From Brooklawnia propionicigenes (GTDB lineage: Bacteria; Actinomycetota; Actinomycetes; Propionibacteriales; Propionibacteriaceae), in contig NZ_AP028056.1 in the NCBI RefSeq assembly GCF_030297015.1, positions 2,552,939 to 2,616,938 of the forward strand: a DNA stretch of 64,000 bases. The letters run 5' to 3'. Shown one piece after another: positions 1-64,000 of this stretch. Numbering within the stretch: position 1 is the stretch's first letter; every line of letters starts with the position of its first letter. The notes under the pieces were generated by a model, which saw only the letters and a program-made list of their open reading frames with translations, was not told the origin of the DNA and did no database searches. Made by a program: the position numbers and the translations under genes.

Positions 1-15
1 TAGCAGGGCGGAATA

Positions 16-1377
16 GTGCGAGCCTCGGCGTCGATCCTGCACCTGGATCTCGATGCCTTCTTTGCATCGGTCGAGCAGCGCGACAAGCCGTCGCTGCGCG
101 GCAAACCGGTGATCGTGGGAGGCATCGGCGGACGCGGGGTGGTCGCTACTGCCAGCTACGAGGCCCGCGAGTTCGGAGTCGGGTCGGCGATGTCGACGGC
201 CGAGGCACGACGGCGCGCTCCGCACGCCGCCTATCTGGGCGGCCGCTTCGACGCCTACCGGCAATCGAGTCGCATCGTGATGGCGCTGCTGCACGAGTTG
301 AGCCCGGTCGTGGAGCCGCTGAGCATCGACGAGGCCTACGTCGATCTCGCCGCGGGCGGTATCGAGACCAGTTCTGTCGTGGAGCTGGACCGGCTGGTCG
401 GTGATCTGCGTGCCGAGCTGACCCGCCGGACCGAGGGACTGAGTGCCTCGGTCGGGGTCGGCTCGAGCAAGTTCATCGCAAAGCTCGCCTCGGAGGCGGC
501 GAAGCCGGATGGATGGCTCGTCGTGGCCCCCGGGCGGGAGCTGGAGATGATCACGCCGATGTCCGTGCGCGCGGTGCCCGGTGTCGGGCCGGCAACGATG
601 GAGCGGCTGGCCCGGCTCGGCGTGGTGACGGTGGCCGATCTGCAGCGAGCCTCGGCCAAGGAACTGGTGCGTGAGCTCGGCCAGGCTGCGGGATCCGGCC
701 TGCGTGAACTGGCGTTCGCCAGGGACGATCGCGCGGTGCAGGCGGTCCGCGAAGCGAAGTCCATCTCCGTGGAGGACACGTTCGCGACCGATCTGACCGA
801 TCCGCACGAGATCGCCGCGGTGATCGACCGGGACGCGGTGCTGGTGGCCGCCCGGATGCGCAAGGCAGGGCTGTTTGCGCGGACGGTGACGATCAAGGTG
901 CGGCTTGGAGACTTCACCACATGGACGCGATCACGGACGCTGGACGGAGCCACCGACTCCGCCGAGCGAATCCGGGCCGTCGCCCGTGGACTGCTGGGCG
1001 GCCTGGCCACAACCAGCGGGGTGCGCCTGCTGGGGGTCGGGGTGGCGAACTTCACCGCGGCCGCCCAGGAGGAGCTGTTCTGGGCCGACGAGGAACTCGG
1101 TCCGATGACCGAAGAGGTCACCTCGGTGCCGGCGATGAGGCGGCGGCACGGGTCGAGCGGCGCATGGATCCCCGGCATGGATGTCGAGCACGAAGAACAC
1201 GGCCGCGGCTGGGTCTGGGGTGCAGGTCACGGGGTCGTCACCGTGCGTTTCGAGACCCGGTTGACCGGTGTCGGTCCGGTCCGCTCGCTCGCGTCCGACG
1301 ACCCGGGACTTCATCCGGTCGGGCCGCTGCCGATGGCCTTCCAGGTCGATGACAGCGAGGATCCGGCCCCCGGCTAG
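16..1377 (+). CDS. dinB: DNA polymerase IV (Y-family translesion polymerase)
   Basis: This is an error-prone Y-family polymerase that extends primers across damaged template. The N-terminus carries the palm motif HLDLDAFFASVEQ, whose acidic residues bind metal, and SIDEAYVDL at about residues 104-112 supplies the second acidic cluster. The thumb helix-hairpin-helix (AVPGVGPATMERLARLGV) lies near residues 190-210, followed by the little-finger domain. The length of 453 residues exceeds E. coli Pol IV (about 350) because of a C-terminal extension, as in many actinobacterial homologues. The GTG at 16 is preceded by an AGGGCGG-like site, and the peptide begins just before the conserved motif, so little if anything is missing. 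The C-terminus lacks an obvious beta-clamp peptide. Its 3' end converges on the leftward sugar transport operon. Confidence 0.95.
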   Translation: MRASASILHLDLDAFFASVEQRDKPSLRGKPVIVGGIGGRGVVATASYEAREFGVGSAMSTAEARRRAPHAAYLGGRFDAYRQSSRIVMALLHELSPVVEPLSIDEAYVDLAAGGIETSSVVELDRLVGDLRAELTRRTEGLSASVGVGSSKFIAKLASEAAKPDGWLVVAPGRELEMITPMSVRAVPGVGPATMERLARLGVVTVADLQRASAKELVRELGQAAGSGLRELAFARDDRAVQAVREAKSISVEDTFATDLTDPHEIAAVIDRDAVLVAARMRKAGLFARTVTIKVRLGDFTTWTRSRTLDGATDSAERIRAVARGLLGGLATTSGVRLLGVGVANFTAAAQEELFWADEELGPMTEEVTSVPAMRRRHGSSGAWIPGMDVEHEEHGRGWVWGAGHGVVTVRFETRLTGVGPVRSLASDDPGLHPVGPLPMAFQVDDSEDPAPG

Positions 1378-1392
1378 CGATCCGAGGGCCGG
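1363..1392 (+). terminator. Possible terminator at the dinB 3' end
   Basis: CCGGCCC at 1363-1369 pairs with GGGCCGG at 1386-1392 around a 16-nt loop that contains the dinB stop codon. There is no T-run on either side. The site lies between two convergent genes, so it may serve both. The call is tentative. Confidence 0.35.
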
Positions 1393-1422
1393 ACACGGGA
1401 CCCACCTATCCGTGCGGCGACG

Positions 1423-2418
1423 TCAGTTCTTGCGCTGCTGCCTCGCGAACAAGATCAACATCAGCAACAGCACGGCGCCGTAGGCAATCTGCTGGCCGGC
1501 ATCCGACAGGCCGACGACCTGCAAGAAGCTGAGCAGAACCACGATGGTACCGACGCCGGAGAAGGTGCCTCCGTACCCGCCGACGCCGCCGAAGATGCTG
1601 GTGCCGCCGATCACGACTGCCGCGATGGACTTGAGCTGGTACGGTCCGCCCAGGTCGTAGTAGCTCGACCCGATGTAGCCGGTCAGCATGAGGCCGGCCA
1701 AGGCGGACATCACGCCCGAGATGACATAGATGGCGATCACGATGACGGCCACCCGCACGCCGGAGGCCTGCGCGGCCCGGCGACTCAGGCCGACCGCGTA
1801 CAGCTGCATTCCGAAGACCGACTTGCGCAGCACCAGGATGATGCCGATGCCCAGGATTACCCACAGCACCACGCCCCCGGTCAGCACCCCGGCGAACCGG
1901 GCCTGCATGAAGGTCACGATCGCGGGACTGGCATTGCCCTTGTTCACGCCTCCGGTGATCAGGTAGCCGGTACCCAGCAGCATCGTCATGGTTGCCAGTG
2001 TCATCACCATGTCGGGCACCTTCAACAGTGCGATGCCGACCCCGTTGACCAGACCGACGGTGAGACCGATGAGCAGCGTCAACCCCATCGCGAGCGGCAT
2101 GTTCGCATTCGAACCGGCCATGACCAGGGCTGTCACCAGGTTGGTGAGTGTCATCACGGCGCCCACCGACAGATCGATGCCGGCGACCAGGATGGCCAGG
2201 TTCTGGCCGATGGCGACCACGCCGAGTAGCCCCATCAGCTGCAGCAGGCTTGCGACCTGGGTCGTGCTGCGGTAGCCGGGCGCGAACGTGAACGTCACCG
2301 CCAAGACGATCAGCAGGATGAGGTGTGGCGCAATCGTCTGGATGCTCACCGAGCGGCGACGTGAAACCGCGGGGGCCGGAGCGCTCGGACCCGTATCGGC
2401 AGTGCTGGTGGCGCTCAT
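1423..2418 (-). CDS. Sugar ABC transporter permease (RbsC/BPD_transp_2 family), second copy
   Basis: This 331-residue polytopic membrane protein belongs to the branched-chain/ribose permease family that imports pentoses and related sugars. It has around nine hydrophobic segments. The IGQNLAILVAGIDLSVGAVM segment and the late GGTSIFGGVGGYGGTFSGV segment are the characteristic motifs of RbsC-type permeases. The ATG start at 2418 overlaps the stop of the preceding permease by four bases (ATGA), indicating translational coupling. It is the last gene of the five-gene leftward operon and probably forms a heterodimer with the 2415-3389 product. A basic, serine-rich N-terminus of about 30 residues precedes the first membrane span. 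The substrate cannot be read from the sequence. Confidence 0.9.
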   Translation of the reverse strand: MSATSTADTGPSAPAPAVSRRRSVSIQTIAPHLILLIVLAVTFTFAPGYRSTTQVASLLQLMGLLGVVAIGQNLAILVAGIDLSVGAVMTLTNLVTALVMAGSNANMPLAMGLTLLIGLTVGLVNGVGIALLKVPDMVMTLATMTMLLGTGYLITGGVNKGNASPAIVTFMQARFAGVLTGGVVLWVILGIGIILVLRKSVFGMQLYAVGLSRRAAQASGVRVAVIVIAIYVISGVMSALAGLMLTGYIGSSYYDLGGPYQLKSIAAVVIGGTSIFGGVGGYGGTFSGVGTIVVLLSFLQVVGLSDAGQQIAYGAVLLLMLILFARQQRKN

Positions 2419-3389
2419 GCTGCCCTCCTCAGTTCTGGACGAGAATTCGCGCGGGCGCGGCCGATCAGATAGGGCACACCCAGCGCGGCGATCAGGATCG
2501 TCCCGATCACCACGTACTGCCAGTACCCGTTCAGGCCGAGGCTGAACAGCAGGTTGCCGATCAGCCGCAGGGTCACGGCACCGGCAACCGCTCCGGCGAT
2601 GGTGCCTCGTCCACCGGACAGCAGCGTGCCGCCGATGACCGCCGCGGCGATAGCGTTCATCGTGAAATCGACGCCGATCTTCGGATCACCGGAGGCTGAG
2701 GTCATCGTCATCAGCATGCCGCCGAAGGAGGTGAAGGCCGCACCGAGCACATAGGTGCTCGCCCGGACGGCGCGGACGTTGATGCCGGAGGTGAAGGCCG
2801 ATGAGTCGTCCTCGCCAACCGCCATGATCGCGGTGCCCAGCCAGGACCGCCGGATCGGGTACCAGACCAGCAGCGGAATGCCGATGAGCAGGATCAGGGA
2901 GAACGGTATCGGGCCGATCAGCAGCAGCGGAATATTGGAGAACCACTTGGGCACCGACCCGCCCGGGGTGGGCAGGACATACAGCGCGACGCCGGCGAGA
3001 ATGGACGACGTCGCCAAGGTAATGACCAGCGGCGGCAGCCCCATATAGGCCACCAGCACGCCGTTCACCGATCCGACCACCAGGCTCACGGCAAGAGCGA
3101 TCAGGGCAGCGAGCAGCACCGGCACGCCGTTACTGGACAGATAGGCGATGATCACGTTGGTGATGGTGAGAATCATGCCCAGCGACAGGTCGATGCCCTT
3201 GCCGAAGATGATGACCGCCATGCCGCAGGCGACCATCGCCAGTGGCAAGGTCTGGGCGATCACGATGGCGATGGATGAGATCGACAACCGGGGGGTATTG
3301 AGCATCCACCCGACCGCGACGATCGCCAGGATCACGAACGCCGCAATCGCCGAGGGCTCCCGGCGAGCGAAGCGCTTCAGCGAGTTCAT
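2415..3389 (-). CDS. Sugar ABC transporter permease (RbsC family), first copy
   Basis: This 324-residue inner-membrane permease is homologous to its downstream neighbour, with the family motif GMAVIIFGKGIDLSLGMIL and a late GGTLLSGGRGTIAGAVAGA segment. I place the start at the ATG at 3389, giving MNSLKRFARREPS, because it overlaps the ATPase stop codon by four bases and is preceded by a GGAGGAGTCC ribosome site. An open frame extends further upstream but runs inside the ATPase gene. Two different permeases alongside one double ATPase and one binding protein is the standard architecture for a class II sugar importer with a heterodimeric channel. Confidence 0.9.
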   Translation of the reverse strand: MNSLKRFARREPSAIAAFVILAIVAVGWMLNTPRLSISSIAIVIAQTLPLAMVACGMAVIIFGKGIDLSLGMILTITNVIIAYLSSNGVPVLLAALIALAVSLVVGSVNGVLVAYMGLPPLVITLATSSILAGVALYVLPTPGGSVPKWFSNIPLLLIGPIPFSLILLIGIPLLVWYPIRRSWLGTAIMAVGEDDSSAFTSGINVRAVRASTYVLGAAFTSFGGMLMTMTSASGDPKIGVDFTMNAIAAAVIGGTLLSGGRGTIAGAVAGAVTLRLIGNLLFSLGLNGYWQYVVIGTILIAALGVPYLIGRARANSRPELRRAA

Positions 3390-4927
3390 GCGGACTCCTC
3401 CTGGATGCTCTCTTCGACGCCCTGGAAGGCAGCACCCGTGATGGTCTCTTCGGTGATCTGAGAACCAGTCAACGTGCGGACGATCCGTCCCTCGGCCATC
3501 ACGTGCACGACGTCCGCCAGCCCGACGATCTCGGTGAGGTCGGTCGACAGCATGAGCACGCCGATGCCGTCGTTGGTCAGCTTGCGCAGCAGACCGTAGA
3601 TCTCCTGTTTGGTTCCCACATCGATACCTCGAGTGGGGTCGGCGCACAGAATCACCCGCGGATCAGCTACCAGCCATTTGCCGATGACGATCTTCTGCTG
3701 GTTTCCTCCCGACAGTTGTCCAGCGATCTTGCCCGGATCTGCGGGTCGGATGGCCATTGCGGAGATCGCCTTCGTGGCGACCTCCTTCTCCGCCGTCCGG
3801 CTGATCCAGCCTGCCTTCGCGCGGCGGAAGACCGTCGGCAATGAGATGTTCTGGCCGATCGTCATCGGCAGCACAAGGCCTTGCGACTTGCGGTCTTCGG
3901 GGATGAGAACGATACCGTGCCGGATTCCGGCCGCGACAGACCGAAAGGCCGAGAACTCGTGACCGTCCAGGGTCAGGCTGCCGCGCGCCGGACGCAGCCC
4001 GGCAAGACCCTCCAGGAGATCGTTCTGTCCGTGCCCGGCCAAGCCGGCCAGCGCGACGAGCTTGCCCTTGGGGATGGTCAGCGAGATGTCGTGCACCATG
4101 GTGCCCGGCACCGACAAGCCCGAGACCGTCAAGATCGTTTCGGCGGCTTGGTCCGATGCCTTCGGGGGATAGACGGCTGCCAGTTCCCGGCCGACCATCA
4201 GCTTGACGATCTCCGCTTCGGTGGTGTCGGCCGTCGGCCGCGTGCCGACATGTTTGCCGTCCTTGAGCACCATGATCGCGTCGGAGACCTCGAACATCTC
4301 GCTCATCCGGTGGGTCACCAGGACGAGCGAGGTGCCCGCATCGCGCAACTGGCGGATCAGCTTGAGTAACGTCTCGACGTCGCCTTCTCGCAGGCCCGAT
4401 GTCGGCTCGTCGAGGATCAGGATCCTGGGCGAGGTGGACATGGCCTTGGCGATCTCCACCATCTGCTTTTCGGCCAGGGTCAGATCGCGCACCATGGTCT
4501 GCGGGGAGATACCCAGCCCGAGCCGGGTGAGCAGTTCCTGAGCGAGCCCGTCTCGCCGCTGTCTATCGGTGAGACCGAAGCGGCCTCTGGGCTCGCGGCC
4601 CAAGAAGATGTTGTCGGCGACGGACTGATGGTCAAGCACCGAGAGTTCCTGGGCGACCGCGGCGACGCCCAGTTCCCGCGCCCGGGCAGGAGTGAGCGAC
4701 TGCTCGGCGCCGTCGATGACGATGCTGCCCTCATCAGGTTGGTAGACGCCGGTCAGTGTCTTGATCAAGGTCGACTTGCCGGCGCCGTTCTCGCCCGCGA
4801 TTGCAAGCACCGATTGGGGACGAAGAGTCAGGTCGACGCCACGGAGTGCGTGCACTCCGCCGAATGACTTGGCGATGCCGGTGGCGGTCAGAATCGCGCC
4901 ACCGGCATCGTGTGTAGCTCGTGCCAT
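3386..4927 (-). CDS. Sugar ABC transporter double ATP-binding protein (RbsA/MglA family)
   Basis: This 513-residue protein has two ABC ATPase domains and energises the sugar importer from the cytoplasmic face. Domain 1 has Walker A GENGAGKST at about residues 45-53 and the Walker B segment ILILDEPTSGL. Domain 2 has the degenerate P-loop GLAGHGQNDLL, normal for this family, and a clear signature LSGGNQQKIVIGKWL. The ATG at 4927 lies three bases beyond the stop of the binding-protein gene, so the two are closely packed. The family covers ribose, galactose, xylose and related transporters, and the sequence alone does not separate them. Confidence 0.93.
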   Translation of the reverse strand: MARATHDAGGAILTATGIAKSFGGVHALRGVDLTLRPQSVLAIAGENGAGKSTLIKTLTGVYQPDEGSIVIDGAEQSLTPARARELGVAAVAQELSVLDHQSVADNIFLGREPRGRFGLTDRQRRDGLAQELLTRLGLGISPQTMVRDLTLAEKQMVEIAKAMSTSPRILILDEPTSGLREGDVETLLKLIRQLRDAGTSLVLVTHRMSEMFEVSDAIMVLKDGKHVGTRPTADTTEAEIVKLMVGRELAAVYPPKASDQAAETILTVSGLSVPGTMVHDISLTIPKGKLVALAGLAGHGQNDLLEGLAGLRPARGSLTLDGHEFSAFRSVAAGIRHGIVLIPEDRKSQGLVLPMTIGQNISLPTVFRRAKAGWISRTAEKEVATKAISAMAIRPADPGKIAGQLSGGNQQKIVIGKWLVADPRVILCADPTRGIDVGTKQEIYGLLRKLTNDGIGVLMLSTDLTEIVGLADVVHVMAEGRIVRTLTGSQITEETITGAAFQGVEESIQEESA

Positions 4928-4930
4928 GAC

Positions 4931-6010
4931 TCAGCCGAAGAGGTCGTGCAGAATGTCGTCGGGCAGGCTGGTGGGCAGGAACATCGCATCCGACATGTCG
5001 GGGCGCACGTTCTCGTCAAGATTGTCCTTGTCGATCACGTCGAGCTTGACGTCGACCGTCTGCCCGGGATCTTCGCCGCGAAGAGCATTGATGCCGTACT
5101 GCAGGGCCGTCACCGAGAGCGCGGGCGATTGCGAGGGAGCGATCGATTCCCAGCCGGTGGCATCCCGCAGTTCCTTCCACTTCTTCAAGAAGCCGTTGTA
5201 CCCCTCGCCCGGGATCGGCAGTACGTCGAGCCCGCGCTGCTCCAACACCTCGATCGCGCCCAGCGACATGGCGCCGCCCTGGGAGTAGATGCCCTTCACA
5301 TTGGGGTTAGCGGACAGCAGGTTGGCGGCAGCCGCCTGGGCCTTCGCCTGATCCCAGTCGCCAGCGGCGTTCGCTACGATCTTGATGCCCTTGGCCTCCA
5401 GTGCCGTACGGGCCGCGCCTGCACGGCCCGAGTCATTCGGCGTGCCGGAGACGCCGTCGAGCATGAAGACCTCGTCACCGCTGGACAGCACACCGGCAAG
5501 CCATTCTCCGCCGATCTGGCCGAACTCGGCGGCGCTGGTGTTGATGATGATGTTGTATTCGCTCTCCACGGCGTTGTCGAAGGACACGACCTGAATGCCC
5601 GCCTCCTGGGCCCGCTGAACCACACCACTCAGGGCGGTCGCGCTCGCCGCATCAATGAGGATCAGGTTCGCGCCGGCAGTGATCATGTCGTTGATCTGCG
5701 AGATCTGCTGATCGACCGACTGGTTCGCATCGGTGATGATGGTGCGGGAGATGTCGTCGGCGAACTTGTTCTCTGCCGCGTACTTGAACTCGGCGACCAT
5801 CTGCGAACGCCAGGAGTTGCCGGCCCAGCCGTTGGCGAGGCCGACGACGAGTTTGCCATCGACCGGCGCCACCATGTGGTTGGCGCCCGAGGCAGATGCT
5901 GAGCCGCCTGAACCTCCGCTGCCCGCGGTGGAACATCCGGCGGCCACACCCGCGATTCCCATCGCCAGTCCTGCTTGAAGCAGACTGCGGCGGCTGAATT
6001 GATGAATCAT
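4931..6010 (-). CDS. Sugar-binding lipoprotein of the ABC importer (periplasmic-binding-protein type 1)
   Basis: This is the extracytoplasmic receptor of the importer, 359 residues from the ATG at 6010. The N-terminus combines a twin-arginine-like SRRSLLQAG with a hydrophobic stretch and the lipobox VAAGC, followed by a Gly/Ser-rich linker, so it is probably a Tat-exported lipoprotein. The mature part has the Peripla_BP_4 layout: an N-lobe start KLVVGLANGWAGNSWR, DQQISQINDMITAGANLILI in the middle, and a GIYSQGGAMSLGA segment typical of sugar-binding members. The ribosome site GGAGG lies within the stop codon region of the upstream lactonase gene eight bases away, so the two are coupled. The ligand is unknown; pairing with a sugar lactonase suggests an aldose or sugar acid. 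Confidence 0.88.
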   Translation of the reverse strand: MIHQFSRRSLLQAGLAMGIAGVAAGCSTAGSGGSGGSASASGANHMVAPVDGKLVVGLANGWAGNSWRSQMVAEFKYAAENKFADDISRTIITDANQSVDQQISQINDMITAGANLILIDAASATALSGVVQRAQEAGIQVVSFDNAVESEYNIIINTSAAEFGQIGGEWLAGVLSSGDEVFMLDGVSGTPNDSGRAGAARTALEAKGIKIVANAAGDWDQAKAQAAAANLLSANPNVKGIYSQGGAMSLGAIEVLEQRGLDVLPIPGEGYNGFLKKWKELRDATGWESIAPSQSPALSVTALQYGINALRGEDPGQTVDVKLDVIDKDNLDENVRPDMSDAMFLPTSLPDDILHDLFG

Positions 6011-6018
6011 CTTTCCTC

Positions 6019-6888
6019 CTATTTGGACCGGGCCAGGGTCATCGTCGGCCCGGCCGTTCTTGTCTGAATCAGCAGTACGGCACCATCGAATTCGCTGGCG
6101 CACGACGGATCTGTGGATTGGGCGGATGTTATGGCAAGCACCGAACGATCGGGGCCGACGAATGCGCAACTCGTCGGGTTATGCACGGGAAGCTCCCACA
6201 CCAGATCGGTGCGACCGTCAGGTGTGTAACGCACGATCCGGGAGCCATTCCACTTGCACGACCAGAAGCAGCCGTCGTCGTCGATGCATCCGCCATCAGG
6301 CACATAGCCGGCGGGATCGCGGGCGAATTCGCGCTTGTTGCTGATATCGCCGCTGGCCTCGTCGTAATCGAACGCCCAGATCACTCGCGGAATCGAATCG
6401 GTGTAATAGAACGTGCGGTGATCGGGAGACCAATCCAAACCGTTGGAGGTCGTCACATGTGCCAGTTCCTCGGTGACCCCGGAACCGTCCAGCCGGTAGA
6501 GCGCGGACAGGGGATCGACCTCGGCGTAGGTCATCGATCCGAACCACACCCGGCCCTGGGGATCGGTCTTGCCGTCATTGATCCGGTGGGTTTCCAGCGG
6601 GTGCGGGGCGTGCCACAGCTGCTCCCACTCGGTGAGCGCCACGTTGCTGCGCCACAGGCCATCGGGAAAGCCCGCGAGCCAGCCACCTGCGATGTCCGGC
6701 ACTGCGAAGCCGGGCATCTGCGGCAGGTCGGTCGTGCGCGTGACGGCCGCGTCCAGGTCGGACGAAAACAGTTTGCGTCCCAGAATGTCGACCCAATGCA
6801 ACTGGGCGCCATCCCACACCGGTCCCTCGCCAAGTTGGGCGCGGGAAGGGAACGCAAGGGTGTCGAAAACGGGTGTTGATGCAAGCAT
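6019..6888 (-). CDS. SMP-30/gluconolactonase/LRE-family sugar lactonase
   Basis: This 289-residue six-bladed propeller enzyme probably hydrolyses an aldonolactone. Family metal-site residues are visible: the Glu of AQLGEGPVWD near residue 20, the Asn of HRINDGKTDPQGRVWFG near 103, the Asn of TSNGLDWSPDHRTFYYTDS near 150, and the Asp of GYVPDGGCIDDDGCFW near 200. It is the first gene of the operon, and the promoter at 6930-6958 lies directly upstream. Lactonase plus importer suggests that the imported sugar is oxidised to a lactone, but no sugar dehydrogenase is present in the window. The start at 6888 is supported by an AGGAT site four bases upstream of the ATG. Confidence 0.85.
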   Translation of the reverse strand: MLASTPVFDTLAFPSRAQLGEGPVWDGAQLHWVDILGRKLFSSDLDAAVTRTTDLPQMPGFAVPDIAGGWLAGFPDGLWRSNVALTEWEQLWHAPHPLETHRINDGKTDPQGRVWFGSMTYAEVDPLSALYRLDGSGVTEELAHVTTSNGLDWSPDHRTFYYTDSIPRVIWAFDYDEASGDISNKREFARDPAGYVPDGGCIDDDGCFWSCKWNGSRIVRYTPDGRTDLVWELPVHNPTSCAFVGPDRSVLAITSAQSTDPSCASEFDGAVLLIQTRTAGPTMTLARSK

Positions 6889-6929
6889 GTGATCCTATCT
6901 CGGACATCTCTGTATGAGAGGCTCGCATC

Positions 6930-6958
6930 AGGATAATCCTCCAGGATCGACTGGTCAA
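6930..6958 (-). promoter_or_regulatory. Housekeeping-sigma promoter of the lactonase/sugar transport operon
   Basis: On the minus strand, TTGACC (6953-6958) is separated by exactly 17 bases from TATCCT (6930-6935). This predicts a transcription start near 6923 and a short leader of about 35 bases before the ATG at 6888. Both hexamers match the sigma-70-type consensus closely for a high-GC organism. Confidence 0.65.
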
Positions 6959-7106
6959 CCGCGCCGTGGCAGCGGGTTTCATGAGATGCTCCGCGATAGA
7001 TTCCGGACAGGAGTATTTTTCGCGCCTCATGCACGAAGATCCCGTGCACCAACTCAAATGACCAGCCGGCGACCGAATTATCCGCAGTCAGGTCCATCGG
7101 CCGAAG

Positions 7107-7171
7107 CCACATAAATATCGGGTGTGGTTATGGCTCTCAACGAACCATAACCACACCCGATATTCGTGTGG
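7107..7171 (-). terminator. Long near-perfect hairpin, probable ptsI terminator
   Basis: The arms at 7114-7133 and 7145-7164 are perfect 20-bp reverse complements around an 11-nt loop. After one mismatch, 7107-7112 pairs with 7166-7171, extending the stem to about 26 bp. It lies 14 bases beyond the ptsI stop codon. There is no T-run, as is common for actinobacterial terminators. The arm sequence (GGGTGTGGTTATGG core) is unusually AT-balanced and perfect, so it could also be a remnant of an insertion or a palindromic repeat family. Confidence 0.6.
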
Positions 7172-7184
7172 AATGCCTGTCAGA

Positions 7185-8882
7185 TCACAACAGATCTCGC
7201 AGGGCCGGTGCCACCAGGGTCTCGACAGCAACCTTGGCGTCGCCGGCTGTCGGCGCGTCGACAGCGAAGGCGGCCATCTGCTGGCAGGTGGAGTAGTCGT
7301 GCAGACGCAGCGCGGCGCGCACGGTGGCGACCTTGCTCGGAGCCATCGACAGCGACGACACCCCCAAGCCGACCAGCACCAAGGCGAGCAGCGGATCGCC
7401 GCCGGCCTCGCCGCACACACCCACTGGTTTGCCGGTTGCTCGTCCGCCCAGGCAGGTGCTTTTCACCATGGCCAGCAGCGCCGGCTGCCAAGGGCTCAGC
7501 AGGGGCGCCAGCGCGCCCTGCATGCGGTCGGCGGCAAGCGTGTACTGGGACAGGTCATTCGTGCCGATCGACACGAAATCGATCACGGAGAGCAGCTTGT
7601 CAGCCATGATCGCCGCGCTCGGAATCTCGACCATGATGCCGACCTTCGGCAGACCGAGCGGGCGCACCTTCTCAGCGAACCATTTCGCCTCGTCCAGGGT
7701 CGCAACCATCGGTGCCATGACCCGCAGGTCAGCGGTCCTTCCGGTCGCCTCATAGGCGGCAGCCAGAGCCTGCAGCTGAGTGTCGAGCAGGTCTTCGCGG
7801 ACCATGCTCAGCCGCAGACCGCGGCGTCCCAGAGCCGGGTTGTCTTCGGGACCGAGATCGGCGAACGCCAGCGGCTTGTCGGCCCCGGCATCGAGGGTCC
7901 GCACGACGACTCGGCGGTCACCGAACGCCTTCAGCACCTCGGTGTAGGTTGCAGTCTGCTCGGCGAGCGTCGGAGCCTGATCGCGTTCCAGGAAGAGGAA
8001 CTCGGTGCGGAAGAGTCCGGAACCCTCGAGATCGTAACCGGCGGCCTTGCGGGCATCGTCGGCGGTGCCGATGTTGGCCAACAGCGCCACCTTGTGGCCA
8101 TCGCGGGTTGCACCCTCGCCGCTGGAGCCGGCCAAGGCTGCCGCCCGGCGGCGGGACCGCTCGGCAAGTAGCTCGACCTCGGCGTCGGTCGGGGAGACGA
8201 TAACCTCGCCGACTCCGCCATCCAGGGCGACCCGGTAGCCGGCGACGATGACCTCGGCACCCTTGGCCTGGACAACGGCCGGGATGTCGAGCTGGGCGGC
8301 GAGAATCGCGGTATGACTCGTCGGGCCACCGGCTTCGGTGATGATCCCCAGCACGGTGTCCTTCGACAGCGTCGCGGTCTCGGCCGGAGCCAGATCGTGC
8401 GCGACCAGGATCGACGGCGTCTGCAGATCCGGGACGCCGGGGGCCGGGAGCCCGCGCAGCTGACAGATCGTCCGGTCGCGGATGTCGTAGAGATCGGTGA
8501 CGCGCTCGGCCATGTATCCGCCGATCTGGGTCAGCATCACCGCGTACTCTTCGACCGCATTGTGCACGGCCTTGGTGATACCGGTGCCCTTCTTGAGTTC
8601 CTTGTCGACCGACTTGGCCAGCCCACGGTCGCGCGCCAGCTGAGCTGTCGCCTCGAGGATCGGCTTGGACGTCTTGGGCGCGTGCTCGGCCTTGGCCAGC
8701 AGTGCCTCCGACACAGCCTTCATGGCATCTCGCACCCGCTGACCGTCCGCGGCGGCATCGGTGCTGGGTGGCTCGGTGGCGTCCACACCCGGGGCCGGCA
8801 CAACCAGTACGGCGGGTCCGGCCGCCGTACCGGCAGAAACCCCAATACCGTGCAGGATCTGATGGGTTGGAATAGTACTCAT
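7185..8882 (-). CDS. ptsI: Phosphoenolpyruvate-protein phosphotransferase (PTS enzyme I)
   Basis: Enzyme I transfers phosphate from PEP to HPr and so feeds all PTS sugar permeases in the cytoplasm. The phosphorylated histidine is in GGPTSHTAIL, about residue 190 of 565. The PEP-binding barrel contains LFRTEFLFLER, SIGTNDLSQYTLAADR and the catalytic cysteine segment VGVCGEAGGDPLL. I chose the ATG at 8882 (MSTIPTHQILHGIGVSAG) because the family begins at this point and an AAAGGATGAA site precedes it; an ATG further upstream would add about 40 unrelated residues. It follows the EII gene by 82 bases in the same direction. No HPr gene is present in the window. Confidence 0.95.
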   Translation of the reverse strand: MSTIPTHQILHGIGVSAGTAAGPAVLVVPAPGVDATEPPSTDAAADGQRVRDAMKAVSEALLAKAEHAPKTSKPILEATAQLARDRGLAKSVDKELKKGTGITKAVHNAVEEYAVMLTQIGGYMAERVTDLYDIRDRTICQLRGLPAPGVPDLQTPSILVAHDLAPAETATLSKDTVLGIITEAGGPTSHTAILAAQLDIPAVVQAKGAEVIVAGYRVALDGGVGEVIVSPTDAEVELLAERSRRRAAALAGSSGEGATRDGHKVALLANIGTADDARKAAGYDLEGSGLFRTEFLFLERDQAPTLAEQTATYTEVLKAFGDRRVVVRTLDAGADKPLAFADLGPEDNPALGRRGLRLSMVREDLLDTQLQALAAAYEATGRTADLRVMAPMVATLDEAKWFAEKVRPLGLPKVGIMVEIPSAAIMADKLLSVIDFVSIGTNDLSQYTLAADRMQGALAPLLSPWQPALLAMVKSTCLGGRATGKPVGVCGEAGGDPLLALVLVGLGVSSLSMAPSKVATVRAALRLHDYSTCQQMAAFAVDAPTAGDAKVAVETLVAPALRDLL

Positions 8883-8964
8883 ATCTTCATCCTTTGACTG
8901 GGGGATCTTGTCATCGGTGATTACGATCCCGGGCTGCCGTAGCTGAGTGGTAGCACCATTCTTA

Positions 8965-11070
8965 TCAATGTTCGACATCGATGACGGTCTGTCCGGCCGA
9001 AACGTCAATACCGGTGTGCGGAGTGACTGCCGACAAGGCCGCGGTGTTGGTCACGGTCAGCATGACGGTGGTATCGAAACCGGCTTGCTTGACGGTGTCC
9101 AGGTTGACCGTGGCGAGCAGATCGCCGACGTTGACCCGCTGCTTCTTCGCCACGGCGACCTGGAAGCCCTTGCCGTCCAGCTGCACGGTGTCGATACCGA
9201 TATGGACGAGCACCTCGACGCCATCATCACTCTTGATGCCGAACGCATGGCCGGTCTTGGCGACCGTCACCAGCGTCCCCGCGATCGGGGAGACGACACG
9301 CTCGTCGGTGGGCACGATGCCCACGCCCTCGCCGAGCGCACGAGAGGCGAACACCTTGTCCGCGACGTCGTCCAGGCTGACAACATGGCCGGCCACAGGC
9401 GAGGCGATCTCGTCGGTGGCCTGGGCGACGGCCGCGGGGGCCGGCGCGACGGCGGTGGCAACGCCACCCGAACCGGCGGAAGCAGCAATCGGGGCGGCCA
9501 CGGCAGCAGCCTCATGACGGGCAGCCAGTGCCTCATCGGCTTGGGCCTGTTCGAGGGCCGCCTTGGCTTCGGCCTTCTGTTCCGGGGTGCGGTAATCGGA
9601 GATGATGACCAGCGTCATCGCGACGGCGAAGGCCACCGCGATAGCGATCGCGTAGACCCACATCGGCGAGAAGACCGGGATCGTCAGCAGCGAGGTGAAG
9701 GCGAACGCTTCGGTGGTGACACCGCGGCGCTCCTGGCCGATGGTCGCGAGGCTGCCGAGAATAGCGATGGTCAGACCGCCGGCGAAACATCCCACCAACA
9801 TCCGCGGGTAGATGCGCTTGAAGCGCAGGTGAATGCCGTAGAGAGACGGCTCGGAAATGCCGCCGAGCAGGCCCGCGGCCAGAGCGCCGGTCGCAGTCTG
9901 ACGCATGGTCGTGTCCTTGTCGCGCATCGACAGCACCAGCACACCGGCGGTCGCGCCGAAGCAGGCGAAGTTCCAAGCACCCATCGGTCCCTGAATGAAG
10001 TCGTAGCCCAGGGTGTCGATGTTCATCAGCATCAGTGCATTCAGCGGCCAGTGCAGGCCCAGCGGCACCAGGAACGGGTAGAGCATCGGAATCATGATCG
10101 CGAAGACGAAGGGCGCGTGGCCATTCAGCCACGCCAGCCCGGCACCCAGACCACTACCGAGCCAGACACCGAGCGGGCCGATCAGGAAAGCGGTCACCGG
10201 GATCATGATGATCATGGAGAAGAACGGCACGAAGACCATCTGGATGTTCTCGGGGAAGATCTTCTTCAACCACTTGTAGACCAGGCCCAGCACGGCCACC
10301 ATGATCAATGGGACGAAGACCTGTCCGGAGTAGTCGTTCATCTGCAGCGGCAATCCGAAGACATGGGCCACACACGATTGGGTGCCCAGCGTCTCGTTGA
10401 CAGTGCAGACGGTGTCCGGGAACAACGTCGTGTCATTGAGGCTGACGAAGTTGGGTGTCATCAATGCGGCCATCACTGTGGCGCCGACCCAGGGATCGAC
10501 GTTCAGCTTCTTGGACGCGTTGTAGGCGACCATTATCGGCAGGAAGTAGAACACAGCGCGCCACATGGCGTCCACGAAAACCCACGTCGCAGGCTTGTTC
10601 TCGGCGCGGAAATCGACGATGCCGAGCGCATCCAGCACAGCCGCGAAGGCGATGATCAGCGAGGCGCCGAGCAGGACGCCCAGCAGCGGACGGAAGGAGT
10701 CGGACAGGTACTCGAAGAAGCTGTCGAGCCAGGCGACCTTGCCGCGGGGGCCACCGGCGCGGGCCGCGGCCTTGACATCAGCGTCCGAGCTGTCGCCGGT
10801 ACTGACGGATTTCATGGACGGTAGTGCCATGATGTCGGAATACATCGATTGCACCGCGCCGCCGATGACGACCTGCAGGCGATCGCCGCCCTGCGGCACG
10901 ACACCCATCACTCCAGGTACCGCCTCTAGTGCGGCCTGATCGACGAGGGAACCGTCCCTGAGCTGGAAACGTAGCCGAGTCGCGCAGTGGCTGAGACTCT
11001 CGATGTTCCCGGGACCACCCGAATTGGCGACGATCTGCGCGGCAGGGGACTGCCCGACTGTTGACTCCAT
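8965..11070 (-). CDS. PTS beta-glucoside-type EIIBCA permease
   Basis: This 701-residue protein phosphorylates a sugar while importing it. Domains run B-C-A, the order of the beta-glucoside (BglF/BglP) branch of the glucose superfamily. The EIIB phosphocysteine is in SHCATRLRF, about residue 29. EIIC spans roughly residues 105-480 with about ten membrane segments. EIIA occupies the last 150 residues, with its two histidines in KTGHAFGI and VLVHIGIDTVQL (about residues 608 and 623). An Ala/Glu-rich linker (residues 485-545) joins C to A. I prefer the second ATG (11070), seven bases after GAGG; the first ATG is too close to that site. The sugar could be a beta-glucoside, trehalose or sucrose. 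No BglG-type antiterminator gene is adjacent. Confidence 0.9.
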   Translation of the reverse strand: MESTVGQSPAAQIVANSGGPGNIESLSHCATRLRFQLRDGSLVDQAALEAVPGVMGVVPQGGDRLQVVIGGAVQSMYSDIMALPSMKSVSTGDSSDADVKAAARAGGPRGKVAWLDSFFEYLSDSFRPLLGVLLGASLIIAFAAVLDALGIVDFRAENKPATWVFVDAMWRAVFYFLPIMVAYNASKKLNVDPWVGATVMAALMTPNFVSLNDTTLFPDTVCTVNETLGTQSCVAHVFGLPLQMNDYSGQVFVPLIMVAVLGLVYKWLKKIFPENIQMVFVPFFSMIIMIPVTAFLIGPLGVWLGSGLGAGLAWLNGHAPFVFAIMIPMLYPFLVPLGLHWPLNALMLMNIDTLGYDFIQGPMGAWNFACFGATAGVLVLSMRDKDTTMRQTATGALAAGLLGGISEPSLYGIHLRFKRIYPRMLVGCFAGGLTIAILGSLATIGQERRGVTTEAFAFTSLLTIPVFSPMWVYAIAIAVAFAVAMTLVIISDYRTPEQKAEAKAALEQAQADEALAARHEAAAVAAPIAASAGSGGVATAVAPAPAAVAQATDEIASPVAGHVVSLDDVADKVFASRALGEGVGIVPTDERVVSPIAGTLVTVAKTGHAFGIKSDDGVEVLVHIGIDTVQLDGKGFQVAVAKKQRVNVGDLLATVNLDTVKQAGFDTTVMLTVTNTAALSAVTPHTGIDVSAGQTVIDVEH

Positions 11071-11401
11071 AGTCATTCCTCAAAGTGCCGAATTACCGGC
11101 CCGGTCCTTGGGGGCGAAAAAGGCCCGAGACACGTCCTCGCATTAGGGCGGCTCAGGCACTGCCTCTCAGGATTGACAACCGGGGTGAGCTGGTTGGCTC
11201 AAACGGCAAACTAACATGCTGAATCCGCTGCTGGCAAGGATATCGGCGCTATTCAGCGATACTTTCGAGACTCACGCTTCGAGCTGGGGATCGTGTGGTG
11301 AAGACTGTGGTTTTGTGTCGTTTTGGCTGAGGCGAGAACGCGGCACGCTCAATCGGCTCGGGGCGTGCATGAGCTTGCTCCCCGCCTGCCTCAATCGCTT
11401 G
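11071..11401 (-). other. Non-coding leader region of the PTS gene pair
   Basis: No convincing gene is present in these 331 bases. They should hold the promoter of the EII-ptsI pair. A 7-bp inverted repeat (GCTGAAT at 11218-11224, ATTCAGC at 11251-11257) and a short AGGCA/TGCCT dyad near 11155-11170 could be regulatory. I found no sequence resembling a BglG/LicT antiterminator site and no clear -35/-10 pair. Confidence 0.3.
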
Positions 11402-11483
11402 TGCCGGAGAAGGGACTCGAACCCTCATGCCTTGCGGCACAGGAACCTAAATCCTGCGTGTCTGCCAATTCCACCACTCCGGC
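11402..11483 (-). tRNA. tRNA-Leu (UAG anticodon)
   Basis: Read on the minus strand, the acceptor stem GCCGGAG/CTCCGGC closes a cloverleaf. The anticodon arm is CAGGA-TTTAGGT-TCCTG, giving UAG. The long variable arm (a class II tRNA) fits leucine, and the T arm GGGTTCGAGTCCC is intact. The discriminator is A and no CCA is encoded. Confidence 0.93.
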
Positions 11484-11510
11484 GCACCCCGAGTGGGGAG
11501 CGGGCCCAGT

Positions 11511-11996
11511 CTACAAGTGGAGCAATCCCAGGTCGCGACGCAGGCGGTCGACGTGACCGGTCGCGCGAACGTTGTACTGGGCGAGATCGATTCGTCCGAC
11601 GCCGTCTTCGTCGACATCGATGACGAAGGTCGAGCGCAGGACACCCTCCATGGACTTGCCGTACAGCACCTTCGTGCCCCAGGCGCCGTAGGCGTCCAGG
11701 GTCTGCTGCGACTCGTCCGAGAGCAGGGTGATCTTGAGACCCTTGCGCTGGCGGAAGGCGGCCAGCTTCTCGGGGGCGTCCGGAGAGATGCCGATCACAT
11801 CGATGCCGGCTTCCAAGAAGTCGTCGCGGGCAGCCGTGAAGTCGACTGCCTGGGTGGTGCAGCCGGGGGTCATCGCGGCGGGATAGAAGTAGACGACCAC
11901 CTTGCGTCCTGCGAAATCCGACAGCGAAACCGGCTTCCCATCCGCATCAGGCAGAGTGAAGGCGGGCGCGACTTCTCCAGCGACCAGTTGACTCAT
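11511..11996 (-). CDS. bcp: Thioredoxin-dependent peroxiredoxin, Bcp/PrxQ type
   Basis: This 161-residue thiol peroxidase reduces hydrogen peroxide and organic peroxides. The peroxidatic cysteine is in MTPGCTTQAVDF, about residue 45. The typical PrxQ resolving cysteine five residues later is absent (Ala-Val-Asp instead) and no other cysteine follows, so this is a 1-Cys variant that must be resolved by an external thiol. The start MSQLVAGEVAPAF at 11996 matches the family N-terminus; an in-frame start 13 residues upstream is not conserved. It sits just behind tRNA-Leu and diverges from the DUF3618 gene. Confidence 0.9.
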   Translation of the reverse strand: MSQLVAGEVAPAFTLPDADGKPVSLSDFAGRKVVVYFYPAAMTPGCTTQAVDFTAARDDFLEAGIDVIGISPDAPEKLAAFRQRKGLKITLLSDESQQTLDAYGAWGTKVLYGKSMEGVLRSTFVIDVDEDGVGRIDLAQYNVRATGHVDRLRRDLGLLHL

Positions 11997-12114
11997 GGCT
12001 TTCAGATTAGTGACTCCCGGCAAACGCCGGGGCATCCGTCAGATCATGCGGCGAGCGGGGCGAAGGGAATAGGCTAAGTTACGCAGCAACACATCGAATG
12101 ATCGGGAGGGCACC

Positions 12115-12441
12115 GTGGCCTCGAGGGAACGAACGCCGGAGCAGATCCGGGCCGACATTGCCGCGTCGCGGCATGCGATGAGCGTCGGTATTCAGGGTCT
12201 GGTCTCGGAGGTCCACCCGACCGGGATCAAGAACCGCGCCGAAGACGAAGTCAAGAAGACCGTCAAGGACACCAAGCAGATGATCTACGACGCCGTCGAT
12301 GGCACTCGGCGCTACTTCGTGGACGAGAGCGGGGTTCGCTGGAACAATCTCGGCACTGTCGCGCTGATCGCCGTCGGCGTGGTCACCGTGATCGGTGCCG
12401 CGTCGGGGGTCTCGGCTTTGTTCCGCAAGGCGGCCAAGTGA
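12115..12441 (+). CDS. DUF3618 domain membrane-anchored protein
   Basis: This is a 108-residue protein of unknown function. The N-terminal motif RTPEQIRADIAASRHAMSV is the DUF3618 signature, an amphipathic helix common in actinobacteria. The middle is charged (KNRAEDEVKKTVKDTKQM), and one membrane helix (about residues 80-100, VALIAVGVVTVIGAASGVSAL) lies near the C-terminus, with a short basic tail. The GTG start at 12115 follows GGGAGGGCACC. The stop overlaps the next start by four bases (GTGA), so it is translated together with the GroES-like protein. Its role is unproven; related proteins are often found near envelope or stress genes. Confidence 0.8.
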   Translation: MASRERTPEQIRADIAASRHAMSVGIQGLVSEVHPTGIKNRAEDEVKKTVKDTKQMIYDAVDGTRRYFVDESGVRWNNLGTVALIAVGVVTVIGAASGVSALFRKAAK

Positions 12442-12836
12442 GTTCAGAGGAGCGTCCCACGGACGACTCGGATGACAACGAGACCGTCGGTGAGTCGGCC
12501 GGGGTAGGAGAATCCAGCCCCACGGTGCTGCCCATCCGGATGCTGCATGACCGCATCCTGGTGGATCCCGATGATGAGGCCGGGGAGCGCCGCAGCACTG
12601 GCGGCATCCTCATCCCGGCGACGGTGCAGATGGGACGCAGACTCGCCTGGGCGAAGGTGCTCGCCACCGGTTCGAGCGTGCGCACGGTGAAGCTGGGTGA
12701 TCGCGTCCTTTTCGATCCTGCCGAGCGTGCCGAGGTCGAGTTGCGCGGAAAAACGTACCTGTTGTTGCGCGAACGCGACGTCCATGCGGTGGCCGCGGAG
12801 CGCCTCCAGGATGGGTCTACCGGGCTCTATTTGTGA
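12438..12836 (+). CDS. GroES-like co-chaperonin paralogue
   Basis: This 132-residue protein carries a Cpn10 fold from about residue 31: LPIRMLHDRILVDPDDE, a mobile-loop-like GGILIPATVQMG and GDRVLFD. An acidic N-terminal extension of about 30 residues (SSEERPTDDSDDNETVGES) is not present in GroES. No groEL gene is next to it, and the IVL hydrophobic tripeptide of the GroES mobile loop appears as ILI. It may be a specialised co-chaperonin or a stand-alone GroES-fold protein. It is translationally coupled to the upstream DUF3618 gene. Confidence 0.8.
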   Translation: MSSEERPTDDSDDNETVGESAGVGESSPTVLPIRMLHDRILVDPDDEAGERRSTGGILIPATVQMGRRLAWAKVLATGSSVRTVKLGDRVLFDPAERAEVELRGKTYLLLRERDVHAVAAERLQDGSTGLYL

Positions 12837-12891
12837 GTTGTGGCCTCGATTGGGCATCACTGAGAAGTTGCGCTACAGTTACTTCTCGCGC

Positions 12892-12964
<73 letters not shown>

Positions 12965-12970
12965 CGAATC

Positions 12971-13004
12971 GAAGCCCCGCCCGGGTTCCCTGGGACGGGG
13001 CTTC
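12971..13004 (+). terminator. Terminator of tRNA-Lys
   Basis: GAAGCCCCG (12971-12979) pairs with CGGGGCTTC (12996-13004), with further CCC/GGG pairing inside. It stands seven bases after the tRNA and has only a weak T-run. Confidence 0.7.
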
Positions 13005-13137
13005 TGTCGTCTGTGGACCGAGTTCGAGGGAAGTTCGGTTCCCGAACGGGGACAAGCCGACGATGACAAGCCGCTGGCCCGAAGTCTTCCGCCGTTCGAG
13101 ATGCGAACCTACGCTTTCCTTATAGGGAGGCGACGCC

Positions 13138-13434
13138 ATGGCGAAGAAGAACAAGCAGAAGAAGGCCGAATCCGGCGAGCCTGGCCCGTCGGTCAAGGAT
13201 CCTGGGTTGTACGAGGCGCTGCGCCGCGAGGGTCTCAGCAAGAAGAAGTCCGCTCGCATCGTCAATGCCGCGGCCAAGACGTCCCGCTCCGAGGTTGGGC
13301 ACAAGGGCGGCGAGGCGGAGAACTACGAGGACCGGACCAAGGAAGAGTTGGTGGATCGGGCCCGGGAGGTCGGCATCAAGGGCCGCTCCAAGATGTCCAA
13401 GTCGGAACTCATTGATGCGCTGCGTAACAGCTGA
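13138..13434 (+). CDS. DUF7218 family protein with C-terminal Rho_N/SAP-like motif
   Basis: This is a 98-residue basic protein of unknown function. It starts with a lysine-rich tail (MAKKNKQKKAE), followed by a conserved DPGLYEALRREGLSKKKSARI-type segment and ending in YEDRTKEELVDRAREVGIKG and MSKSELIDALRNS, a helix-extended-helix resembling the Rho N-terminal or SAP nucleic-acid-binding motif. An AGGGAGGCGACGCC ribosome site precedes the ATG. The composition suggests nucleic-acid binding. It stands alone between a tRNA terminator and a convergent gene. Confidence 0.8.
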   Translation: MAKKNKQKKAESGEPGPSVKDPGLYEALRREGLSKKKSARIVNAAAKTSRSEVGHKGGEAENYEDRTKEELVDRAREVGIKGRSKMSKSELIDALRNS

Positions 13435-13452
13435 GCGCTGATGCGTCCCCGT

Positions 13453-13478
13453 CGCGCCAAGCCCATCGGCTTCGCGCG
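13453..13478. terminator. Bidirectional terminator between DUF7218 and xthA
   Basis: CGCGCCAAGCC (13453-13463) pairs with GGCTTCGCGCG (13468-13478) with one mismatch and a 4-nt loop. It lies between convergent genes, and neither side has a strong T-run. Confidence 0.5.
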
Positions 13479-13517
13479 GCGGGCACCAGAGCGAATTCGA
13501 TGAACTCTCAGCAGGCC

Positions 13518-14384
13518 CTACTTGGCCTGCGGTAGCCGCACCGGTCGTCCACGCGTCGGTCGCGGTGCCGATGGGGGCGGCACGACCGGGCCGATGTCGC
13601 CATCGGGGGCGCTGTCCAGGTCGATGATGACCGGCGCGTGGTCGCTCGGCGCCTTGCCCTTGCGAGCTTCGCGGTCGATCCAGGCGGCGCGCACGCGTGC
13701 TTCCACGGGCTGGCTGGCCAGAATCAGGTCGATGCGCATGCCGAGATCCTGGTGGAACATGCCCGCGCGGTAGTCCCAGTAGCTGAACATGCGAGCGGTG
13801 GGCCAGTGGTCGCGGACGACGTCGCGCAGCCCGATCTGGCCGAAGCCCGCCAATGCGGCCCGCTCCGGCTCGGTGACGTGGGTATGGCCGACGTAGGCGG
13901 CCGGATCGAAGACGTCGGCATCGGTGGGGGCGATGTTCATGTCTCCGCACAGCGTCACGTCGGACGGTCCCGCGGCGACGACATCGCGCAGCGCCGCAAG
14001 CCAATCGAGCTTGTAGCGATAGTGATCGGAGTCCGGCTCGCGCCCGTTGGGAACGTACAGGCTGTGGATGCGGATCCCGCCGCAGTCCGCGCTGATCGCA
14101 CGGGCCTCCGGCTCGGGGAAGCCGGGCATGCCTGAGAATCCGCGCTCGACATTGTCCAGCCCGACTCGGGAGACGATCGCCACACCGTTCCACTGCGACT
14201 GCCCATAGGCGGCGAACTCGTAGCCGCGCTCGGTGAGATCGGGACCGATGAGGTTGTCGAACGCGAACTCGGTGAGCTTGAGTTCCTGCAGGCACACGAC
14301 ATCGGGACGGCGCTGGTCGAGCCAGGGCAGCAGGCGGGGCAGGCGCGGCTTCACCGAGTTGACGTTCCAGGTGGCGATTCGCAT
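13518..14384 (-). CDS. xthA: Exodeoxyribonuclease III (AP endonuclease family)
   Basis: This 288-residue DNA repair nuclease cleaves at abasic sites and degrades DNA 3' to 5'. It shows the endonuclease/exonuclease/phosphatase order: MRIATWNVNSVKPRLPRL at the start, CLQELKLTE (metal-binding Glu), SLYVPNGR, CGDMNIAPTD and the final SDHAPVIIDLD (catalytic Asp-His). The ATG start at 14384 matches the family N-terminus exactly. The last 30 residues are a proline-rich tail. It is followed upstream on the same strand by a small membrane-protein gene. Confidence 0.93.
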   Translation of the reverse strand: MRIATWNVNSVKPRLPRLLPWLDQRRPDVVCLQELKLTEFAFDNLIGPDLTERGYEFAAYGQSQWNGVAIVSRVGLDNVERGFSGMPGFPEPEARAISADCGGIRIHSLYVPNGREPDSDHYRYKLDWLAALRDVVAAGPSDVTLCGDMNIAPTDADVFDPAAYVGHTHVTEPERAALAGFGQIGLRDVVRDHWPTARMFSYWDYRAGMFHQDLGMRIDLILASQPVEARVRAAWIDREARKGKAPSDHAPVIIDLDSAPDGDIGPVVPPPSAPRPTRGRPVRLPQAK

Positions 14385-14420
14385 AGCTTCGAGGCTAGCC
14401 GCTGTGGTCCGGCCGGCGGT

Positions 14421-14828
14421 TCAGCCGGCGACCTCTTGGTCGGTTCGCGCGAGCAGGTACCGCATGCCGGCGCGAGCCAGCATCAGGGTCAGGATCAGAG
14501 CCGTCACCGAGAAGAACCCGCCGAGTTGGACGAAATCGCCGAACGCCAGGGCGGTCAACTCCAGCACCAGGAACTTACTGCCCGCCATGACGAGCACCAA
14601 GGACAACGCGTTGACGACCCGGCCGACGGGAGTCGGGGCTGCTCGGATTCGTGCAACCACCCGCTTCTTCACCACCAAAACGAGTTCGAGGACGACCTTC
14701 AGCAGGACCGCGGTGAGCAGCGCAAGCAGGAAGGTTTCGGAGATCACCCGCGGGAACAGTTCGGAGAACACGCCCAGCACCACCAGGTAGACGAACACGT
14801 CCACCAGATCAATCGGTCGGAGCCTCAT
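14421..14828 (-). CDS. Small multi-pass membrane protein of unknown function
   Basis: This 135-residue protein has four hydrophobic segments, at about residues 8-28, 31-53, 72-92 and 103-121, separated by short charged loops (VKKRVVARIRAAP). I recognise no family. It is co-directional with the exonuclease III gene 36 bases downstream and divergent from the FUSC protein, so it may share a transcript with xthA. Hydrophobicity and position support a real gene, but no function can be offered. Confidence 0.65.
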   Translation of the reverse strand: MRLRPIDLVDVFVYLVVLGVFSELFPRVISETFLLALLTAVLLKVVLELVLVVKKRVVARIRAAPTPVGRVVNALSLVLVMAGSKFLVLELTALAFGDFVQLGGFFSVTALILTLMLARAGMRYLLARTDQEVAG

Positions 14829-15042
14829 CTGCCGAGTCTATCGGGCCGGGGCGGCGCAAGGCCGGCGTGAGTCTCGCGTGGCTTCGGGATACGACCGTGT
14901 CGGGTCCGGACTCCGGGTGCGGAGGGCGCAGACGGTCGTCCGGGGTCAGTGCGGAGATCGGCCCGAACCCACCGCTGAAGTGGCAATCAGGTTGCCGGTG
15001 TTCATAGCTGTTCTTGAGGCACGCGCGCTAGTGTCGTTGGCA

Positions 15043-16422
15043 ATGACGAACGGAACTGTTGCTTTCCTGCGTGGCAAGTTGCGCAAGATCTGGCCCGGGT
15101 TGCCAAGTACCCGGGTTGCTTGGCAGCGCTCCGTGGAGGGCGCGATACGAGACGTTGCACGCCTCACCCTGGCCACCGTCCTGGGCTATCTGCTCACCGT
15201 CAAGCTGCTGCCCCCGCCGGTCGACCTGACCGGTGCGCTGACCGCGCTGCTGGTCACGCAGGCTTCGCTGCGTGGTTCGTTCCGCGCCGGACTAGTGCGG
15301 GTGGGTGCCGTGGTATCAGGGATTCTGGTGGCGCTGGCGGTCGCCACTTTCGTCGGCCTGCACTGGTGGTCGCTGGCCGTGGTCGTCTTCATCGCACTGC
15401 TGGTCGCGCGCGTCCTGCAACTGGGGGACGCCGGCCTCGAATCAGCCATCAGCGCGATGCTGATCCTCGGTTCGGTGGGCGCCGAAGTGGCTGCGCAAAC
15501 CCGCTTCCTCACCACCATCATCGGCACGATCGTGGGGATCGTGCTGCCGTTGGTTCTGCCGAGACGCGTGCAGACCGCCGACCTGACCCGCGATCTGAGG
15601 CGCATCGCACTGCGGCTGCGTTCGGTCTACCGGGACGCCGCCCGCTACCTGACCGTCAACTCCCCGAACACGCAGGCGACCAGACAGTGGCTCGACTCGG
15701 TGCGAGCCATCACGCCACTGATCTCCCAGGCCGACCAGGTGCTGGACGAGGCAGCCGACGTCCAGCACCTCAACACCCGGCAGATGTTCCAGGCGAACAT
15801 CGTGCCGCTGCTGCGGGGAGGGCTGGACACCCTCGAGCGGACCCTGTTGGCCACCCGCCAGGCGTTGACGGTGATGCCGACCACCGGCGAGGTCAGTGAG
15901 TCGCCGCAGTCCGAAGACGGCTACGGCGATGACGTCCGGATCCAGTTCGCGATCGTTCTGGGCGCGATGGGGGAGGCCATCGAGGCCTACGAGGCTCTGC
16001 TGGAGGCCGAGGTCGCCGGCGGGGTGCACGACGCCGAGGCACATCTCACCCTGGCGCTGGCCAAGGTTCGCACGGCCCGGCACGACCTGTCTGCGCTGAT
16101 GCTCGCTGATCCCTCGCAGGCTCAGCTGTGGGTGCGTGGCGGCAGCCTGCTGGCGGCGATCGACCAGGTCATCGCCGAGGTCGACTTGGACGCCTACTGC
16201 CAGGCGCGTGATTCGTGGCGTTCATCCCAGCTCGGACGAAGCCTTCCTGCCGGTTCGATCGGTCCGCGTATCCGCAGCCCGTGGGGTCTGCTGGCCCAGC
16301 ACCGACTGCGCCAGCGCGCCGCCCGCGCCCGTACCGAGCACCCCGAGGGCAGCTACGAGGTTTCCAGCGACGAGACGACCGTGCTGATGCCGGCGGTCCC
16401 CACCGAGCCGGGCAAACAGTAG
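15043..16422 (+). CDS. FUSC-family membrane protein (aromatic acid exporter-like)
   Basis: This protein of about 459 residues has an N-terminal bundle of five to six membrane helices (about residues 30-175), including DLTGALTALLVTQASLRGSF, the core of the FUSC/ArAE family, followed by a soluble, largely helical C-terminal domain. Relatives export aromatic acids or are uncharacterised. I chose the ATG at 15043; a GTG at 15031 has a slightly better-placed GAGG site, and the open frame extends to 14878. The C-terminus is basic (RQRAARARTEHP). It converges on gatD. Confidence 0.8.
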   Translation: MTNGTVAFLRGKLRKIWPGLPSTRVAWQRSVEGAIRDVARLTLATVLGYLLTVKLLPPPVDLTGALTALLVTQASLRGSFRAGLVRVGAVVSGILVALAVATFVGLHWWSLAVVVFIALLVARVLQLGDAGLESAISAMLILGSVGAEVAAQTRFLTTIIGTIVGIVLPLVLPRRVQTADLTRDLRRIALRLRSVYRDAARYLTVNSPNTQATRQWLDSVRAITPLISQADQVLDEAADVQHLNTRQMFQANIVPLLRGGLDTLERTLLATRQALTVMPTTGEVSESPQSEDGYGDDVRIQFAIVLGAMGEAIEAYEALLEAEVAGGVHDAEAHLTLALAKVRTARHDLSALMLADPSQAQLWVRGGSLLAAIDQVIAEVDLDAYCQARDSWRSSQLGRSLPAGSIGPRIRSPWGLLAQHRLRQRAARARTEHPEGSYEVSSDETTVLMPAVPTEPGKQ

Positions 16423-16527
16423 CCGACCAGCCGTCACGGACGGCCCACCTCGCGGTGCGACCACCATGCTGAGGCCGGCGGCCTCCTGCACGAGTCGAGC
16501 CGTCGCCCAGGCGGCGGCACCCGTGGT

Positions 16528-17277
16528 TCAGCGCGTCTGCTCGGCGCGGTTCTTTGTCGTCCGGACGATCCGTATCCGCTCGGCACGCAACTGATCGTGC
16601 TCGGCATTGACGTCGGGGCGGGGCAACCGATCGAGCTGGACGCCCAGTGCCCGTTCCAGCAGGTAGTCGGCCAATTCGGGATTGCGCGGCAGGATCGGCC
16701 CATGGGGATAGGCGGCGACCACCTGGTCCTGCAGCGCCCCGTCGAAACCGTCGGAGCCGTTGCCGACACCCACCACAACCTTCGCCAGCGGTGTCGCATC
16801 CGATCCCAGCTCGGTGAAACCCCCATGGTTCTCGAATCCGGTGATCAATGACATGGAGCCGTCCGGCTTCGTCCACTGGGTCAAGATCTCACCCACGGCA
16901 CGCTGATCGCCGCGGCGGGTTTCCACGTCCAGCAGCCCCAACCCGGCGAACACCTCATCGTTGTCGCCAACCGTGAACGAGTGCCCGCACAGCTGATACC
17001 CGGCACAGACCGCAAACAGCACGCCACCAGCATCCAGACCACGATGCAGTCCCCGGTCTTCTTCGAGAGCCTTCACCGCGGCGATCTGGGCCCAGTCCTC
17101 GCCGCCGCCCAGCAGATAGATCAGGCCATCGTCGGGCACCGGGTCGCCGGGCTCGACCATGATCAGCTCGGCATCGATGCCGCGCCACACCAGGCGTTTG
17201 ACGAGCACCATCGCATTGCCGCGGTCTCCGTAGATGCCGAGCAGCGACTGATAGACGACGACGATCTTGTGGGTCAT
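16528..17277 (-). CDS. gatD: Lipid II isoglutaminyl synthase, glutaminase subunit GatD
   Basis: This 249-residue class I glutamine amidotransferase supplies ammonia for amidating the second-position glutamate of the peptidoglycan stem peptide. The nucleophile is in LFAVCAGYQLCGHSF (Cys91), and the catalytic histidine is probably His192 in AAYPHGPILPRNP. GLIYLLGGGEDWAQI precedes the nucleophile and is typical of GatD. The ATG at 17277 overlaps the murT stop by four bases (ATGA), so the two subunits are made together; an in-frame start nine residues upstream lies inside murT. The C-terminus is basic. Confidence 0.93.
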   Translation of the reverse strand: MTHKIVVVYQSLLGIYGDRGNAMVLVKRLVWRGIDAELIMVEPGDPVPDDGLIYLLGGGEDWAQIAAVKALEEDRGLHRGLDAGGVLFAVCAGYQLCGHSFTVGDNDEVFAGLGLLDVETRRGDQRAVGEILTQWTKPDGSMSLITGFENHGGFTELGSDATPLAKVVVGVGNGSDGFDGALQDQVVAAYPHGPILPRNPELADYLLERALGVQLDRLPRPDVNAEHDQLRAERIRIVRTTKNRAEQTR

Positions 17278-18572
17278 TTCAGCTCCACCCCTCCCATGTG
17301 ACACAGCCGTAGGAACGCCGAATAGGTGCTCAACACATCGACGGTGCCCTCGAACGGGCCCTTCAGCGCCTCCGCCATGTCGGGAATCACCTCATGCTCG
17401 ACCTCGGCATAGCTCAACCGCAGTGCCAGGTCGGTGGCTCTCGGCCCTGTGGCGATCACCCGGCGTCCGCGCAGCTTCTCGTACTCGACGTCCCACATCC
17501 AGCTGACATCGGTGCCGTCGGCGATCGCCGAATCGACCGCCAGGATCACCGGGTCGGTTGCCATCACCAGCAGCGACTCCGCCCAGCCCGCGGGGTTCTT
17601 GGCCAGCACCAGCCTGGCCCTGGTGTCGCCATAGCTGCCGATGGCGAAGCGTCCAGCAGGCGCCTGGACGGTCCGCATCCCGCGCAGCGCGATCGGTTCG
17701 TAGACACCCATCTCGACCGCGGCAGCCAGCGCGCAAGCCGCGTTTCCCTGATTGAAGCGACCGGGGACCTGCAGATCGAGAGGCCAGCGCTCGCCGTCGG
17801 CCTCGATCACCTCGCCGCCTTCGACCCGATAGTCGGGCTGGTGTTCGCCCAGCGGGCAGCCGGGACAGTTCCAATGCCCGGCACAGTCGTATTCGAGGAT
17901 CGTCCCGCACTGCGGGCACAGCGCAGCATCCTGGGTCCAGCCGGTGGACATGTCGACCCAGATAACCTTGCGGGCCGCCTCCGCCGACCAGGTGACCAAC
18001 GGATCCTTGGCGTTCGCGACAACCGTCGGGCCCTGCTCACCGGCCGCGATGAGCGCCTTGCGCCACTTCTTGCCGAGCGCGTTGATCTCGTGGTGACGGT
18101 CGAGCTGGTCGCGGCTGAAGTTCAGCATGATCAGCACCTCGGGATGGCCGTAGGCGATCACATCGGGTACCACCTGCTCGTCGACCTCGAGAATCGCAAT
18201 CGGGGCCTTCGGACGCGTGGACATCGCGGAGACCACCCCCTCGCGCAGGTTCGCGCCGTCCGCATTGGTCACCACATCGCGCGGATCGGCCACCGAAGCG
18301 CGCAGCGCTGCGGTAAGCAGGTGCGTCGTGGTGGTCTTGCCGTTGGTGCCCGAGATCACGCCGATCCGCTTGCCGACGAGCAATTCCTTGAAGTAGCCGG
18401 GGTAGATGCGCATCATCAGCGCGCCCTTGATGGACGCACCGCTGCCGCGTCCGCTCACCCGGGAGGCGACGGCGGCCGCATTGCCCACCGCGTACGCGAT
18501 CGGTAGGCGGATCGAGTTCACGACTCCGCGGGAGCGGATGCCTGCTGCCAGCTGACTCATGCGGTTTGCCAC
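17274..18572 (-). CDS. murT: Lipid II isoglutaminyl synthase, Mur-ligase subunit MurT
   Basis: This 432-residue Mur ligase-like protein uses ATP to activate the alpha-carboxylate of D-Glu in lipid II and then accepts ammonia from GatD. The P-loop is GVISGTNGKTTTTHLL (about residues 72-87). A four-cysteine zinc ribbon, CPQC with CPGC (Cys219, 222, 236, 239), is characteristic of MurT. A DUF1727 C-terminal domain follows. It is upstream of and coupled to gatD, and 81 bases downstream of a transporter gene on the same strand. The product acts at the inner face of the membrane. Confidence 0.95.
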   Translation of the reverse strand: MANRMSQLAAGIRSRGVVNSIRLPIAYAVGNAAAVASRVSGRGSGASIKGALMMRIYPGYFKELLVGKRIGVISGTNGKTTTTHLLTAALRASVADPRDVVTNADGANLREGVVSAMSTRPKAPIAILEVDEQVVPDVIAYGHPEVLIMLNFSRDQLDRHHEINALGKKWRKALIAAGEQGPTVVANAKDPLVTWSAEAARKVIWVDMSTGWTQDAALCPQCGTILEYDCAGHWNCPGCPLGEHQPDYRVEGGEVIEADGERWPLDLQVPGRFNQGNAACALAAAVEMGVYEPIALRGMRTVQAPAGRFAIGSYGDTRARLVLAKNPAGWAESLLVMATDPVILAVDSAIADGTDVSWMWDVEYEKLRGRRVIATGPRATDLALRLSYAEVEHEVIPDMAEALKGPFEGTVDVLSTYSAFLRLCHMGGVELK

Positions 18573-18653
18573 GTGGCCATTCTGACAGACCGCACCGACA
18601 CCACGCCGAAGCCGCCGGTCCGGGTCACCCAGTGGGCGCGGCTTGACGCGCTG

Positions 18654-20219
18654 TCAGGACAGGGCGATCACCTGGACGAGCAGGATCTTCACCACAGTCC
18701 CCAGCGCGAACAGCGCGCCATAGGCGGAGTCGATGCGTTCATCGTTGACCAGCGAGTTCGCATAGCTCAGAACTGCCGGCTGTCCCACGAATCCGGCGAA
18801 CCCGCCGACCGCGCGCTGCGCGGACAATCCGATCAGCCGGGCCCCGGCCAGCAGGATCGCCCCACCGAGGACGAGGCTGACCGCCGACAGCCCGACCAGC
18901 TTCAGGCCGGTGATCGATAATGCCTGCGAGACGAAGGCAGGCCCGGTGGCCAGCCCGACGCAGGCGAGGAAGATCATCAGGCCGATCTGGCGCAACAAGG
19001 CGTTGATGTTCTGCGGCAGATCCCAGCGGAACGGGCCGGTGCGGTGCAGTGAGCCCAGCACCATACCGACGATCAGCGGCCCCGCGGCGGTGCCGAGCTG
19101 GAAGGTGATGCCGCCGGGCAGGGGCACCGCGATGGCTCCGGCGAGCAGCCCGAGCGCGATACCCAGGCCCAGGGTGAGCGCGTCCACCTGCGAGATGCGG
19201 GCCTCCGAATCGCCGAAGAAATCCTGGGCGTCGCTGAGACGTCCGCGCGGCACGACGCACAGGACGCGGTCGCCGGGCTGAATGATCAGGTCGTCGGTGG
19301 CCAGCATGTCGAGGTCGCCACGGCGCACCCGGGTGACGATGCCGTCAAGATGGTGACGGACGTTGATCTCGCCGATGGAGCGTCCGGCGAGGTGCGGATT
19401 GGAGACCACGAAGCGGCGGAAGTCGACATCGCGGCGATTCTCGGTCAAGGTAGCCGAACTGGGGTAACCGAGGTAGTCAACGGCGGTCTTCACGTCGTCG
19501 GGCATGCCGACGACCAGGACGATGTCGCCATCGTGCAAGCGGTCCGCGCGGGTCATCAGCCGCATCTCGCCGTGGCGGCGCAGGTAGCTCATCCGGATGT
19601 GGTTGGGCCAGCCCGGAATCTCCGAAATCTCGGTCTCACGGGTCACATGGGTGCTGGTGGCGGTGATGCCCGCCTCGGCCATTGAGACGTTGTCGCGTTT
19701 TCCCGGCCAGCGTTTGGTGGCGACCATCGCGACCATGACCAGCGCGACGACCACACCGGTGGGGTAGGAGACTGCATAGCCGACCAGGGTGTCAGGTGAG
19801 CCATCGGTGGCTTTCAGGGCGGCATCGATGGCGGGGGAGGTGAGGACACCGGCGAACAGGCCGGAGATGTGGGAGGAACTGAGCCCGATCAGGTGGCCGA
19901 CGCCGATCCCGAAGCCGGCCATCACCACCAGCCCGACGATGCCGGCGAGCATCAGCGCCCACTGGCGTTTCAGGTCCGAGAGAAAGGTGGATCCGGCGGC
20001 CAGTCCGACGGCGTAGCAGAACAGCACGACGCCGAGGGCCTTGACCAGGTCCATGCCCTGGCTGAGGCGCGGATCGAGCATGCCGACCAGCAGGCCGACG
20101 AACAAGGCGCCGGCAGCCCCGAAGCGCAAAGGCCCGAACTTGATCTGCCCGAACAGCGCGCCCAGAGCGAGGACACCCATGATGGTGACCAGGGGATTGG
20201 ACGCCAAGAATTCGATCAT
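18654..20219 (-). CDS. AspT/YidE-type (AAE family) transporter with two TrkA-C domains
   Basis: This 521-residue membrane protein belongs to the aspartate:alanine exchanger family. Five hydrophobic segments at each end (about residues 5-165 and 355-521) flank a cytoplasmic part with two TrkA-C/RCK_C-like modules (SYLRRHGEMRLMTRADRLHD and GRSIGEINVRHHLDGIVTRV). Family signatures include GVLTSPAIDAALKAT and the mirrored GGFAGFVGQPAVLSYANSL. The exchange substrate is unknown, as for most chromosomal YidE-like members. An AAGGAA site precedes the ATG at 20219. It is followed by murT-gatD in the same direction, though the 81-base gap leaves operon membership open. Confidence 0.85.
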   Translation of the reverse strand: MIEFLASNPLVTIMGVLALGALFGQIKFGPLRFGAAGALFVGLLVGMLDPRLSQGMDLVKALGVVLFCYAVGLAAGSTFLSDLKRQWALMLAGIVGLVVMAGFGIGVGHLIGLSSSHISGLFAGVLTSPAIDAALKATDGSPDTLVGYAVSYPTGVVVALVMVAMVATKRWPGKRDNVSMAEAGITATSTHVTRETEISEIPGWPNHIRMSYLRRHGEMRLMTRADRLHDGDIVLVVGMPDDVKTAVDYLGYPSSATLTENRRDVDFRRFVVSNPHLAGRSIGEINVRHHLDGIVTRVRRGDLDMLATDDLIIQPGDRVLCVVPRGRLSDAQDFFGDSEARISQVDALTLGLGIALGLLAGAIAVPLPGGITFQLGTAAGPLIVGMVLGSLHRTGPFRWDLPQNINALLRQIGLMIFLACVGLATGPAFVSQALSITGLKLVGLSAVSLVLGGAILLAGARLIGLSAQRAVGGFAGFVGQPAVLSYANSLVNDERIDSAYGALFALGTVVKILLVQVIALS

Positions 20220-20293
20220 CGTGTGTTCCTTCGCTGAGGTGGCACGATCCTACTGGTTCACGGTGGGGGTCTCCCCGCCGTTGGCCAGTGGTG

Positions 20294-21091
20294 CTAGCGC
20301 TGTTCCGGTGGCCGATCGGTGGGCCAGTAGTAGCTGTCCGGACGCGACCTCGCGCCGAAGATGGCCTGGCCGACGCGCACGCAGGTCGAACCTTCCTCGA
20401 TGGCGATCTCGTAGTCCCCGGACATGCCCATGGACAGATCCCCGGGCCCGATCAGGTCGGGATCGGTCTCGCGGATCTGATCGCGCAGCTCGCGCAGCAG
20501 CACGAAGCACTCGCGCACCCGCTGCGTGTCGGCGCTGAACACGGCCAGAGTCATGAGCCCCCGCACCCGCAGTGACTCGAACGCCGGCAGTTTGCGCAAG
20601 AACCCGGCGACATCTTCGGGAGCCAGCCCGTACTTCTGTTCCTCGGCCGACGTGTTCACCTGGACGAAGACGTCAAGGCTGCGCCCGGCCGATTGCAGCC
20701 TGCGGTCCAGGGCTTCGGCCACCCGGTGACTGTCGAGGGCCTGGAATTCCGAGGCGAACGCCGCGACATCCTTGGCCTTGTTGGTCTGCAGATGGCCGAT
20801 CACCGACCAGGCGATGTCGAGGTCAGCGAGGTTCTCCGCCTTGCGTTTTGCCTCTTGAACCTTGTTCTCGCCGAGCTGATGGCAGCCGGCCTGCACCGCA
20901 TGACGAATGCGCTCCTCGGAGACCGTCTTGCTGACCGGAAGCAGACGAATCTCGGATTCGTCGCGTCCGGCGCGCTGGGCGGCTGCCGCCATCGTGGCGT
21001 GGACCGCCGCGAGACGGGTTCGGAAGTCCTCGACGGATTGCGCCTGCGGATACTGCGCTGGGCTGGGAGTGTCTGCATTGGCTGCGGGCAT
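20294..21091 (-). CDS. YggS/PLPBP-family pyridoxal phosphate homeostasis protein
   Basis: This 265-residue cytoplasmic PLP-binding barrel protein is of the alanine-racemase N-terminal fold and helps control free PLP and amino-acid pools. The PLP lysine is in RLLPVSKTVSEE (Lys55). Other conserved elements are GENKVQEA, WSVIGHLQTNKAK, VFVQVNTSAEEQKYGL and the phosphate-binding LSMGMSGDYEIAIEEGST. I start at the ATG at 21091 after a GAAAGAAGAA site; the open frame continues 19 codons upstream without conservation. In many actinobacteria yggS lies next to division genes; here it does not. Confidence 0.92.
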   Translation of the reverse strand: MPAANADTPSPAQYPQAQSVEDFRTRLAAVHATMAAAAQRAGRDESEIRLLPVSKTVSEERIRHAVQAGCHQLGENKVQEAKRKAENLADLDIAWSVIGHLQTNKAKDVAAFASEFQALDSHRVAEALDRRLQSAGRSLDVFVQVNTSAEEQKYGLAPEDVAGFLRKLPAFESLRVRGLMTLAVFSADTQRVRECFVLLRELRDQIRETDPDLIGPGDLSMGMSGDYEIAIEEGSTCVRVGQAIFGARSRPDSYYWPTDRPPEQR

Positions 21092-21188
21092 CGTTCTTCT
21101 TTCTTCGATCTCTGGGATCAGACAACTCCAACCCTGGCAGGATGCCAAATCCGGCGCGCTGCCGGTCCGGCATCAGTCCCGGTGTCTG

Positions 21189-24100
21189 CTACTCGCTGCG
21201 CAGGGCCTCAACCGGATCCTTGCGTGAGGCCGCCGACGACGGGATCAGCCCGGCCAGGAAGGTCAGAGCCATACTGATGAGCACCAGGATGACACCGGCC
21301 TGCCAGGGCAGCTTCGCCACATTGGCGATGTTGAACTTCGATTCGACGATGATGTTCGTCGGGATCGTCAGCAGAATCGTGAACATGATGCCCACTACTC
21401 CCGCCACGAAACCGACGATGAGTGTCTCCGCATTGAAGACCCAGCGGATGTCGCGTTTGCTGGCTCCGATGGAGCGCAGAATGCCGATTTCCTTCTTGCG
21501 TTCCAAGACCGAGATGTAGGTGATGACGCCGATCATGATCGACGAGACCACCAGCGAGATCGCCACGAAAGCAACGAGCACATAGCTGACGACGTTCACG
21601 ATGTCGGTCACCGATGACATCAGGGTGCCCACGACGTCGGTGAAGGTGATGACCTTGTCATCATTGCCGGCGTCTTTCATGCGCTGGTTGTAGTTGTCCA
21701 GCACATTGATGACCTGGGTCTTGCTCTCGAAATCGATTGGATAGATGTTGATGCTGAACGGCTTCGCGAAATCGGCATAGCCGAGCTTCTGGAGGTTGTT
21801 GTCGAAGGTGTTCTGTCCGGTGGTCACCATCGACATCATGAGCTGGGTGAGCTCTTGTTCGTCCAGGTTGAAATGGAAGGCGTTTTGAAACGCTTGAGGA
21901 TCAATGCTCATGGCGTTCGACATGTTGGTGGTGAGCTGGCTCATCGCGGACTGGATGGCGCTACCGATCTGGGCGCTGAGCGCGGTGCTGAGCTGCTCTT
22001 GCAGGGCCGTGCCGAACTGAGCGGAGATCTGGCTCATGAACGTCGTCATGACCTGCTGCATGTAGTCGCTGAGCACGGTCTGCAGCTGCGTCTGAAGGCT
22101 GTCCAGGTCGATGATCCCACCCGCTTGCTCGACCAGTTCCTGCCCGGCATCGGAGGCGATGAACAGCGGGAAGTTCGTTTGTGCATCAGTGGGGTCGGCA
22201 TCATTGCTGATGCAGAAGTCGAGATAGCCGCGGATGAGTTCACCGGCGACTTCACGCGCCAGGTCGGTGTCGACATCGTCCAGACTGAAATCGAGCTGGC
22301 CGATGATGCTTGCGATATCCAGTTCGGGCAGCGACGAGGTATCGATCTGCATGGCGGACAGATCCATCGCGGACGTGTCGAGGCCCAGACCGGAAAGATC
22401 GAGATTCAACCCCGACAGATCCATCGAGAGCGCCGACTGGTCGAATGTGAAAGCCGCGGCGAGAGCGTTCTCGTCCACGGTCATCAGCGAACTCATATCG
22501 AAATCGCTGTTCTGCGGATTTTCCGCCTCGTCGGCGAAGGTGCGTCCGGAAAAGATGTTCACGTCCGGATCGGCCAGCTGCTTCTGGACGATCTGGGTCT
22601 GGGCTGCCTCGTTGATCAGGTGGGTGGTCAGATCGGGTGTGTAGTACAGGCCCGGGGTGAGTGCCGTCGCGGTTGTCCCGCTCCTCGGCTGGACGATGCC
22701 GGAGATGTGCAGTTCCTCACCGCTGTTCACGAGATTTCGCATGAAATCGGTGTCGGAACTCTTATCGGTCCAGACATTGTAGGTCGGGTCGAACGCATAG
22801 TAATCGGCGGCATTCACCATCTTGAACGCCACATTCATGATCTCGTCGTAGCTGAACGTCTTGTTCCCGTCGGTCGGGGTGACGATCGGTTCGTCATTGA
22901 TCAATTGCTGCACCATGGAGTCCAGTTCGGCGGGATCGCGAAGGCCCATGGCGTACAGCATGAAATCGCTCACCCCGCCGTTGTCGGTCAGCACCACGAC
23001 GATCTCGTCGTAGCTGGTCGGCCAGTGGCCGGCGACAACGTCGTACTGCGGCTCGACTAGTGAGGTGTCCCCGACCATCTCGTTGAAGACGTTGGTGCTC
23101 ATGTTCGCGGCCATCAGACTGTTCGCGGACGCGCCGGAGCCGAACCCGAGGGCGGAGAACGTCGTGTCGGGATTCACCTGCCGCACCTTGTCGGTGGTGT
23201 CCGGACTGAAGATCTGCGGCGTCACGTTGTACAAATAGTGAATCGCGTTCACATAGTCATTGATATTCCCGCCATTGCCGTCCAGGTATTCTTTGAGCGC
23301 GGCGAGATCGTTCGATCCGATGCTGGCGAACATATTCGTCAGCATCTGGATCTCGTGAACATCCCCGTCCGAGCCCGAGGTGTCCTTGCCCGAATCGGGA
23401 CCCATATCGGACGAAAGAGCAAGCATGGACGTCATGTCCATGCCCTGGCTCTGGATAGTGAGCGGATAGACCGAGAGAGTGTCTTCTTCAATGCTCTTGA
23501 TGTAGTCATTGACACCGGTGGCCAGCGCCAAGATCGCGGCGATACCGATGATGCCGATGCTCCCCGCGAAGGAAGTCATCAGCGTGCGGCCCTTCTTCGT
23601 CATGAGATTGTTGAAGGACAATGCGATCGCGGTCAAGAACGACATCGAAGTCTTCTTGACGTCCTTCTCACTCACCCGCATGTCGCCGGTGGACGGGTCG
23701 AACGGATTGGTGTCGCCGACCACGACGCCGTCGCGCAGATTGACGATGCGGTTGGCGTACTGTTCGGCGAGTTCGGGGTTGTGGGTGACCATCACCACCA
23801 GGCGATCGTCGGCGATCTGGGTCAGCAGCTTCATGATCTGGACGCTGGTCGTCGAGTCGAGCGCGCCGGTCGGTTCGTCGGCCAGCAGGATCTCGGGATC
23901 ATTGATGAGTGCGCGGGCGATGGCGACCCGCTGCATCTGGCCGCCGGAAAGCTGATTCGGACGCTTGTTGATATGGTCGCCCAGCCCGACCTCGCGCAGG
24001 GCTGTGATCGCCCGCTCCTTGCGTTCGGCGGGAGAAACACCGGACAGCGTCAGCGCGAGCTCGACATTGGCCAAGACGGTCTGGTGGGGGATCAGGTTGT

Positions 24101-24374
24101 AGCTCTGGAAGACGAAACCGATCCGGTTGTTGCGGTAGGTGTCCCAGTCGCGGTCCTTGTACTGCTTGGTCGAGATGCCATCGATGACCAGGTCGCCGGA
24201 GTCGTAGTGATCCAGACCTCCGACGATGTTGAGCATCGTCGTCTTGCCTGAACCGGACGGCCCCAGAACGGCGACGAATTCGTTGTCGCGGAACGCGATC
24301 GACACATCGTCGAGTGCCACCTGTGTGAAGTCCGCAGTCGTATACGACTTACGAACATTCGACAGTTGAAGCAT
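21189..24374 (-). CDS. Fused ABC ATPase-permease with a large repeat-containing extracellular domain (FtsX/MacB-like)
   Basis: In this 1061-residue single-chain transporter, residues 1-225 are a LolD/MacB-type ATPase (Walker A GPSGSGKTT near 38-46, [15 protein letters not shown] near 143-157, ILLADEPTGALDS). A membrane helix near 265-290 follows. Residues of about 295-925 form a very long external domain, and the last 130 residues hold three helices with the FtsX motif ERKKEIGILRSIGASKRDI. Residues 640-690 contain tandem MDLSGL/LDLSGL/LDTSAM/MDLSAM units, and residues 755-820 are an amphipathic Gln/Ser/Ala-rich helical stretch. MacB-like machines act mechanically on envelope substrates rather than as channels; a role in lipoprotein, peptide or cell-wall handling is possible but unproven. 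The gene stands alone. Confidence 0.85.
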   Translation of the reverse strand: MLQLSNVRKSYTTADFTQVALDDVSIAFRDNEFVAVLGPSGSGKTTMLNIVGGLDHYDSGDLVIDGISTKQYKDRDWDTYRNNRIGFVFQSYNLIPHQTVLANVELALTLSGVSPAERKERAITALREVGLGDHINKRPNQLSGGQMQRVAIARALINDPEILLADEPTGALDSTTSVQIMKLLTQIADDRLVVMVTHNPELAEQYANRIVNLRDGVVVGDTNPFDPSTGDMRVSEKDVKKTSMSFLTAIALSFNNLMTKKGRTLMTSFAGSIGIIGIAAILALATGVNDYIKSIEEDTLSVYPLTIQSQGMDMTSMLALSSDMGPDSGKDTSGSDGDVHEIQMLTNMFASIGSNDLAALKEYLDGNGGNINDYVNAIHYLYNVTPQIFSPDTTDKVRQVNPDTTFSALGFGSGASANSLMAANMSTNVFNEMVGDTSLVEPQYDVVAGHWPTSYDEIVVVLTDNGGVSDFMLYAMGLRDPAELDSMVQQLINDEPIVTPTDGNKTFSYDEIMNVAFKMVNAADYYAFDPTYNVWTDKSSDTDFMRNLVNSGEELHISGIVQPRSGTTATALTPGLYYTPDLTTHLINEAAQTQIVQKQLADPDVNIFSGRTFADEAENPQNSDFDMSSLMTVDENALAAAFTFDQSALSMDLSGLNLDLSGLGLDTSAMDLSAMQIDTSSLPELDIASIIGQLDFSLDDVDTDLAREVAGELIRGYLDFCISNDADPTDAQTNFPLFIASDAGQELVEQAGGIIDLDSLQTQLQTVLSDYMQQVMTTFMSQISAQFGTALQEQLSTALSAQIGSAIQSAMSQLTTNMSNAMSIDPQAFQNAFHFNLDEQELTQLMMSMVTTGQNTFDNNLQKLGYADFAKPFSINIYPIDFESKTQVINVLDNYNQRMKDAGNDDKVITFTDVVGTLMSSVTDIVNVVSYVLVAFVAISLVVSSIMIGVITYISVLERKKEIGILRSIGASKRDIRWVFNAETLIVGFVAGVVGIMFTILLTIPTNIIVESKFNIANVAKLPWQAGVILVLISMALTFLAGLIPSSAASRKDPVEALRSE

Positions 24375-24681
24375 GCCCTAGCCTTTCTGGGCCGACATCA
24401 CCTCGCCAGGATTGCGGGAGCAGTCTGAGCGGGTGCGGCGGCCTTCAGCGCGCGGTTCCGGATTCCTCCGGGACCCTGCCCATGAACCGGATCCCCTCGT
24501 CGCCTGCACGTCATCGGCACGTTCGAGCCGATGACTGTCATGTCGTCCGTACCCCCGACATATCGTGGTGATCCCGGTTCTGATGAAACCTGAATGCACG
24601 TTCACTTTAGCTTCGGCTGCCAAGCAGGGGACGACCGGTCTTGGGACTGACTACAGGCCCAAACGACTCTCGCAACAGGAC
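24375..24681 (-). other. Non-coding leader with two tandem hairpins upstream of the large ABC gene
   Basis: This 307-base gap holds no credible gene. Two stem-loops lie side by side: GTCATCGGC/GCCGATGAC at 24510-24518 and 24527-24535 (9 perfect pairs, 8-nt loop), and ATGTCG/CGACAT at 24540-24545 and 24556-24561. They could terminate the acyltransferase transcript or lie in the 5' leader of the ABC gene, whose ATG is about 135 bases away. I see no recognised riboswitch class. Confidence 0.4.
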
Positions 24682-25290
24682 CTAGCGCTTGTCCGGATCA
24701 GTCGTCGTGGCTGATCCGCCGGCCTCATCGCTCAAGCGAGGTTCGGTGCGCAACTCCGGACGCAAACCCGACTTGTCCGCGTAGAAGGCGCGGATGCGAT
24801 CCATGTCGGCGGAGACATCCGCAGTGAGCCGGAGGGTCTCACCGAGCCCGCAGGTCCGGCTCGGGCGGTCGACGTAACCGAGCGTGACGGGAACCTGCGC
24901 CGCGAGAGCGATGCGATAGAACCCGCTGCGCCAGGTGGTGCCGGAGCTGCGGGTGCCTTCCGGGGTGACCACGAGCACGAGATCCGGATCGGCGCGCATC
25001 TCGGAGACCAGGGTGTCCACCAGACCCGCCGGGTTCGCCCGGTCGACCGGGATACCGCCGAGACCCCGCATGATGGGCCGGCGCCAGCCGGCGAACAATG
25101 ACTTCTTGCCGAGCCATCGCAGCCTCAGCCCTTCGCTCCACGCGATGCAGAGCATGAAGACGAAGTCCCAGTTGGACGTGTGCGGAGCCCCGATCACGAT
25201 CCGGGAGCCCTCATATCGTGGCGATTCCGGAACATAGGTCCACCGGCTGAGCCTCCAGAAGATCCGAGCGATTCCGCGCCGGATCGGCAT
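24682..25290 (-). CDS. 1-acylglycerol-3-phosphate acyltransferase family protein (PlsC-like)
   Basis: This protein of about 202 residues is an acyltransferase of the phospholipid/glycerolipid family. The catalytic motif is APHTSNWDFVF (H-x4-D), followed by GGIPVDRANPAG (acyl-acceptor binding) and VVTPEGTRSSG, all in the expected order. The start is uncertain: I prefer the ATG at 25290 (MPIRRGIARIFWRLSR), which fits family lengths, but GTG codons up to 25347 are possible and none has a strong ribosome site. It lacks an obvious membrane span. It lies in a run of leftward genes with a lipocalin and a tocopherol-cyclase-like protein, hinting at a lipid-related theme. Confidence 0.85.
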   Translation of the reverse strand: MPIRRGIARIFWRLSRWTYVPESPRYEGSRIVIGAPHTSNWDFVFMLCIAWSEGLRLRWLGKKSLFAGWRRPIMRGLGGIPVDRANPAGLVDTLVSEMRADPDLVLVVTPEGTRSSGTTWRSGFYRIALAAQVPVTLGYVDRPSRTCGLGETLRLTADVSADMDRIRAFYADKSGLRPELRTEPRLSDEAGGSATTTDPDKR

Positions 25291-25410
25291 CGGTGAGCGT
25301 CTGGTGGCCACTGGGCGAGTATTCACGACATGAAGGTAGCAGTGCACCTGGTGATCTGCCTTGTGGCCCGCAAGAATTCACTCCTGCTGGTCAGGACGCC
25401 CGGGTGCGGG

Positions 25411-25932
25411 TCATAAGACGCTGTCGTCCACGGTTTCTCCCGATTGCTCGGGTCTGATCCACTCGCTCAGATCGAAGCCCTGCTCGCGTGCGGCCTCCAG
25501 ATACTTTGCCTCGATCTCGGGTGGGACGGTCGCCGTGCGTGACAACAGCCACAGGTATTTGTGGTCGGGCGTGCCGACCAGAGCGTAACGGTAGTCGTCG
25601 TCGATTTTCAGTACCCAGTAGTTGGCTCGCGCGAAGGGAATCCACCGCAACGACGGGGGCAGGAAGCTCACTCGTAGCCGGCCCTCATGCCCGTCGTCGG
25701 GAACGGCACGGCCGATAGCCTGGCTCGGCTTGCCGTTGTCATCGAGGCAGCGGTTGTCGACCCGAACCGTGCCGTCGTCTCGCAGTGAGTACTGGGCAGT
25801 GATGTTGCGGGCATGAAGGTCCTCGAACCGCAGTGGCAGCCGGCCGATCTCGAACCAGCGGCCGAGGTATCGCTGGAGGTCGAGGCGCTCGACCGAGGTG
25901 ACCTGCGTTTCCGCAGGGTGGGTGTCGTCCAT
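25411..25932 (-). CDS. Bacterial lipocalin (Blc family)
   Basis: This 173-residue beta-barrel protein is expected to bind a fatty acid, lysophospholipid or similar hydrophobic ligand. The first lipocalin signature is LQRYLGRWFEIGRLPLRFED (G-x-W), and NYWVLKIDDDYRYALVGTPD and KYLWLLSRT match Blc-type conserved regions. There is no signal peptide or lipobox, so unlike E. coli Blc it is probably cytoplasmic. The ATG at 25932 follows AAAGGAAC; in-frame codons upstream are not conserved. It sits between the PlsC-like and tocopherol-cyclase-like genes. Confidence 0.87.
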   Translation of the reverse strand: MDDTHPAETQVTSVERLDLQRYLGRWFEIGRLPLRFEDLHARNITAQYSLRDDGTVRVDNRCLDDNGKPSQAIGRAVPDDGHEGRLRVSFLPPSLRWIPFARANYWVLKIDDDYRYALVGTPDHKYLWLLSRTATVPPEIEAKYLEAAREQGFDLSEWIRPEQSGETVDDSVL

Positions 25933-26052
25933 GCGAGTTCCTTTCGACGCTGAGATGATCCCCACGCTACCCGCCCCCACAGCGCGGCCCACGAGGCGCA
26001 ACGGCGACCCGCTACGCAGTCCTGACTTGCGCAGACCTGACTTGCGGGCCGG

Positions 26053-27156
26053 TCACTTCTTCGAGGCGGCGAATGCTGCCGCTCGGTCGAGTCCACCGTG
26101 CTCCAGTCCGGCCAGCCCGGATTGCCCGGCCCAGACCTGCCGTTCGTGCCGGCTCACCTCGACGCGGAGGTGTCCGGTGAGGTGCTCGATCGCGCCGGGG
26201 ACCGCGCGCCGTTGCCCGACCAGCGGCACCGGCAGCAGGTGGGCATCGCTGAGCGGGGCATGGGCCTGGACGCTGACGGCCCAGCCGAGCGAGCGTCCCT
26301 CCAGAACCCAGTGCTCATCGCCGACGTCGGCCCGCACCGGTGAGGTGACCGGATTTCCCAGCCGCAGCAGCCGGCCTCCGGGCAGCCGTACGACGAGCCC
26401 GGTCACCTCGGTCTGCAGCGGGCCGGCGACGACCTGGCCGCCGGCGAAGGCCACACACGCGTCGGGCTCGGAGAAGCCTTGTGCCTGACCCCACCACCAG
26501 GAATCGGGAAAGCCGGCCCGGCCCCAGTTCTTCTCGCCGTAGACCTGAGCGTCGGAGAAGTCCCAGCGGTGGTCGCCGGCGAGCACCGTCCCGGACGCTC
26601 GTCCGCCCAGCAGCCACGGGTGCCAGTACTGATTGAGTCCCGGGATCAGCTGAAACCAGCTCGAGCCGCCGAACGGCCGATGGGAAGGCCAGCGGACGAG
26701 CCCGTCCAGGCCGATGTCGAGGCGGGCGTCGGCGCCGAGATCGACCACGACTCGCCTATCCGATCCGAAGAAGGATGCCTGCGGATCGGCCGCTCGCGCC
26801 CCCAACCCGCCGCGTCGGGCCTCGGCGCCGGCGATGATCGCCTGACGCCAGAACCCGTCGGAGGTGCCGAGCCCGGCCAGCGCCCAGCAGCCGGTGTCAT
26901 CGGTCTGGATCCCGATGAGCGCGATGACGACCCGGTGGGTCGCAGGATCGGTGATCCGCCAGTAGTAGCCCTCCATGGCGACCCCGTGGGCCCGCTCGGG
27001 GCGTCCGAACGGCCAGTCGGCGCCCCAGCCGCGGTAGCCCAGCCCAGAAGAGCGGTGCCTGCCGGCCGGACGAGCAGGTTCGCCTCCGACCGGCGGCGAA
27101 GTCGGAGCCGGGCGGGATGCCAGGTCGGGCTGGGATTGAGGAGTGTCGGCTGCCAT
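26053..27156 (-). CDS. Tocopherol-cyclase-like protein
   Basis: This 367-residue protein resembles plant and cyanobacterial tocopherol cyclase (VTE1). The diagnostic region is VYGEKNWGRAGFPDSWWWGQA at about residues 220-240. EGYYWRITDP near the N-terminus and FQLIPGLNQYWHPWLLGGRA in the middle also match the family. The first 35 residues are a disordered Pro/Ser-rich leader. The start at 27156 is well supported by GGGAGGATC. No other tocopherol genes are visible, so it may act on another prenylated quinol or lipid, or have lost cyclase activity; I infer only a lipid-binding fold. Confidence 0.75.
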   Translation of the reverse strand: MAADTPQSQPDLASRPAPTSPPVGGEPARPAGRHRSSGLGYRGWGADWPFGRPERAHGVAMEGYYWRITDPATHRVVIALIGIQTDDTGCWALAGLGTSDGFWRQAIIAGAEARRGGLGARAADPQASFFGSDRRVVVDLGADARLDIGLDGLVRWPSHRPFGGSSWFQLIPGLNQYWHPWLLGGRASGTVLAGDHRWDFSDAQVYGEKNWGRAGFPDSWWWGQAQGFSEPDACVAFAGGQVVAGPLQTEVTGLVVRLPGGRLLRLGNPVTSPVRADVGDEHWVLEGRSLGWAVSVQAHAPLSDAHLLPVPLVGQRRAVPGAIEHLTGHLRVEVSRHERQVWAGQSGLAGLEHGGLDRAAAFAASKK

Positions 27157-27269
27157 GCCTGATCCTCCCATCACATCGGCCCACGAGGCCGCGGTGCGTC
27201 GAGCGAGCCACTCTCTCGGCGTCGAGTGCCCCTGCGGCATGGTCTTCGTTTCGCCGCCCAGCCACAAAG

Positions 27270-27309
27270 AATCGCGGCGGCTCCCGAACCGGTGGGAGCC
27301 GCCGCGATT
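27270..27309 (-). terminator. Strong hairpin terminator of the amino-acid ABC operon
   Basis: A 16-bp perfect stem (27270-27285 with 27294-27309) closes an 8-nt loop. It lies about 80 bases beyond the binding-protein stop codon. After the stem the minus strand reads CTTTGTGG, so the T-run is short. Confidence 0.8.
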
Positions 27310-27387
27310 TCTTGGTAGTTGCGGTGGAACGGCGTGAACGTGGATCGTGGTGAAGAACCTGAACTCAGTTCACTTCACATTCTGGGT

Positions 27388-28278
27388 TTACTTGACGTTC
27401 TGGGTCTTGCCGTCCTCGACACCGACGAAGTAGTCCTCCGACAGACCGAAATCGGTGAGGATCTTCAGCAGCGTGCCGTCCTCCTTCATGTCGTTGAGAG
27501 CCGCGTTGACCTCGGCGAGGAAGTCCTCGTCCCCGAAGCGGACGGCCGAGCCGATCTGGCCAGCGGCCTCCGGGGTGTAGGGAGTCACCAGGCGGAGGTT
27601 GAGTGAACTGTCCTGCGCGAGGGTGTAGCCGGCGACGATACCGTCGGTCACCACGGCATCCACCTTGTGCAGGTTCACGGCGGTCATGAGGTTGGACTGG
27701 TTGTCGTAGGACACCAGGTCGCCGATCTGGCCCGCGTCGTGCCAGGCCTGCGCGGTCTCGAAGAATGCGGTCCCGGGCTGGGCGCCGACCGACTTGCCCA
27801 CGAGGTCAGCCTTCGACTGGATCGGCGAATCCTTGGGGACAACGAGTGCTTCGCCTTCCTGGTACCACTTGTCGCTGAACGCGGCGACCTGAAGGCGCTC
27901 GTCCCGGACATACATGGCGTCCACCACCATATCGATATTGCCGTTGTTGAGTTCGACGAGCAGGTTGGAGAAGTCGATGACCTTCATCTCGGTCTCGGGG
28001 ATCCCCAGCCGCTTGTTGATCTCGGTGAGGATGGCGATGTCGAGACCCGACAGCTCGCCGGTGTTGGCGTCGATGTAGGAGAACGGTGCATCGTTGGAAG
28101 AGCCGATGATGATCTTGCCGCGGCTCTTGATCTGGGTCAGCAGGGCCGACTCGCCGGCTACCGAAGCGCTGTCGGCGGAGGTCGGGGTCTCCGTGGTGAT
28201 GGTGCAGGCAGACAAGGCGGTCAGCAGGGCTGTGAGAGCGACCGCCGTCGCAATGCGGCAGGAGCGGAGGAGTTTCAT
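27388..28278 (-). CDS. Polar amino-acid ABC transporter substrate-binding lipoprotein
   Basis: This 296-residue receptor has a type II lipoprotein signal ending in LLTALSAC (lipid-bound Cys about residue 25). The mature protein follows SBP_bac_3: GKIIIGSSNDAPFSYID, LSGLDIAILTEINKRL, NGNIDMVVDAMYVRDERL, and LVGKSVGAQPGTAFFE. It captures an amino acid or a related amine such as GABA, ectoine or a polyamine breakdown product. The aminotransferase and PucR regulator in the same locus argue for a compound with a terminal amino group. It is the last gene of the operon, 48 bases after the permease. Confidence 0.88.
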   Translation of the reverse strand: MKLLRSCRIATAVALTALLTALSACTITTETPTSADSASVAGESALLTQIKSRGKIIIGSSNDAPFSYIDANTGELSGLDIAILTEINKRLGIPETEMKVIDFSNLLVELNNGNIDMVVDAMYVRDERLQVAAFSDKWYQEGEALVVPKDSPIQSKADLVGKSVGAQPGTAFFETAQAWHDAGQIGDLVSYDNQSNLMTAVNLHKVDAVVTDGIVAGYTLAQDSSLNLRLVTPYTPEAAGQIGSAVRFGDEDFLAEVNAALNDMKEDGTLLKILTDFGLSEDYFVGVEDGKTQNVK

Positions 28279-28326
28279 GATGACTGCTTTCGGTTGGGGC
28301 CCGTAGGGCGCTGGAACATCGGGGAT

Positions 28327-29025
28327 TTATCGGGGCCGTTGGAGTCTGTGCTCGAGGTATTTGGCGGCCTGGGACAGTGGGATCGACAAGACGAGATAGA
28401 CCAGGGCGAGGATGGTGTACGCCTCGACCGTGAGGAAGGTCTGGGACGCGAAGGTCCGGGTCCGCAGGAGCAGTTCCTGGACGGAGATCATGGCCAGCAA
28501 GGACGTGTCCTTGATCATCATCACGAGGTAGTTGCCGAAGACCGGGATGGAGTTGCGCAGGGCCGGCGGAATGATGAACCGGAACAAGACCTGGGCCTCA
28601 TTGAAACCCAGCGCGAGACCGGCCTCCCGTTGCCCGGGATCGACCGCGACGATCGCGCCGCGGATCACCTCCGACAGGTAACACCCGTAGTTGATGGCGA
28701 ATCCGATGATGCCGCTGGTGCTGGCTGCGATCTGCACGTTGATGTTCACTCCGAACAACATCGAGGCAAATCCGGCGATCAGCATCGGAACGACGTAGTA
28801 GATGTAGAAGAACTGGACGAGTAGCGGGGTTCCCCGGATGATCTCGATGAAGCCGATGAGGATGACGTTGAGGACCCGGTTGTGGGACAGCCGTCCGATC
28901 GCCAGCACCAGGCCGACGACAAGCGAACTGAGAAACCCGACGATTGTGATGTAGAGGACGATGCCGACACCGTCCAGCAGGCTCGGCGCCAGGGCAGCGA
29001 ATGCTCGGCCGAAGTGGAGTTCCAT
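28327..29025 (-). CDS. Polar amino-acid ABC transporter permease (HisM/GlnP family)
   Basis: This 232-residue membrane protein has about five helices. The family signature is in LAFNEAQ-like form: REAGLALGFNEAQVLFRFII, containing the EAA loop that contacts the ATPase. EIIRGTPLLVQFFYIYYVVP is the standard N-terminal motif for this group. It probably works as a homodimer, since only one permease gene is present. It starts nine bases after the ATPase stop. Confidence 0.92.
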   Translation of the reverse strand: MELHFGRAFAALAPSLLDGVGIVLYITIVGFLSSLVVGLVLAIGRLSHNRVLNVILIGFIEIIRGTPLLVQFFYIYYVVPMLIAGFASMLFGVNINVQIAASTSGIIGFAINYGCYLSEVIRGAIVAVDPGQREAGLALGFNEAQVLFRFIIPPALRNSIPVFGNYLVMMIKDTSLLAMISVQELLLRTRTFASQTFLTVEAYTILALVYLVLSIPLSQAAKYLEHRLQRPR

Positions 29026-29034
29026 GTCGTCCCC

Positions 29035-29763
29035 CTAGAGAATGCGGGCCAGGAAGGCCCGGGTCCGGTCGTTGCGAGGGTTGCCGAAGATCTCCTCCGG
29101 CGTCCCCTCCTCGACGATGTAGCCCTGGTCCATGAAGATCACGCGGTGAGCAACCTCGCGCGCAAACCCCATTTCGTGGGTGACGACGAGCATCGTCATG
29201 CCCTCGCGGGCGAGTTGCTTCATGACGGCCAGGACATCCCCCACGAGCTCCGGGTCGAGGGCTGACGTGGGCTCGTCGAACAGCAGCACCTCGGGTCGCA
29301 TCGCCAAAGCCCGTGCGATGGCAACCCGCTGCTGCTGGCCACCCGACAAGGTGTTCGGGTAGGCGTCGGCCTTGGATTCCATGCCGACCTTGCGCAGGTA
29401 CTCCATGCCCTGGAAGTGAGCGGTCCCCCGCGGCAGCCGCAGCAGCCTTTGTGGCGCATAGGTCACGTTCTCCAGCACCGTTTTGAGGGGGAAGAGGTTG
29501 AATCGCTGAAACACCATGCCCACCTTCTGACGGTAGGAGGGAGTGTCGCGGCCCAGCCGGGTGATGTCCTGGCCCTCGAACAGGATCGCGCCGTTGGTGG
29601 GCCGCTCCAGCAGGTTGACACAGCGGAGCATGGTGCTCTTGCCGGATCCGGACGGGCCGATGACGACGACAACCTCGCCGCGCTCGATGTTGATGTTGAT
29701 GTCGCGCAGCACTTCCAGGTCGCCGAAAGACTTGGATAGGTTCTTGATCTCCAGCATGCTCAT
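29035..29763 (-). CDS. Polar amino-acid ABC transporter ATP-binding protein (GlnQ/HisP family)
   Basis: This 242-residue ATPase drives the importer from the cytoplasm. It has Walker [10 protein letters not shown] near residues 35-43, Q-loop VFQRFNLFP, signature [15 protein letters not shown] and Walker [15 protein letters not shown], and it ends with the GlnQ-like [17 protein letters not shown]. The ATG at 29763 follows GGAGGCGACGGC; the open frame extends far upstream but without conservation. A 152-base gap separates it from the kinase-like gene, possibly with an internal promoter. Confidence 0.92.
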
Positions 29764-29915
29764 GCCGTCGCCTCCTTCTCGGCAGGTCGCCGATGGTGGG
29801 ATTGCTAACAATGTGCGGGTTGGCCGCATTGGGGCGTGCCTCTTCCTGGGGACGGAAAGCGGGCTCTCCGGGTTTGTTGGTGCGGCGTCCCGGGCGCCAT
29901 CTTCAGCAGTCCGGA

Positions 29916-30518
29916 CTAGGAAAGGCCGAACCTGGCGCGGATCAGATAACACAGGGCGTCGCAGGTGCCGTCGATTCCCAGCAGGCTGGAATCCAGCATG
30001 AGGTGTTTGTGGTCTTTGTCGGCCACGGAATAGCCGCAGTAGTGCCGGTGGTAGGACTCGCGTGCCTTGTCGACGGCCGCGATGGTCTTCTTGGCATCGG
30101 GGATCGTCATATGGAGGTGTTCGACGCAGTTGCGCAGCCGCTGGGGATAGGGTGCGTAGACGAAGATCTTCATCACCTCCGGGCGCTCCTCGAGGATGTG
30201 ATCTGCGCATCGTCCGACGATGATGCACGGCCCCCGTTCGGCGAGGTTGAGAATGACCCGGCGCTGAGCGGCGAAGACCGCGTCCTGGAGGGCGATCGTG
30301 CCGGTGCCGAGGGGTTCACTCATGCTGAAGAACGCCGGACGCGCGCTCTCCTCGGCCTTGGTGACCGTCGAGACGGGAAGCCCCATTTCCTGGGCGGCGA
30401 GCTCTACGATGTCGCGGTCGTAGTAGTCGATGCCGAGGCTTTCACTCACGGTGCGTGCGATGGGACGCCCCAGGCTGCCGAACTGACGAGCGAGTGTGAC
30501 GACGAACCTTGATGACAT
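29916..30518 (-). CDS. Cytidylate-kinase-like family protein (PF13189 type)
   Basis: This 200-residue P-loop protein is related to cytidylate kinase but is usually of unknown substrate. The N-terminal [15 protein letters not shown] matches the family's modified P-loop (consensus near REFGSGGREIA), followed by [27 protein letters not shown] in the middle and [13 protein letters not shown] resemble the family core. It lies 31 bases after the aminotransferase stop and has a GAAAGGAGGACC ribosome site, so it is part of the catabolic operon. Its reason for being here is unclear: it could phosphorylate a pathway intermediate or act as a sensor. Confidence 0.8.
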
Positions 30519-30549
30519 CTGTGGTCCTCCTTTCGTGTTCGGGATGTGG

Positions 30550-31944
30550 TCATGCGGCGCCCGGTGTGGATCCGGCGGTCTGCGGCACGCGGGGGACAGA
30601 TGCCTCCAACGAGGCCTCGAGGATGTCGAGGCCGGCTGCGATCTGGGCATCGGTGATGACGAGGGGAGCGAGGAAGCGGATGACGTTGCCGCAGGTACCC
30701 GCGCTCTCGATGAGTAAGCCTCGGGAGGCTGCTTCGGCGATGAGATCGCGGACGAGTTCGGGGTAGGGCTCCTTGGTCGTCCGGTCCTTCACAAACTCGA
30801 GCCCGATCATCGCACCCAGGCCGCGGATATCACCGATCACATCGAAGCGCTCGGCCCACGCGCGATAGCGCGCGGTAACGATTGCGCCGATCTCGATGGC
30901 GCGGCGGGCGAGCTGGTCGCGTTCCATCACACGCAGCACCGCCAGCCCCGCGGCGCAAGCCACGGCGTTCCCGCCGAAGGTGCCTCCGATGACCCCCGCC
31001 GGGACGGATTCGGTGATCTCTTCCCGCGCGATGATCGCGCTCAGTGGCAGGCCCGCGGCGATGGACTTGGCCGTGGCCAGGATGTCGGGCCGGATGCCGG
31101 CCTCGGCCCAGTAGTCGCTGGCGAACAGGCGGCCGGTTCGGCAGAAGCCGCTTTGCACCTCGTCGACGATGAGCAGGATGCCGTGGCGATCGCAGATCTC
31201 GCGCACCGCCTGCACCCATTCCAAGGGAGCGGGGATGAATCCGCCCTCGCCCTGCACCGGCTCCACGACGATGGCAGCCACGTATTCCGGCAGCGAGGCC
31301 TGCTCGAACACCTGCTCCAACGAGCTGAGGTAGTAGGCGATGGCGTCGCTGCCCTCCAGGCCTGCGGGGGCGCGATAGAGGTTCGGGAAATCAGCCCGGT
31401 AGACACCGTCGGGGAATGGGCCCATTCCCCGGGCGTAGGCCTTCTTCGAGGTCATGGCCATGGTCAGCAGCGTGCGTCCGTGGAACGCACCGGAGAAGAC
31501 GATGATGTTGGGGCGCCCAGTGAATGCCTTGGCGAGCTTCACGGCGTTCTCGTCGGCCTCGGCGCCGCTGTTGGTGAAATACGCGCGGCGGCGTTCGCCA
31601 CGGATGGGAGCCCGGGAGGCCAGCGCCTCGGCGAGTTCGACGTAGCCGGGATGGGTGATGATGTTGGCCATCGCGTGCAGGTAACGGTCGGTCTGTGCGT
31701 GGATCGCGGCGAGCACATCGGGGTGCGAGTACCCGACATTGAGGACGCCGACGCCGCCGACCCAGTCGACGAAGATGTTGCCGTCGACGTCGGCGACCAT
31801 GGCTCCTTCGGCCCGGTCGATGACGACGGGATAGTCGCATCGGATGGCGCTCGGTACGGCTTGAGCGCGCCGGGCGATGATCTGAGCTGCCTGAGGCCCG
31901 GGGAGCACCTTGGTGACGATCTTGGGAAGTGCGTTTCGCAACAT
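30550..31944 (-). CDS. Class III (omega-amino-acid/GABA-type) PLP aminotransferase
   Basis: This 464-residue enzyme transfers an amino group from an omega-amino acid or amine to a 2-oxo acid. Hallmarks are FTNSGAEADENAVKLAKAFTG, SGAFHGRTLLTMAMT, IVVEPVQGEGGFIPAP, ILLIVDEVQSGFCRTG (PLP-ring Asp) and the PLP lysine in LATAKSIAAGLPLSAI, then GGTFGGNAVACAAGLAVL. The overall pattern best fits 4-aminobutyrate aminotransferase, but diaminobutyrate, 5-aminovalerate or taurine enzymes are similar. It is the first gene of the leftward operon and divergent from the PucR gene, an arrangement typical of amine catabolism. Confidence 0.88.
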   Translation of the reverse strand: MLRNALPKIVTKVLPGPQAAQIIARRAQAVPSAIRCDYPVVIDRAEGAMVADVDGNIFVDWVGGVGVLNVGYSHPDVLAAIHAQTDRYLHAMANIITHPGYVELAEALASRAPIRGERRRAYFTNSGAEADENAVKLAKAFTGRPNIIVFSGAFHGRTLLTMAMTSKKAYARGMGPFPDGVYRADFPNLYRAPAGLEGSDAIAYYLSSLEQVFEQASLPEYVAAIVVEPVQGEGGFIPAPLEWVQAVREICDRHGILLIVDEVQSGFCRTGRLFASDYWAEAGIRPDILATAKSIAAGLPLSAIIAREEITESVPAGVIGGTFGGNAVACAAGLAVLRVMERDQLARRAIEIGAIVTARYRAWAERFDVIGDIRGLGAMIGLEFVKDRTTKEPYPELVRDLIAEAASRGLLIESAGTCGNVIRFLAPLVITDAQIAAGLDILEASLEASVPRVPQTAGSTPGAA

Positions 31945-32063
31945 GGTGGTAACTCCTGTGGTGTAGAGAGCCAGTAGACCGTGGGGTTTGCGTCCTAAAT
32001 CCAGTATCGAAGACCACTCTCGATCTGCCTAGGTATCGCGAACACCAAGCCGATGGACGACAT

Positions 32064-32080
32064 TTGTACGCCGAATACAA
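32064..32080. promoter_or_regulatory. Dyad in the divergent promoter region, candidate PucR operator
   Basis: TTGTA (32064-32068) and TACAA (32076-32080) form an inverted repeat with a 7-base spacer, 36 bases upstream of the PucR start and about 120 bases from the aminotransferase start. The assignment rests only on position and symmetry. Confidence 0.4.
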
Positions 32081-32116
32081 GGAGTTTCGATTGGCGTTCT
32101 GGGAAAGGGGTGCTGC

Positions 32117-33239
32117 GTGGAAACCGTCGTTGGTACGTTATATGAGAGGTCTCGAGAGAAGTACTCCGTGTCGCTGCTCGGGGGTGAGAATGGCCTAGCC
32201 AACTCGGCATCCTGGGTGTACTTGGCCGAGGATATCGGCAACGTTTCATTCCTTCGCGGAGGAGAGTTCGTCTTGACCACGGGGTTGTTCGTGAAAGCAG
32301 ATGTCACGCTGCGTGACTTTGTGGAAGCGCTCGCTCTGCGCGATTGCAGCGGCGTTCTGGTGAATATTGGCCCCTATCTGACCGAGCATGATCTGACGCA
32401 GGATATCTGGGATTTCTGTGATGCCAACAGCCTTCCTCTTTTCGTCATGCCGTGGGAGATTCATCTCGTCGACATCATGCAGGAGTTGTCGGCGATGCTC
32501 CTGCAGGAGCAGCAGCGGATGACCAGCCTGAACGCTGCCTTTGAGGCGGCGTTGTATCAGACGCCGGTACCGGAGGTCGTGCTCCAAGGCCTGCGGCATT
32601 TTGGGTTCGAGGAGCACGCTTCCTATCGGGTTGCGGTGATCCACAATCTGGCGATTCCGGCCAAGGTGTCCTCGCCGCTGAATCGCCGCCGGATGCGTTA
32701 TCACCTGTTTCGTCACAACAACCTGCACGTGCTCATTCACCGCATCGATCAACAGTCGCTGTCGCCGGATGAACTGGTCGACCTTGCGTGTTACTGCGAT
32801 GCGGTCTCGATGGGGGTGAGCGGGCCGGTCGACGGCTTGCATCAGCTCGGAACCGGCTACCGCAGGGCGCGCTTCTCGTTGTCGATGGCCGAATTGTGGC
32901 AGCGCTCACCCGTTCGTTGGCTTCGAGGAGATGGGCATGCTCCAGTTGCTGTTCGGGGTCTCGGACCTGTCGTTGTTGGAGGACCTCTGCGATCACTACC
33001 TCGGCCCGCTGGAGGACTACGACCAGCTGCACGACACCGACCTCGTCCATACCTTGAAGGTGTTCCTGATCTGCGACTGCAACCTGGTCGAGACCGCGCT
33101 GCGCCTGCCGGCGCACCGCAACACGGTGGTGTACCGCGTCCGCCGGATCAAGGAGGTGCTTCAGCTGAACATCGACCAGGCGACGGTGAAGTTCAACCTC
33201 CTCCTGGCGCTCTACATCCGCGAGTACCTGTCGATGTGA
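32117..33239 (+). pseudogene. PucR-family transcriptional regulator split by a +1 frameshift
   Basis: The first part (32117 to about 32910) carries a PucR N-terminal ligand-binding domain (GEFVLTTGLFVKADVTLRDF, CSGVLVNIGPYLTEHD) and the middle region. The rest of the protein continues in the +1 frame from about 32905: FEEMGMLQLLFGVSDLSLL, then the C-terminal PucR helix-turn-helix HTLKVFLICDCNLVETALRL and HRNTVVYRVRRIKEVL, ending at the stop at 33239. Removing one C from the CCC at about 32908-32910 joins the frames as RSPFVGFEEMG, which restores the family sequence. This could be a true inactivating mutation, programmed shifting, or a sequencing error. It probably controls the divergent aminotransferase operon. 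The GTG start follows AAAGGGG. Confidence 0.82.
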
Positions 33240-33424
33240 GGCAGCGGGTCTGGAGGGATTGCCGGTGCCGGCGCGCGGTATTCGCTAAGGTGTCAGTGTC
33301 AACCAGCGCATGTGATCGGGACCGGGGCTGATCTGGGTGACTGGTCAGCGTTGACCGTGTGCTGCCGCCCCTGATTTCGGGCCGACATGGCTAATTCGGC
33401 AGGTATTCACTTGAAGGAGAGATA

Positions 33425-34882
33425 ATGACAACCCACGATCCGGCGATTCCCTCGACAACGGAATCTGGTGCGCCTCGCGAATCCGATGCACATTCGTTGA
33501 GCGTGGGGCCCGACGGCCCGCTCATGTTGCACGATGTAGCCCTCGTTCAGAAACTTGCCCGCTTCGACCGCGAACGGGTTCCGGAACGTAGCCCGCACGC
33601 AAAGGGCTCCGGCGCTTTCGGTGAGTTCGTTCTCACGCAGGATGTTTCCGCATACACCAAGGCCGATTTCCTTCAGCCTGGCCGGCGGACGAGGACGCTG
33701 ATGCGTTTCTCGACCGTCGCCGGCGAACTCGGCTCCCCGGATACCTGGCGGGACGTCCGCGGCTTCGCGATGCGTTTCTACACCCAGGAGGGAAACTTCG
33801 ATCTGGTCGGGAACAACACGCCCGTCTTCTTCGTGCGTGACCCGATGAAATTCGCCGATTTCATTCATTCGCAGAAGCGCCTGCCTGACTCGGGTCTGCG
33901 CTCGAACAACATGCAGTGGGATTTCTGGACACTGTCGCCGGAGTCCGCGCACCAGGTGAGCTACCTCATGGGGGATCGCGGGCTTCCGAAGACGTGGCGC
34001 AATATGAATGGCTACTCCTCGCACACCTACATGTGGATCAACGCGGCCGGGGAGCGCTTCTGGGTGAAGTATCACGTCCACACCGATCAGGGTGTGGAGA
34101 ACATTACGAACGCGGAGGCAGCCAAACTCGCCGGTGACGACGCAGACTTCCATCGCAGGGATCTGTTCGACGCGATCGAACGCGGCGATTACCCGAGCTG
34201 GACGGTGAGCGTTCAGATCATGCCGTACGCCGAGGCGAAGACCTACCGCTTCAATCCGTTTGATCTGACCAAGGTCTGGTCGAAGAAGGACTACCCGCTG
34301 CACGAGGTGGGACGCATCACGTTGAACGAGAACCCGACGAATCACTTCGCGCAGATCGAGCAGGCAGCGTTCAGCCCGTCCAACATGGTGCCCGGAACGG
34401 GAGTGTCGCCGGACAAGATGCTGCTTGCGCGGGTCTTCTCCTACCCGGACGCCCAACGCAATCGGGTGGGCACGAACTACAACCAGTTGCCCGTGAACGC
34501 GCCGGTGGTGCCCACGAACTCCTATGACAAGGAGGGGCAGATGCAGTACGACCACAGCGGCGCAGCGCCGGTGTACGCGCCGAACTCGTATGGGCGTGCC
34601 TACCAGGACGAGCAGGGTCCGGTCGAAAACGGCTGGGAGTCCGACGGTGAACTGATTCGATCCGCCTACACGCTGCACGCCGAGGACGATGACTTCGGTC
34701 AGGCGCACACCCTGGTGCGCGAGGTGTTCTCGGAAGAGCAGCGGGAGCGCTTGGTGGAGACCGTCGTCGGCGCGCTCGCCGGGGTCATGGAGCCGGTGCT
34801 GTCACGCGTCTTCCAGTACTGGAAGAACATCGATCAACAAGTCGGTGAGGCGATCGAAGCCAGCTATCGCGCCGCCAACTAG
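33425..34882 (+). CDS. katA: Monofunctional haem catalase
   Basis: This 485-residue clade 3-size catalase dismutates hydrogen peroxide. The catalytic histidine is in [16 protein letters not shown] (His58), the catalytic asparagine in [13 protein letters not shown], and the proximal haem tyrosine in [35 protein letters not shown] is the family signature. The ATG at 33425 follows GAAGGAGAG. It stands alone with its own terminator. No regulator or ferritin gene is adjacent, and I could not identify an OxyR/FurA box in the 185-base upstream region. Confidence 0.97.
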
Positions 34883-34887
34883 GCGAT

Positions 34888-34925
34888 GGGCGGGAGTCGC
34901 TACGGCGGCTCCCGCCCGGCTTTTC
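34888..34925 (+). terminator. Rho-independent terminator of catalase
   Basis: GGGCGGGAG (34888-34896) pairs with CTCCCGCCC (34909-34917), followed by GGCTTTTCT. It begins six bases after the catalase stop and is the most classical terminator in the window. Confidence 0.88.
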
Positions 34926-35001
34926 TAACGCGTCTGTTCATCGGCCGACGGTGTCGTCGCCGCTGCTGAAGCCCGGGATCGGTCGCTGCCTCAGCCCCAG
35001 A

Positions 35002-35017
35002 CCTGACTTCCACAGGT
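35002..35017 (+). repeat. Left terminal inverted repeat of the IS
   Basis: These 16 bases match the reverse complement of 36668-36683 exactly; the match does not extend further on either side. Confidence 0.92.
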
Positions 35018-35094
35018 GGGCGTGTTTCGTGATTGTTTGTGCTTGTCAGGGGCTTGCGGTGGGTGGTTTTGGGGCACTAACGGGCGGTTAGAAT

Positions 35095-35110
35095 CGGGCT
35101 TGTGAGCCCG
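35095..35110 (+). promoter_or_regulatory. Hairpin enclosing the transposase start codon
   Basis: CGGGCT (35095-35100) and AGCCCG (35105-35110) form a 6-bp GC-rich stem with a TGTG tetraloop. The GTG start codon at 35102-35104 is inside the loop, so folding should block initiation and limit transposase synthesis. This is a prediction from sequence only. Confidence 0.5.
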
Positions 35111-36667
35111 TATCTGCGGAAAGTGAAGACCCGGTCTGGTGCGACCGCGGTGCAGATCGTGGAAAAGAGGCATGGCCAGCGAGTGATCGTGGAGCATCTG
35201 GGGTCGGCCCATACCGACGCCGAGCTCGCGGCGTTGATGCGGGCCGGCCACGACAAGCTTCACGCCGGCCAGCCCGCCTTGGAGTTGGGTATCGATCCCC
35301 ACGGCGTGCCGGTGGGTGCGGTCGCGGTAGTCGCCGGGACACGATCGAAACTCCTGATGGATGCGATCCGGGCCTCCTGGGGCCGGCTCGGGTTCACCGT
35401 GATCGATGACGAGGCGTTCTTCCAGCTGGTCGCAGCCCGGCTCGTCGAGCCGACCTCGAAACGCGACAGCATCCGGGTGATCAACCAACTCGGCATGCAC
35501 GCGTTCCACGAGAACACCTTCTACGCCGCGCTGCGTCGTTGCATGGCTGGTGACTACCGCGAACAGATCGCGAAGGCCTGCTTCACCCACGTGTGGACCG
35601 ACGCTGGCGGGGACATCTCCTTGCTGCTCTACGACGTCACCACGCTGTATTTCGAGGCCGAGAACGAAGACGATCTTCGCAAAGTCGGCTTCAGTAAAGA
35701 GCGTCGTGTCGATCCGCAGATCGTGGTCGGGCTGCTCGTTGACCGGAGCGGGTTCCCGTTAGAGATCGCCTGCTATGAGGGTAACAAGGCCGAGACTGCC
35801 ACGATCATCCCGATCGTCAAAGCGTTCCAAGACCGTCACCAGATCACCGACATGGTCGTGGTCGCCGACGCCGGCATGTTGTCCGCGACCAACCTGCAAG
35901 CCCTCGACGATGCCGGGCTCCGGTTCATCGTCGGGTCCCGGGTCACGAAAGCACCCCACGATCTGGCCAAGCATTTCTGCTGGCACGGTGACCACTTCAC
36001 CGACGCCCAGATCATCGACACGATCACGATGCGCCGCACCAAACCCGACCCGGCCAGGCTCGACACCTGCGACGAGCCGGTGTGGAACCCCCAAGCCCAT
36101 CCGCTAGCGTGGCGGGCGGTGTGGCAATACTCCCGCAAACGGGCCGTCCGGGATCAACACACCCTGACCGCGCAGCAGAACCGGGCCCAAGCGATCATCG
36201 ACGGCCTCCACCCGCCCCGTAAGGCCAGATTCTTGAAGACCAGCGGGGCCACGCTCACCCTTGATCACACCAGCCTGGACCGGGCACGCCGACTCACCGG
36301 CCTGAAAGGCTACGTCACCAACATCACCGTCGACACCATGCCCGCCGACCAGGTGATCTCGGCCTACCACGAACTGTGGCACGTCGAGCAATCCTTCCGG
36401 ATGTCCAAAACCGACCTCGCTGCCAGACCGATCTTCCACCACACCCGCGACGCGATCGAAGCCCACCTGACCATCGTGTTCACCGCGCTCGCGATCGCCC
36501 GCGACCTACAGGCCCGCACCGGCTGGAGCATCAAACGCATCATCCAAACCCTCCAACCGCTACGCCACGTCACCATCACCATCAACGGTCACCCGATCGA
36601 AGCCCAACCCGCCATCTCCGACAACACCCGAGAAATCCTCAACACCCTCGGGATTCCCGAGCACTAA
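35102..36667 (+). CDS. IS1634-family DDE transposase
   Basis: This 521-residue transposase opens with SPYLRKVKTRSGATAVQIVE, typical of IS1634/IS1549 transposases. The catalytic triad can be placed as Asp in LLYDVTTLYFEAE, Asp in VVVADAGMLSATN and Glu in YHELWHVEQSFRMSK. The gene fills the element, with its stop immediately before the right inverted repeat, and no frameshift or internal stop is present, so it may be active. GC content is similar to its host, suggesting a vector used to similar genomes. Confidence 0.93.
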   Translation: MSPYLRKVKTRSGATAVQIVEKRHGQRVIVEHLGSAHTDAELAALMRAGHDKLHAGQPALELGIDPHGVPVGAVAVVAGTRSKLLMDAIRASWGRLGFTVIDDEAFFQLVAARLVEPTSKRDSIRVINQLGMHAFHENTFYAALRRCMAGDYREQIAKACFTHVWTDAGGDISLLLYDVTTLYFEAENEDDLRKVGFSKERRVDPQIVVGLLVDRSGFPLEIACYEGNKAETATIIPIVKAFQDRHQITDMVVVADAGMLSATNLQALDDAGLRFIVGSRVTKAPHDLAKHFCWHGDHFTDAQIIDTITMRRTKPDPARLDTCDEPVWNPQAHPLAWRAVWQYSRKRAVRDQHTLTAQQNRAQAIIDGLHPPRKARFLKTSGATLTLDHTSLDRARRLTGLKGYVTNITVDTMPADQVISAYHELWHVEQSFRMSKTDLAARPIFHHTRDAIEAHLTIVFTALAIARDLQARTGWSIKRIIQTLQPLRHVTITINGHPIEAQPAISDNTREILNTLGIPEH

Positions 36668-36683
36668 ACCTGTGGAAGTCAGG
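36668..36683 (+). repeat. Right terminal inverted repeat of the IS
   Basis: Perfect partner of 35002-35017. The stop codon TAA of the transposase lies directly beside it. Confidence 0.92.
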
Positions 36684-37129
36684 AGGCTCGCTCCCGGCCC
36701 AAACCGCCGTACCAATTCTGACTCAAAGTTGATAATGCAGGCGTGAGCTTCGGCTGCCGTCGCAACAAGGACCGAGTCTTGATAGCGATGCTCGACATGG
36801 TTACGCAGGCCGATGAAGAATTCGATATTCTTCCGGATCGGATCGTTATCCTTGAACTCGTGTTTCAGGCACTGGCTAAGATCCCATGTCTTCTTTGAGT
36901 CATCGGGGTTGCGCTTAAAGGTGCGCCGCTTGTCATTCTCTCTATAGAAGATCTCAACCTTTCGGCGCATCCGATCAGCGTGCATCAGGTTCTGCCATGC
37001 CAGGTGAATGTGGACTATGAAGTCAGCGAAGCTGCGTCGGTCACCCGGGCGATTGTAGAAGTCGATCGCCACCAGCGCTTGTCGACGTGCTTCCTCAAGG
37101 GTGTGCTTCCACGCTGGGGGTCTAGCCAT
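36684..37129 (-). pseudogene. DUF3644 (HEPN-like) gene truncated by the IS
   Basis: The surviving 148 codons start at the ATG at 37129 and run into the IS right end. MARPPAWKHTLEEARRQALV and DFIVHIHLAWQNLMHADRMR match the DUF3644 N-terminus. IEFFIGLRNHVEHRYQ contains R-N-H-V-E-H (Arg109, His114), an Rx4H motif of the kind used by HEPN-fold ribonucleases. The next about 40 in-frame codons come from the IS and are not native. The gene is 43 bases downstream of the Res stop in the same direction, so it was the last gene of the restriction operon. Its GC is visibly lower than its surroundings. Whether the fragment retains function is doubtful. Confidence 0.78.
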
Positions 37130-37172
37130 GGATCAACAGACTTTCTGTCGAGAGTCGGAGCGGGACAATGAA

Positions 37173-40100
37173 TCAGGCGGTAACCAACTGCATCAGCTCT
37201 GTGTAGTCGGTGACGACGTCGTAGGTGACGTCGCGCCCGTTCTTCTTGTTGAGGGAGGCAAAGAACTTGCGGGCGCACTCGATCTTTGCGTCCTCGACGC
37301 CCTTCAGCTGGAGAGTTGAAAGTGAACCCTTGGTCTCCGCGACGAAGTAGACATGCTTGACGCTGCCTTCCTTGAACGCGATAGCCCAGTCCGGGTTGTA
37401 GTCCCCGACCGGAGTTGGGATGAAGAACCCGCGCGGGAGCTTCGCGTAGACGGCGACCTCGGTGCTAGTGTCCAGCTCGTTGACGAACGCACGCTCGATC
37501 TTCGAGTCGGTCACGACGTAGTCGTAGATGTGCTTCGTGAGCTTGGTACCCGCGTGGGTGAGATCTTGCTTAGTCTGGTTCTCCGTGAAGATCGCCGAGT
37601 CGAACGTCTCGTCCAGAGCGTCGTACGCGAGGTGCTCCACGATGACGGTGGCCTTCTGCTCGTTGATCAGCCGGGCAGCCTCGGTGATGAACTGTTCCGG
37701 GTTCAGCCTGAACTTCCCGAACGTATCCGGTCGGACGCCCTTGAGGATCGCGGCGACTGTACGGCGGGTCAGCTTCGTCTTCTCGGCGATCTCCCCGAGA
37801 AGGTCGTACTTCACCTGAGAGCCAGCCGTCACCGTCTCGGTCACGGTCTCCGTGGTGGAAACCGCGAATCCTGAGCCCTTCGACAGGTCGTCGGCCTCCA
37901 GCTCGTCACGCTGCTTGCCCGATTGGATGACGTACTGCATGGACGCGACGTTGAGATGCTTGTCCATGTGGTCGACCGCCTTGCGGATCAATTCGTCTGA
38001 GTCGAACTCCACCTGGTAGACCGCCTTATGGTTGATCCGACCCCACAGGCTCTGGAACTCCTTGCGCGCGAAGTTGGCCTCGTTAAGGGGGATCTTCTTC
38101 GGCTTGCGGTCATCGACGGGCTTGGGTACGTCGATGTACAGGGAGTCGACCAGCGGCCAGACGAAGTCCACCACCGGACGCAAGACCTCCGAGGTGGGGA
38201 CAGCGAGCGTCCCTTCAGCCTTGGCCTCCTTGTAGGCGGGTGTGATGTGACCGTCGTCGTCGATGTAGTCGTTGCGCGCCAGATAGTTGTAGATGGACCG
38301 GGCCAGTTGCTCCTCCACGACCGACTCGCCTGCGGTGGTCTGGATCGTCTTGCCCGTGAAGAAGTCGACACTCGCCTTGCGCGGACGCGCCGCCAAGGAC
38401 TCCGAAATCTCCTTCTGGAGCCCATCGACGAAGTCCGTGTAAGACTCGTCGGTCACAACTGTCAGCTCATTGATGTCATGAACCCGAGCGCCCACAGTAG
38501 CCTCGTCCATACGCTCACCGTGCTGGTCGACAGCCAGCCGGAGTCCTCGCCCGATCTCTTGGCGTCGCGACACCGTGTTGTCGCTCTTCTTCAGCATCCC
38601 CATCACGAACACGTTCGGGTTGTCCCATCCCTCCCGGAGGGCCGAGTGGGAGAAGATGAACCGGACCGGCTCGTCGAAGGAGAGGAGCCGTTCCTTGTCT
38701 TTGAGGATCAGGTCGTAGGCGTCGATGTCGGTGGACTGACCCTTGTCATCGCCGCGCCCGGAGACCTTGCCGTCCACCTGGTGCTTGGTCTTCTTATCGA
38801 TCGAAAAGTAGCCCTGGTGGATCTCGCGCACCTCGTCACGACGCAGGTAGGCCTGATAGGCGGCGGTCGCGTCATCGAGGGCCAGCTCGCCCAGGACCTC
38901 GTCGCGGATCAACGCGTATTCTTCCTCGAACACGCGTGCGTACTCGCCGAGGGTGTCCTCCCGGGAGTAGTCGCGGTACTTCGCGACTTCGTCGATGAAG
39001 AACAACGACAGCACCTTGATACCTTGGGCAAACAATTCGCGTTCCTTGTCCAGGTGGGCACGGACCACCTCCCGGATCTGGATGCGCCGCTTCGTCTCCT
39101 CCGTGACATCGCGGTCGGCAAGCTGCCCGGCGAAGACCGTGTCGCCATTGCTCAGCTCGATCACGTCGCGGTTCGCATCGATATCGACGACGACTAAGGA
39201 CTTACCGTCAGGCCGGTAGGCCTCCAGCCCGTTCGACAGGTCATGGAGGTTCGTGCCCTTCTCCACCCGCTTGACCTGCCGCTTGATGCCCGTCTTGGTC
39301 TGGACCTCGATCTCCACTCGGGCCCGCGGTAGCACGCCCTTTGCGATCTCGATGCCCTCCACGTACAGGTAGGCGGCCGAACCGGCCAAGCCCTTCACCG
39401 TGATGCCCCGCACGGCGATCTTCTTGACCAGCTTCTGGTTGTAGGCATCCAGCGCGTCCAAGCGATGGACCTTGGTGTGCTCAACCTTGTGAGTGGCGGA
39501 GTACCGCAACATCATCAGCCCGTTGAAGTTCGACAAGGCGTTCAGTGATTTCTCCGCGCTGATCTTCTGCGGTTCGTCGATGATGACGATCGGCCGGTTC
39601 GCGGCGATCACATCGATGGGCTTGCGTGACTGGAAGTCGTCCAGGACGTCGTAGATGCGGCGGTTGTCCTTGCCCGTAGCGTTGAAAGCCTGGATGTTAA
39701 TAATCATCACTTGAACACCTGCATCCGAGCTGAACCGCTCCAGCTCATGCAGTTGCGATGAGTTGTAGACGAAGGACCGCGGCTTGGTGCCATACATCTG
39801 CTGAAAGTGGTCAGCAGTGACATCAAAGGACTTCTTCACGCCTTCTCGGATCGCTATCGACGGCACCACGATGATGTACTTCGACCAGCCGTACCGCTTG
39901 TGAAGCTCCATGATCGTCTTGATGTAGACGTAGGTCTTACCCGTGCCCGTCTCCATCTCCACATCCAGATTTGGTGCATGCAGCGCCGCCTTGCTGTCCC
40001 TCAACTCCGTCGAAAGCGGAAGATTCCGAGTCCGTTGGACCTTCTGGACGTTCGATAGCAACTGCGCGTCGTTCAGGACGATCTCAGCGTTGCGCAAACC

Positions 40101-40271
40101 CGAATCCGGTCGCTCGTCAGTCTCAAACAGGGCAGGAGCTGCCACCGGACTAACCTTGCCCGGGTCAATCCGGTACGAGATTCCCTCGTGCTTCGGCTGC
40201 CCCTCGAACACCTCGACGACTGCGTCGACCGCATCCGTCTGGTACTGCTGAACCTTGAACTGGAGCTTCAT
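37173..40271 (-). CDS. Type III restriction-modification system, Res helicase-endonuclease subunit
   Basis: This 1032-residue protein translocates along DNA using ATP and cuts when two complexes meet or when sites are unmethylated. Walker A is METGTGKTY (about residues 106-114) and the superfamily 2 Walker B is IIDEPQKIS (232-235 DEPQ), a form typical of Res subunits. A motif VI candidate is QEIGRGLRLAVD. The C-terminal nuclease is a PD-(D/E)xK fold: NPDWAIAF (Pro960-Asp961) and FVAETKG (Glu979-x-Lys981). The ATG at 40271 lies five bases after the mod stop. All key residues are intact. Confidence 0.93.
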   Translation of the reverse strand: MKLQFKVQQYQTDAVDAVVEVFEGQPKHEGISYRIDPGKVSPVAAPALFETDERPDSGLRNAEIVLNDAQLLSNVQKVQRTRNLPLSTELRDSKAALHAPNLDVEMETGTGKTYVYIKTIMELHKRYGWSKYIIVVPSIAIREGVKKSFDVTADHFQQMYGTKPRSFVYNSSQLHELERFSSDAGVQVMIINIQAFNATGKDNRRIYDVLDDFQSRKPIDVIAANRPIVIIDEPQKISAEKSLNALSNFNGLMMLRYSATHKVEHTKVHRLDALDAYNQKLVKKIAVRGITVKGLAGSAAYLYVEGIEIAKGVLPRARVEIEVQTKTGIKRQVKRVEKGTNLHDLSNGLEAYRPDGKSLVVVDIDANRDVIELSNGDTVFAGQLADRDVTEETKRRIQIREVVRAHLDKERELFAQGIKVLSLFFIDEVAKYRDYSREDTLGEYARVFEEEYALIRDEVLGELALDDATAAYQAYLRRDEVREIHQGYFSIDKKTKHQVDGKVSGRGDDKGQSTDIDAYDLILKDKERLLSFDEPVRFIFSHSALREGWDNPNVFVMGMLKKSDNTVSRRQEIGRGLRLAVDQHGERMDEATVGARVHDINELTVVTDESYTDFVDGLQKEISESLAARPRKASVDFFTGKTIQTTAGESVVEEQLARSIYNYLARNDYIDDDGHITPAYKEAKAEGTLAVPTSEVLRPVVDFVWPLVDSLYIDVPKPVDDRKPKKIPLNEANFARKEFQSLWGRINHKAVYQVEFDSDELIRKAVDHMDKHLNVASMQYVIQSGKQRDELEADDLSKGSGFAVSTTETVTETVTAGSQVKYDLLGEIAEKTKLTRRTVAAILKGVRPDTFGKFRLNPEQFITEAARLINEQKATVIVEHLAYDALDETFDSAIFTENQTKQDLTHAGTKLTKHIYDYVVTDSKIERAFVNELDTSTEVAVYAKLPRGFFIPTPVGDYNPDWAIAFKEGSVKHVYFVAETKGSLSTLQLKGVEDAKIECARKFFASLNKKNGRDVTYDVVTDYTELMQLVTA

Positions 40272-40276
40272 ATCGG

Positions 40277-42232
40277 TCAGATCGCCCTCACTTCAGTGGA
40301 TGGAGACAGCTCCCGGAAAATCTGTTCGGTATTGATGCGGGCAGCATCCGATCCGAACGCGTCGTCGCGGAAAACGACACGCAACGGGCCCCTCTCGGCG
40401 ATCGCTCGCGCGACTTCGGGAGTCATGGACTCCGTGAAACACGCAATCAGCGCACCATCGTCAACGACGAATACTTCGTGGCCATCAACATCGTCGCGCG
40501 TGATCGAAAGCGATAGTTCAAGGCCCCAGTCAAGAAGCACCTGGAACAGCAGGTCTTCCCCCGATCTCCCCGACCGAATGCTTCCTTCTAAGTTGCCGAT
40601 CTGGAGCTGTGCAGTTTCCTCGGGAGAGCGCAAAACGTCAACCTTGTTTGAAGAGTCCACGCGTAGGTATCGAAATCCACCATCGAGTTCGGAAGCCACA
40701 AAACCGCCGCCGTCAGAAAGCTGATTTGCGGCTCTACGCACACGTTCGCTAGCCATGTCGGCGAGATGCTCGAACTCTGCTGGCACTCCCTTTACGGCCG
40801 TGTCAATTTGCTCAGGAAGCTGAACTAGTATGAATTTTCTCTTCTGCCCATCCTTGGCATTCTGCGCAAGCGTAGCATGTGCGGCCGTTCCTGAACCGGC
40901 GAAATAGTCGAGGACAATCGCATCTTCGGGTGCTGCTGCTGCAATTAAGAGCTGAATCAGCGAAACAGGTTTAGGGTAACTGAACTGGCTGGATGTGAAT
41001 CCAATTTGCTCGATATCCTTTGTGCCCTGAGTCGTTGAAATTCCCATGATCAGGTCCTTGAGCGACGTAGAGTCGACATTTCGAACCTTTGTGTAGACTC
41101 TCCATCCTGAAGTTGTCTCGACAAACTCCAAGTCTTGCGACTCAGACTCCACCTTCGAAGCGCTCCATCGGAATGCGTGGTACTTGTGCACTCCATCACC
41201 ATTGGCATGCGGCGAGATCTTGACAAACTCGGGAAACTTGTGGCTCTCAGAAACGGGAGCGGTCCTAACCTGTCGGTCGTGCGGATTAAAATAGATGTCG
41301 AATACTAGATTGGGGCGCGTTTCTTCATTGAATGCCGAATTTGTATTGTATAGCTCATTCTTTGTTACATATGGACCAAACGCGTCAGACTTGATTTCAT
41401 AGTTGAAACCCTTGTAGATCGACGGCATAATCGTCTTGGACTCAGACCCTGAGACGAGAAACTCAGACACGAATTCGGCATTCCGCGCGTAACATAATAT
41501 GTATTCCTTTGTTCCAGCCGCACCGCTCTTGGAGATCTGCCTTCCCTTTAGATTGCTTATCCAGACGAAGGCGTTGAGGAAATTTTGGGCGCCGAAGACC
41601 TCATCCAGAATCTTCTTGAGGTTCTCATACTCGTGATCATCGATAGAGACAAAAAAGACTCCGTCGTCCGTCATAAGATTACGAGCCAGCTTGACCCGCG
41701 GGTAAATCATACTCAACCAGTCCGAGTGGTAGCGACCGTTGGCGTCAGTATTCGCCACGAGGCGCACACCTTCATCGTCGACCTGCCCCGAGCGGTTAAG
41801 AAAGGACTCCGTTGATTCGGCAAAGTCGTCGTCGTATATGAAGTCATTTCCTGTGTTGTATGGCGGGTCGATGTACACGAAACCGACCTTCCCCAGGTAG
41901 GACTCTTGGAGAAGCTTGAGGGCGTCGAGATTGTCCCCCTCGATGAAGAGGTTCTTGGTGGTGTCGAAGTCGACTGACTCCTCGCGGACCGGTCGTAAGG
42001 TCTTGGCGACGGGCGCGTTGGCGGCGAACGCTGCGGCGCGCTTGCCAGGCCAGTCCAACCGGTAGCGTTCTTGGGGTCCTTCGACGATGTGGTCGGAGAG
42101 TTCCTGGCGGAGGAGGTCGAAGTCCACGGCGCGCTGGGGGTTGCCGTTGTCGTCGAGCGTCTCGGTGACAACGGTTGGGAACAGGTCGGCGAGTTTGTCG
42201 ATGTTCGCCTCTGTCAGGTCGGGCGATGTCAT
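40277..42232 (-). CDS. Type III restriction-modification system, Mod DNA methyltransferase subunit
   Basis: This 651-residue beta-class N6-adenine or N4-cytosine methyltransferase recognises the target for both methylation and restriction. The catalytic motif is VYIDPPYNTGND (DPPY at about 122-125) and the AdoMet motif LDYFAGSGTAAH (444-448) comes later, which defines the beta class. The target recognition domain lies between them at about residues 225-410 (41000-41560) and is clearly richer in A+T than the conserved ends. I prefer the ATG at 42232 after GGAGAAA over a GTG at 42247. It starts 29 bases after the DUF4391 stop. Confidence 0.93.
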   Translation of the reverse strand: MTSPDLTEANIDKLADLFPTVVTETLDDNGNPQRAVDFDLLRQELSDHIVEGPQERYRLDWPGKRAAAFAANAPVAKTLRPVREESVDFDTTKNLFIEGDNLDALKLLQESYLGKVGFVYIDPPYNTGNDFIYDDDFAESTESFLNRSGQVDDEGVRLVANTDANGRYHSDWLSMIYPRVKLARNLMTDDGVFFVSIDDHEYENLKKILDEVFGAQNFLNAFVWISNLKGRQISKSGAAGTKEYILCYARNAEFVSEFLVSGSESKTIMPSIYKGFNYEIKSDAFGPYVTKNELYNTNSAFNEETRPNLVFDIYFNPHDRQVRTAPVSESHKFPEFVKISPHANGDGVHKYHAFRWSASKVESESQDLEFVETTSGWRVYTKVRNVDSTSLKDLIMGISTTQGTKDIEQIGFTSSQFSYPKPVSLIQLLIAAAAPEDAIVLDYFAGSGTAAHATLAQNAKDGQKRKFILVQLPEQIDTAVKGVPAEFEHLADMASERVRRAANQLSDGGGFVASELDGGFRYLRVDSSNKVDVLRSPEETAQLQIGNLEGSIRSGRSGEDLLFQVLLDWGLELSLSITRDDVDGHEVFVVDDGALIACFTESMTPEVARAIAERGPLRVVFRDDAFGSDAARINTEQIFRELSPSTEVRAI

Positions 42233-42261
42233 GCGCAGTTTCTCCACTTTCTTGCCTCTGC

Positions 42262-42933
42262 CTATCTTTCACTCAGCGCAGTCAGTTGTGCTTGTTTGGT
42301 CTTGAGGGTGCGGCGCAGTTCGATCTTGCGGTTGAACTGCTTCTCGGTGCGGAGCTTTCGCTCCAGTGTCTTGATCTCGCGTTCGAGCTTGCCGATGGTC
42401 TTGAGTCTGTCAGCGACCTCTGACATTCCTTCTTCTGGACGGACCTCGACGTTGGTGAGGGGTTCGAGCAGAGCCGCATAGAGGGTCGTCAACGTGATCG
42501 CGGTCGGTAGCGGTTGGCGCTCGGTGTCGGCTGGTAGCCACGCGGTGCTGAAGTACTGGCTGATTTTCGGTGCGCCCGTGCCGAGTTGCTTGTGGGCTGC
42601 GACCATGCGATTCTCGCGCGCACCAGCGATGTCGCGGCTGATTTCGAAGACGAGTGGGCGGGGCATCGACGTGTCGATGGCGCTGAGGACCGGTTCGGAA
42701 ACGTCAGCGCCCTTCGCATCGATTTGGAAGACAGCGATGTCAGGGACTTCGTCGGTACCCGCCAGGTTGATCGTCGCTTCAGCTAAGTCGTAGGCCCACG
42801 TCACGCGATCGACCTCGGAGATGAACTTCTCCCGCAGCGCAGTATTGACTCGGGCGTGTTCGTAGAACTTCTCCTTGGGCACGCGTCGTCCGAAGTGGGC
42901 GGCGTTTGGCCACCGGTACAACACGTCAGTCAC
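42262..42933 (-). CDS. DUF4391 domain protein
   Basis: This 223-residue protein has no known activity. It begins TDVLYRWPNAAHFGRRVPKE, includes RVTWAYDLAEATINLAGT and PDIAVFQIDAKG, and ends in a charged coiled coil of about 50 residues (KLEREIKTLERKLRTEKQFN). DUF4391 proteins are repeatedly seen beside a SNF2-type helicase and type III RM genes, which fits here. The GTG start at 42933 overlaps the helicase stop by eight bases, and GAGGAGG lies about eight bases upstream. It probably makes a complex with the helicase or Mod through the coiled coil; this is inference. Confidence 0.8.
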   Translation of the reverse strand: MTDVLYRWPNAAHFGRRVPKEKFYEHARVNTALREKFISEVDRVTWAYDLAEATINLAGTDEVPDIAVFQIDAKGADVSEPVLSAIDTSMPRPLVFEISRDIAGARENRMVAAHKQLGTGAPKISQYFSTAWLPADTERQPLPTAITLTTLYAALLEPLTNVEVRPEEGMSEVADRLKTIGKLEREIKTLERKLRTEKQFNRKIELRRTLKTKQAQLTALSER

Positions 42934-45900
42934 GGTCGCTCGCCTCCTCGGTGGAGGGGACGACGGCGATGAAGGCGGTGAGTTCGAAGTCGTCGAGTCC
43001 AGCGATGGTCTGTGTGAGGGCGGTGGTAGGCCCTGGGGTGAACAGGCTGTCGATGTCACGTTCCTCGGTGACGTCGATCATCGAGTGGATCGCGTCGGTC
43101 AGCAACTGTGAGTATGCGTCCATGTCGGCACCGTCCCGGGTCGCTTGGTTGAATGTGCGGACCGCACTAGCCACCGGTTGATCGTAGGGGCGGCACCCCG
43201 TGCGCAGGAGGTCGAGGAGATGCTTGGCCTCCGTGTGGTCGGCGACCACTTCGCCATCCTGGTCGAGGTAGACGAGGTAGTGCGGGTGGAGGCGGTTGCC
43301 ACGGTTCATGTGCTCGTCCGCGTTGACGTTGCGCAACGCGAAGATCACGCCGGGTAGCAGTCCCTTACCCGGGTCGGCGGGGACCACGGCATGCAGACCC
43401 TTCGGCACCGCAGCAAGGTCACCGTACTGCTTGATGTAGCCGAGCAGGTCCATGCGGAAGTCGTTGAGTCCGAGGTCCGTGATCGACACACCAGTGCGGA
43501 CGTCTTCCAGCTCGATGACCTCGTCCTGGAGCTTGCGGAGCTGCTCCTTGCGGAAGGCTGCGTCAGGGTCTTCTTGGGTCAGGACATTGTCGTCGGCGGT
43601 ACCAGCGATGTCAGCGATCACCATACGGTTCTCGACACGTTCCTTAAGGTTGATGTACTCGTCCAAGGAGATGTCGGGCCAGAAGTTCACCAACTGGATG
43701 ACCCGGTTGGTGGAGCCGATGCGGTCGATACGTCCGAAGCGCTGGATGATGCGGACCGGGTTCCAGTGGATGTCGTAGTTGATGAGGTAGTCGCAGTCCT
43801 GGAGGTTCTGCCCCTCGCTGATGACATCGGTGCCGATGAGTACGTCCAGCTCACGGGTCTCCCCGGGCATGGTCACGTCTCGCTGTTTGGAGCGCGGGGA
43901 GAACAGGGACATGATCTGCTGGAAGTCAAACCCCTTCCCCAGTGTCGTGTGGGCGCGGTTGCCGCCCGTGATGACTGCCGTCTCTATGCCCGCGGCGGCT
44001 AGAGCAGGGGCCAGGTTTGCGTAGAGGTAGTTGGTGGTGTCGGCGAAGGCGGAGAACACCAGGACCTTGCGGTTGCCGGGGTTGATCGGATGCTGCTCTT
44101 TGGAACGGATGATGTCCTTGAGCTTGCGGAGCTTGAGGTCGTGCTCGGGGGTGACCTTGCTCATCTCGTCAAGGAGTTCACGCAGGGTCTCACGATCGTT
44201 CCACAGGTCCCGTTGCCAGGACTCGATGTCAAGGTCGTCCAGGTCGATGCGGATCTTCTCGCCGAAGGAGAGTGCCTCGATGTTGGCGTCGTCCTCGTCG
44301 TCGATGTCGAAGTCCTGGCCTGCCATGTCTGGGACGAGGTCGGCAAGGTTTCCGGCGTGGTTGCTGATCCGGGACAGAGTGTGGGTGACGGAGTCCTGCA
44401 CCTTGCCCAGCGTGAGGCGGAACGCCTCCACTGAGCTTTCCAACCGTTTTAGGAGGTTGACGGTCATCAGCTGTTTGAGGCCTTGCTCGCGGCCTGCCTG
44501 CCCCAGATTCGACCGGGCAGTGCCCGCGGTGACGTCGTAGAGGTCCTCGTACTTGCTGCGACGGGAGGGGAAGACATAAGCCAACGGGGTGTAGACGGCC
44601 AACGTGAGTGCCTGAAGCTGCTCAAAGATGTCGTTGAAGCCCGGCACATCCGGCAGGTCGGTGAGCGGTTCACGCACGGAGATGGGCGTGAGGCGTTCGG
44701 GGAAGGCTCCGATCTCGCTGGTGTCGTAGAAGGCCTGGATATGTTTGCGGGAACGCGCAATCGTCACCGAGTCCAGAAGTTCGAAGAAGTCGAAGTCCAA
44801 CATTTTCAAGATCTGGTCCGTGGTGCGCGCCTCTGGATCCAACTTGGACCATTCGTTGAAGACACGTTGGGCGTCAGAGAAGACTTTCTCCACACTGGTG
44901 GAGATGTTCAGATGCTTGGCGAGGTTCTCCGACTCACCCTCATAAGCCAGTTGGAGCTGGTTCTTCAGGTCGTTGAACCGGTTGTTCACCGGGGTTGCCG
45001 AGAGCATCAGCACCTTGGTCTTCACGCCCTCCTTGATGACCTGGCGCATGAGACGCTGGTAACGCGACTCCTTCTCCTCGGCATAGTCGGCATTGCGGAA
45101 GTTGTGCGACTCGTCGATCACGACCAGGTCGTAGTTGCCCCAGTTGATCCGGGACAGGTCAAGGCCGAGGGATTCGCCCCTGGTCCGGGACAGGTCGGTG
45201 TGGGCGAGGACATCGTAGGCGAAGCGATCCTCGCGGAAGAGGTTGGTGGTGTAGTTCGAGTTGTAGTTGGTCCAGTTCTCCGCCAGCTTTTTGGGACAAA
45301 GGACCAGCACACTCTTGTTGCGCAGCTCGTAGTACTTGATGACCGCCAACGCGGTGAACGTCTTCCCCAGACCGACGGAGTCGGCCAGGATACAGCCGTT
45401 GTAGGTCTCCAACTTGTTGATGATGCCCGTGGCCGCGTCACGCTGGAAGTTGTACAGGCTCTTCCAGACCTTCGTGTCCTGGTAGCCAGTGCGGTCGTTC
45501 GGCAGGACATCCTCATTGACATCGTCGAGGAAATCGGCGAACAGGTTGTACAAGATCAGGAAGTAGATCCGCTCCGGGGAGTTCTCCGCGTACACGGTAG
45601 CGATGTGGTCGCAGACCGCTTGCGTGACATCGTCAAGCTGGTCGGGGTTGTTCCAAATCTGATCGAACAGGGCCAGGAACTGCTGAGTTTCCGCAACGCC
45701 CTCATATTTAGGAACGTAGTTGGAGATAGCCGGGCCCTTCTCGTAGCCCAAGTCGGTGGTCGTGAATCCCTGAATCGGGAAATAGGCGGCGCGGTCATCC
45801 ACCGCTGCCAACGGCTGCATCGGGTTGCCCGTCGCGTTGGAGCGGAAGGTCACCTTGCGACGCACCCAGTCCGCGCACTCCCGAGCGATAGCCTTCTGCG

Positions 45901-46207
45901 TGAGCTTGTTGCGCAGCCGGATCTCAAACTCGGACCCGGCGATTGCTGACTCGGCGTGCCCGGCTGGGATGAAGAACTGGCGGCGCTCCTTGCGGACCTT
46001 GTCCGTCACGTCCTCGGCGACGAACGAGGGGGAGGTGAAGATGAACTCCAGCTCACCGACCTGTTCCAGTTCCTTCTTCAAGGCCTCGAAAGCGAAAATG
46101 GAGAACGTGGAGGCAGCGATGCGGACCTTGGATCCGGGGGCGATGACGCTCTTGAGGTCGTCACCGAGGAGGTCGGTGGTGTTGTTGATGATACGCAACT
46201 GAGTCAC
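42926..46207 (-). CDS. SNF2/RapA-like helicase with an N-terminal PLD-like region
   Basis: This 1093-residue protein has Walker A ILADSVGLGKTFT (273-285), Walker B VVIDESHNF (363-371, DESH), motif III MLSATPVNN, motif V IGTDVISEGQNLQDCDYLIN (791-810) and motif VI IQRFGRIDRIG (821-831), the arrangement of SNF2/RapA-type double-stranded DNA translocases. Residues 1-170 resemble the phospholipase-D-like module found ahead of such helicases, but I see no HxKx4D motif, so nuclease activity there is doubtful. A long acidic linker (DFDIDDEDDANIEAL) separates the two lobes. The GTG at 46207 overlaps the HTH stop by four bases. Confidence 0.88.
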   Translation of the reverse strand: MTQLRIINNTTDLLGDDLKSVIAPGSKVRIAASTFSIFAFEALKKELEQVGELEFIFTSPSFVAEDVTDKVRKERRQFFIPAGHAESAIAGSEFEIRLRNKLTQKAIARECADWVRRKVTFRSNATGNPMQPLAAVDDRAAYFPIQGFTTTDLGYEKGPAISNYVPKYEGVAETQQFLALFDQIWNNPDQLDDVTQAVCDHIATVYAENSPERIYFLILYNLFADFLDDVNEDVLPNDRTGYQDTKVWKSLYNFQRDAATGIINKLETYNGCILADSVGLGKTFTALAVIKYYELRNKSVLVLCPKKLAENWTNYNSNYTTNLFREDRFAYDVLAHTDLSRTRGESLGLDLSRINWGNYDLVVIDESHNFRNADYAEEKESRYQRLMRQVIKEGVKTKVLMLSATPVNNRFNDLKNQLQLAYEGESENLAKHLNISTSVEKVFSDAQRVFNEWSKLDPEARTTDQILKMLDFDFFELLDSVTIARSRKHIQAFYDTSEIGAFPERLTPISVREPLTDLPDVPGFNDIFEQLQALTLAVYTPLAYVFPSRRSKYEDLYDVTAGTARSNLGQAGREQGLKQLMTVNLLKRLESSVEAFRLTLGKVQDSVTHTLSRISNHAGNLADLVPDMAGQDFDIDDEDDANIEALSFGEKIRIDLDDLDIESWQRDLWNDRETLRELLDEMSKVTPEHDLKLRKLKDIIRSKEQHPINPGNRKVLVFSAFADTTNYLYANLAPALAAAGIETAVITGGNRAHTTLGKGFDFQQIMSLFSPRSKQRDVTMPGETRELDVLIGTDVISEGQNLQDCDYLINYDIHWNPVRIIQRFGRIDRIGSTNRVIQLVNFWPDISLDEYINLKERVENRMVIADIAGTADDNVLTQEDPDAAFRKEQLRKLQDEVIELEDVRTGVSITDLGLNDFRMDLLGYIKQYGDLAAVPKGLHAVVPADPGKGLLPGVIFALRNVNADEHMNRGNRLHPHYLVYLDQDGEVVADHTEAKHLLDLLRTGCRPYDQPVASAVRTFNQATRDGADMDAYSQLLTDAIHSMIDVTEERDIDSLFTPGPTTALTQTIAGLDDFELTAFIAVVPSTEEASDRD

Positions 46208-46404
46208 TCACCCGCCTTACTGGAGCCTGAGTCAGCGGCGCCGTCGTTGCGGACCCAGTCGTCGACTTCGCTGGCCTGGAACTTCCAGAGGCGGCCGATC
46301 TTGTGGGCGGGCATGTCTTTGTCGGCGATCCACGTGTAGATGGTGTCCTTGGTGACGCCGAGATGGGCGGCGATGTCGTCTGCGGACAACCACGGCTCGG
46401 TCAC
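46204..46404 (-). CDS. Small excisionase-type helix-turn-helix protein (HTH_17)
   Basis: This 66-residue protein has the MerR/Xis-like winged helix LSADDIAAHLGVTKDTIYTW followed by DMPAHKIGRLWKFQASEVDDW, the core HTH_17 pattern. It is first in the leftward defence operon and overlaps the helicase start (GTGA). It begins at a GTG after GGGAGGACC. Proteins of this type act as excisionases or small regulators; because it heads a restriction operon, control of the operon is more likely than excision. A dyad over the promoter supports autoregulation. Confidence 0.85.
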   Translation of the reverse strand: MTEPWLSADDIAAHLGVTKDTIYTWIADKDMPAHKIGRLWKFQASEVDDWVRNDGAADSGSSKAGE

Positions 46405-46451
46405 GTTGGTCCTCCCTCAACGGTGCGGGCCCCACCGGTTGGGGAGCCGTG

Positions 46452-46469
46452 CTGATTCTACCTAATCAG
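46452..46469 (-). promoter_or_regulatory. Promoter -10 element within a dyad, upstream of the defence operon
   Basis: CTGATT (46452-46457) and AATCAG (46464-46469) are inverted repeats with a 6-base spacer. On the minus strand the -10-like TAGAAT (46455-46460) lies inside this dyad, 51 bases upstream of the HTH start codon. The -35 region is weak. A repressor or activator bound here would control the whole operon. Confidence 0.5.
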
Positions 46470-46538
46470 ACCCTGTTTGTGCGGGGATGTCCCACCGACG
46501 GCGGGTGCGTTTCGCATGCCGATGAGCGAAAATGGGGT

Positions 46539-47213
46539 ATGGAGCGAATCTTCCCTGACAGTGGGGGGACTGTCCGAGAGCGGGCGCCGGGGCCGATCGA
46601 CGTGGAGGCCGCGGTGTTCGACCACGTGGTGGAGCCGGTGGCGTACACGTGCTTGAAGTTCATGCTGTTCCGGCAGGGCGCGTGTCTGGTCCATTCCCGC
46701 CACGGCAGGGTCCACGCGCGTCCTGGGACGCTGGTGATCGTGTGCGGCGGGACGCTGTGCGGCGGCATCCCGGAGACGTCGGTGACGGTCTCGACGGCGT
46801 ACGTGAGCCTGGACTATCTGCTGGACCAGCTGACGTGGCGTCTGCATGGGATGCTGCTGGATCGTCACGAGGCGGAGCAGATCGCGGCGAGAGCGTTCCG
46901 CCACAACATGTGGGACATTGCGTTGGCACCCGAGGTGGCCAGCAAGATGGCGGTGCTCCTGGACCGGGTTGAGCAGATTCAGAAGGCTGGTGGCGGCTTC
47001 TACGCGATCGAGTCCCGATTCGTCGCCCTGCTGGACCTGCTGCTCCCGCTCCTGCCCTACACGGATATTCCGGACGGGCCGGTGCGTTCCCTGGCGGGGA
47101 ACGGTGTGGGCGGCCGGTTCCCTCCCTTGCGCCGGGAGATCGTCGACGTCGGGGAAGTTGTCCAAGCGGACCTGGCGCGCAAGTGGAGCCTGGCGGATTT
47201 GGCGGGCAGATGA
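46539..47213 (+). pseudogene. Truncated AraC-type regulator, ligand-binding half
   Basis: From the ATG at 46539 this reads an AraC-type N-terminal domain (AACLVHSRHGRVHARPGTL-like segment, VEPVAYTCLKFMLFRQG) and linker helices, then reaches RKWSLADLAG, the first helix of the AraC DNA-binding domain. The frame stops after three more codons at 47213 and the rest of the domain is missing. The truncation point joins a serine recombinase tail. No DNA-binding capacity remains. It is divergent from the defence operon. Confidence 0.7.
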
Positions 47214-47800
47214 TGAGCGAGGGCGCGGCAGAACTGGCCGAACTCGCCGCGCGCCGCACCGAACTGGAAGGCGAGCAGACCAAGCTCCTCCAGGCCCACT
47301 ATGCGGGCGCGATCCCACTGGACCTGCTCAAACGGGAACAGGACCGGATCACCACATCGTTGGAGACCATCGACTTCCGGGTCCGGGCTCACAACGGTGA
47401 ATATGCCGATGCCCGGGCCAACCTCGACGACTCGCTACTGCTGTTGGCCAACATCGCCGACATCTATGCCAACGCTGATGATGCCAACCGGCGGTTGTGC
47501 AACCAGGCCCTGTTCAAAGCCATCTACGTTGACGAGGACAACGACATCCACGTCGGCTACCGCACGCCCTACGACGGCCTGTCGAACCCCGACCTCCAGG
47601 CCGACGCCCTCACCTGGGCCGACCAAGCCCGCGCCGCAGCCACAGGGGCAGAGGCAACCGGGACACGCAAAAAGGGCCAGGCGCGAACCGCGACCAAGGG
47701 CGGACCCTTGGTCGCAAGTTCACACCTGACCCATTTGGGGTGGCTGACGGGACTTGAACCCGCGGCCGCCTGGACCACAACCAGGAGCTCTACCAACTGA
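47214..47800 (+). pseudogene. C-terminal remnant of a large serine recombinase
   Basis: In a frame different from the preceding regulator, this segment encodes AELAELAARRTELEGEQTKL, GAIPLDLLKREQDRITTSLE and LCNQALFKAIYVDEDNDIHV, the coiled-coil and end region of actinobacterial site-specific serine recombinases. The resolvase catalytic domain and zinc region are absent. The frame continues through a hairpin and antisense through tRNA-His before stopping at 47800, so the last 25 or so codons are not native. It is a scar of a former integrated element. Confidence 0.75.
47690..47715 (+). terminator. Hairpin at the end of the recombinase remnant
   Basis: GCGACCAAGGG (47690-47700) pairs perfectly with CCCTTGGTCGC (47705-47715) around a 4-nt loop. 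It lies between the remnant and the convergent tRNA-His and could stop transcription from either. Confidence 0.55.
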
Positions 47801-47812
47801 GCTACAGCCACC
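47736..47812 (-). tRNA. tRNA-His (GUG anticodon) with encoded CCA
   Basis: On the minus strand the acceptor GTGGCTG/CAGCCAC carries the extra G at -1 opposite C73, specific for histidine tRNA. The anticodon arm CCTGG-TTGTGGT-CCAGG gives GUG. The T arm CGGGTTCAAGTCCCG is intact and the 3' CCA is encoded (47736-47738). Confidence 0.95.
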
Positions 47813-47986
47813 ATGCCCACCAGATCAGGACCTCCCGAATCAGGCAGCCTGATCAGTGTAGCGCCCAGATCCAGGTTCCGTAAAACCGGCCCAGCGGCAC
47901 TTCGCTCGACCGCTGTCGTGTCGGCCGTACCGGATGAAGTGGTTGTCGGACCCCATTAACATAGTCCGCAGGGTAAGGGAGAAGGC

Positions 47987-49018
47987 GTGAACAAGCGGAT
48001 CACACTCGCCGACATAGCGGCGCGTACGGGCTTCTCTGCGTCCACTGTGAGCATGGTGCTCAACAACCGTCCGGGCTCTCGCATTCCCGAAGCAACCGCT
48101 GAGCGCGTCCGTGCGATCGCCGAGGAACTCGGCTACGCGCCCGACCGCACGGCACGCGGGCTGCGTACCGGCCGCTCCGAGGCGCTCGGGTTCATCTCGG
48201 ACGAGGTGACGATCACCCGCTACGCCTCGGCGATGGTCCGCGGCATCCTGGACGCCGCAGAGGCCTGCAACCACGCCGTCCTGATGGCCGAAACCGACAA
48301 CCATCCGCGCCGCCTAGAGAACGCTATCCGCCTGATGCGTACCCGTCACATCGATGGCATCATCGTCGGACTGATGCGAGCCCGCCAGGTGGATCTTCCG
48401 GCCGGCCTGGGTGGGCTGCCCGTCATCATTGTCAACGGCAAGGTCGACGGCTATCACGCTGTGCTTCCCGACGAGTACCAGGCCGGCCTGGACGCGGTGA
48501 ACTACCTCGTAGCACATGGTCACCGCAGGATCGCCTTCATCGGCCGGGCAGCGGTGCATCTCGACCCACGCGTCTCCTGGACGATCGGCCGCCGCATCTC
48601 CGGCATCGATACCGGGATGGCCAACGCAGGCCTGTCGTTCGTCCACGAGGTCGAGGGCTCGGACTGGGAGCCGGAACTCGGCTACCGCGGCGCTGCCGAG
48701 ATCTTCGATCGGGGCGACATCACAGCCATCATTACCGCCAACGACCGCATCGCCTTCGGTGTCTACGGAGTGGCTCAGGCACGCGGACTGAGTATCCCCG
48801 ATGACATGTCGGTGCTGTCGTTCGACGATGAGCAATTGGCCAGCTACGTGCGTCCCCAGGTCACCACGATGCGCCTGCCCTACCTCGACATGGGACAGAT
48901 CGCCGCCGAGCTCCTGTTCAAGCAGATCGCGGGCGAGTGGTGTCCGACAGACTCCGCCGAGGAGACGCTCGTCCGGATGCCGCTGGTCGAACGCAGCTCG
49001 GTCGCTGACCTCGGCTGA
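47987..49018 (+). CDS. LacI-family sucrose-operon repressor
   Basis: This 343-residue regulator has an N-terminal LacI helix-turn-helix (RITLADIAARTGFSASTVSMVLN, residues 4-26) with hinge RTARGLRTGRSEALGFI, followed by a sugar-binding periplasmic-type domain (GRAAVHLDPRVSW, DITAIITANDRIAFGVYG, LSFDDEQLASYVRPQVTTM). It is directly upstream of a sucrose permease and GH32 enzyme, with a 16-bp perfect dyad before the permease, so it probably represses them until sugar binds. The GTG at 47987 follows AAGGGAGAAGGC. Confidence 0.92.
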   Translation: MNKRITLADIAARTGFSASTVSMVLNNRPGSRIPEATAERVRAIAEELGYAPDRTARGLRTGRSEALGFISDEVTITRYASAMVRGILDAAEACNHAVLMAETDNHPRRLENAIRLMRTRHIDGIIVGLMRARQVDLPAGLGGLPVIIVNGKVDGYHAVLPDEYQAGLDAVNYLVAHGHRRIAFIGRAAVHLDPRVSWTIGRRISGIDTGMANAGLSFVHEVEGSDWEPELGYRGAAEIFDRGDITAIITANDRIAFGVYGVAQARGLSIPDDMSVLSFDDEQLASYVRPQVTTMRLPYLDMGQIAAELLFKQIAGEWCPTDSAEETLVRMPLVERSSVADLG

Positions 49019-49094
49019 CGACGCCGACCCGGTCGCTCCAATTTGCCGTAGGGCCCTATTCCCAAAGAGGAACTCCGCCTGCTACGCTTCAACT

Positions 49095-49110
49095 GCTATA
49101 ACGTTATAGC
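49095..49110. promoter_or_regulatory. LacI-family operator before the sucrose genes
   Basis: GCTATAACGTTATAGC is a perfect 16-bp palindrome with the central CG typical of LacI-family operators. It lies 58 bases upstream of the permease start. A possible -10 (TATAAC, 49097-49102) falls within it, so binding would block initiation. No strong -35 is visible. Confidence 0.75.
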
Positions 49111-49167
49111 GCTTCTGACTGCGTATGTTACGCGGCACCACCCCACGAAAGGAGGGGGACAGGCAAA

Positions 49168-50499
49168 GTGGCCAGCTTCACGAAGTCCCTCAAGAACCCG
49201 TCATACCTGCAAAGCTCCCTGACGCTGCTTCTCTTCTTCATGTCCTGGGGTATCTGGTGGTCCTTCTTCCAGCTGTGGCTCACCAAGGACACCGGCCTGG
49301 GGCTGAATGGTAGCCAGGTCGGCACCGTGTATGCGGTGAACTCGCTCGTGACGCTCATCCTGATGTTCTTCTACGGCACCATCCAGGATCGGCTGGGTCT
49401 CAAGCGTCACCTGACCATTCTCATCGGCATCATCGCCTCCTGTGTTGCGCCGTTCGTCATCTTCGTCTACGAGCCATTGCTGAAGAACCAGTTCATGTTC
49501 GGCGTGATCTTGGGCGCGATCGTCCTGTCGGCCGGCTTCATGGCTGGTGTTGGCCTGCTGGAAGCATTCGCCGAGCGCATGAGCCGCCGTTTCAACTTCG
49601 AATACGGCCAAGCCCGCATGTGGGGCTCTTTCGGTTACGCGATGGTCGCGTTGGTGGCCGGCTTCCTGTTCACCGCCAACCCGCACCTGAACTTCATCAT
49701 GGGCTCGGTTTTCGGCATCGCCTTGCTGCTGATCCAGCTCTTCTGGAAGCCCGGCCCGACCGACCACCACGAACCCGGCACGGTGGAGCCCACCCAGCCC
49801 GGCATCCGGGAAATGGCCGGCCTGCTCGGGATGAAGTCGCTGTGGCTCATCATCGTCTTCGTCATCTTCTCCTGGACCTTCTACACGGTCTTCGATCAGC
49901 AGATGTTCCCCGATTTCTACACCGGGCTGTTCGAAACCAAGGAACGCGGCGAGCAGATCTACGGCATCCTCAACTCCGCGCAGGTCTTCTGCGAGGCCGC
50001 GATGATGGGTGTCGTCCCGATCATCATGCGCAAGGTCGGCGTCCGCAACACGCTGCTGATGGGTGTGTCCGTCATGACCCTGCGCATCTTCGGTTGCGCA
50101 GTTCTGAGCGACCCGATCGCCGTCTCCGCAGTCAAGATGCTGCACGCGCTCGAGGTTCCGCTGTTCATCCTGCCGATCTTCCGGTACTTCACCTTGCACT
50201 TCAATCCGGCCCTGTCGGCCACCTTGTACATGGTCGGTTTCCAGATCTCGGCCCAGATCGGCAATGTGATCCTGTCGCAGCCGCTCGGCCAGTTGCGTGA
50301 CGCCATCGGCTATCAGCCGACCTTCCTGGTGATTTCCGGAATTGTGCTGCTGTCCGGGATCTTCGCGTTCTTCACGCTGAAGAAGGACGACGACCAAGTG
50401 CTCGGCGACCCATTCCTGCGCGATGGCCAGGCCGAGGTCGTGGCCACCGCGGCCCCCGGTCCGCAGTCCGATCCGACCGGCAGCGACGGGAAGGCCTGA
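49168..50499 (+). CDS. cscB: Sucrose:H+ symporter of the oligosaccharide permease (LacY/CscB) family
   Basis: This 443-residue MFS permease with about 12 membrane helices imports sucrose with a proton. LLLFFMSWGIWWSFFQLWL opens the protein as in the LacY/RafB/CscB family, and family elements such as RMSRRFNFEYGQARMWGSFG (the loop with the conserved Glu/Arg) and TLHFNPALSATLYMVGFQ are present. The pairing with a GH32 enzyme and LacI regulator makes sucrose the best guess; raffinose is possible. The GTG at 49168 follows AAAGGAGGGGG. The last 35 residues are a hydrophilic tail. Confidence 0.9.
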   Translation: MASFTKSLKNPSYLQSSLTLLLFFMSWGIWWSFFQLWLTKDTGLGLNGSQVGTVYAVNSLVTLILMFFYGTIQDRLGLKRHLTILIGIIASCVAPFVIFVYEPLLKNQFMFGVILGAIVLSAGFMAGVGLLEAFAERMSRRFNFEYGQARMWGSFGYAMVALVAGFLFTANPHLNFIMGSVFGIALLLIQLFWKPGPTDHHEPGTVEPTQPGIREMAGLLGMKSLWLIIVFVIFSWTFYTVFDQQMFPDFYTGLFETKERGEQIYGILNSAQVFCEAAMMGVVPIIMRKVGVRNTLLMGVSVMTLRIFGCAVLSDPIAVSAVKMLHALEVPLFILPIFRYFTLHFNPALSATLYMVGFQISAQIGNVILSQPLGQLRDAIGYQPTFLVISGIVLLSGIFAFFTLKKDDDQVLGDPFLRDGQAEVVATAAPGPQSDPTGSDGKA

Positions 50500-50505
50500 C
50501 GCACC

Positions 50506-51993
50506 ATGAAAGAACAACTCGAGCGCGCCGAAGCCGGCGTGGCCAAGCTGCTCGAAGGCCGCAGCGATCGCTGGTACCCGCTGTTCCACATCGCTGCCAA
50601 GGCGGGCTGGATCAACGATCCGAACGGTCTGTCGTACTTCAACGGGCGTTACCAGGTGTACTTCCAGCATCATCCCTTCGGCACTCAGTGGGGACCGATG
50701 CACTGGGGACATGTGTCCTCCGAGGACATGGTCACCTGGCGGCGGGAGCCGATCGCGATGGCTCCGTCGATCGAAGCCGACCGTGATGGTGTCTTCTCGG
50801 GTTCGGCGGTCGTCTCGGACGACAACCAACTGGTCGCTTACTACACCGGTCACCGCTGGCGCAATGGTGTCAACGAGGACGAAGGCAATCTGCAGGTGCA
50901 GTGCATGGCGGTCTCCGACGATGGCATCACCTTCGAGAAGACGGGTGTCATCGTCGAATGTCCCGAGGGCCTGTTGCACTTCCGCGACCCGAAGGTCTGG
51001 CGGATGGGCGACACCTGGTACATGGTCTTCGGTGCCTGTTCGGCCGAGAACCGTGGCCAGGTCTGGCTCTACACCTCGACCGACATGAAGTCCTGGGAAT
51101 TCGACCGGGTGATCTTCACCGATCCCAACCCGCGCGTGTTCATGCTGGAATGCCCGGACATGTTCCCCCTGGACGACAAGTGGGTCATCACCTACTGCCC
51201 GATGGGTACCAAACCGGAACGCTATGTGGCCCGCAACGGCCACAACGCGGGTTATGTGGTCGGCGACTGGCAGCCTGGGGGAGTCTTCGAGCAGATCACC
51301 GACTACCGGACGATCGACTGGGGACATCAGTTCTACGCGCCGCAGTCGTTCGAGGCGCCGGACGGCCGTCGCATCGAGTACGGCTGGCTCGGATCGTTCA
51401 CGATGCCGATTGCCACCCAAGAAGTCGACGGCTGGTGCGGTCAGTTCACCGTGCCGCGTGAACTCACCCTGGACAAGAACAACCACCTGCGCAGCTTCCC
51501 GATCGCCGAGATCGAGCAACTGCGCACCGAGACCATCGACTTCGGTGCCTTCGAGCTGGGCCTCAATGGCGACAAGGTGCTGGTCGATGACGATGGTGGG
51601 GCGGTCGAGATCGAACTCGAGGTGGATCTGGCCTCGACCTCGGCCGAGCGGATCGGGCTGAGGGTGCACAACACCCCCGATGGTGGTCACACCTATGTCG
51701 CCTACGACGATCTGGCCGGACGAGTCGATCTCGACCGCAGGCTGACCGGCAACGGTGACCGCGGGCACCGCGCCGCACCATATGAGGGCGGTAGTCAACT
51801 CCGGTTGCGGGTGCTGGTGGATCGGGGGTCCGTCGAGGTCTTCGTCAACGACGGGGCGGAGTCGATCACGTCGTACAGCTTCCCGAACAAAGGTCCGCGC
51901 GCTGTCGTCCTGTGTGCCGAGTCGGGCGTCACCAAGGTGAATGGCCTGAAGGTGCACCGGCTACGGACGATCTGGGAGTCTCCCGACCGGTAG
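50506..51993 (+). CDS. cscA: GH32 sucrase/sucrose hydrolase
   Basis: This 495-residue intracellular enzyme cleaves sucrose to glucose and fructose. The three GH32 signatures are visible: nucleophile Asp38 in AGWINDPNGLSYF, transition-state Asp161 in HFRDPKVWRM, and acid/base Glu215 in LECPDMFPLDD. The C-terminal part is the beta-sandwich domain (GSQLRLRVLVDRGSVEVFVN). No signal peptide is present, which fits the import of intact sucrose by the neighbouring symporter. It starts six bases after the permease stop. Confidence 0.93.
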   Translation: MKEQLERAEAGVAKLLEGRSDRWYPLFHIAAKAGWINDPNGLSYFNGRYQVYFQHHPFGTQWGPMHWGHVSSEDMVTWRREPIAMAPSIEADRDGVFSGSAVVSDDNQLVAYYTGHRWRNGVNEDEGNLQVQCMAVSDDGITFEKTGVIVECPEGLLHFRDPKVWRMGDTWYMVFGACSAENRGQVWLYTSTDMKSWEFDRVIFTDPNPRVFMLECPDMFPLDDKWVITYCPMGTKPERYVARNGHNAGYVVGDWQPGGVFEQITDYRTIDWGHQFYAPQSFEAPDGRRIEYGWLGSFTMPIATQEVDGWCGQFTVPRELTLDKNNHLRSFPIAEIEQLRTETIDFGAFELGLNGDKVLVDDDGGAVEIELEVDLASTSAERIGLRVHNTPDGGHTYVAYDDLAGRVDLDRRLTGNGDRGHRAAPYEGGSQLRLRVLVDRGSVEVFVNDGAESITSYSFPNKGPRAVVLCAESGVTKVNGLKVHRLRTIWESPDR

Positions 51994-52004
51994 TTCACGG
52001 GCCA

Positions 52005-52045
52005 AAGGGCTGTCGCAGTCGCTCCCTCGGACTGCGGCAGCCCTT
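52005..52045 (+). terminator. Terminator of the sucrose operon
   Basis: A 16-bp stem (52005-52020 with 52030-52045, one G-U pair) closes a 9-nt loop, 11 bases after the GH32 stop codon. The T-run is short. Confidence 0.8.
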
Positions 52046-52146
52046 GTTCGTCCGCCGAGGTGCCCGAATCGGCCGGCAAAGCGTCAGCAGTCTGGACGCG
52101 AGTTCGTCGGCGCTTGCGCACACTAAACTCGGGGAGCGTGGCGACA

Positions 52147-54864
52147 GTGACGAATGCTCCCCAGACGACAGCCGATGCCAAACCGTGGGCAGAGTCCCCG
52201 CAGGACGTGCTCGAGCTGCTGGACGCCTCGTCCGGCGGTCTGTCCGGCACTGAGGCAGCCCGAAGGCTCGAGCGAGACGGCAGCAACACGCTTCCCGAAC
52301 CGACCCAGAAGCCCGCCTGGCGTCGCCTGCTGGCGCACTTCGACGATGTGCTGATCTACATTCTGATCGCCGCTGCCGTGCTCAAGGCGATCAGCGGCGA
52401 CTGGATCGACTTCGCGGTGATCAGCGTTGTCATCGTGGCCACCGCGGTCATCGGATTCATTCAGGAGGGTCGCGCCGCGTCCGCGCTGGCCAGTCTTCAG
52501 GACATGCAATCGCTGGACGCTCAGGCGCTGCGCGACGACAGCTGGGGTGTGGTGGACGCCGCCACCCTGGTGGTCGGCGATGTCGTGCGTGTCCGGTCCG
52601 GCGACCGGGTACCCGCCGACCTGAGGCTGCTGGAGGCGTCGTCGCTGCAGGCGGACGAAGCCGCCATGACCGGCGAATCGGTGCCGGCCCAAAAGGACGT
52701 GGTTCCGGTCTGTGTAGAGGCCGGTCTCGGTGACCGTTCGTCCATGCTCTTCTCGGGCACGATCATCACCGCAGGCACCGGCGAGGGAGTGGTGGTCGCC
52801 ACCGGTGCCGACACCGAGATCGGACGCATTTCGTCGCTGGTCTCCGACCAGGACCAGCTCGATACCCCGTTGACCCGTCAGCTGGCCCACCTGGGCAAAC
52901 AACTGTCGATCCTCATCGGCCTGCTCGCCGTCGTGATGCTGCTGGTCGGACGCATCTTCCACGACTTCACCGGGGACGAGCTGATGTCGTCGGCGATCGG
53001 GTTCGCGGTCGCCGCAGTCCCGGAAGGCCTGCCGGCCCTGGTGACGGTGACACTCGCCCTCGGCGTTCAGCAGATGGCCAAGCGCAATGCCATCACCCGC
53101 AAGATGGCCTCGGTCGAGACCCTGGGCTCGGTCACCACCATCTGCTCGGACAAGACCGGAACCCTCACCCAGAACGAGATGACCGCACGCAGCGTCGTCA
53201 CCGCCGACGGCATCTACCAGGTCGAGGGCACCGGATATCAACCCACCGGCCGCATCACGACCGAGGCCGGTGAGACAGCCGACCTCGCGAACCATCCCGA
53301 CCTGGAAGCTCTGGTGCTGGCCGCCGGGGTGGCCAACGATGCGCGGGTCGAACAGACCGATGAAGGCTGGCGGGTGGTCGGACAGCCCACCGAGGGAGCC
53401 ATGGATGTGCTGGCGGCGAAGGCGGGAGCCGACGTCGACGATGTCGTCCGCCTCGCCCAGGTACCCTTCGAATCCGCGCACAAGTTCTCAGCAACACTCG
53501 ATGACGTTCCCGACGGCGATGGAACCCGGCGGATCATTCATGCGCTCGGAGCGCCGGACCGGCTGCTCGACCGCTCGTCCAGCCAGCTGACCGCCACCGG
53601 TGAGCGGGTGCCGGTGGATATCGAGGCCTGGGAACGACATATCGATGAGTTGTCGGTACAGGGTCTGCGGGTTCTCGCGGTGGCCGAGCGTCCCGCCGAC
53701 GGTGTGGAATCCATCGAGCTGGCCGATCTGGACACTGACCTGACCTTCCTGGGGCTGGTCGGCATCGTCGATCCACCGCGCCCGGAGGTCACCGACGCGA
53801 TCGCCGACGCCCACACCGCGGGCATCCGGGTGAAGATGATCACCGGCGACCACAAGGGCACTGCGGTGGCCATCGCCCGCGAACTCGGCATCGTGGGGAC
53901 GGACGGCCGAGTGGAGGCGCTGACCGGGGCCGACCTGGACGCGATGCGTCAAGACGAGCTGACGCTGGTGGCCCGTGATGTCGACGTCTACGCGCGCACC
54001 TCGCCGGAGCACAAGCTGCGCATCGTGCGGGCACTCCAGTCGCAGGGCGAAGTCGTCGCGATGACCGGCGATGGTGTCAACGACGCGCCGTCCATCACGC
54101 GTGCAGATGTCGGGGTCGCGATGGGCATCAAGGGCACCGAGGCGACCAAGGAGGCCGCCGATATCGTGCTGGCCGACGACAACTTCGCCACCATCGAACG
54201 GGCAGTGGAGGAGGGACGCCGGATCTACGACAACATCCGTAAGTCGGTCGCGTTCCTGCTGCCGACCAACGGCGCCCAAGCCTTGATCATTCTGGTTGCG
54301 GTGATGGTCGGTATCGCCCTGCCGCTGGCCCCCGTCCAGATCTTGTGGATCAACCTGGTGACCGCTTTGACGCTGTCGCTGGCCTTGGCCGGTGAACCAG
54401 CCGAGCCCGGCATCATGCGGCGCCCGCCCCGCGCCCCCAGCGAACAGGTGCTGTCGCCGCGCACCTTGGTGCAGGTGCTGTGGACCTCACTGCTGATCGG
54501 CGGGGTGACCTTGTGGTTGTTCATCATCGAACGCAATACCGGCGGCAGCTACGCCATGGCCCAGACCACAGCGGTGACGATGCTGGCCTTCGGGCAGTTG
54601 GCCTATCTGTTCAACTGCCGCTTCCTCAATACCTCATCGCTGACCTGGCGGGTGCTGGTCGGCAACCGGATGATCTGGTACGGAGTCGCTGGTCTGCTGG
54701 CACTGCAGTGCCTGTTCATCTACGCGCCGTTCATGCACATCTGGTTCCATTCGGCCCCCATCGGGTTTGCCGAGTGGGGCCGGATCTTCGGGATGACCAT
54801 CGTCGTCTTCCTGCTCGTCGAGGCCGGAAAGTGGGTCATCCGGAAGGTCTTCGACCGCCGCTGA
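52147..54864 (+). CDS. Cation-transporting P-type ATPase (P2A, Ca2+-ATPase-like)
   Basis: This protein of about 905 residues pumps a cation across the membrane. The phosphorylated Asp335 is in [14 protein letters not shown], preceded by the ion-binding helix motif [24 protein letters not shown] is the actuator loop, and [12 protein letters not shown] with [11 protein letters not shown] are the hinge and P-domain motifs. An N-terminal cation ATPase domain and about ten membrane helices complete the P2 arrangement; Ca2+ or Mn2+ is likely but not proven. I prefer the GTG at 52147, ten bases after GGGGAG; a GTG at 52138 is also possible, and codons further upstream look non-conserved. Confidence 0.9.
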
Positions 54865-54921
54865 CCAGACGCGCGGACCTGCGCCGCGTCCGCCGGCATA
54901 CCGACGATCCGAGCGCTGGGC

Positions 54922-55542
54922 TCAGGCCTGCGCGGCGAAACCGGTCAGTGAGCCCTGACACTTGGCTGCAATGGCCCGAGCCGCGGTGCTGGTGGGGCCG
55001 GGCTGCGGGACGAAGACGGCCTCGCGGTAGTACTGCAACTCCTCGATCGACTCCTGGATGTCGGCGAGCGCCCGGTGGTTGCCGTTCTTGTCCGGAGCGT
55101 TGTAGTAGGCCCGCGGATACCAGCGTCGGGCCAGCTCCTTGATGCTGGAGACATCCACGTTGCGGTAGTGCAGATGGCCCTCGAGCTCGGGCATGTCCCG
55201 GGCGAGGAAGGCGCGGTCGGTGCCGACCGTGTTACCGGCCAGCGGGGCCTTCCGGGCATCGGGCACATAGGTCTTGATGTAGTCGAGCAGTTGCGCCTCG
55301 GCGTCGGCCATGCTCAGGGTTGCCTTCTCCAACTCGTCGAGAAGACCCGAATCGGAGTGCATCTTGAGCACCGTCTCGTTCATCTGCTCCAGTGCCTGCT
55401 GGGACGGCGGGATCAACAGGTCGAGGCCTTCGCCCTGCACCTTGAGCTCGCCATCGGTCACCAGTACCGCGACTTCGACCAAAGCATCGGTAGCCAGGTT
55501 GAGCCCGGTCATTTCACAGTCGATCCACACCAGCATGTCCAT
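54922..55542 (-). CDS. orn: Oligoribonuclease
   Basis: This 206-residue DEDDh exonuclease degrades short RNA oligonucleotides, including the final step of RNA turnover and pGpG removal. DMLVWIDCEMTGLNLATDAL contains the first two acidic residues, LAGNTVGTDRAFLARDMPEL the third, and NGNHRALADIQESIEEL the catalytic His and final Asp. VDVSSIKELARRWYP is typical. The ATG at 55542 has an AGGGACG site; an ATG two codons later is an alternative. It lies between a P-type ATPase (convergent) and tRNA-Arg (divergent). Confidence 0.96.
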   Translation of the reverse strand: MDMLVWIDCEMTGLNLATDALVEVAVLVTDGELKVQGEGLDLLIPPSQQALEQMNETVLKMHSDSGLLDELEKATLSMADAEAQLLDYIKTYVPDARKAPLAGNTVGTDRAFLARDMPELEGHLHYRNVDVSSIKELARRWYPRAYYNAPDKNGNHRALADIQESIEELQYYREAVFVPQPGPTSTAARAIAAKCQGSLTGFAAQA

Positions 55543-55645
55543 CACGTCCCTAAGGGTATGCCACTGCCGCGAAGCCGGAGAATCCGATGGTTGATCCAGC
55601 ACCCGCGGGCGGATGGGCCGGGGGAGCATCCTCTAGACTGTCCGT

Positions 55646-55718
55646 GCCTCCGTAGCTCAGTGGATAGAGCATCCGCCTTCTAAGCGGCTGGCCGCGGGTT
55701 CGATCCCCGCCGGGGGCG
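55646..55718 (+). tRNA. tRNA-Arg (UCU anticodon)
   Basis: The acceptor GCCTCCG/CGGGGGC contains one G-U pair. The anticodon loop CTTCTAA gives UCU, and the T arm GCGGGTTCGATCCCCGC is intact. The base of the anticodon stem has a T/C mismatch. The discriminator is G and no complete CCA is encoded. Confidence 0.93.
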
Positions 55719-55794
55719 CCGGGCGGGCCAGTGGGCACGGACTTGACCGTTCGCCGGAGCGGGGACGAGTTCAGGGCGCGATAGTCTTGCCCAC

Positions 55795-57357
55795 ATGACT
55801 GCTGACGCCAACACGTGGCGGCCTCCGGCCTCCACCATTCCCGTGCGGGCGACCGGACGCGGCGCTGCGGCTGTCGTCAGTCACGCTCCCGACGGCCGTG
55901 GGGAAGCCGGCCACGACGATCGGCCGGCCCAGTACCGGCGGCGGCAGAACGGCTTGGCCCAGCAGGTGGATCCGTCGCTCAAGTGGCATCAGCGCCTGCT
56001 TCGCAATCCCTACACCTGGATCGTCCTCGCGATGACGCTGGTCTACGCCGGCCTGTTGTTCACCGTCTACCGCACGGTCGGCGACGGGCTGATCGAAGAA
56101 GTCGGCGCGGTCACCAAGGAGGCGACCGGAAACCCGACGGTGCTGGTCTGGGGCCAGATCAATGAGGCCTACCTGAAGGTCATCCCGTTCGCCGCCGCGA
56201 CGCTCGGCTGCTACGTGCTGCTGCTGGTCTTTCTGGACCGCTTGCGTCCCACTACCTGGTCGATGAAATGGCTCGCGCTCGGCTGGGGAGCCTGCGCGGC
56301 CGTCTTCATCTCGCTGCACGTCAACACCTGGGCCGGCGAATTGATGCGAGCCGAAGGCCCGGTGGATCCGTCTCAGGGCGCCCGGGCTGCGATCTTCTCG
56401 GCGCCCTTCGTCGAGGAAGCCGCGAAGGCGACCATACTTTTCTTCATCGCGATCGCCATGCGCAGGCGGATCGTCGGCGTCCATCAGGCGCTCACGCTGG
56501 CTGCCTTGTCAGCAGCCGGCTTCGCATTCAGCGAGAACGTCGTCTACTACATTCGCACCTACCTGTACGCGGTCACGATCTACGGCACCGACGCCGAAGC
56601 AGAGCTGCATCAGCTCTTCGTGCTGCGCGGGGTGGTGCTGTCGTTCGGGCATCTGCTGTTCACCTCGTTGACTGCGCTCGGCATGATCGCCGCCCTGACC
56701 AACCGCAGCAAGATCGTCCGTGTTCTGGCGCCGGTGGCCGGTTATCTCGCCGCGGCGTTCGGGCACATGCTCTTCAACGGGTTCGCATCGCTGTCCAGCA
56801 GCACGTTGGTGCTGATCATCGGCGGCTGGATCGGCGTCCTCGCGCTGGGCGTCTACACGATTTTCCGGTACGTCCACCAGACCCGCAACATCCGGGCCAG
56901 GCTCACCGAGCTGGTCGAGCTCGGCTGGCTACAGATCGATGATCCGGCCGAGATGAGCAAGCTGTTCGGGCGCTGGCGGATGGCCCTCGCCGCATTCCTG
57001 CGCGGTCCTCGGGTCTTCCGGGCCACCCTGCGCCTGCAGCGCAGCCTTACCGAGATCGCCTATCTGCGTGATGCCGAGATGCGCGGAATCGTCGATGCGA
57101 TGGCGATCGAGCGTGAACGCGACCTCATCCTGGCCGCCGGTGAGGCCCGGGTCTGGGCGATCGATCACGTTCGTGGCGTCCCGTTCATCCCGCCGCAGTG
57201 GGGCGAAGCGGTACGCTCGCTCGTGCAACGCGTGAAGGACGCGCGCGCCGAGCGCCGGGCGCGCCGGGCGCGCAAGCAGCCGCCCCAGTCGTGGTCGCCA
57301 CCCACCGGCGTTCCGGTGGCTACCGGTGGCGGAGGGTGGCCCGCACAGTGGCGTTGA
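55795..57357 (+). CDS. PrsW-family intramembrane metalloprotease
   Basis: This 520-residue membrane protein has about eight helices in residues 75-360. The PrsW motifs are FVEEAAKATILFF (EExxK, about 206-210), FAFSENVVYYIRTYL, and two histidine motifs, SFGHLLFTS and FGHMLFNGFA, expected to bind zinc. The family includes the protease that cleaves anti-sigma factor RsiW in Bacillus; substrates here are unknown. A soluble basic C-terminus of about 130 residues follows the membrane region and is longer than in typical PrsW. No anti-sigma gene is adjacent. The ATG at 55795 has a weak ribosome site. Confidence 0.85.
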   Translation: MTADANTWRPPASTIPVRATGRGAAAVVSHAPDGRGEAGHDDRPAQYRRRQNGLAQQVDPSLKWHQRLLRNPYTWIVLAMTLVYAGLLFTVYRTVGDGLIEEVGAVTKEATGNPTVLVWGQINEAYLKVIPFAAATLGCYVLLLVFLDRLRPTTWSMKWLALGWGACAAVFISLHVNTWAGELMRAEGPVDPSQGARAAIFSAPFVEEAAKATILFFIAIAMRRRIVGVHQALTLAALSAAGFAFSENVVYYIRTYLYAVTIYGTDAEAELHQLFVLRGVVLSFGHLLFTSLTALGMIAALTNRSKIVRVLAPVAGYLAAAFGHMLFNGFASLSSSTLVLIIGGWIGVLALGVYTIFRYVHQTRNIRARLTELVELGWLQIDDPAEMSKLFGRWRMALAAFLRGPRVFRATLRLQRSLTEIAYLRDAEMRGIVDAMAIERERDLILAAGEARVWAIDHVRGVPFIPPQWGEAVRSLVQRVKDARAERRARRARKQPPQSWSPPTGVPVATGGGGWPAQWR

Positions 57358-57419
57358 CGTGCCAAAGTGTCAGGTAGACGCCACAATGGGCGTGAACGGT
57401 TCGTATTGAGGAGGACGCG

Positions 57420-59273
57420 ATGGAGTTGGCAGGGTCGCTGACCTCCTTGCGTTCGGCGTTGAGCCAGGCACGGTTCCCGCTGGCGTTGCCCGATCGCACG
57501 GCTGCCCAGACAACGATCCATCAGATCGTCAGTCAGCTCGACGACTACGTCCTGCCTCGACTGGTCAACCTGGAGGCGCCGCTGCTGGCTGTGGTCGGCG
57601 GTTCCACCGGCGCAGGCAAGTCCACACTGGTCAACTCGCTCATCGGACGCGTGGTCTCACAGCCAGGCGTCATCCGCCCCACCACCCGCTCGCCGGTGCT
57701 GATTCACAATCCGGACGACGGCCGCTGGTTCGACGACGACCGTGTGCTGCCCGGGCTGATCCGCTCCCGGGTCTCCAGCCGGGACCAGCGTTCGCTGCAG
57801 CTGGTGTCCGAACCGACGTTGCCCGCAGGGCTGGCGATCCTGGACGCCCCGGACATCGATTCGGTCGTCAAGGAGAACCGGCTGTTGGCCACCCAGCTTC
57901 TCGATGCGGCCGATCTGTGGCTGTTCGTCACCTCCGCGGCCCGCTATGCCGATGCGGTCCCGTGGGAATTCCTGCGCACCGCCGCCAGCCGGGGCGCCGC
58001 CATCTCGGTGGTGCTCGACCGGGTGCCTCCGGGGGCGATGGCTGTCGTGCCCGCCGACCTCGGACAGATGATGTCCGACCGGGGCCTGGCGGACGCTCCG
58101 CTGTTCGCGGTGCCGGAGACCGTCGTGGACGATCTGGGCCTGCTGCCCGATTCGGCGGTGGCTCCGGTCCGGACCTACCTGGCCACCCTGGCCGCCGACA
58201 AGGAATCCCGGGAACGCGTCGTCCGGCGGACTCTCGACGGAGCGATCGGCTCCCTCGTACAGCGCGCGCCTGAGGTCGCGAATGCCCTCGACAGCCAGCG
58301 AGAGGTCGCCGTGCAGCTGGCCAGTGACGCCCAGAAGGCGTTCGCGGAGGCTGCCCGCGCGGTCGCGGTGCAGTCGGCCGATGGCACCCTGCTGCGCGGC
58401 GAGGTGCTGTCACGCTGGCACGACTACGTGGGTACCGGTGACCTGATGCGCAGCCTCGACCAGGGCGTCAGTCGGCTGCGGGACCGAATCGCTGGTTTCT
58501 TCACGGGCAATTCGCAGCGCGCAGAGCGGGTCGGGGTCGCAGCCAGCAGCGGGCTGGAAGCCCTGATCAACGGGGAGGCGGCCGCCGCCGCCGAACGCGC
58601 CGTCGTCGCCTGGAAAGCCAATCCGGCCGGCCGGGAACTGATGGCCCGCTACCCGGAGCTGGTTCGTCCCGGCGACGAACTGGCGGGCTCGACTGCGCGC
58701 GCCATCCGCGACTGGCAGTCCGATGTGCTCGCACTGGTCGCGAACGAGGGCAAGGGCAAACGCACCTCCGCGCGGATCGCTGCGCTCAGCGTCAACGGGG
58801 TGGGCGCTGCCCTGATGCTGGTCATTTTCTTCAACACCGGCGGTCTCACCGGAGCCGAGGGCGGGGTTGCAGTCGGCACGACGGTACTGGCCCAGCGGCT
58901 GCTCGAATCCGTCTTCGGTGATGAGGCGGTGCGCAAGCTGGCGACGACAGCCAAACAGGAACTGGACGCGCGGGTCGAGGGCCTGATGGCCGGTGAACTG
59001 GTGCGCTTCACCCGCGTGATCGACGATCTGGGTATCGGACCCGACGATGCCGCCAATGTCCGGCAGGCGGTCGTCGAGGTCGAACGCGCCCGGGGTGCGG
59101 GTGGTCAGGCTCTGCGGCCGGGTTCGCCGGCGAGACCGGCCCTCGATGGTGCGCCCCACCAGGAACTGACCACCGGCAGCACCGCGGTTGAGATCGCTCA
59201 GGTCAACGCCGCGGATGCGGAGATCGTCGATGCCGAACTCGTGCACGACAACCGGCAGGATGGCAGCAACTGA
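57420..59273 (+). CDS. Dynamin-like/ribosome-GTPase-type membrane GTPase, first of a pair
   Basis: This 617-residue protein has a P-loop in VVGGSTGAGKSTLVNSLIG (about residues 58-76) and a switch region with PTTRSPVLIHNPDD. The G3 site is ILDAPDIDSV. A long helical middle part follows, then a hydrophobic pair near residues 455-500 that could insert in the membrane. The pattern resembles bacterial dynamin-like or YfjP-type GTPases. The stop overlaps the next gene's ATG (TGATG), so the two are translated together and probably act as a heteromer. GAGGAGGAC precedes the start. Confidence 0.8.
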   Translation: MELAGSLTSLRSALSQARFPLALPDRTAAQTTIHQIVSQLDDYVLPRLVNLEAPLLAVVGGSTGAGKSTLVNSLIGRVVSQPGVIRPTTRSPVLIHNPDDGRWFDDDRVLPGLIRSRVSSRDQRSLQLVSEPTLPAGLAILDAPDIDSVVKENRLLATQLLDAADLWLFVTSAARYADAVPWEFLRTAASRGAAISVVLDRVPPGAMAVVPADLGQMMSDRGLADAPLFAVPETVVDDLGLLPDSAVAPVRTYLATLAADKESRERVVRRTLDGAIGSLVQRAPEVANALDSQREVAVQLASDAQKAFAEAARAVAVQSADGTLLRGEVLSRWHDYVGTGDLMRSLDQGVSRLRDRIAGFFTGNSQRAERVGVAASSGLEALINGEAAAAAERAVVAWKANPAGRELMARYPELVRPGDELAGSTARAIRDWQSDVLALVANEGKGKRTSARIAALSVNGVGAALMLVIFFNTGGLTGAEGGVAVGTTVLAQRLLESVFGDEAVRKLATTAKQELDARVEGLMAGELVRFTRVIDDLGIGPDDAANVRQAVVEVERARGAGGQALRPGSPARPALDGAPHQELTTGSTAVEIAQVNAADAEIVDAELVHDNRQDGSN

Positions 59274-60907
59274 TGTCGAAACCCGAACGTGCAGCCGAAT
59301 CCCTCGCCACCCGTGTTCAGGCCCTGAGCCGGGCCGCAGACCTCGCAGCCGGTCGGCTCAGTGACGACGTGGTGGACCAAGCTCGCCGAGTGACCCGCAA
59401 GGCCGACCGTCGGCTCGCGATCGCGGGCGACACCACTGTCATCGCGCTGGCCGGGGCGACCGGGTCGGGAAAGTCCAGCCTGTTCAACGCGATCTCCGGC
59501 ACCCGGCTCGCCGAGCCGGGACTCAAGCGTCCGACCACCAACAGATCGATGGCCGCTTACTGGGGTGCGCAGCTGCCGCACGAGCTCTTGGACTGGCTCG
59601 ACGTGCCGCGCCGTCACTTGGTGCAAGGCGACGACCCGGTGCTGAATGGTCTCGTCCTCATCGACCTACCCGACCACGATTCGACGGTCGCGGCCCATCG
59701 CGCCGAGGCCGACCGGCTCGTCGAACTCGTCGACATGCTGGTGTGGGTGGTCGACCCCCAGAAGTACGCGGACGCCACGCTGCACAACGACTACCTGAAG
59801 CCGCTCGCCGACCATGCCGGCGTGATGCTCGTGGTGCTTAACCAGGCCGACCGGCTGACCGGTGACCAGCTGCGCGAGACCATGCGCGATCTGCGGGGAT
59901 TGCTCGACTCCGAGGGCTTGAGCAAGACCAGCTGCGTCGCCGCCTCCGCCTTGACCGGCATGGGCATCGAGACGCTGCGCAAGACGATCGCCACGACCGT
60001 GCGTGAGAAGAAGACCGCGGCGAACCGGTTGTCGTCCGACATCTCAAGCGTGGCGCATTCGATGAAGACCGAGTTCGGGGACGCCAAAGTGCCCACGAAG
60101 GTGCCCGAAGCCAGGGCGCGCGAGTTGAACAAGGCGCTCGCCGAGGCCGCCGGAGCGAGCATCGTGCGGGACGCCGTGCTGAAATCGATGCGCCACAGGG
60201 GAGGCCTGGCCACCGGTTGGCCGGTCACCAAGTGGCTGCGCCGGTTCACGCCGGACCCACTACGCATGCTGCATCTCGATCGCGCGGTGCCACGCGGCAA
60301 GAAACGACCCGACGAACTAGAACCGGCATCGGTGCAGCGCACAAGCCTGCCGACCGCGGGTGGTGTGCAGACCGCGCGGGTCGACATCGCGTTGCGGGGT
60401 CTGGCCGCCTCATCGAGCCAGGGCCTGCCCGACGGCTTCGCGACAGCGGTCCGGGAGGCTACGCTGGCCCACCGCAATGACCTGCCGGACGAACTCGATC
60501 GCGCTGTCGGTGCCACCGATCTGGCGATGGAGCGGGGCCAGGGCTGGTGGACGGTCGTTCAGGTGCTGCAGTGGATCATCTTCGTCGCCGCGGTCGTCGG
60601 CGCCGGCTGGCTGCTGCTCGACCTGGTGCTGAACTATCTGCAGTTGCCGCAGCTGCCCGTCGTCCGGGTGGGGCGCGCACCGCTGCCGACGGTGATGCTA
60701 TTGGGCGGTGCCCTGCTCGGCATGCTGGTAAGCCTGATTTCGCGGGCCGGAGTGGAACTGGACGCGAGAGCCAAGGGTGGCCGCGCCGAACGCGCACTCA
60801 CCCGTTCCATCGTTGACGTCGCCGACCGGCTGGTGATTTCCCCAGTCAACGGCGAACTGACGCGGTTCAACCAGGGACGCCAGGAGGCATCGCGGGCCAT
60901 CGGCTGA
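59273..60907 (+). CDS. Dynamin-like/ribosome-GTPase-type membrane GTPase, second of the pair
   Basis: This 544-residue partner has a P-loop in ALAGATGSGKSSLFNAISG (about residues 58-76), PTTNRSMAAYWG, G3 LIDLPDHDST and G4 VVLNQADRLTG. Two membrane helices lie near residues 425-450 and 470-490 (WIIFVAAVVGAGWLLLDLVL). The paired, overlapping arrangement recalls two-part dynamins (for example DynA/DynB, IniA/IniC), which remodel membranes. The exact role is unknown; other actinobacteria also place such pairs near ssb and ettA, as I recall. Confidence 0.8.
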   Translation: MSKPERAAESLATRVQALSRAADLAAGRLSDDVVDQARRVTRKADRRLAIAGDTTVIALAGATGSGKSSLFNAISGTRLAEPGLKRPTTNRSMAAYWGAQLPHELLDWLDVPRRHLVQGDDPVLNGLVLIDLPDHDSTVAAHRAEADRLVELVDMLVWVVDPQKYADATLHNDYLKPLADHAGVMLVVLNQADRLTGDQLRETMRDLRGLLDSEGLSKTSCVAASALTGMGIETLRKTIATTVREKKTAANRLSSDISSVAHSMKTEFGDAKVPTKVPEARARELNKALAEAAGASIVRDAVLKSMRHRGGLATGWPVTKWLRRFTPDPLRMLHLDRAVPRGKKRPDELEPASVQRTSLPTAGGVQTARVDIALRGLAASSSQGLPDGFATAVREATLAHRNDLPDELDRAVGATDLAMERGQGWWTVVQVLQWIIFVAAVVGAGWLLLDLVLNYLQLPQLPVVRVGRAPLPTVMLLGGALLGMLVSLISRAGVELDARAKGGRAERALTRSIVDVADRLVISPVNGELTRFNQGRQEASRAIG

Positions 60908-60934
60908 GCCTTGCCAGGCGGTCATCTCACGGAG

Positions 60935-60943
60935 TTATCCACA
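60935..60943 (+). promoter_or_regulatory. Perfect DnaA-box sequence upstream of ssb
   Basis: TTATCCACA matches the DnaA consensus exactly and sits 70 bases upstream of the SSB start. A single box is not an origin; it could make ssb responsive to DnaA, or be chance. Confidence 0.5.
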
Positions 60944-61013
60944 GCTGGCGACGTCTTTGACCGATTCGGGGTGCTAGTCACCAATCATTGGGGTCCAACG
61001 AGAAAGGACCCCC

Positions 61014-61439
61014 ATGATGGATGCGTACATCACCGTTTCGGGAAACCTCGGCACCGACGTCGAGCACCGGGCAACCGACAACTACAGCAGGGCGAGCTTC
61101 CGGTTGGCCAGCACACCCCGGATACGCCGCGGTGACGACTGGATCGATGGCCACACCACCTGGGTGAACATCGAATGCACCAACCGGCTGGCCGACAACG
61201 CGCGCGACTCGCTGGCCAAGGGTGACCCGGTGGTCGTCTTCGGCCGGCTGCGCACCAAGGTCTGGGAATCCGAGGGCACCAAACACGAACGGATGGTCAT
61301 CGAGGCCAGCTCGATCGGCCACGACCTGAGCCGCGGCACCACCGCCTTCACCCGGATCGCCTGGGCCCGGCAGCCGGAGGAGGCTGATCCGGGACGCGAC
61401 GATGGCGACGTGGAGCCGAGCAGCGAACTGGCCGGCTGA
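61014..61439 (+). CDS. ssb: Single-stranded DNA-binding protein, short form
   Basis: This 141-residue OB-fold protein binds single-stranded DNA. AYITVSGNLGTDVEHRATDN, ASTPRIRRGDDWIDGHTTWVN and KGDPVVVFGRLRTKVWESEG match the SSB domain. The C-terminal tail is short and acidic but ends EPSSELAG rather than the DDDIPF-type peptide that recruits partners, so it is probably a secondary SSB, not the replicative one. Two adjacent ATG codons (61014 and 61017) follow AAAGGACC; the second has the better spacing. Confidence 0.9.
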   Translation: MMDAYITVSGNLGTDVEHRATDNYSRASFRLASTPRIRRGDDWIDGHTTWVNIECTNRLADNARDSLAKGDPVVVFGRLRTKVWESEGTKHERMVIEASSIGHDLSRGTTAFTRIAWARQPEEADPGRDDGDVEPSSELAG

Positions 61440-61566
61440 ATCCGGGACTGCCGCGATGATTCGGTTGGCTTGGCAGGTGCGGCATAATGGACGGGCACCA
61501 CCCCACCTGCCCAGATCGTCCGGCCTGCCCGACGGTCACGCTGCGAACGAAGGAAGCACGCGCCGA

Positions 61567-63252
61567 ATGGCCGAGTTCATTTACACCATGCACAACGTCC
61601 GCAAGACGATCGGGGACAAGTTGATCCTGGACAATGTCACCCTCTCGTTCCTTCCGGACGCCAAGATCGGCGTCGTCGGCCCGAACGGGGCCGGCAAGTC
61701 CACGCTGCTCAAGGTGATGGCAGGTTTGGAGCCCATCAACAACGGTGACGCTCAGCTGGCCAAGGGTGCGACAGTCGGCATCCTCATGCAGGAGCCGCCA
61801 CTGACCGAGGGCAAGACCGTCTTGGAGAACATCGAGGAGGGCGTCTCCGAGGTCAAGTCAATGCTTCGCCGATTCAACGAGATCTCGGAGGCGATGGCCG
61901 ATCCGGACGCCGACTTCGACACCCTGCTGGCCGAGATGGGCGAGCTGCAGACCGAGCTCGACGCCCGCGATGCCTGGGATGTCGATTCCCGTCTCGAGCA
62001 AGCCATGGATGCGCTGGGTTGCCCGCCGCCGGACACCATCGTCGATGTGCTGTCGGGCGGTGAGCGGCGCCGCGTGGCATTGTGCAAGTTGCTGCTGCAA
62101 CAGCCCGATCTGTTGCTGCTCGACGAGCCCACCAACCACCTGGACGCCGAATCGGTAGCTTGGCTGGAAGGTCACCTGAAGAGCTACCCGGGAGCGGTGC
62201 TGTGCATCACTCACGACCGTTACTTCCTCGACAACGTGGTGGGATGGATCTGTGAGATCGACCGCGGACGCCTGTATCCCTACGAGGGCAACTACTCGAC
62301 CTACCTCGAGACCAAGCGCAAGCGTCTGACCATCGAGGGTCAGAAGGATGCCAAGCGAGCCAAGATCTTGGAGCGCGAACTCGAGTGGGTGCGCTCGTCG
62401 CCCAAAGCCCGGCAAGCCAAGAACAAGGCCCGCCTGGCCCGCTACGAGGAACTGGCCGCCGACGCCGAACGCAACCGTAAGCTCGATCCCGCCGAGATCA
62501 ACATCCCGCCGGGTCCGCGGCTGGGCAGCCTGGTGCTCGAGGTGAACGATCTGCACAAGGCCTTCGACGACCGGGTGCTGATCAGCGGATTGACGTTCGA
62601 CCTGCCGCGCGCCGGCATCGTCGGTGTGATCGGCCCGAACGGCGTCGGCAAGACCACGCTGTTCAAGATGATCGTCGGCGAGGAGCAGCCGGATTCGGGC
62701 ACCCTGAAGGTCGGTGAGACCGTCAAGATCAGCTACGTCGACCAGGGCCGGGAAGGGCTGGATCCCGAGAAGAACGTCTGGGAGGTCGTCTCGGACAGGC
62801 TCGACTACATCAAGGTGGGCAGCTTCGAGGTGCCCAGCCGCGCCTATGTGGCGTCCTTCGGTTTCAAGGGTCCCGATCAGCAGAAGCCGTCCGGCGTGCT
62901 GTCGGGCGGTGAGCGTAACCGGCTGAACCTGGCTCTGACCCTGAAGCAGGGCGGCAATCTGCTGCTCCTCGACGAGCCGACCAACGACTTGGATGTCGAG
63001 ACGCTGCAGAGCCTCGAAGATGCGCTGCTGGAATTTCCCGGCTGTGCCGTGGTGATCTCCCACGACCGCTGGTTCCTCGACCGGGTGGCCACCCACATCC
63101 TTGCCTGGGAAGGTGAGGACGACCACGGTCTGCCGCGCTGGTTCTGGTTCGAGGGCAACTTCGCCGACTACGAGAAGAACAAGCTGGAGCGGCTCGGCGA
63201 GGAGGCTGCGCGTCCGCACGCCAGCAAGCACCGTCGATTGATGCGCGACTGA
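61567..63252 (+). CDS. ettA: Energy-dependent translational throttle protein EttA (ABC-F)
   Basis: This 561-residue soluble ABC-F ATPase binds the ribosomal E site and couples translation to ATP/ADP levels. Walker A sites are GPNGAGKST and GPNGVGKTT; signatures LSGGERRRVALCKLL and LSGGERNRLNLALTL; Walker B LLLLDEPTNHLD and LLLLDEPTNDLD. The linker with SSPKARQAKNKARLARYEEL and the SYVDQGREGLDPEKNVWEVV region identify EttA. The start is the ATG at 61567, with MAEFIYTMHNVRKTIGDK as in other EttA proteins; a longer open frame upstream lacks conservation. Confidence 0.96.
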   Translation: MAEFIYTMHNVRKTIGDKLILDNVTLSFLPDAKIGVVGPNGAGKSTLLKVMAGLEPINNGDAQLAKGATVGILMQEPPLTEGKTVLENIEEGVSEVKSMLRRFNEISEAMADPDADFDTLLAEMGELQTELDARDAWDVDSRLEQAMDALGCPPPDTIVDVLSGGERRRVALCKLLLQQPDLLLLDEPTNHLDAESVAWLEGHLKSYPGAVLCITHDRYFLDNVVGWICEIDRGRLYPYEGNYSTYLETKRKRLTIEGQKDAKRAKILERELEWVRSSPKARQAKNKARLARYEELAADAERNRKLDPAEINIPPGPRLGSLVLEVNDLHKAFDDRVLISGLTFDLPRAGIVGVIGPNGVGKTTLFKMIVGEEQPDSGTLKVGETVKISYVDQGREGLDPEKNVWEVVSDRLDYIKVGSFEVPSRAYVASFGFKGPDQQKPSGVLSGGERNRLNLALTLKQGGNLLLLDEPTNDLDVETLQSLEDALLEFPGCAVVISHDRWFLDRVATHILAWEGEDDHGLPRWFWFEGNFADYEKNKLERLGEEAARPHASKHRRLMRD

Positions 63253-63284
63253 TCAGCCTCGGGGCTCTGATCAACCTCGGGGCT
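63251..63284. repeat. Imperfect 16-bp tandem repeat at a convergent gene junction
   Basis: GATCAGCCTCGGGGCT (63251-63266) and GATCAACCTCGGGGCT (63269-63284) differ at one base with an 18-base period. The first overlaps the ettA stop and the second the regulator stop codon. Confidence 0.7.
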
Positions 63285-64000
63285 GGGGACTGCTGTTGCC
63301 CAGCTCTTCGGCCGATTGCAGGACGATGTCGAGGCAGGCCGTCACCGCGGTTGGGGCATCTCCTGATGCAATCGCGGTGGCGAGCTCGAGGTGCCGGTGG
63401 CTGGCCTGCGGGTCGGGGATGATGGGCATCAACCCCAGCCGGTACTTGCCGGCAAGGATCTCGTTCAAGATCTGCTCGAGGCTCGCGAACAGCGGGTTGC
63501 CCGACGACTGCAGCAGCAATCTGTGGAAGACCACGTCGGCTTCGACGAACTCGTCGACCTTGCCCATCGAACCGGATTCGACCATGCGGGCCGCCAGTCG
63601 GATCATCTCGGCCGCGCGATCGGAGTCGATCCGCTCCGCAGCGAGCCTCGCGGCTTGTGGCTCGACTGCCGTGCGCAGCTCGACCAGTGAACGGAACTGT
63701 TCGTCCCGTTGGGCTGGATCGTCCAGCCGCCAGGCGATCACATCGGGCGCGAACGCGTTCCACCGGCTGGGATCTTGCACCACGGTGCCGCGGTGCTTGC
63801 GGGACTGTACGAGCCCGTTGCCGGACAAGGCGCTCATCGCCTCGCGGATGACCGAGCGCGATACGTCCAGCTGATCGGCGAGTTCGTCCATCCGCAGTAC
63901 CGTCCCGCCGGGCCAGCGCCCGGTGACGATCTGCTTACCGAGTTGCTCGATCACCTCGCGCTGCAACAGGCCTCCCGAGGGGCTGGGCGTCGGCTGTGCT
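63271..64000 (-). CDS. FadR-subfamily GntR transcriptional regulator (5' end may lie beyond the window)
   Basis: The C-terminus is complete at 63271 and at least 231 residues are visible. VLRMDELADQLDVSRSVIREAMSALSGNGLVQSRKHRGT is split here into the motifs ADQLDVSRSVIREA and GNGLVQSRKHRGT, the winged helix of GntR. FRSLVELRTAVEPQAARLAA and ADVVFHRLLLQSSGNPLF are the FadR-type metal/ligand domain. A TTG at 63966 could start the protein, but in-frame codons continue to the window edge (QPTPSPSGGLLQREV) and match family N-termini, so the true start is probably outside. FadR-type regulators usually control sugar acids, organic acids or amino acids; no target is adjacent here. Confidence 0.88.
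   Translation of the reverse strand, partial: AQPTPSPSGGLLQREVIEQLGKQIVTGRWPGGTVLRMDELADQLDVSRSVIREAMSALSGNGLVQSRKHRGTVVQDPSRWNAFAPDVIAWRLDDPAQRDEQFRSLVELRTAVEPQAARLAAERIDSDRAAEMIRLAARMVESGSMGKVDEFVEADVVFHRLLLQSSGNPLFASLEQILNEILAGKYRLGLMPIIPDPQASHRHLELATAIASGDAPTAVTACLDIVLQSAEELGNSSPQPRG

What the first reader, a model, noticed from the sequence alone, without database searches (positions are those of the whole stretch)
36684..46404. Six-gene defence operon: HTH, SNF2/PLD-like helicase, DUF4391, type III Mod and Res, DUF3644/HEPN-like
Six genes on one strand are overlapped or tightly spaced and share one likely promoter. Type III restriction normally needs only Mod and Res. Here a RapA/SNF2-like translocase and a coiled-coil DUF4391 protein lie in front, and a possible HEPN ribonuclease lies behind. 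The helicase plus DUF4391 could be an extra DNA-surveillance module, with the ribonuclease as a last resort that shuts down the cell if restriction fails. The component families are known and I recall the helicase-DUF4391-RM neighbourhood recurring in genomes; I know of no characterised system with all six. This is not DISARM (no DUF1998) and not BREX (no PglZ/BrxC).
Basis: partly seen in the sequence, partly recalled or inferred. Interest (0 to 1): 0.82.

Follow-up and report, generated by a model that had tools for sequence, protein, structure and literature searches.

The report
Four-gene type III restriction variant
A bacterial DNA-cutting defence that is usually described as two genes recurs in many bacterial groups as a set of four, with toxin-like genes swapped in and out beside it; in this genome the extra gene has been cut short by a jumping element.

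Summary
The operon is real. Five intact, tightly packed minus-strand genes: HTH, RapA/SNF2-type helicase, DUF4391, type III Mod, type III Res. The sixth, DUF3644, is broken: an IS1634-family element (35002-36683) leaves 148 native codons of roughly 350.

The order helicase-DUF4391-Mod-Res is not local: complete in 71 of 80 helicase relatives kept (7 of the 9 others end at a contig edge). Searches anchored on DUF4391 or on Res agree, less absolutely. DUF3644 is not part of the conserved order: 0 of 141 fetched loci, with a profile that finds 19 of 19 known copies.

What recurs is an exchangeable accessory slot. Four congeners with the core carry four mutually unrelated predicted RNase-type genes: DUF3644, ApeA-like HEPN (weak match), Swt1-like HEPN, Schlafen. 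Elsewhere the slot holds OLD, GmrSD, SIR2, RhuM or YhcG genes.

Best reading: a type III-derived restriction system with SNF2 translocase and DUF4391 as near-constant partners and a backup-effector slot. The partners' role is inferred. Nine searches of an open-access library found no description of the four-gene unit. New variant of a known kind.

The parts
46204..46404 (-). HTH_17 / excisionase-type small DNA-binding protein, 66 aa; probable regulator
   Evidence: PF12728 E 1.5e-14; TIGR01764 55.3 bits, cut-off 28.8; MAD1 model NF047737 72.9 bits, cut-off 80; phmmer HTH hit in 20 of 80 relatives
42926..46207 (-). RapA/SNF2-type translocase, 1093 aa; Walker A residues 279-283, DESH 365-368 and R823/R826 invariant in 40 sequences
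   Evidence: PF00176, PF00271; PADLOC C3a139 405 bits; invariant columns; AF2 model, pLDDT 67.5, best PDB match RapA 8spg E 4.5e-13
42262..42933 (-). DUF4391 protein, 223 aa: alpha/beta domain plus C-terminal helical hairpin with conserved E197, Q199, N201 at the turn
   Evidence: PF14335 E 2.5e-49; P9, K20, D87, Q199 invariant in 68 sequences; AF2 pLDDT 95.9; no PDB relative by sequence at E up to 1, no fold match at E up to 0.001
40277..42247 (-). Type III modification subunit Mod, 656 aa; DPPY at 127-130, FAGS at 449-452
   Evidence: PF01555; PADLOC MTase_III 648 bits; EcoP15I Mod 4zcf E 1e-53
41050..41500 (-). Approximate recognition part of Mod (residues about 250-400), replaced between congeners
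   Evidence: 0-34% identity in residues 251-400 against 78-96% in residues 1-150 and 91-94% over Res; G+C 0.53 in 40001-42000
37173..40271 (-). Type III restriction subunit Res, 1032 aa; Walker A 109-113, DEPQ 232-235, PD 960-961 with ETK 979-981
   Evidence: PF04851, PF19778; PADLOC REase_III 1094 bits; EcoP15I Res 4zcf E 8e-68; conservation over 76 sequences
36684..37129 (-). DUF3644 (HEPN family) remnant: 148 native codons, Rx4H motif RNHVEH at residue 109 kept, about 200 C-terminal residues missing
   Evidence: PF12358 E 1.5e-34, profile 2-143 of 183; PADLOC PDC-S19 145 of 353; 89% identical over 148 residues to a full-length paralogue in the same genome (L141)
35002..36683 (+). IS1634-family insertion sequence; inverted repeats 35002-35017 and 36668-36683; transposase 35102-36667
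   Evidence: NF033559 E 4.7e-123; two further whole-length copies at 99% in the genome

Best explanation
A type III-derived restriction-modification defence whose usual inherited unit is four genes: a RapA-type SNF2 translocase, DUF4391, Mod and Res. Mod methylates host sites and sets specificity through an exchangeable recognition part; Res cuts unmethylated DNA (from knowledge of EcoP15I). The translocase and DUF4391 most likely join the Mod-Res complex: DUF4391 as a small adaptor whose helical hairpin docks on a partner, the translocase as an active motor that moves along or clears DNA so that Res can communicate and cut where its own sliding does not suffice. A slot within or just behind the operon holds exchangeable secondary effectors; in this genus they are predicted RNases (HEPN, Schlafen), probably fired when restriction fails. 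Here that effector, DUF3644, is truncated by an IS, so the strain probably keeps the restriction core without its backup. Shown by sequence: composition, order, conservation, intact motifs, recognition-part exchange, slot exchange, IS truncation. Inferred: the complex, motor role, adaptor role, backup role.
For: DUF4391-anchored: 13 of 396 phylum genomes; Mod beside it in 13 of 13, helicase in 12, Res in 11. Res-anchored in another phylum: 28 of 249 genomes, 29 places; 20 stretches fetched; leaving out the centre genome (L157) and 7 cut ones, DUF4391 in 10 of 12. Helicase and DUF4391 genes overlap or lie within 12 nt in 66 of 71. Over 66 loci pairwise identities of helicase and Res correlate (Spearman 0.94); mean identity helicase 0.655, Res 0.605, Mod 0.499, DUF4391 0.402. 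Recognition-part exchange. Bare four-gene form on E. coli plasmid pLAO18 and in 10 of 5426 E. coli genomes. Slot exchange among four congeners.
Against: No activity or complex was tested. DUF4391 has no recognised fold or catalytic motif, so 'adaptor' rests on shape and conservation. The 80 loci were picked by the helicase and are its nearest relatives, which favours linkage. In the own phylum only 11 of 23 strong PF19778 places have DUF4391 (2 of the other 12 are cut; 25 weaker places were not fetched). In the Res tree the four-gene label needs 3 changes and sits in two places, with long branches. L017, L052 and L101 keep helicase and DUF4391 without Res; L018 keeps DUF4391, Mod and Res without helicase. 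The correlation has no unlinked-gene control. 33 of 71 complete loci have no gap of 330 nt or more between core genes.
Confidence: 0.6

Rival explanations
1. The helicase and DUF4391 serve modification: they are needed for, or restrain, methylation or restriction of the host's own DNA, rather than driving cleavage.
For: They sit in front of mod; tandem Mods share one helicase-DUF4391 pair (L016, L026, L034, L037, L115, L128); DUF4391-Mod-Res without helicase exists (L018).
Against: EcoP1I and EcoP15I modify without such partners (family knowledge), and type III loci without helicase and DUF4391 occur in the same phylum (L119, L120, L124, L125).
Confidence: 0.15
2. The helicase and DUF4391 form a separate sensing module that fires the exchangeable effector; Mod-Res is a parallel arm.
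For: The slot changes while helicase and DUF4391 stay. Loci without Res keep other effector-like genes: L101 an AAA_13 gene, L017 an OLD-like gene.
Against: 33 of 71 complete loci have no large gap between core genes, the bare form persists on plasmids, and helicase similarity tracks Res.
Confidence: 0.17
3. Mere neighbourhood in a defence island: an independent helicase-DUF4391 pair next to an ordinary two-gene type III system.
For: Type III loci without the pair exist; a different SNF2 helicase, DrmD, precedes Mod-Res in L116, L117, L122.
Against: Overlap or spacing up to 12 nt in 66 of 71 loci, same order across many phyla, bare four-gene form on plasmids.
Confidence: 0.05

Closest known systems
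Type III restriction-modification (EcoP1I, EcoP15I)
   Same: Homologous Mod and Res with methyltransferase, SF2 and PD-(D/E)XK motifs in place; E 1e-53 and 8e-68 to EcoP15I
   Different: Two further genes travel with Mod and Res; phage P1 Res and one other row stand apart from the other 45 rows of the Res tree (quick tree, long branches)
PADLOC model C3a139, 'HKD+Snf2'
   Same: Best PADLOC match of the helicase, 405 bits
   Different: Match starts at residue 180; no PLD domain or HKD motif found in the N-terminus; no paper with that name in the library
DISARM helicase DrmD
   Same: Distant SNF2 relative: 131 bits in PADLOC, 165.6 in NCBIfam against a cut-off of 610
   Different: No full DISARM set; DrmD proper precedes type III Mod-Res in three separate loci
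HEPN genes in R-M operons, PrrC with PrrI (PMC3710099, passages read)
   Same: HEPN RNase in an R-M operon, proposed there as second-line suicide defence; DUF3644 is listed there as a HEPN family
   Different: Here one type III core takes at least three HEPN families in the same place
BREX auxiliary and backup effectors (PMC12839542, passages read)
   Same: A fixed core with interchangeable nucleases and RNases
   Different: Different core; no PglZ or BrxC among the matches seen
Cronobacter integrative element IECsakMK101 (PMC12757443, one passage read)
   Same: Lists a type III endonuclease, a Mod methyltransferase and a SNF2 helicase among cargo genes
   Different: No order, no DUF4391 and no system is described there

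Membership tests
Type III restriction-modification | Mod: adenine methyltransferase with DPPY before FxGxG | tested here: met
   PF01555; motifs conserved over 87 Mods
Type III restriction-modification | Res: SF2 motor plus PD-(D/E)XK endonuclease | tested here: met
   PF04851, PF19778; motifs conserved over 76 Res
Type III restriction-modification | Homology to a characterised type III enzyme | tested here: met
   EcoP15I 4zcf
Type III restriction-modification | Mod and Res alone suffice for activity | not testable with these tools
   Needs deletion or reconstitution
Type III restriction-modification | Cleavage after communication between two asymmetric sites | not testable with these tools
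   Needs biochemistry
HEPN RNase (DUF3644) | Rx4-6H motif | tested here: met
   RNHVEH at residue 109; a motif near residues 91-125 in 14 of 14 longer relatives
HEPN RNase (DUF3644) | Intact gene | tested here: not met
   148 native codons, cut by an IS
HKD/PLD nuclease-helicase | N-terminal PLD domain with HxK motif | tested here: not met
   No PLD hit in 10 of 10 N-termini; no conserved HxK. The AF2 model of that part is too poor to judge the fold
DISARM | drmA, drmB, drmC (DUF1998) | tested here: not met
   Ten proteins from 33425-47800 scanned; only helicase-motor matches to DrmA and DrmD in the lists shown (25 of 47 for the helicase)
BREX | PglZ and BrxC | tested here: not met
   Same scans; only BrxHI/BrxHII helicase matches in the lists shown
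MADS | MAD1 with the other MAD proteins | tested here: not met
   MAD1 72.9 bits against a cut-off of 80; no other MAD name in the lists shown

The most novel reading that the evidence does not exclude
The RapA-like translocase with DUF4391 is a general coupling hub that turns a type III enzyme into a layered defence: it helps restriction and, when restriction stalls, licenses whichever effector occupies the adjacent slot, so that unrelated HEPN, Schlafen, OLD, GmrSD or SIR2 effectors can be plugged into one conserved trigger.
Probability: 0.2. Interest if true: 0.85.

Novelty: new variant of a known kind. Interest (0 to 1): 0.6.

Why it matters
Type III enzymes are taught as two-subunit machines, and tools name these loci from Mod and Res alone. 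If the SNF2 motor and DUF4391 are functional subunits, a widespread part of type III restriction has two unstudied components, one of them a protein with no known fold relative. The four-gene form on E. coli plasmids makes this testable at once in laboratory strains. The swap of unrelated RNase genes beside near-identical cores within one genus is a natural experiment on how backup effectors are wired to restriction.

Tried and rejected
Fixed six-gene system: rejected, because DUF3644 is absent from 141 loci and broken here. PLD nuclease in the helicase: rejected. DISARM, BREX and MADS: rejected as membership. DUF4391 as a known nuclease: Foldseek against PDB gave nothing at E up to 0.001 (best 0.07); the pdb_via library was not available. 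The helicase model (pLDDT 67.5) was too poor to judge its N-terminus. A fusion of DUF4391 in L052 was looked at for hints of function; only DUF4391 was recognised. Promoter scan uninformative. Literature: nine searches of an open-access library with no subscription journals; DUF4391 occurs in one paper, a table row only (PMC7784981, one passage). Passages only were read of PMC2292703, PMC10853773, PMC3874151 and PMC12458937; none showed this unit. REBASE and DefenseFinder could not be consulted. Rows dropped before counts: L157 (centre genome) and the cut loci L154, L160, L164, L165, L169, L172, L173 from the count; 8 cut and 26 loci without a nearby same-strand ORF.
Full report
What is there. 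On the minus strand, 46404 down to 36684, lie six reading frames. Pfam and PADLOC identify an excisionase-type HTH, a SNF2 helicase, DUF4391, a type III Mod and Res, and DUF3644. The first three overlap by 4 and 8 nt; the remaining gaps are 14, 5 and 43 nt. Mod and Res are related to EcoP15I by sequence (E 1e-53 and 8e-68) and keep their motifs. The helicase keeps its motor residues in a 40-sequence alignment and its low-confidence model is nearest to RapA in the PDB.

The sixth gene is broken. The native DUF3644 frame stops at 36684, the edge of an IS1634-family element with 16-bp perfect inverted repeats (35002-36683). I saw no target-site duplication in the flanks. Two further whole-length copies of the IS at 99% lie in the genome, so the insertion looks recent (inference). 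The remnant has 148 native codons, keeps the HEPN-type motif RNHVEH and lacks about 200 C-terminal residues; only about 120 bp separate the IS from the next gene, so the missing part is not next door. The same genome has three other DUF3644 genes with longer frames, 341, 376 and 372 aa, the nearest 89% identical over the 148 residues.

The core is widespread. DUF4391 is found in 78, Mod in 77 and Res in 71 of these 80, and all four in 71; the two loci without DUF4391 and seven of the nine without Res end at a contig edge, and only L052 and L101 lack Res with room for it. That sample is picked by the helicase, so I anchored on the other parts. DUF4391 occurs in 13 of 396 genomes of the phylum; Mod is beside it in 13, the helicase in 12, Res in 11. 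With the window's Res as query in another phylum, 28 of 249 genomes matched at 29 places; of the 20 stretches fetched, 12 could be judged after leaving out the centre genome and seven cut ones, and 10 of these have DUF4391. Against this stands the general Res endonuclease family in the own phylum: of 23 strong places 11 have DUF4391, three have a DrmD helicase instead, two are cut and seven have neither; 25 weaker places were not fetched. So type III systems divide into those with and those without the pair. A quick Res tree puts 32 of 36 four-gene rows with one other row on one branch (SH-aLRT 96) and four in a second place, with phage P1 Res far off; long branches make the deep order unsure.

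The parts travel together. Helicase and DUF4391 genes overlap or lie within 12 nt in 66 of 71 complete loci. Over 66 loci with one of each, helicase and Res identities correlate at 0.94, and the helicase is the best conserved of the four; there is no unlinked-gene control. Between the window and two congeners, Res is 91-94% and the helicase 93-95% identical, but residues 251-400 of Mod are 0-34% identical while residues 1-150 are 78-96%. I read this as exchange of the recognition part, the mark of a working restriction system under selection for new specificity (inference). The bare four-gene form sits on an E. coli plasmid, pLAO18, and relatives are in 10 of 5426 complete E. coli genomes, ten places on plasmids and one on a chromosome.

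The accessory slot. Of 71 complete loci, 38 have a gap of at least 330 nt between core genes, 34 of them between Mod and Res. Accessory genes form small recurring families: a Schlafen AlbA_2 protein in 15 loci, OLD-like ATPases, RhuM, Bro-N, YhcG nucleases, GmrSD, SIR2. Directly behind Res, 57 frames plus the window's were scanned: OLD-like 5, GmrSD 4, ApeA-like HEPN 4 (weak, E up to 0.01), SIR2 3, Swt1-like HEPN 1, DUF3644 1 (the window), and several housekeeping genes that are plain neighbours. The sharpest case is the window's genus: of 7 genomes, 4 carry the core, one of them split over contigs. Their accessory genes are DUF3644 (window), an ApeA-like HEPN protein (G401; HEPN_Apea 22.5 bits, below the cut-off of 24.4, and PADLOC Cas13-ApeA E 9e-7), a Swt1-like HEPN protein (G397; E 2.2e-17) and a Schlafen protein between Mod and Res (G399; E 6.7e-16). 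phmmer finds no similarity among the four at E up to 1; for DUF3644 the full-length paralogue stood in. DUF3644 itself is a wanderer: a profile that finds 19 of 19 known copies, 5 of them held out, finds none in 141 fetched core and type III loci. In 19 other DUF3644 loci it lies beside type III Mod-Res once (L149), and among the neighbours scanned beside Shedu-type proteins, a type I specificity and restriction pair, an Eco57I-type enzyme and a SNF2 helicase.

DUF4391. The model is confident (pLDDT 95.9): an alpha/beta domain followed by an antiparallel helical hairpin whose turn carries the conserved E197, Q199 and N201. No relative in the PDB by sequence or fold. I take it for an adaptor; a new enzyme fold is not excluded.

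How it most likely works. From EcoP15I: Mod recognises and methylates, Res uses ATP to slide and cuts when complexes meet. The conserved RapA-type motor is best explained as a second, active DNA motor of the same machine, joined by DUF4391. It may clear bound proteins, bring complexes together, or remove the need for paired sites. The accessory slot is best explained as a backup that acts when restriction is overcome, as proposed for HEPN genes in other R-M operons (PMC3710099, passages) and for BREX effectors (PMC12839542, passages). All of this paragraph is inference.

Known or new. PADLOC would name Mod and Res as type III and the helicase as C3a139; it gave nothing for DUF4391. Nine searches of an open-access library found no account of the four-gene unit; one paper lists type III and SNF2 genes together in a Cronobacter element without comment on a system (PMC12757443, one passage). 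Subscription journals, REBASE and DefenseFinder were not available, so 'undescribed' is limited to that. I file it as a new variant of type III restriction.

Noticed in passing
35002-36683: IS1634-family element; two further copies at 99% over the whole length elsewhere in the genome, so probably active recently.
   Followed up: yes
46449-47213 and 47183-47800 (+): An AraC-binding-domain gene appears cut near 47206, where similarity to congener L114 also ends; the next frame looks by eye like the C-terminal end of a serine recombinase (no Pfam hit) and lies beside tRNA-His 47736-47811. Possibly an integration scar upstream of the operon.
   Followed up: partly
32117-33331 and 32931-33239 (+): A PucR-like regulator seems frameshifted: the likely C-terminal HTH part continues in another frame (by eye).
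   Followed up: no
L116 14302-17175, L117 1714-4737, L122 1879-4767: DrmD-type helicases (581-703 bits) directly or nearly in front of type III Mod-Res without DUF4391: a second, separate pairing of a SNF2 helicase with type III restriction.
   Followed up: partly
L016, L026, L034, L037, L115, L128: Tandem Mod genes in actinobacterial loci; four of the six (L016, L026, L037, L128) also have the Schlafen gene between Mod and Res.
   Followed up: no
L052 13279-20051: DUF4391 fused to a long C-terminal extension, followed by a protein that by eye resembles the Hsp70/actin type and a large coiled-coil protein, with only a Mod fragment and no Res: the helicase-DUF4391 pair in another setting.
   Followed up: partly
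own genome C1: 1082566, 1459789, 1945585: Three further DUF3644 genes in the same genome; the one at 1945585 follows a Shedu-type gene and a DUF499-HEPN ATPase gene (L141).
   Followed up: partly
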